Source of the DNA: Pseudomonadota bacterium | Lineage (GTDB): Bacteria > Myxococcota > Bradymonadia > UBA4248 | Assembly: GCA_017629415.1 (NCBI GenBank) | Contig: JAGBXG010000154.1 | Location: forward strand, 1 to 5,446 | Length of the DNA stretch: 5,446 nucleotides | Direction of reading: 5' to 3' | In this document: positions 1 to 5,446 of the stretch, piece by piece | How positions within the stretch are numbered: position 1 is the first letter of the stretch | Layout: each line of letters starts with the position of its first letter | Position numbers and translations under genes: made by a program | Notes under the pieces: generated by a model | Seen by the model: only the letters and a program-made list of their open reading frames with translations | Told to the model about the DNA's origin: nothing | Databases searched by the model: none

Positions 1-165
1 ACGGAAATACCGCCTTGTTGCATTATCTTTGTCCATTGGAGCATGGATACGCCCAGAAAGACTGGACTCTTCAAAGCTGCTATTTACCGTCCAAATGCTG
101 TCACATCCGGCCAAAGCCAGACTCAAAACAGCAGACAGAAGATATGTTTTAGGAACAATATTCAT
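1..165 (-). CDS. Putative lipoprotein, N-terminal 55 residues (runs off window)
   Basis: The first 55 codons of a gene reading out of the window. The product begins with a type II signal peptide: a short N-region with one lysine (K6), a hydrophobic stretch at about residues 8-19, and a lipobox L-A-G-C with the lipid-accepting cysteine at residue 21. In this family the signal is removed by lipoprotein signal peptidase and the protein is anchored by Cys21. The residue after the cysteine is Asp, which in enterobacteria favours inner-membrane retention; whether that rule holds here is unknown. The mature part is polar (Ser, Asp, Glu, Arg) and not recognisable. The ATG at 165 lacks a close ribosome binding site. 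An in-frame TTG at 192 has AAGGAA at 208-203, about 10 bases upstream, so the true N-terminus could be nine residues longer. It is separated from the upstream gene by a likely terminator and a hairpin cluster, so it is probably transcribed separately. Confidence 0.75.
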   Translation of the reverse strand, partial: MNIVPKTYLLSAVLSLALAGCDSIWTVNSSFEESSLSGRIHAPMDKDNATRRYFR

Positions 166-224
166 GAGACAAATATCAGTGCGGTTTTCCAAAGAAGCTC
201 AGTTCCTTCGACGTGATTTGGCGT

Positions 225-257
225 GGGCTCCAACGGGCGTTGCGGGCGGAGCCCGCA
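225..257. repeat. Overlapping GC-rich inverted repeats
   Basis: Three inverted repeats overlap here: GGGCTC (225-230) with GAGCCC (249-254), CAACG (231-235) with CGTTG (238-242), and a perfect 7-base stem TGCGGGC-GGA-GCCCGCA (241-257). They cannot all form at once. No T-run follows on either strand, so they do not look like intrinsic terminators. They belong to the GC-rich hairpin cluster that fills the spacer between the kinase-like gene and the lipoprotein gene. Confidence 0.6.
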
Positions 258-283
258 GAAGGGGTAGGCGCGTATTGTGCGCA

Positions 284-335
284 GGCTATGCCGCTTTTGT
301 GCCGTCCTTCGGCCGTCTCTGCAGCGGCATACGCC
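284..335 (+). repeat. Bulged extragenic hairpin, copy 1 (GC-TAT...ATA-C-GC family)
   Basis: The left arm GGCTATGCCGC (284-294) pairs with GCGGCATA (324-331) plus GCC (333-335), leaving C332 as a single-base bulge. The 29-base loop contains a smaller hairpin, GCCG-TCCTT-CGGC (301-313). The bulge position and the TAT/ATA pair are the same as in the three other copies in this window. Confidence 0.65.
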
Positions 336-346
336 TTGCGAGCGCC

Positions 347-373
347 GGCTATGCCGTCAAGCCGGCATACGCC
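347..373 (+). repeat. Bulged extragenic hairpin, copy 2
   Basis: GGC (347-349) and TATGCCG (350-356) pair with CGGCATA (363-369) and GCC (371-373), with a six-base loop and C370 bulged. The stem is nearly the same as copy 1, so these two may be a local duplication; the copies near position 5100 have different stem bases. Confidence 0.7.
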
Positions 374-387
374 GCGCCAATAGCGCC

Positions 388-408
388 GCAGGGGGCGTTG
401 CCCCCTGC
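388..408. repeat. Perfect GC-rich hairpin next to an A/T run
   Basis: GCAGGGGGC (388-396), loop GTT, GCCCCCTGC (400-408): a perfect nine-base stem. On the minus strand the T-run (415-410) comes before the stem and no T-run follows it; on the plus strand the stem is followed by As. It is therefore not a canonical intrinsic terminator in either direction. It lies immediately after the likely operon terminator and could protect an RNA 3' end or act as an extragenic repeat. A ten-base piece of its arm and loop, TTGCCCCCTG, also occurs at 3383-3392. Confidence 0.65.
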
Positions 409-409
409 C

Positions 410-434
410 AAAAAAGAAATGATAAAATTATCAT
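410..434 (-). terminator. Likely intrinsic terminator of the rng-kinase operon (AT-rich stem)
   Basis: Read on the minus strand, ATGATA-ATTT-TATCAT (434-419) forms a six-base stem and is followed directly by TTC and then six Ts (415-410). The hairpin starts within the stop codon of the kinase-like gene. The stem is AT-rich and weak, but the order of stem then U-tract is correct for a minus-strand intrinsic terminator. The strong GC hairpin just beyond it might help stall polymerase or block exonucleases. Confidence 0.5.
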
Positions 435-3367
435 CATAAAGACAGGACTTTTTCAGTCCCATATTTCAGGCAAAGGTCATCCACGCGTTTAAGCACGGCT
501 TCACGTTGTTTCCAGAATTGCTCGAATCGTTTGGTTTCCTGCTCGGAGGCACCCGGGAAAAGCAGCTCAAATGTTTTGGTCTTATCGAGATTGCGCAGTG
601 TCTGAATGAAGCGCGGATTGAAACGTTCCACCATCATGAACCGTTCGTAAACTTTATCATTACTGTAAGTTGGGAAAGAAGCACCGTTATCGATAGATAT
701 GATGCGGCCATCCTTGAACTGACAGTTCACGCCCCACCATTCCGGCACCCCGGAAAACCGATCCCAGTTTCCGATGAGGAAATCGAAGGTGAGAACTTCG
801 GAAACCTGCGCGACCAGCTGTTTTGTCGTCAAGCCGGGCGATTGTTTTAAAAGTTCCGGGTATAGAATTTGCGTATTGCCTCGGCGTTTCAGCGCTGAAA
901 GTGCTTCTTCGAGGGGTTCAAATTCTTCAATAAAATTGTCCATCGACAGCCATGGCCGCCACATTGAAATCAATTCAATGGGAAAACGCGTGAAATCCGG
1001 CACCCAGTCTTTAAGCGTCCCATAGAAAAAGCGGCTGTTTTCTTCTTTTGTCGAAATCATATCCGCGAGATTCGGACGATATTTATCCCGTTTTTGGGCA
1101 GGTGCACGATTATAAAGTTTATGGAATAAATTGTATTCAATCCGTACCGGACGATTCCATGGAACATCAAAATCACAACTCAAAAGCTCGCAAAGCCGCC
1201 AAGCAGCGATTTCTGAACGATAATTGGACTGCAAACGTGTCTGATATGGCTTGAATGCCCCAATCGGCTTATCATCCTTCAACATTTTAAAGGTGACAGT
1301 TGAACCGCCACCCAGCGGCGAAACCATGTCACACATCGTTTCATCAAGCGTCACAGGCGGGCCGATAAAATGCGGATCTTTCGAGAATGATTGATAGTAC
1401 AAGTCTTTAATCGCGGCCTGTGCCTGAACTTCCGTCGGCGATTCAAGCACGATTTTTTGGGCATTTTTAAACTGTCCTGCCGCAATATAATCCTCAATCA
1501 ACCGCTTACGATGTGCCGGATTTTCAGCGAACATTTCATAAGCAAGTTCGAGATATGGCAGACGGCTTTCAGGGCTTGCCTGATGATTGATGCGCGTTTC
1601 TAGCCATGGTTCCATCCAGTTTTCAAACTCTGCAGCCTGATGCACGGTTAAAACAGCACCGACAATGGCAGAACCTATTTCTTCTTGTGTCGGCGGTGCT
1701 TTCATAGGCTCGACATTTCCCTGAAGCACAGGATCTGCTTTCTGCAAAAAGGGCAATTTTTCGTTCAATCCTGTCAAATGGAGGATTGCAACACCGCCGC
1801 CGATCAAAATAACGACAACGACTACCCAAATCAGCACAGTACTGGCACGGCTTTCCGTTTCGGTCACCATCATGGTCGGCGTATGCAAAGACTCCTGAAC
1901 TGGTGAACGATGACGATTTTTCATGGCCGCATTATCGACAGGCTGAGCATTCAGAATTTCTGCAAATTCCGGATGATCATGGATAGAAATCGGAATGGTC
2001 ATGCGGTCATCTAAATCTTTTTCTTCGGCATGAAGAGTCGGCACAACATCGGGCTGACGCAAAGGAATCGTCAGATTATCTCCATCCCCTGAATTCTTTA
2101 TCTTTTGAGCTTTTGCCTCTTTGGCAGCCTTTGCTCGCATGACCATTTGGCGCACTTCTTCCACGCCCTCCGGCTCCTGCTCACAAGTCCGATCCTCAAA
2201 GTCATCGTCATCATCTCCATCACCGATAATTTCCGGATACGATGTCAACTTAGATTCCGGCAAAATGGCACTGAGTTCCTGAATATCGAGGATATTATTC
2301 GACACTTCGGCATGTGCACCAAGATGTTCAAATATCCCCTGCTCTTTCAAACGATCCATTGCGCTGACGGGTTCTGCAGGCTGCGGACGCTGAAGTTTTA
2401 CAGATCCCTGACGAATCACTCTTGAAGTCGGTTTGGTATTTAAATTTTGGGCTTCCAATGCTTCACGCACGCGTTCAGCCACACTCCCGAGATCCGTTGT
2501 CGCCGCAGTTTCTAAGAAAATCTCATTGGCTTCGCGTCCAAAATCATGCGTCTGTACACGTTCCATCCGTTCCATCTCGGATTGAAGCTGATTCATCGGA
2601 TTGTTTTCCGGCAATTGTTCAGCCGCTTGTGCCTCTGTTCGACGCATTCCCTCCGCTGAAGGCACATTGTCATTGTTTTGAACAACCTCCATGCTTCCCG
2701 ATGCCACCATCATGAACTGCTGCGATGACAAATCCTGAATTTCGCCATCATCGAGCAAATTGGATGTACTTGCAGCCACGCTATCAGACGTTTTTTTTGC
2801 CGCAGACACCCCCTCTTGCGATTCGTAAGTACGCAGAGCCGCAAATTCCAGTGTTGCTGCAGGCCGAGAAGGCCAAAAGTCCACCTCATTTTTGTCCGGA
2901 ATCACGCCCAAATCTGCAAGACTCTGACGCGTACTCGTCATGGTTGCATCATCTTCGTCGTCTTCATCATTGTCCAAACCGCCGGGCAAATCATCAGACT
3001 TCAGGCTTCGCAAAACTCCGGAATGCTTCAAAAGCTCATGTTGCTTTGTTTCTTCTCCGGCCTCCATATCTTCATCTGAAAGACTGTCCAAAGATTCAGA
3101 GCCGCTGAATTTGTCCAAAGTCATGGCATTTGAGAAACTTTCAGGAACCATTTCGGGCAATGTGCGATCATAAGTCGTGGTGGACTCTCCCACTTCCTCT
3201 TCTTCGTCATCATCCAAATGCGCATAAGCCTCGAGATCGTCCGGATCGAACTTCGACACAAGATTGCCGGATCCTAAAAAAGACAGCTTTTCCGACTCGA
3301 GACGACGCAAACCTGCTTCGATACTCGGCTGATAATCCGCTTTTGGTCTCTGCCTGTTCTCATCCAT
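434..3367 (-). CDS. Membrane-anchored Fam20C/Four-jointed-like atypical kinase
   Basis: A 977-aa protein. Residues 1-500 are mostly low-complexity and acidic, with Asp/Glu runs near 52-58, 132-140 and 385-389 and a short coiled-coil-like Lys/Ala/Arg patch near 403-424. One hydrophobic segment (about 509-533, rich in Val/Ile/Gly) spans the membrane; the basic cluster KNRHR (483-487) before it suggests N-in/C-out. Residues about 565-665 are helical and TPR-like. Residues about 688-977 resemble secretory-pathway kinases of the Fam20C/Four-jointed type: G-A-F-K706-P (ATP-binding Lys), E719-I-A-A-W-R-L (helix C Glu), D-F-L-I-G-N-W-D869-R (catalytic loop) and I-D893-N-G (metal-binding Asp). All key residues are present, so activity is plausible; the substrate is unknown. 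HipA- or PI3K-like kinases share parts of this pattern, but the FKP, EIAA and DNG context fits Fam20C best. The start is the only suitable ATG, with AAGGAG 11 bases upstream. It lies 48 bases after rng and is probably co-transcribed. Fold assignment is fairly secure; function is inferred. Confidence 0.82.
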   Translation of the reverse strand: MDENRQRPKADYQPSIEAGLRRLESEKLSFLGSGNLVSKFDPDDLEAYAHLDDDEEEEVGESTTTYDRTLPEMVPESFSNAMTLDKFSGSESLDSLSDEDMEAGEETKQHELLKHSGVLRSLKSDDLPGGLDNDEDDEDDATMTSTRQSLADLGVIPDKNEVDFWPSRPAATLEFAALRTYESQEGVSAAKKTSDSVAASTSNLLDDGEIQDLSSQQFMMVASGSMEVVQNNDNVPSAEGMRRTEAQAAEQLPENNPMNQLQSEMERMERVQTHDFGREANEIFLETAATTDLGSVAERVREALEAQNLNTKPTSRVIRQGSVKLQRPQPAEPVSAMDRLKEQGIFEHLGAHAEVSNNILDIQELSAILPESKLTSYPEIIGDGDDDDDFEDRTCEQEPEGVEEVRQMVMRAKAAKEAKAQKIKNSGDGDNLTIPLRQPDVVPTLHAEEKDLDDRMTIPISIHDHPEFAEILNAQPVDNAAMKNRHRSPVQESLHTPTMMVTETESRASTVLIWVVVVVILIGGGVAILHLTGLNEKLPFLQKADPVLQGNVEPMKAPPTQEEIGSAIVGAVLTVHQAAEFENWMEPWLETRINHQASPESRLPYLELAYEMFAENPAHRKRLIEDYIAAGQFKNAQKIVLESPTEVQAQAAIKDLYYQSFSKDPHFIGPPVTLDETMCDMVSPLGGGSTVTFKMLKDDKPIGAFKPYQTRLQSNYRSEIAAWRLCELLSCDFDVPWNRPVRIEYNLFHKLYNRAPAQKRDKYRPNLADMISTKEENSRFFYGTLKDWVPDFTRFPIELISMWRPWLSMDNFIEEFEPLEEALSALKRRGNTQILYPELLKQSPGLTTKQLVAQVSEVLTFDFLIGNWDRFSGVPEWWGVNCQFKDGRIISIDNGASFPTYSNDKVYERFMMVERFNPRFIQTLRNLDKTKTFELLFPGASEQETKRFEQFWKQREAVLKRVDDLCLKYGTEKVLSL

Positions 3368-3378
3368 GGTTCCAGAAA

Positions 3379-3384
3379 CTCCTT
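3379..3384 (-). promoter_or_regulatory. Ribosome binding site of the kinase-like gene
   Basis: AAGGAG on the minus strand lies 11 bases before the ATG at 3367, slightly further than ideal. It follows a CAGGGGGC run in the 48-base gap after rng. It supports the long acidic N-terminus as truly translated, since the next in-frame Met comes about 70 residues later. Confidence 0.6.
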
Positions 3385-3415
3385 GCCCCCTGTATTATGC
3401 GCCAATTGATGCCTG

Positions 3416-4930
3416 TTAATCTTCGACGTAGACTTCGTACTGCTCGTGATGCAGCTGCGGACTAGCATGAATTTCAATCGTGCGACGAATTTTAGATTCC
3501 AGTTCTTCAATCGCTGATCTTTCTTCATCAAACAGCATTTGGGCAACATCAGGATGAGCAATCACGGTCAACTTTTTGCCTCTTGTGACGGCGGCTTCAC
3601 GCTGAAGTTCGCGCAGAATTTCATAAGCCACACTCTGACGGCTGCGGATATATCCCTTACCTTCACAGTAAAAACACGGCTCACACAAACACTGAATCAA
3701 GCTTTCGCGAATGCGTTTGCGCGTCATTTCAACAAGACCAAATTCACTGATCTTCAAAATATTGGTTTTAGCTTTATCTTGCGCCAAGGCTTCGCCCAAT
3801 GCCGCATAAACCTTTTCACGGTTTGAAGCACGTTCCATATCGATAAAGTCGATGATCACAATGCCCCCGATATTCCGAATGCGCAGCTGATAGGCAATTT
3901 CACGTACTGCTTCAAGGTTGATTTGCAAAATCGTATCTTCCAACGAATGCTTGCCAACAAACTTGCCCGTATTCACGTCAATGGCCGTCAAAGCTTCGGC
4001 CGTATCAATGACGAGATAACCGCCGCTTCGCAGCCAAACTTTACGCGCTAAAGCCCGGGATACTTCGATTTCAATGCCATAAGCATCAAAAATCGGATCC
4101 AAACCCTGATAATATTTGATGCTGTTCACGTGATCCGGCATAAATTTTTTCACAAATTCTCGAATACGTTCATACTGTTCAGCATTATCGGTAATCACCT
4201 CATCGATGCCGTCTGTCATCAAATCTCGGACAGCTCTTAAGGGTAAATCGAGTTCTTCATAAAGCAAAGCCGGTGCTTTCTGACGTTCAAAATCGCCCAA
4301 AATATCGCGCCATAAACTCGTCAGATATTTAAAATCTTCGTCAATTTGCTGTTCGGTCGCCCCTTCTGAAGCCGTCCGTACAATAATGCCCGTGCCGGCT
4401 TGCCGTCTTTCATTGACCAAATCACGTAAACGACTTCGTTCCGCCTCACTGCTGATTCTACGGCTTACCCCGATATGATCGAACGTCGGCATGTGAACTA
4501 AAAAACGTCCAGGCAACGAAATATGGCTCGTAATACGCGCCCCTTTTGTGCCAATCGCTTCCTTCGCCACCTGAACCAAAATCTCCTGACCTTGATGCAA
4601 CCGTTCTTCAATCGGACCTACCGGTCTGTTCTGCCCGCGAGACTGCGGAATTTCAGGATCATCCACCGCATCGGCATCGACTTCCTGCATGTATGCTTCA
4701 TGCTTGTTATAGACATCATAAACATACAAAAATGCCGCTTTTTCCTGCCCGATATCGACAAATGCCGCCTGCATGCCCGGCAGTACGCGTAAAACACGCC
4801 CTTTATAAATATTGCCTGCCGTGCCGCGTTCGCAGTTTCTTTCCAAAAAAAACTCCGAAATCACCCCATTTTCAACGAGCGCTACTCGCGTTTCATGACT
4901 CGTTGTATTCAATACCAAAATATTGGCCAT
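3416..4930 (-). CDS. rng: Ribonuclease G (RNase E/G family endoribonuclease)
   Basis: A 504-aa cytoplasmic endoribonuclease that cuts single-stranded, AU-rich RNA and in relatives matures the 5' end of 16S rRNA and helps mRNA decay. The N-terminus NTTSHETRVALVENG is typical of the family. An S1 RNA-binding domain covers about residues 35-130 (GNIYKGRV...PGMQAAFVDIG). The catalytic domain carries A-I-D318-V-N320-T-G and I-I-D361-F-I-D-M, matching the Mg-binding residues of RNase E/G. The zinc-link cysteines are C419-F-Y-C422, followed by EGKG. There is no long C-terminal degradosome scaffold, so RNase G is a better name than RNase E. The ATG at 4930 is chosen because AAGGA sits seven bases upstream; a TTG at 4945 would add five residues but would overlap that site. 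The next gene starts 48 bases downstream. No recognisable promoter was found; a TAAAAT at 5011-5006 lacks a -35 partner. Confidence 0.96.
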   Translation of the reverse strand: MANILVLNTTSHETRVALVENGVISEFFLERNCERGTAGNIYKGRVLRVLPGMQAAFVDIGQEKAAFLYVYDVYNKHEAYMQEVDADAVDDPEIPQSRGQNRPVGPIEERLHQGQEILVQVAKEAIGTKGARITSHISLPGRFLVHMPTFDHIGVSRRISSEAERSRLRDLVNERRQAGTGIIVRTASEGATEQQIDEDFKYLTSLWRDILGDFERQKAPALLYEELDLPLRAVRDLMTDGIDEVITDNAEQYERIREFVKKFMPDHVNSIKYYQGLDPIFDAYGIEIEVSRALARKVWLRSGGYLVIDTAEALTAIDVNTGKFVGKHSLEDTILQINLEAVREIAYQLRIRNIGGIVIIDFIDMERASNREKVYAALGEALAQDKAKTNILKISEFGLVEMTRKRIRESLIQCLCEPCFYCEGKGYIRSRQSVAYEILRELQREAAVTRGKKLTVIAHPDVAQMLFDEERSAIEELESKIRRTIEIHASPQLHHEQYEVYVED

Positions 4931-4937
4931 CGCAAAT

Positions 4938-4942
4938 TCCTT
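4938..4942 (-). promoter_or_regulatory. Ribosome binding site that fixes the rng start
   Basis: AAGGA on the minus strand, within GAAGGAA, lies seven bases before the ATG at 4930. This near-ideal spacing decides for the ATG over the in-frame TTG at 4945, which is upstream of the site. Confidence 0.8.
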
Positions 4943-5040
4943 CAAGGTTCAAAGCCCAACAAAAAATGTCAGGCCACACCAAAAAAATCCGCCGCACATT
5001 ACGCGATTTTATCCGAATTTGCACGTATCACATGACACCG

Positions 5041-5048
5041 CCCCCCCC
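5041..5048. repeat. C8/G8 homopolymer in the rng upstream region
   Basis: Eight Cs on the plus strand (eight Gs on the minus strand), 111 bases before the rng start codon. G/C tracts of this length are prone to slipped-strand length changes. Depending on where the rng promoter lies, a change could alter promoter spacing or the 5' leader. No promoter could be placed, so an effect is speculative. Confidence 0.7.
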
Positions 5049-5073
5049 GAAAAATACACTATTTAACGATTTG

Positions 5074-5103
5074 GCCCTGCTATGGCTTCGCCATACGCCG
5101 GGC
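5074..5103 (+). repeat. Bulged extragenic hairpin, copy 3
   Basis: GC (5079-5080) plus TATGGC (5081-5086) pairs with GCCATA (5090-5095) plus GC (5097-5098), with C5096 bulged and a TTC loop. The stem extends through one T/C mismatch to GCCC (5074-5077) with GGGC (5100-5103). The stem bases differ from copies 1 and 2, but the TAT/ATA pair and bulged C are kept. Confidence 0.7.
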
Positions 5104-5112
5104 ACCAGCTCC

Positions 5113-5136
5113 GCTATCGGTCTGCGACCGATACGC
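5113..5136 (+). repeat. Bulged extragenic hairpin, copy 4
   Basis: GC (5113-5114) plus TATCGGTC (5115-5122) pairs with GACCGATA (5126-5133) plus GC (5135-5136), with C5134 bulged and a TGC loop. It begins nine bases after copy 3 ends. The inner stem CGGTC/GACCG is unlike the other copies, yet pairing and bulge are preserved. Confidence 0.7.
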
Positions 5137-5140
5137 GTCG

Positions 5141-5310
5141 CCAGTTTATGTTGTGGGACTCCGCAATGCCGCTCTCACCGACAAAGAAAAAGTGAAAATC
5201 ATTCCGACCGAAGTCCCTAAGCCCCCCAAACCGGAGACCTGTAGCGTAAAAGGAGAAGCAACGACGAATAAAACATTCCTGTTCAATGACAAAGAAGTTC
5301 ATCTTTTGAA
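5141..5310 (+). pseudogene. Possible coding remnant on the plus strand
   Basis: One plus-strand frame here reads as a plausible protein, Lys/Glu/Val-rich with a Pro-Lys stretch (KPPKPET) followed by NKTFLFNDKEVHLLNS, and its codons mostly begin with a purine. There is no ATG or convincing ribosome binding site; only GTG codons at 5153 and 5192 are available. The frame stays open to the window end, but beyond about 5310 its codons lose the coding-like pattern and the minus-strand frame takes over. It could be a decayed gene fragment, a rearrangement scar or chance. A loose resemblance to PAAR-like DUF4150 segments (an ND-K-x-V-x-L-x-N-S pattern) was noticed but is too short to rely on. Confidence 0.22.
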
Positions 5311-5446
5311 CTCCCCCCCATGGCCCATGTATCCACATTTATCACGATCATCTCGAAAGGTGCAGTGTTTCCCCTCTGGATCCGCCTTTTTGGACGTGTT
5401 GTCCAAAGTTTTCAACAGAGTGTCGAACCAGTCATTAATATGTGCG
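5299..5446 (-). CDS. Unrecognised hydrophilic protein, C-terminal 48 residues
   Basis: The minus-strand frame is open from the window edge to a TGA at 5301-5299. It encodes a charged tail (INDWFDTLLKTLDNTSKKAD, then Arg/Asp-rich sequence) with two cysteines nine residues apart (KHC...DKC) and a Gly-rich end GHGGEFKR. Codons mostly start with a purine, as expected for real coding sequence, and the strand agrees with the downstream genes. The family is not recognised. A run of seven Gs (5319-5313) in the last codons could slip and change the C-terminus. It is separated from rng by 368 bases, so a shared operon is not evident. Confidence 0.5.
   Translation of the reverse strand, partial: AHINDWFDTLLKTLDNTSKKADPEGKHCTFRDDRDKCGYMGHGGEFKR

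Follow-up and report, generated by a model that had tools for sequence, protein, structure and literature searches.

A Fam20-like kinase domain in a predicted bacterial membrane protein

Animals are well known to phosphorylate proteins beyond the cytosol, with Fam20C as an example. Among bacterial kinases, HipA/HipT and CtkA are cytosolic toxins or a secreted effector. GltJ/AgmX-type membrane proteins of myxobacteria combine a zinc ribbon, a disordered arm, a membrane helix and a periplasmic domain. As far as our literature search showed, extracytoplasmic protein phosphorylation has hardly been described in bacteria. PMC12189002 mentions CotH as a bacterial kinase that resembles Fam20C. In the literature searched (mostly without subscription papers), no description of a bacterial extracytoplasmic Fam20-like family was among the papers listed; a review of bacterial kinase-like families (Gradowski et al. 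2020) may mention the family, and the main text of PMC5865150 contains no word beginning with 'bacteri'.

Here, we compare with these systems a 977-aa transmembrane kinase-like protein encoded on the minus strand (434..3367) of a 5,446-nt stretch of DNA, hereafter the window. Belonging to a family with predicted lipoprotein as well as membrane-spanning forms, it would make envelope phosphorylation and the source of the phosphate testable, and it provides a bacterial group with which to compare Fam20 when tracing its origin, one in which the ordinary Lys-Glu pair is kept and the Fam20 loop Glu is missing.

The C-terminal domain and its relation to Fam20

AF2 modeling of residues 560-977 (pLDDT 95.1, pTM 0.92) yielded a TPR-like helical part followed by a kinase fold, the first strand of which begins at residue 672. 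Fam20 occupied Foldseek ranks 1-16 and VIA ranks 1-9 for the kinase-domain model, and on the model and these matches a non-kinase fold was rejected. As a single sequence, the protein matched Fam20C weakly (Pfam PF06702, E 0.0092, below cut-off; Fam20C in the PDB, E 0.0039). A search of the PDB with a 102-row profile reached Fam20C at E 1.5e-6. Model, fold matches and profile match thus support a predicted kinase-like fold nearest Fam20 for residues 672-977, in line with the Fam20-type fold proposed in the initial annotation. That annotation had placed the domain at 434-1300; a kinase domain is indeed found there, but it is somewhat longer, spanning about 434..1354 (minus strand) in the model.

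Membership of the HipA or CotH families was also considered. Fold scores fell below those of Fam20, with CotH giving a lower Z, and CotH, HipA/HipT and CtkA were absent among the profile-search matches listed, an absence that does not exclude either family. Moreover, the CotH spore-coat kinases are said to lack a DFG-type metal motif, whereas the family here has DNG.

Conservation was scored in an alignment of 176 rows (the window protein and 175 database relatives, all retrieved by similarity to the kinase region), with gapped rows left out of the count at each position; subsets A1 and A2 comprised 101 and 35 of the 175 relatives. Over residues 560-977, the relative P0001 differs very little from the window protein, and 72 further relatives share 32-60% identity with it. 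The motifs FKP (705-707), EIAAWRL (719-725), DFLIGNWDR (862-870) and IDNG (892-895) each occur once in the ORF, with K706, E719, D869 and D893 where the initial annotation had put them. K706 (1250..1252) is Lys in 173 of 174 rows and falls within strand 141-148 of the model, corresponding to the strand-β3 Lys, while E719 (1211..1213), the helix-C Glu, is invariant (174/174) and lies within model helix 157-170. D869 of NWDR (761..763), the putative catalytic Asp, and D893 of DNG (689..691), the putative metal-binding Asp, are Asp in all 175 rows and align with NMDR and DNG of Fam20C, respectively. Given the near-invariance of these four residues, the motifs are more than chance. A glycine-rich loop (G686-G688; 1304..1312; Gly in 164/167, 173/173 and 163/173 rows) aligns near the SGG of Fam20C; all of these features are on the minus strand.

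The β3 Lys, helix-C Glu, catalytic Asp and metal Asp of Fam20 are therefore all present in the window protein. Nevertheless, the earlier claim of 'all catalytic residues' was too strong, as one Fam20-specific Glu has no conserved counterpart in the bacterial family. According to PMC5865150, this residue (Glu213 in C. elegans Fam20, Glu306 in human Fam20C) is essential for catalysis, its replacement helps make Fam20A a pseudokinase, and it is Glu218 of the C. elegans protein that aligns with the usual helix-C Glu. In the bacterial alignment, the spacer between Lys and Glu measures 12 residues in 173 of 174 rows, as compared to 25 in human Fam20C (i.e., 13 shorter), and an acidic residue occupies the fifth position before E719 in only 11/174 rows; acids elsewhere in the spacer (53/174 rows) are scattered. 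The short spacer and the rarity of an acid at this position argue that E719 is the ordinary helix-C Glu and that the Fam20-specific Glu lacks a counterpart. The Glu that had been matched to the EIAA motif of Fam20C is conserved, but it is not the Fam20-specific one.

Further differences set the family apart. The residue after Asp-Arg, His in Fam20, is Phe in the window protein, as had been noted before, and an absent His is characteristic of the family (F 150, Y 22, M 3 and no His in the 175 rows with a letter). Since this His bonds the xylose substrate in a Fam20B-like hydra enzyme, the exchange may reflect the substrate more than catalysis. Four disulfides are reported for hydra Fam20 and Fam20C, whereas Cys recurs in most rows of the bacterial family only at C726, C731 and C882. 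The TPR-like part and the long arm likewise distinguish the bacterial family from Fam20. Finally, the window protein misses the curated PF06702 cut-off (17.8 vs 26.8 bits), and the distant relatives P0170-P0175 all stay under it as well (best, P0172 with 25.7 bits); the precomputed, newer Pfam of the protein database assigns PF06702 to P0171-P0173. Judged by the loop Glu, the His and the cut-off, the window protein is thus Fam20-like and not a member of Fam20.

Membrane side and N-terminal arm

Ahead of the kinase domain, residues 561-662 (1382..1687, minus strand) form TPR-like helices in the models, with a Pfam TPR_19 match below cut-off (E 0.0075). They are preceded by a single predicted transmembrane helix (residues 505-531; 1775..1855, minus strand), indicated by hydropathy (mean 3.08 over 19 residues starting at 511) and by a helix in the full-length model. 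The remaining residues 1-504 (1856..3367, minus strand) constitute an acidic arm (D+E 21% and K+R 10% over residues 1-510), probably cytosolic, for which the full-length model (A2, 36 rows) gave pLDDT values below 50 over most of its length and a helix at 16-30. Hydropathy and model hence support the membrane anchor and the roughly 500-residue, mostly disordered arm of the initial annotation. In five relatives (P0058-P0062), the kinase domain is fused to an FGE (sulfatase-modifying-factor, PF03781) domain.

One strong internal hydrophobic segment was found in 60 of 67 long forms (≥700 aa, window protein included). Relatives of 400-560 aa instead carry a lipoprotein-type signal in 71 of 87 cases, as called by regular expression and hydropathy rather than SignalP, and in 32 of 43 once the set was thinned at 60% identity. 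The same test was positive for 74 of 592 other ORFs of at least 200 aa in the fetched loci and for 43 of 237 when these were limited to Met-starting ORFs, a background lowered by the mechanical ORF calls, some of which are surely false. Of the 16 short relatives without a lipoprotein call, 15 have a hydrophobic stretch within their first 60 residues and one (P0066) only further in. Many ORFs of the distant subfamily (25 tree rows) start with a signal peptide or lipobox, but several starts are doubtful or absent.

These observations bear on the orientation of the long form, a point absent from the initial annotation. The charges in the 15 residues flanking the window protein's helix (-1 before, +1 after) are near balance and leave the topology undecided. 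Given that a signal peptide is missing and that the acidic N-terminal arm is long, an arm inside and a kinase outside make the simplest topology; judging from hydropathy, the absent signal peptide and homology to predicted lipoproteins, the kinase of the long form probably faces outward. In addition, C726 and C731 (1175..1192, minus strand) are co-conserved, both being Cys in 162 of 173 rows, neither in nine and a single one in two. This is as expected of a pair, and the two residues may form a disulfide. However, six of the nine rows devoid of both belong to one distant subfamily (P0170-P0175), so there were few separate losses and the co-loss weighs less than the count suggests.

Conservation of the arm is uneven, the prominent stretches being peptide 20-31 and those starting at 36, 336, 352 and 365. 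The most conserved one is an N-terminal peptide (3224..3367, minus strand) with GLRRLESEKLSFL at residues 19-31, and GLxRLExEKLxFL or a close form of it recurs in 40 of 67 long forms; a second conserved stretch covers residues 336-372 (2252..2362, minus strand). Such stretches could be docking motifs. A zinc-ribbon-like pattern is present in 43 of the 67 long forms, though not in the window protein. GltJ/AgmX-type proteins may resemble the long forms, in layout only, and have no kinase domain. When the N-terminal 60 residues were searched against six genomes, the sole strong match was the long kinase frame, with weak ones at E 0.34-0.78; a domain common to other proteins was therefore set aside, no sister protein having been found in these genomes. 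An EAD5 match in the arm (E 0.053) was below cut-off and was disregarded.

A proposed envelope kinase and its alternatives

Fold, motif conservation, architecture, lipoprotein-type signals, paralogues and gene neighbors were computed. We infer the outward topology of the long form, the disulfide and kinase activity, and what we propose on substrate, donor supply and the role of the arm is guesswork. On balance, we consider it fairly probable that the protein is a transmembrane Fam20-type kinase with a periplasmic catalytic domain and a cytosolic disordered arm. For a bacterial kinase, such a site of action would be out of the ordinary. The acidic, mostly disordered N-terminal 500 residues with their few conserved short motifs, headed by the zinc-ribbon-like pattern in many relatives, would then lie in the cytosol and probably dock a partner there, while one helix would span the inner membrane. 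Outside, the TPR-like part would probably bind a substrate or partner and present it to the kinase domain, which would be expected to transfer phosphate to envelope proteins or glycans, the nucleotide being held by K706/E719 and the metal by D893, with D869 as the base. By way of the membrane-spanning form, a cytosolic partner could thereby act on the periplasmic catalytic domain.

The main problem of an outward kinase is its phosphate donor, which must be explained, as ATP is not known to be present in the periplasm. A comparable difficulty exists for Fam20C in the Golgi, into which ATP is imported. Reversing the long form, with the arm outside and the kinase in the cytosol, would remove the problem, and the flanking charges do not settle the matter. 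Yet no signal peptide precedes the 510-residue acidic arm, zinc-ribbon-like N-termini are usually cytosolic, and the same domain follows lipoprotein-type signals in most short relatives and has the co-conserved cysteine pair, all of which renders a reversed topology highly improbable. Alternatively, the lack of periplasmic ATP might mean that the domain transfers a group other than phosphate, e.g. AMP, or draws on a non-ATP donor. The missing Fam20 loop Glu would fit this idea, as would SelO and SidJ, which have kinase-like folds and respectively AMPylate and glutamylate (PMC10870513); however, with the canonical Lys, Glu, catalytic Asp and metal Asp nearly invariant and in their usual order, we hold it to be quite unlikely.

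The absent loop Glu and the score below the Pfam Fam20C cut-off also count against the outward kinase itself. As replacement of the loop acid contributes to the pseudokinase nature of Fam20A (PMC5865150), the family could be a catalytically dead scaffold or sensor. A dead enzyme, though, need not keep four canonical residues that are nearly invariant even in distant relatives, which makes this a very unlikely explanation. An extracytoplasmic glycan or lipid kinase, akin to Fam20B or PI4K, rather than a protein kinase appears rather unlikely: the profile prefers Fam20 (E 1.5e-6) over type II phosphatidylinositol 4-kinases (E 2.8 only), the position at which the Fam20B-like hydra enzyme has its xylose-contacting His is never His in the family, and the TPR-like part suggests a protein partner.

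Returning to the outward-facing transmembrane kinase, its elements can be joined, tentatively and with considerable doubt, into an inside-out envelope phosphorylation system of Myxococcota-type bacteria, comprising an arm-steered kinase, lipoprotein kinases, phosphatases and a periplasmic donor. If so, the cytosolic arm would steer the membrane-spanning Fam20-type kinase, like lipoprotein kinases would act alongside, and secreted phosphatases adjoining some of the kinases would reverse the mark; the periplasm would consequently have an unnoticed supply of nucleotide donor. The animal secretory kinases and the bacterial family could, on this joint reading, have a common ancestor.

Distribution and gene neighborhood

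Scanning genome contigs with three degenerate peptide patterns returned 73 loci, with taxa given as myxobacterial groups, Deltaproteobacteria, Proteobacteria or plain 'bacterium'; outside the phylum, the survey reached as far as these patterns, and distant relatives could be missed. A mechanical ORF step recovered the kinase ORF in 59 of the 73 (all but L013, L037, L039, L040, L042, L047, L051, L055, L056, L062-L064, L067 and L071). The tree comprised 58 loci and the window, and the neighbor survey 33 of L001-L034. Contrary to the initial annotation, the family is not uncommon: among 377 genomes from the phylum of G001 that were sampled, 116 gave a kinase match (11 of the 116 already known from the loci), a figure that may be an undercount with at most four candidates scored per genome and that includes a few matches weaker than E 1e-4, possibly to the TPR part only. 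Among 12 genomes reached via the loci, the six of L001-L005 and L007 had two to four kinase matches each, one of them an open frame >700 aa, and G007 and G009 had two such frames each. Paralogues in related genomes carry the same kinase domain, and many are predicted lipoproteins.

In the window, the minus-strand order is an rng-like gene, the 977-aa ORF and the start of a lipoprotein gene. The upstream neighbor (3416..4930, minus strand) is ribonuclease G-like (RNase_E_G, E 3.2e-107), scoring above cut-off for TIGR00757 Rne/Rng and below it for the ribonuclease G equivalog (536.7 bits, cut-off 594). Six of the eight loci in the window's clade (L001-L005, L007) have rng immediately ahead of the kinase gene; of the exceptions, the L006 contig starts partway through the kinase gene and L008 (488 aa) lacks rng. 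As these six are the only ones among the 73 loci, a ribonuclease link is not a family rule, and rng was absent from the stretch examined in long-form loci outside the clade, e.g. L009, L012, L022, L029, L030 and L033. The downstream gene (1..165, minus strand), cut by the window end, starts with the lipobox LAGC, and its SFEESSLSGR looks similar, on visual comparison, to the downstream lipoproteins of L001-L003 and L005-L007. Downstream of the kinase, six of L001-L008 (not L004 and L008) have a lipoprotein gene followed by one of ~500 codons.

In a second clade (nine tree rows), an RNase II-type gene occurs within three ORFs upstream in eight rows (L010, L015, L016, L019, L024-L026, L031) and a prepilin peptidase gene downstream in seven, families that were named by Pfam in L024 and assigned by homology in the rest. 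Two kinase clades, the window's and this lipoprotein clade, are hence each found near a ribonuclease gene, RNase G-like and RNase II-type, respectively, for which we have no explanation beyond shared operons. A third clade comprises six tree rows. In two of the 59 loci where a kinase ORF was recovered, the gene directly upstream is of the purple-acid-phosphatase type or a homologue thereof (L009:5973-7739, L020:7676-9640), with the kinase gene starting 69 (L009) and 7 (L020) bases after it, a possible kinase-phosphatase pair.

The rng-kinase pair is flanked on either side by short intergenic inverted repeats (window 287-408 and 5115-5217). The one at 388-408 was rejected as a terminator, since its T run precedes the hairpin on the kinase strand. 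Lastly, L001:3589-5835 (minus strand) encodes a predicted lipoprotein in which the Cys-rich peptide ECPNDCTDGVC occurs nine times.
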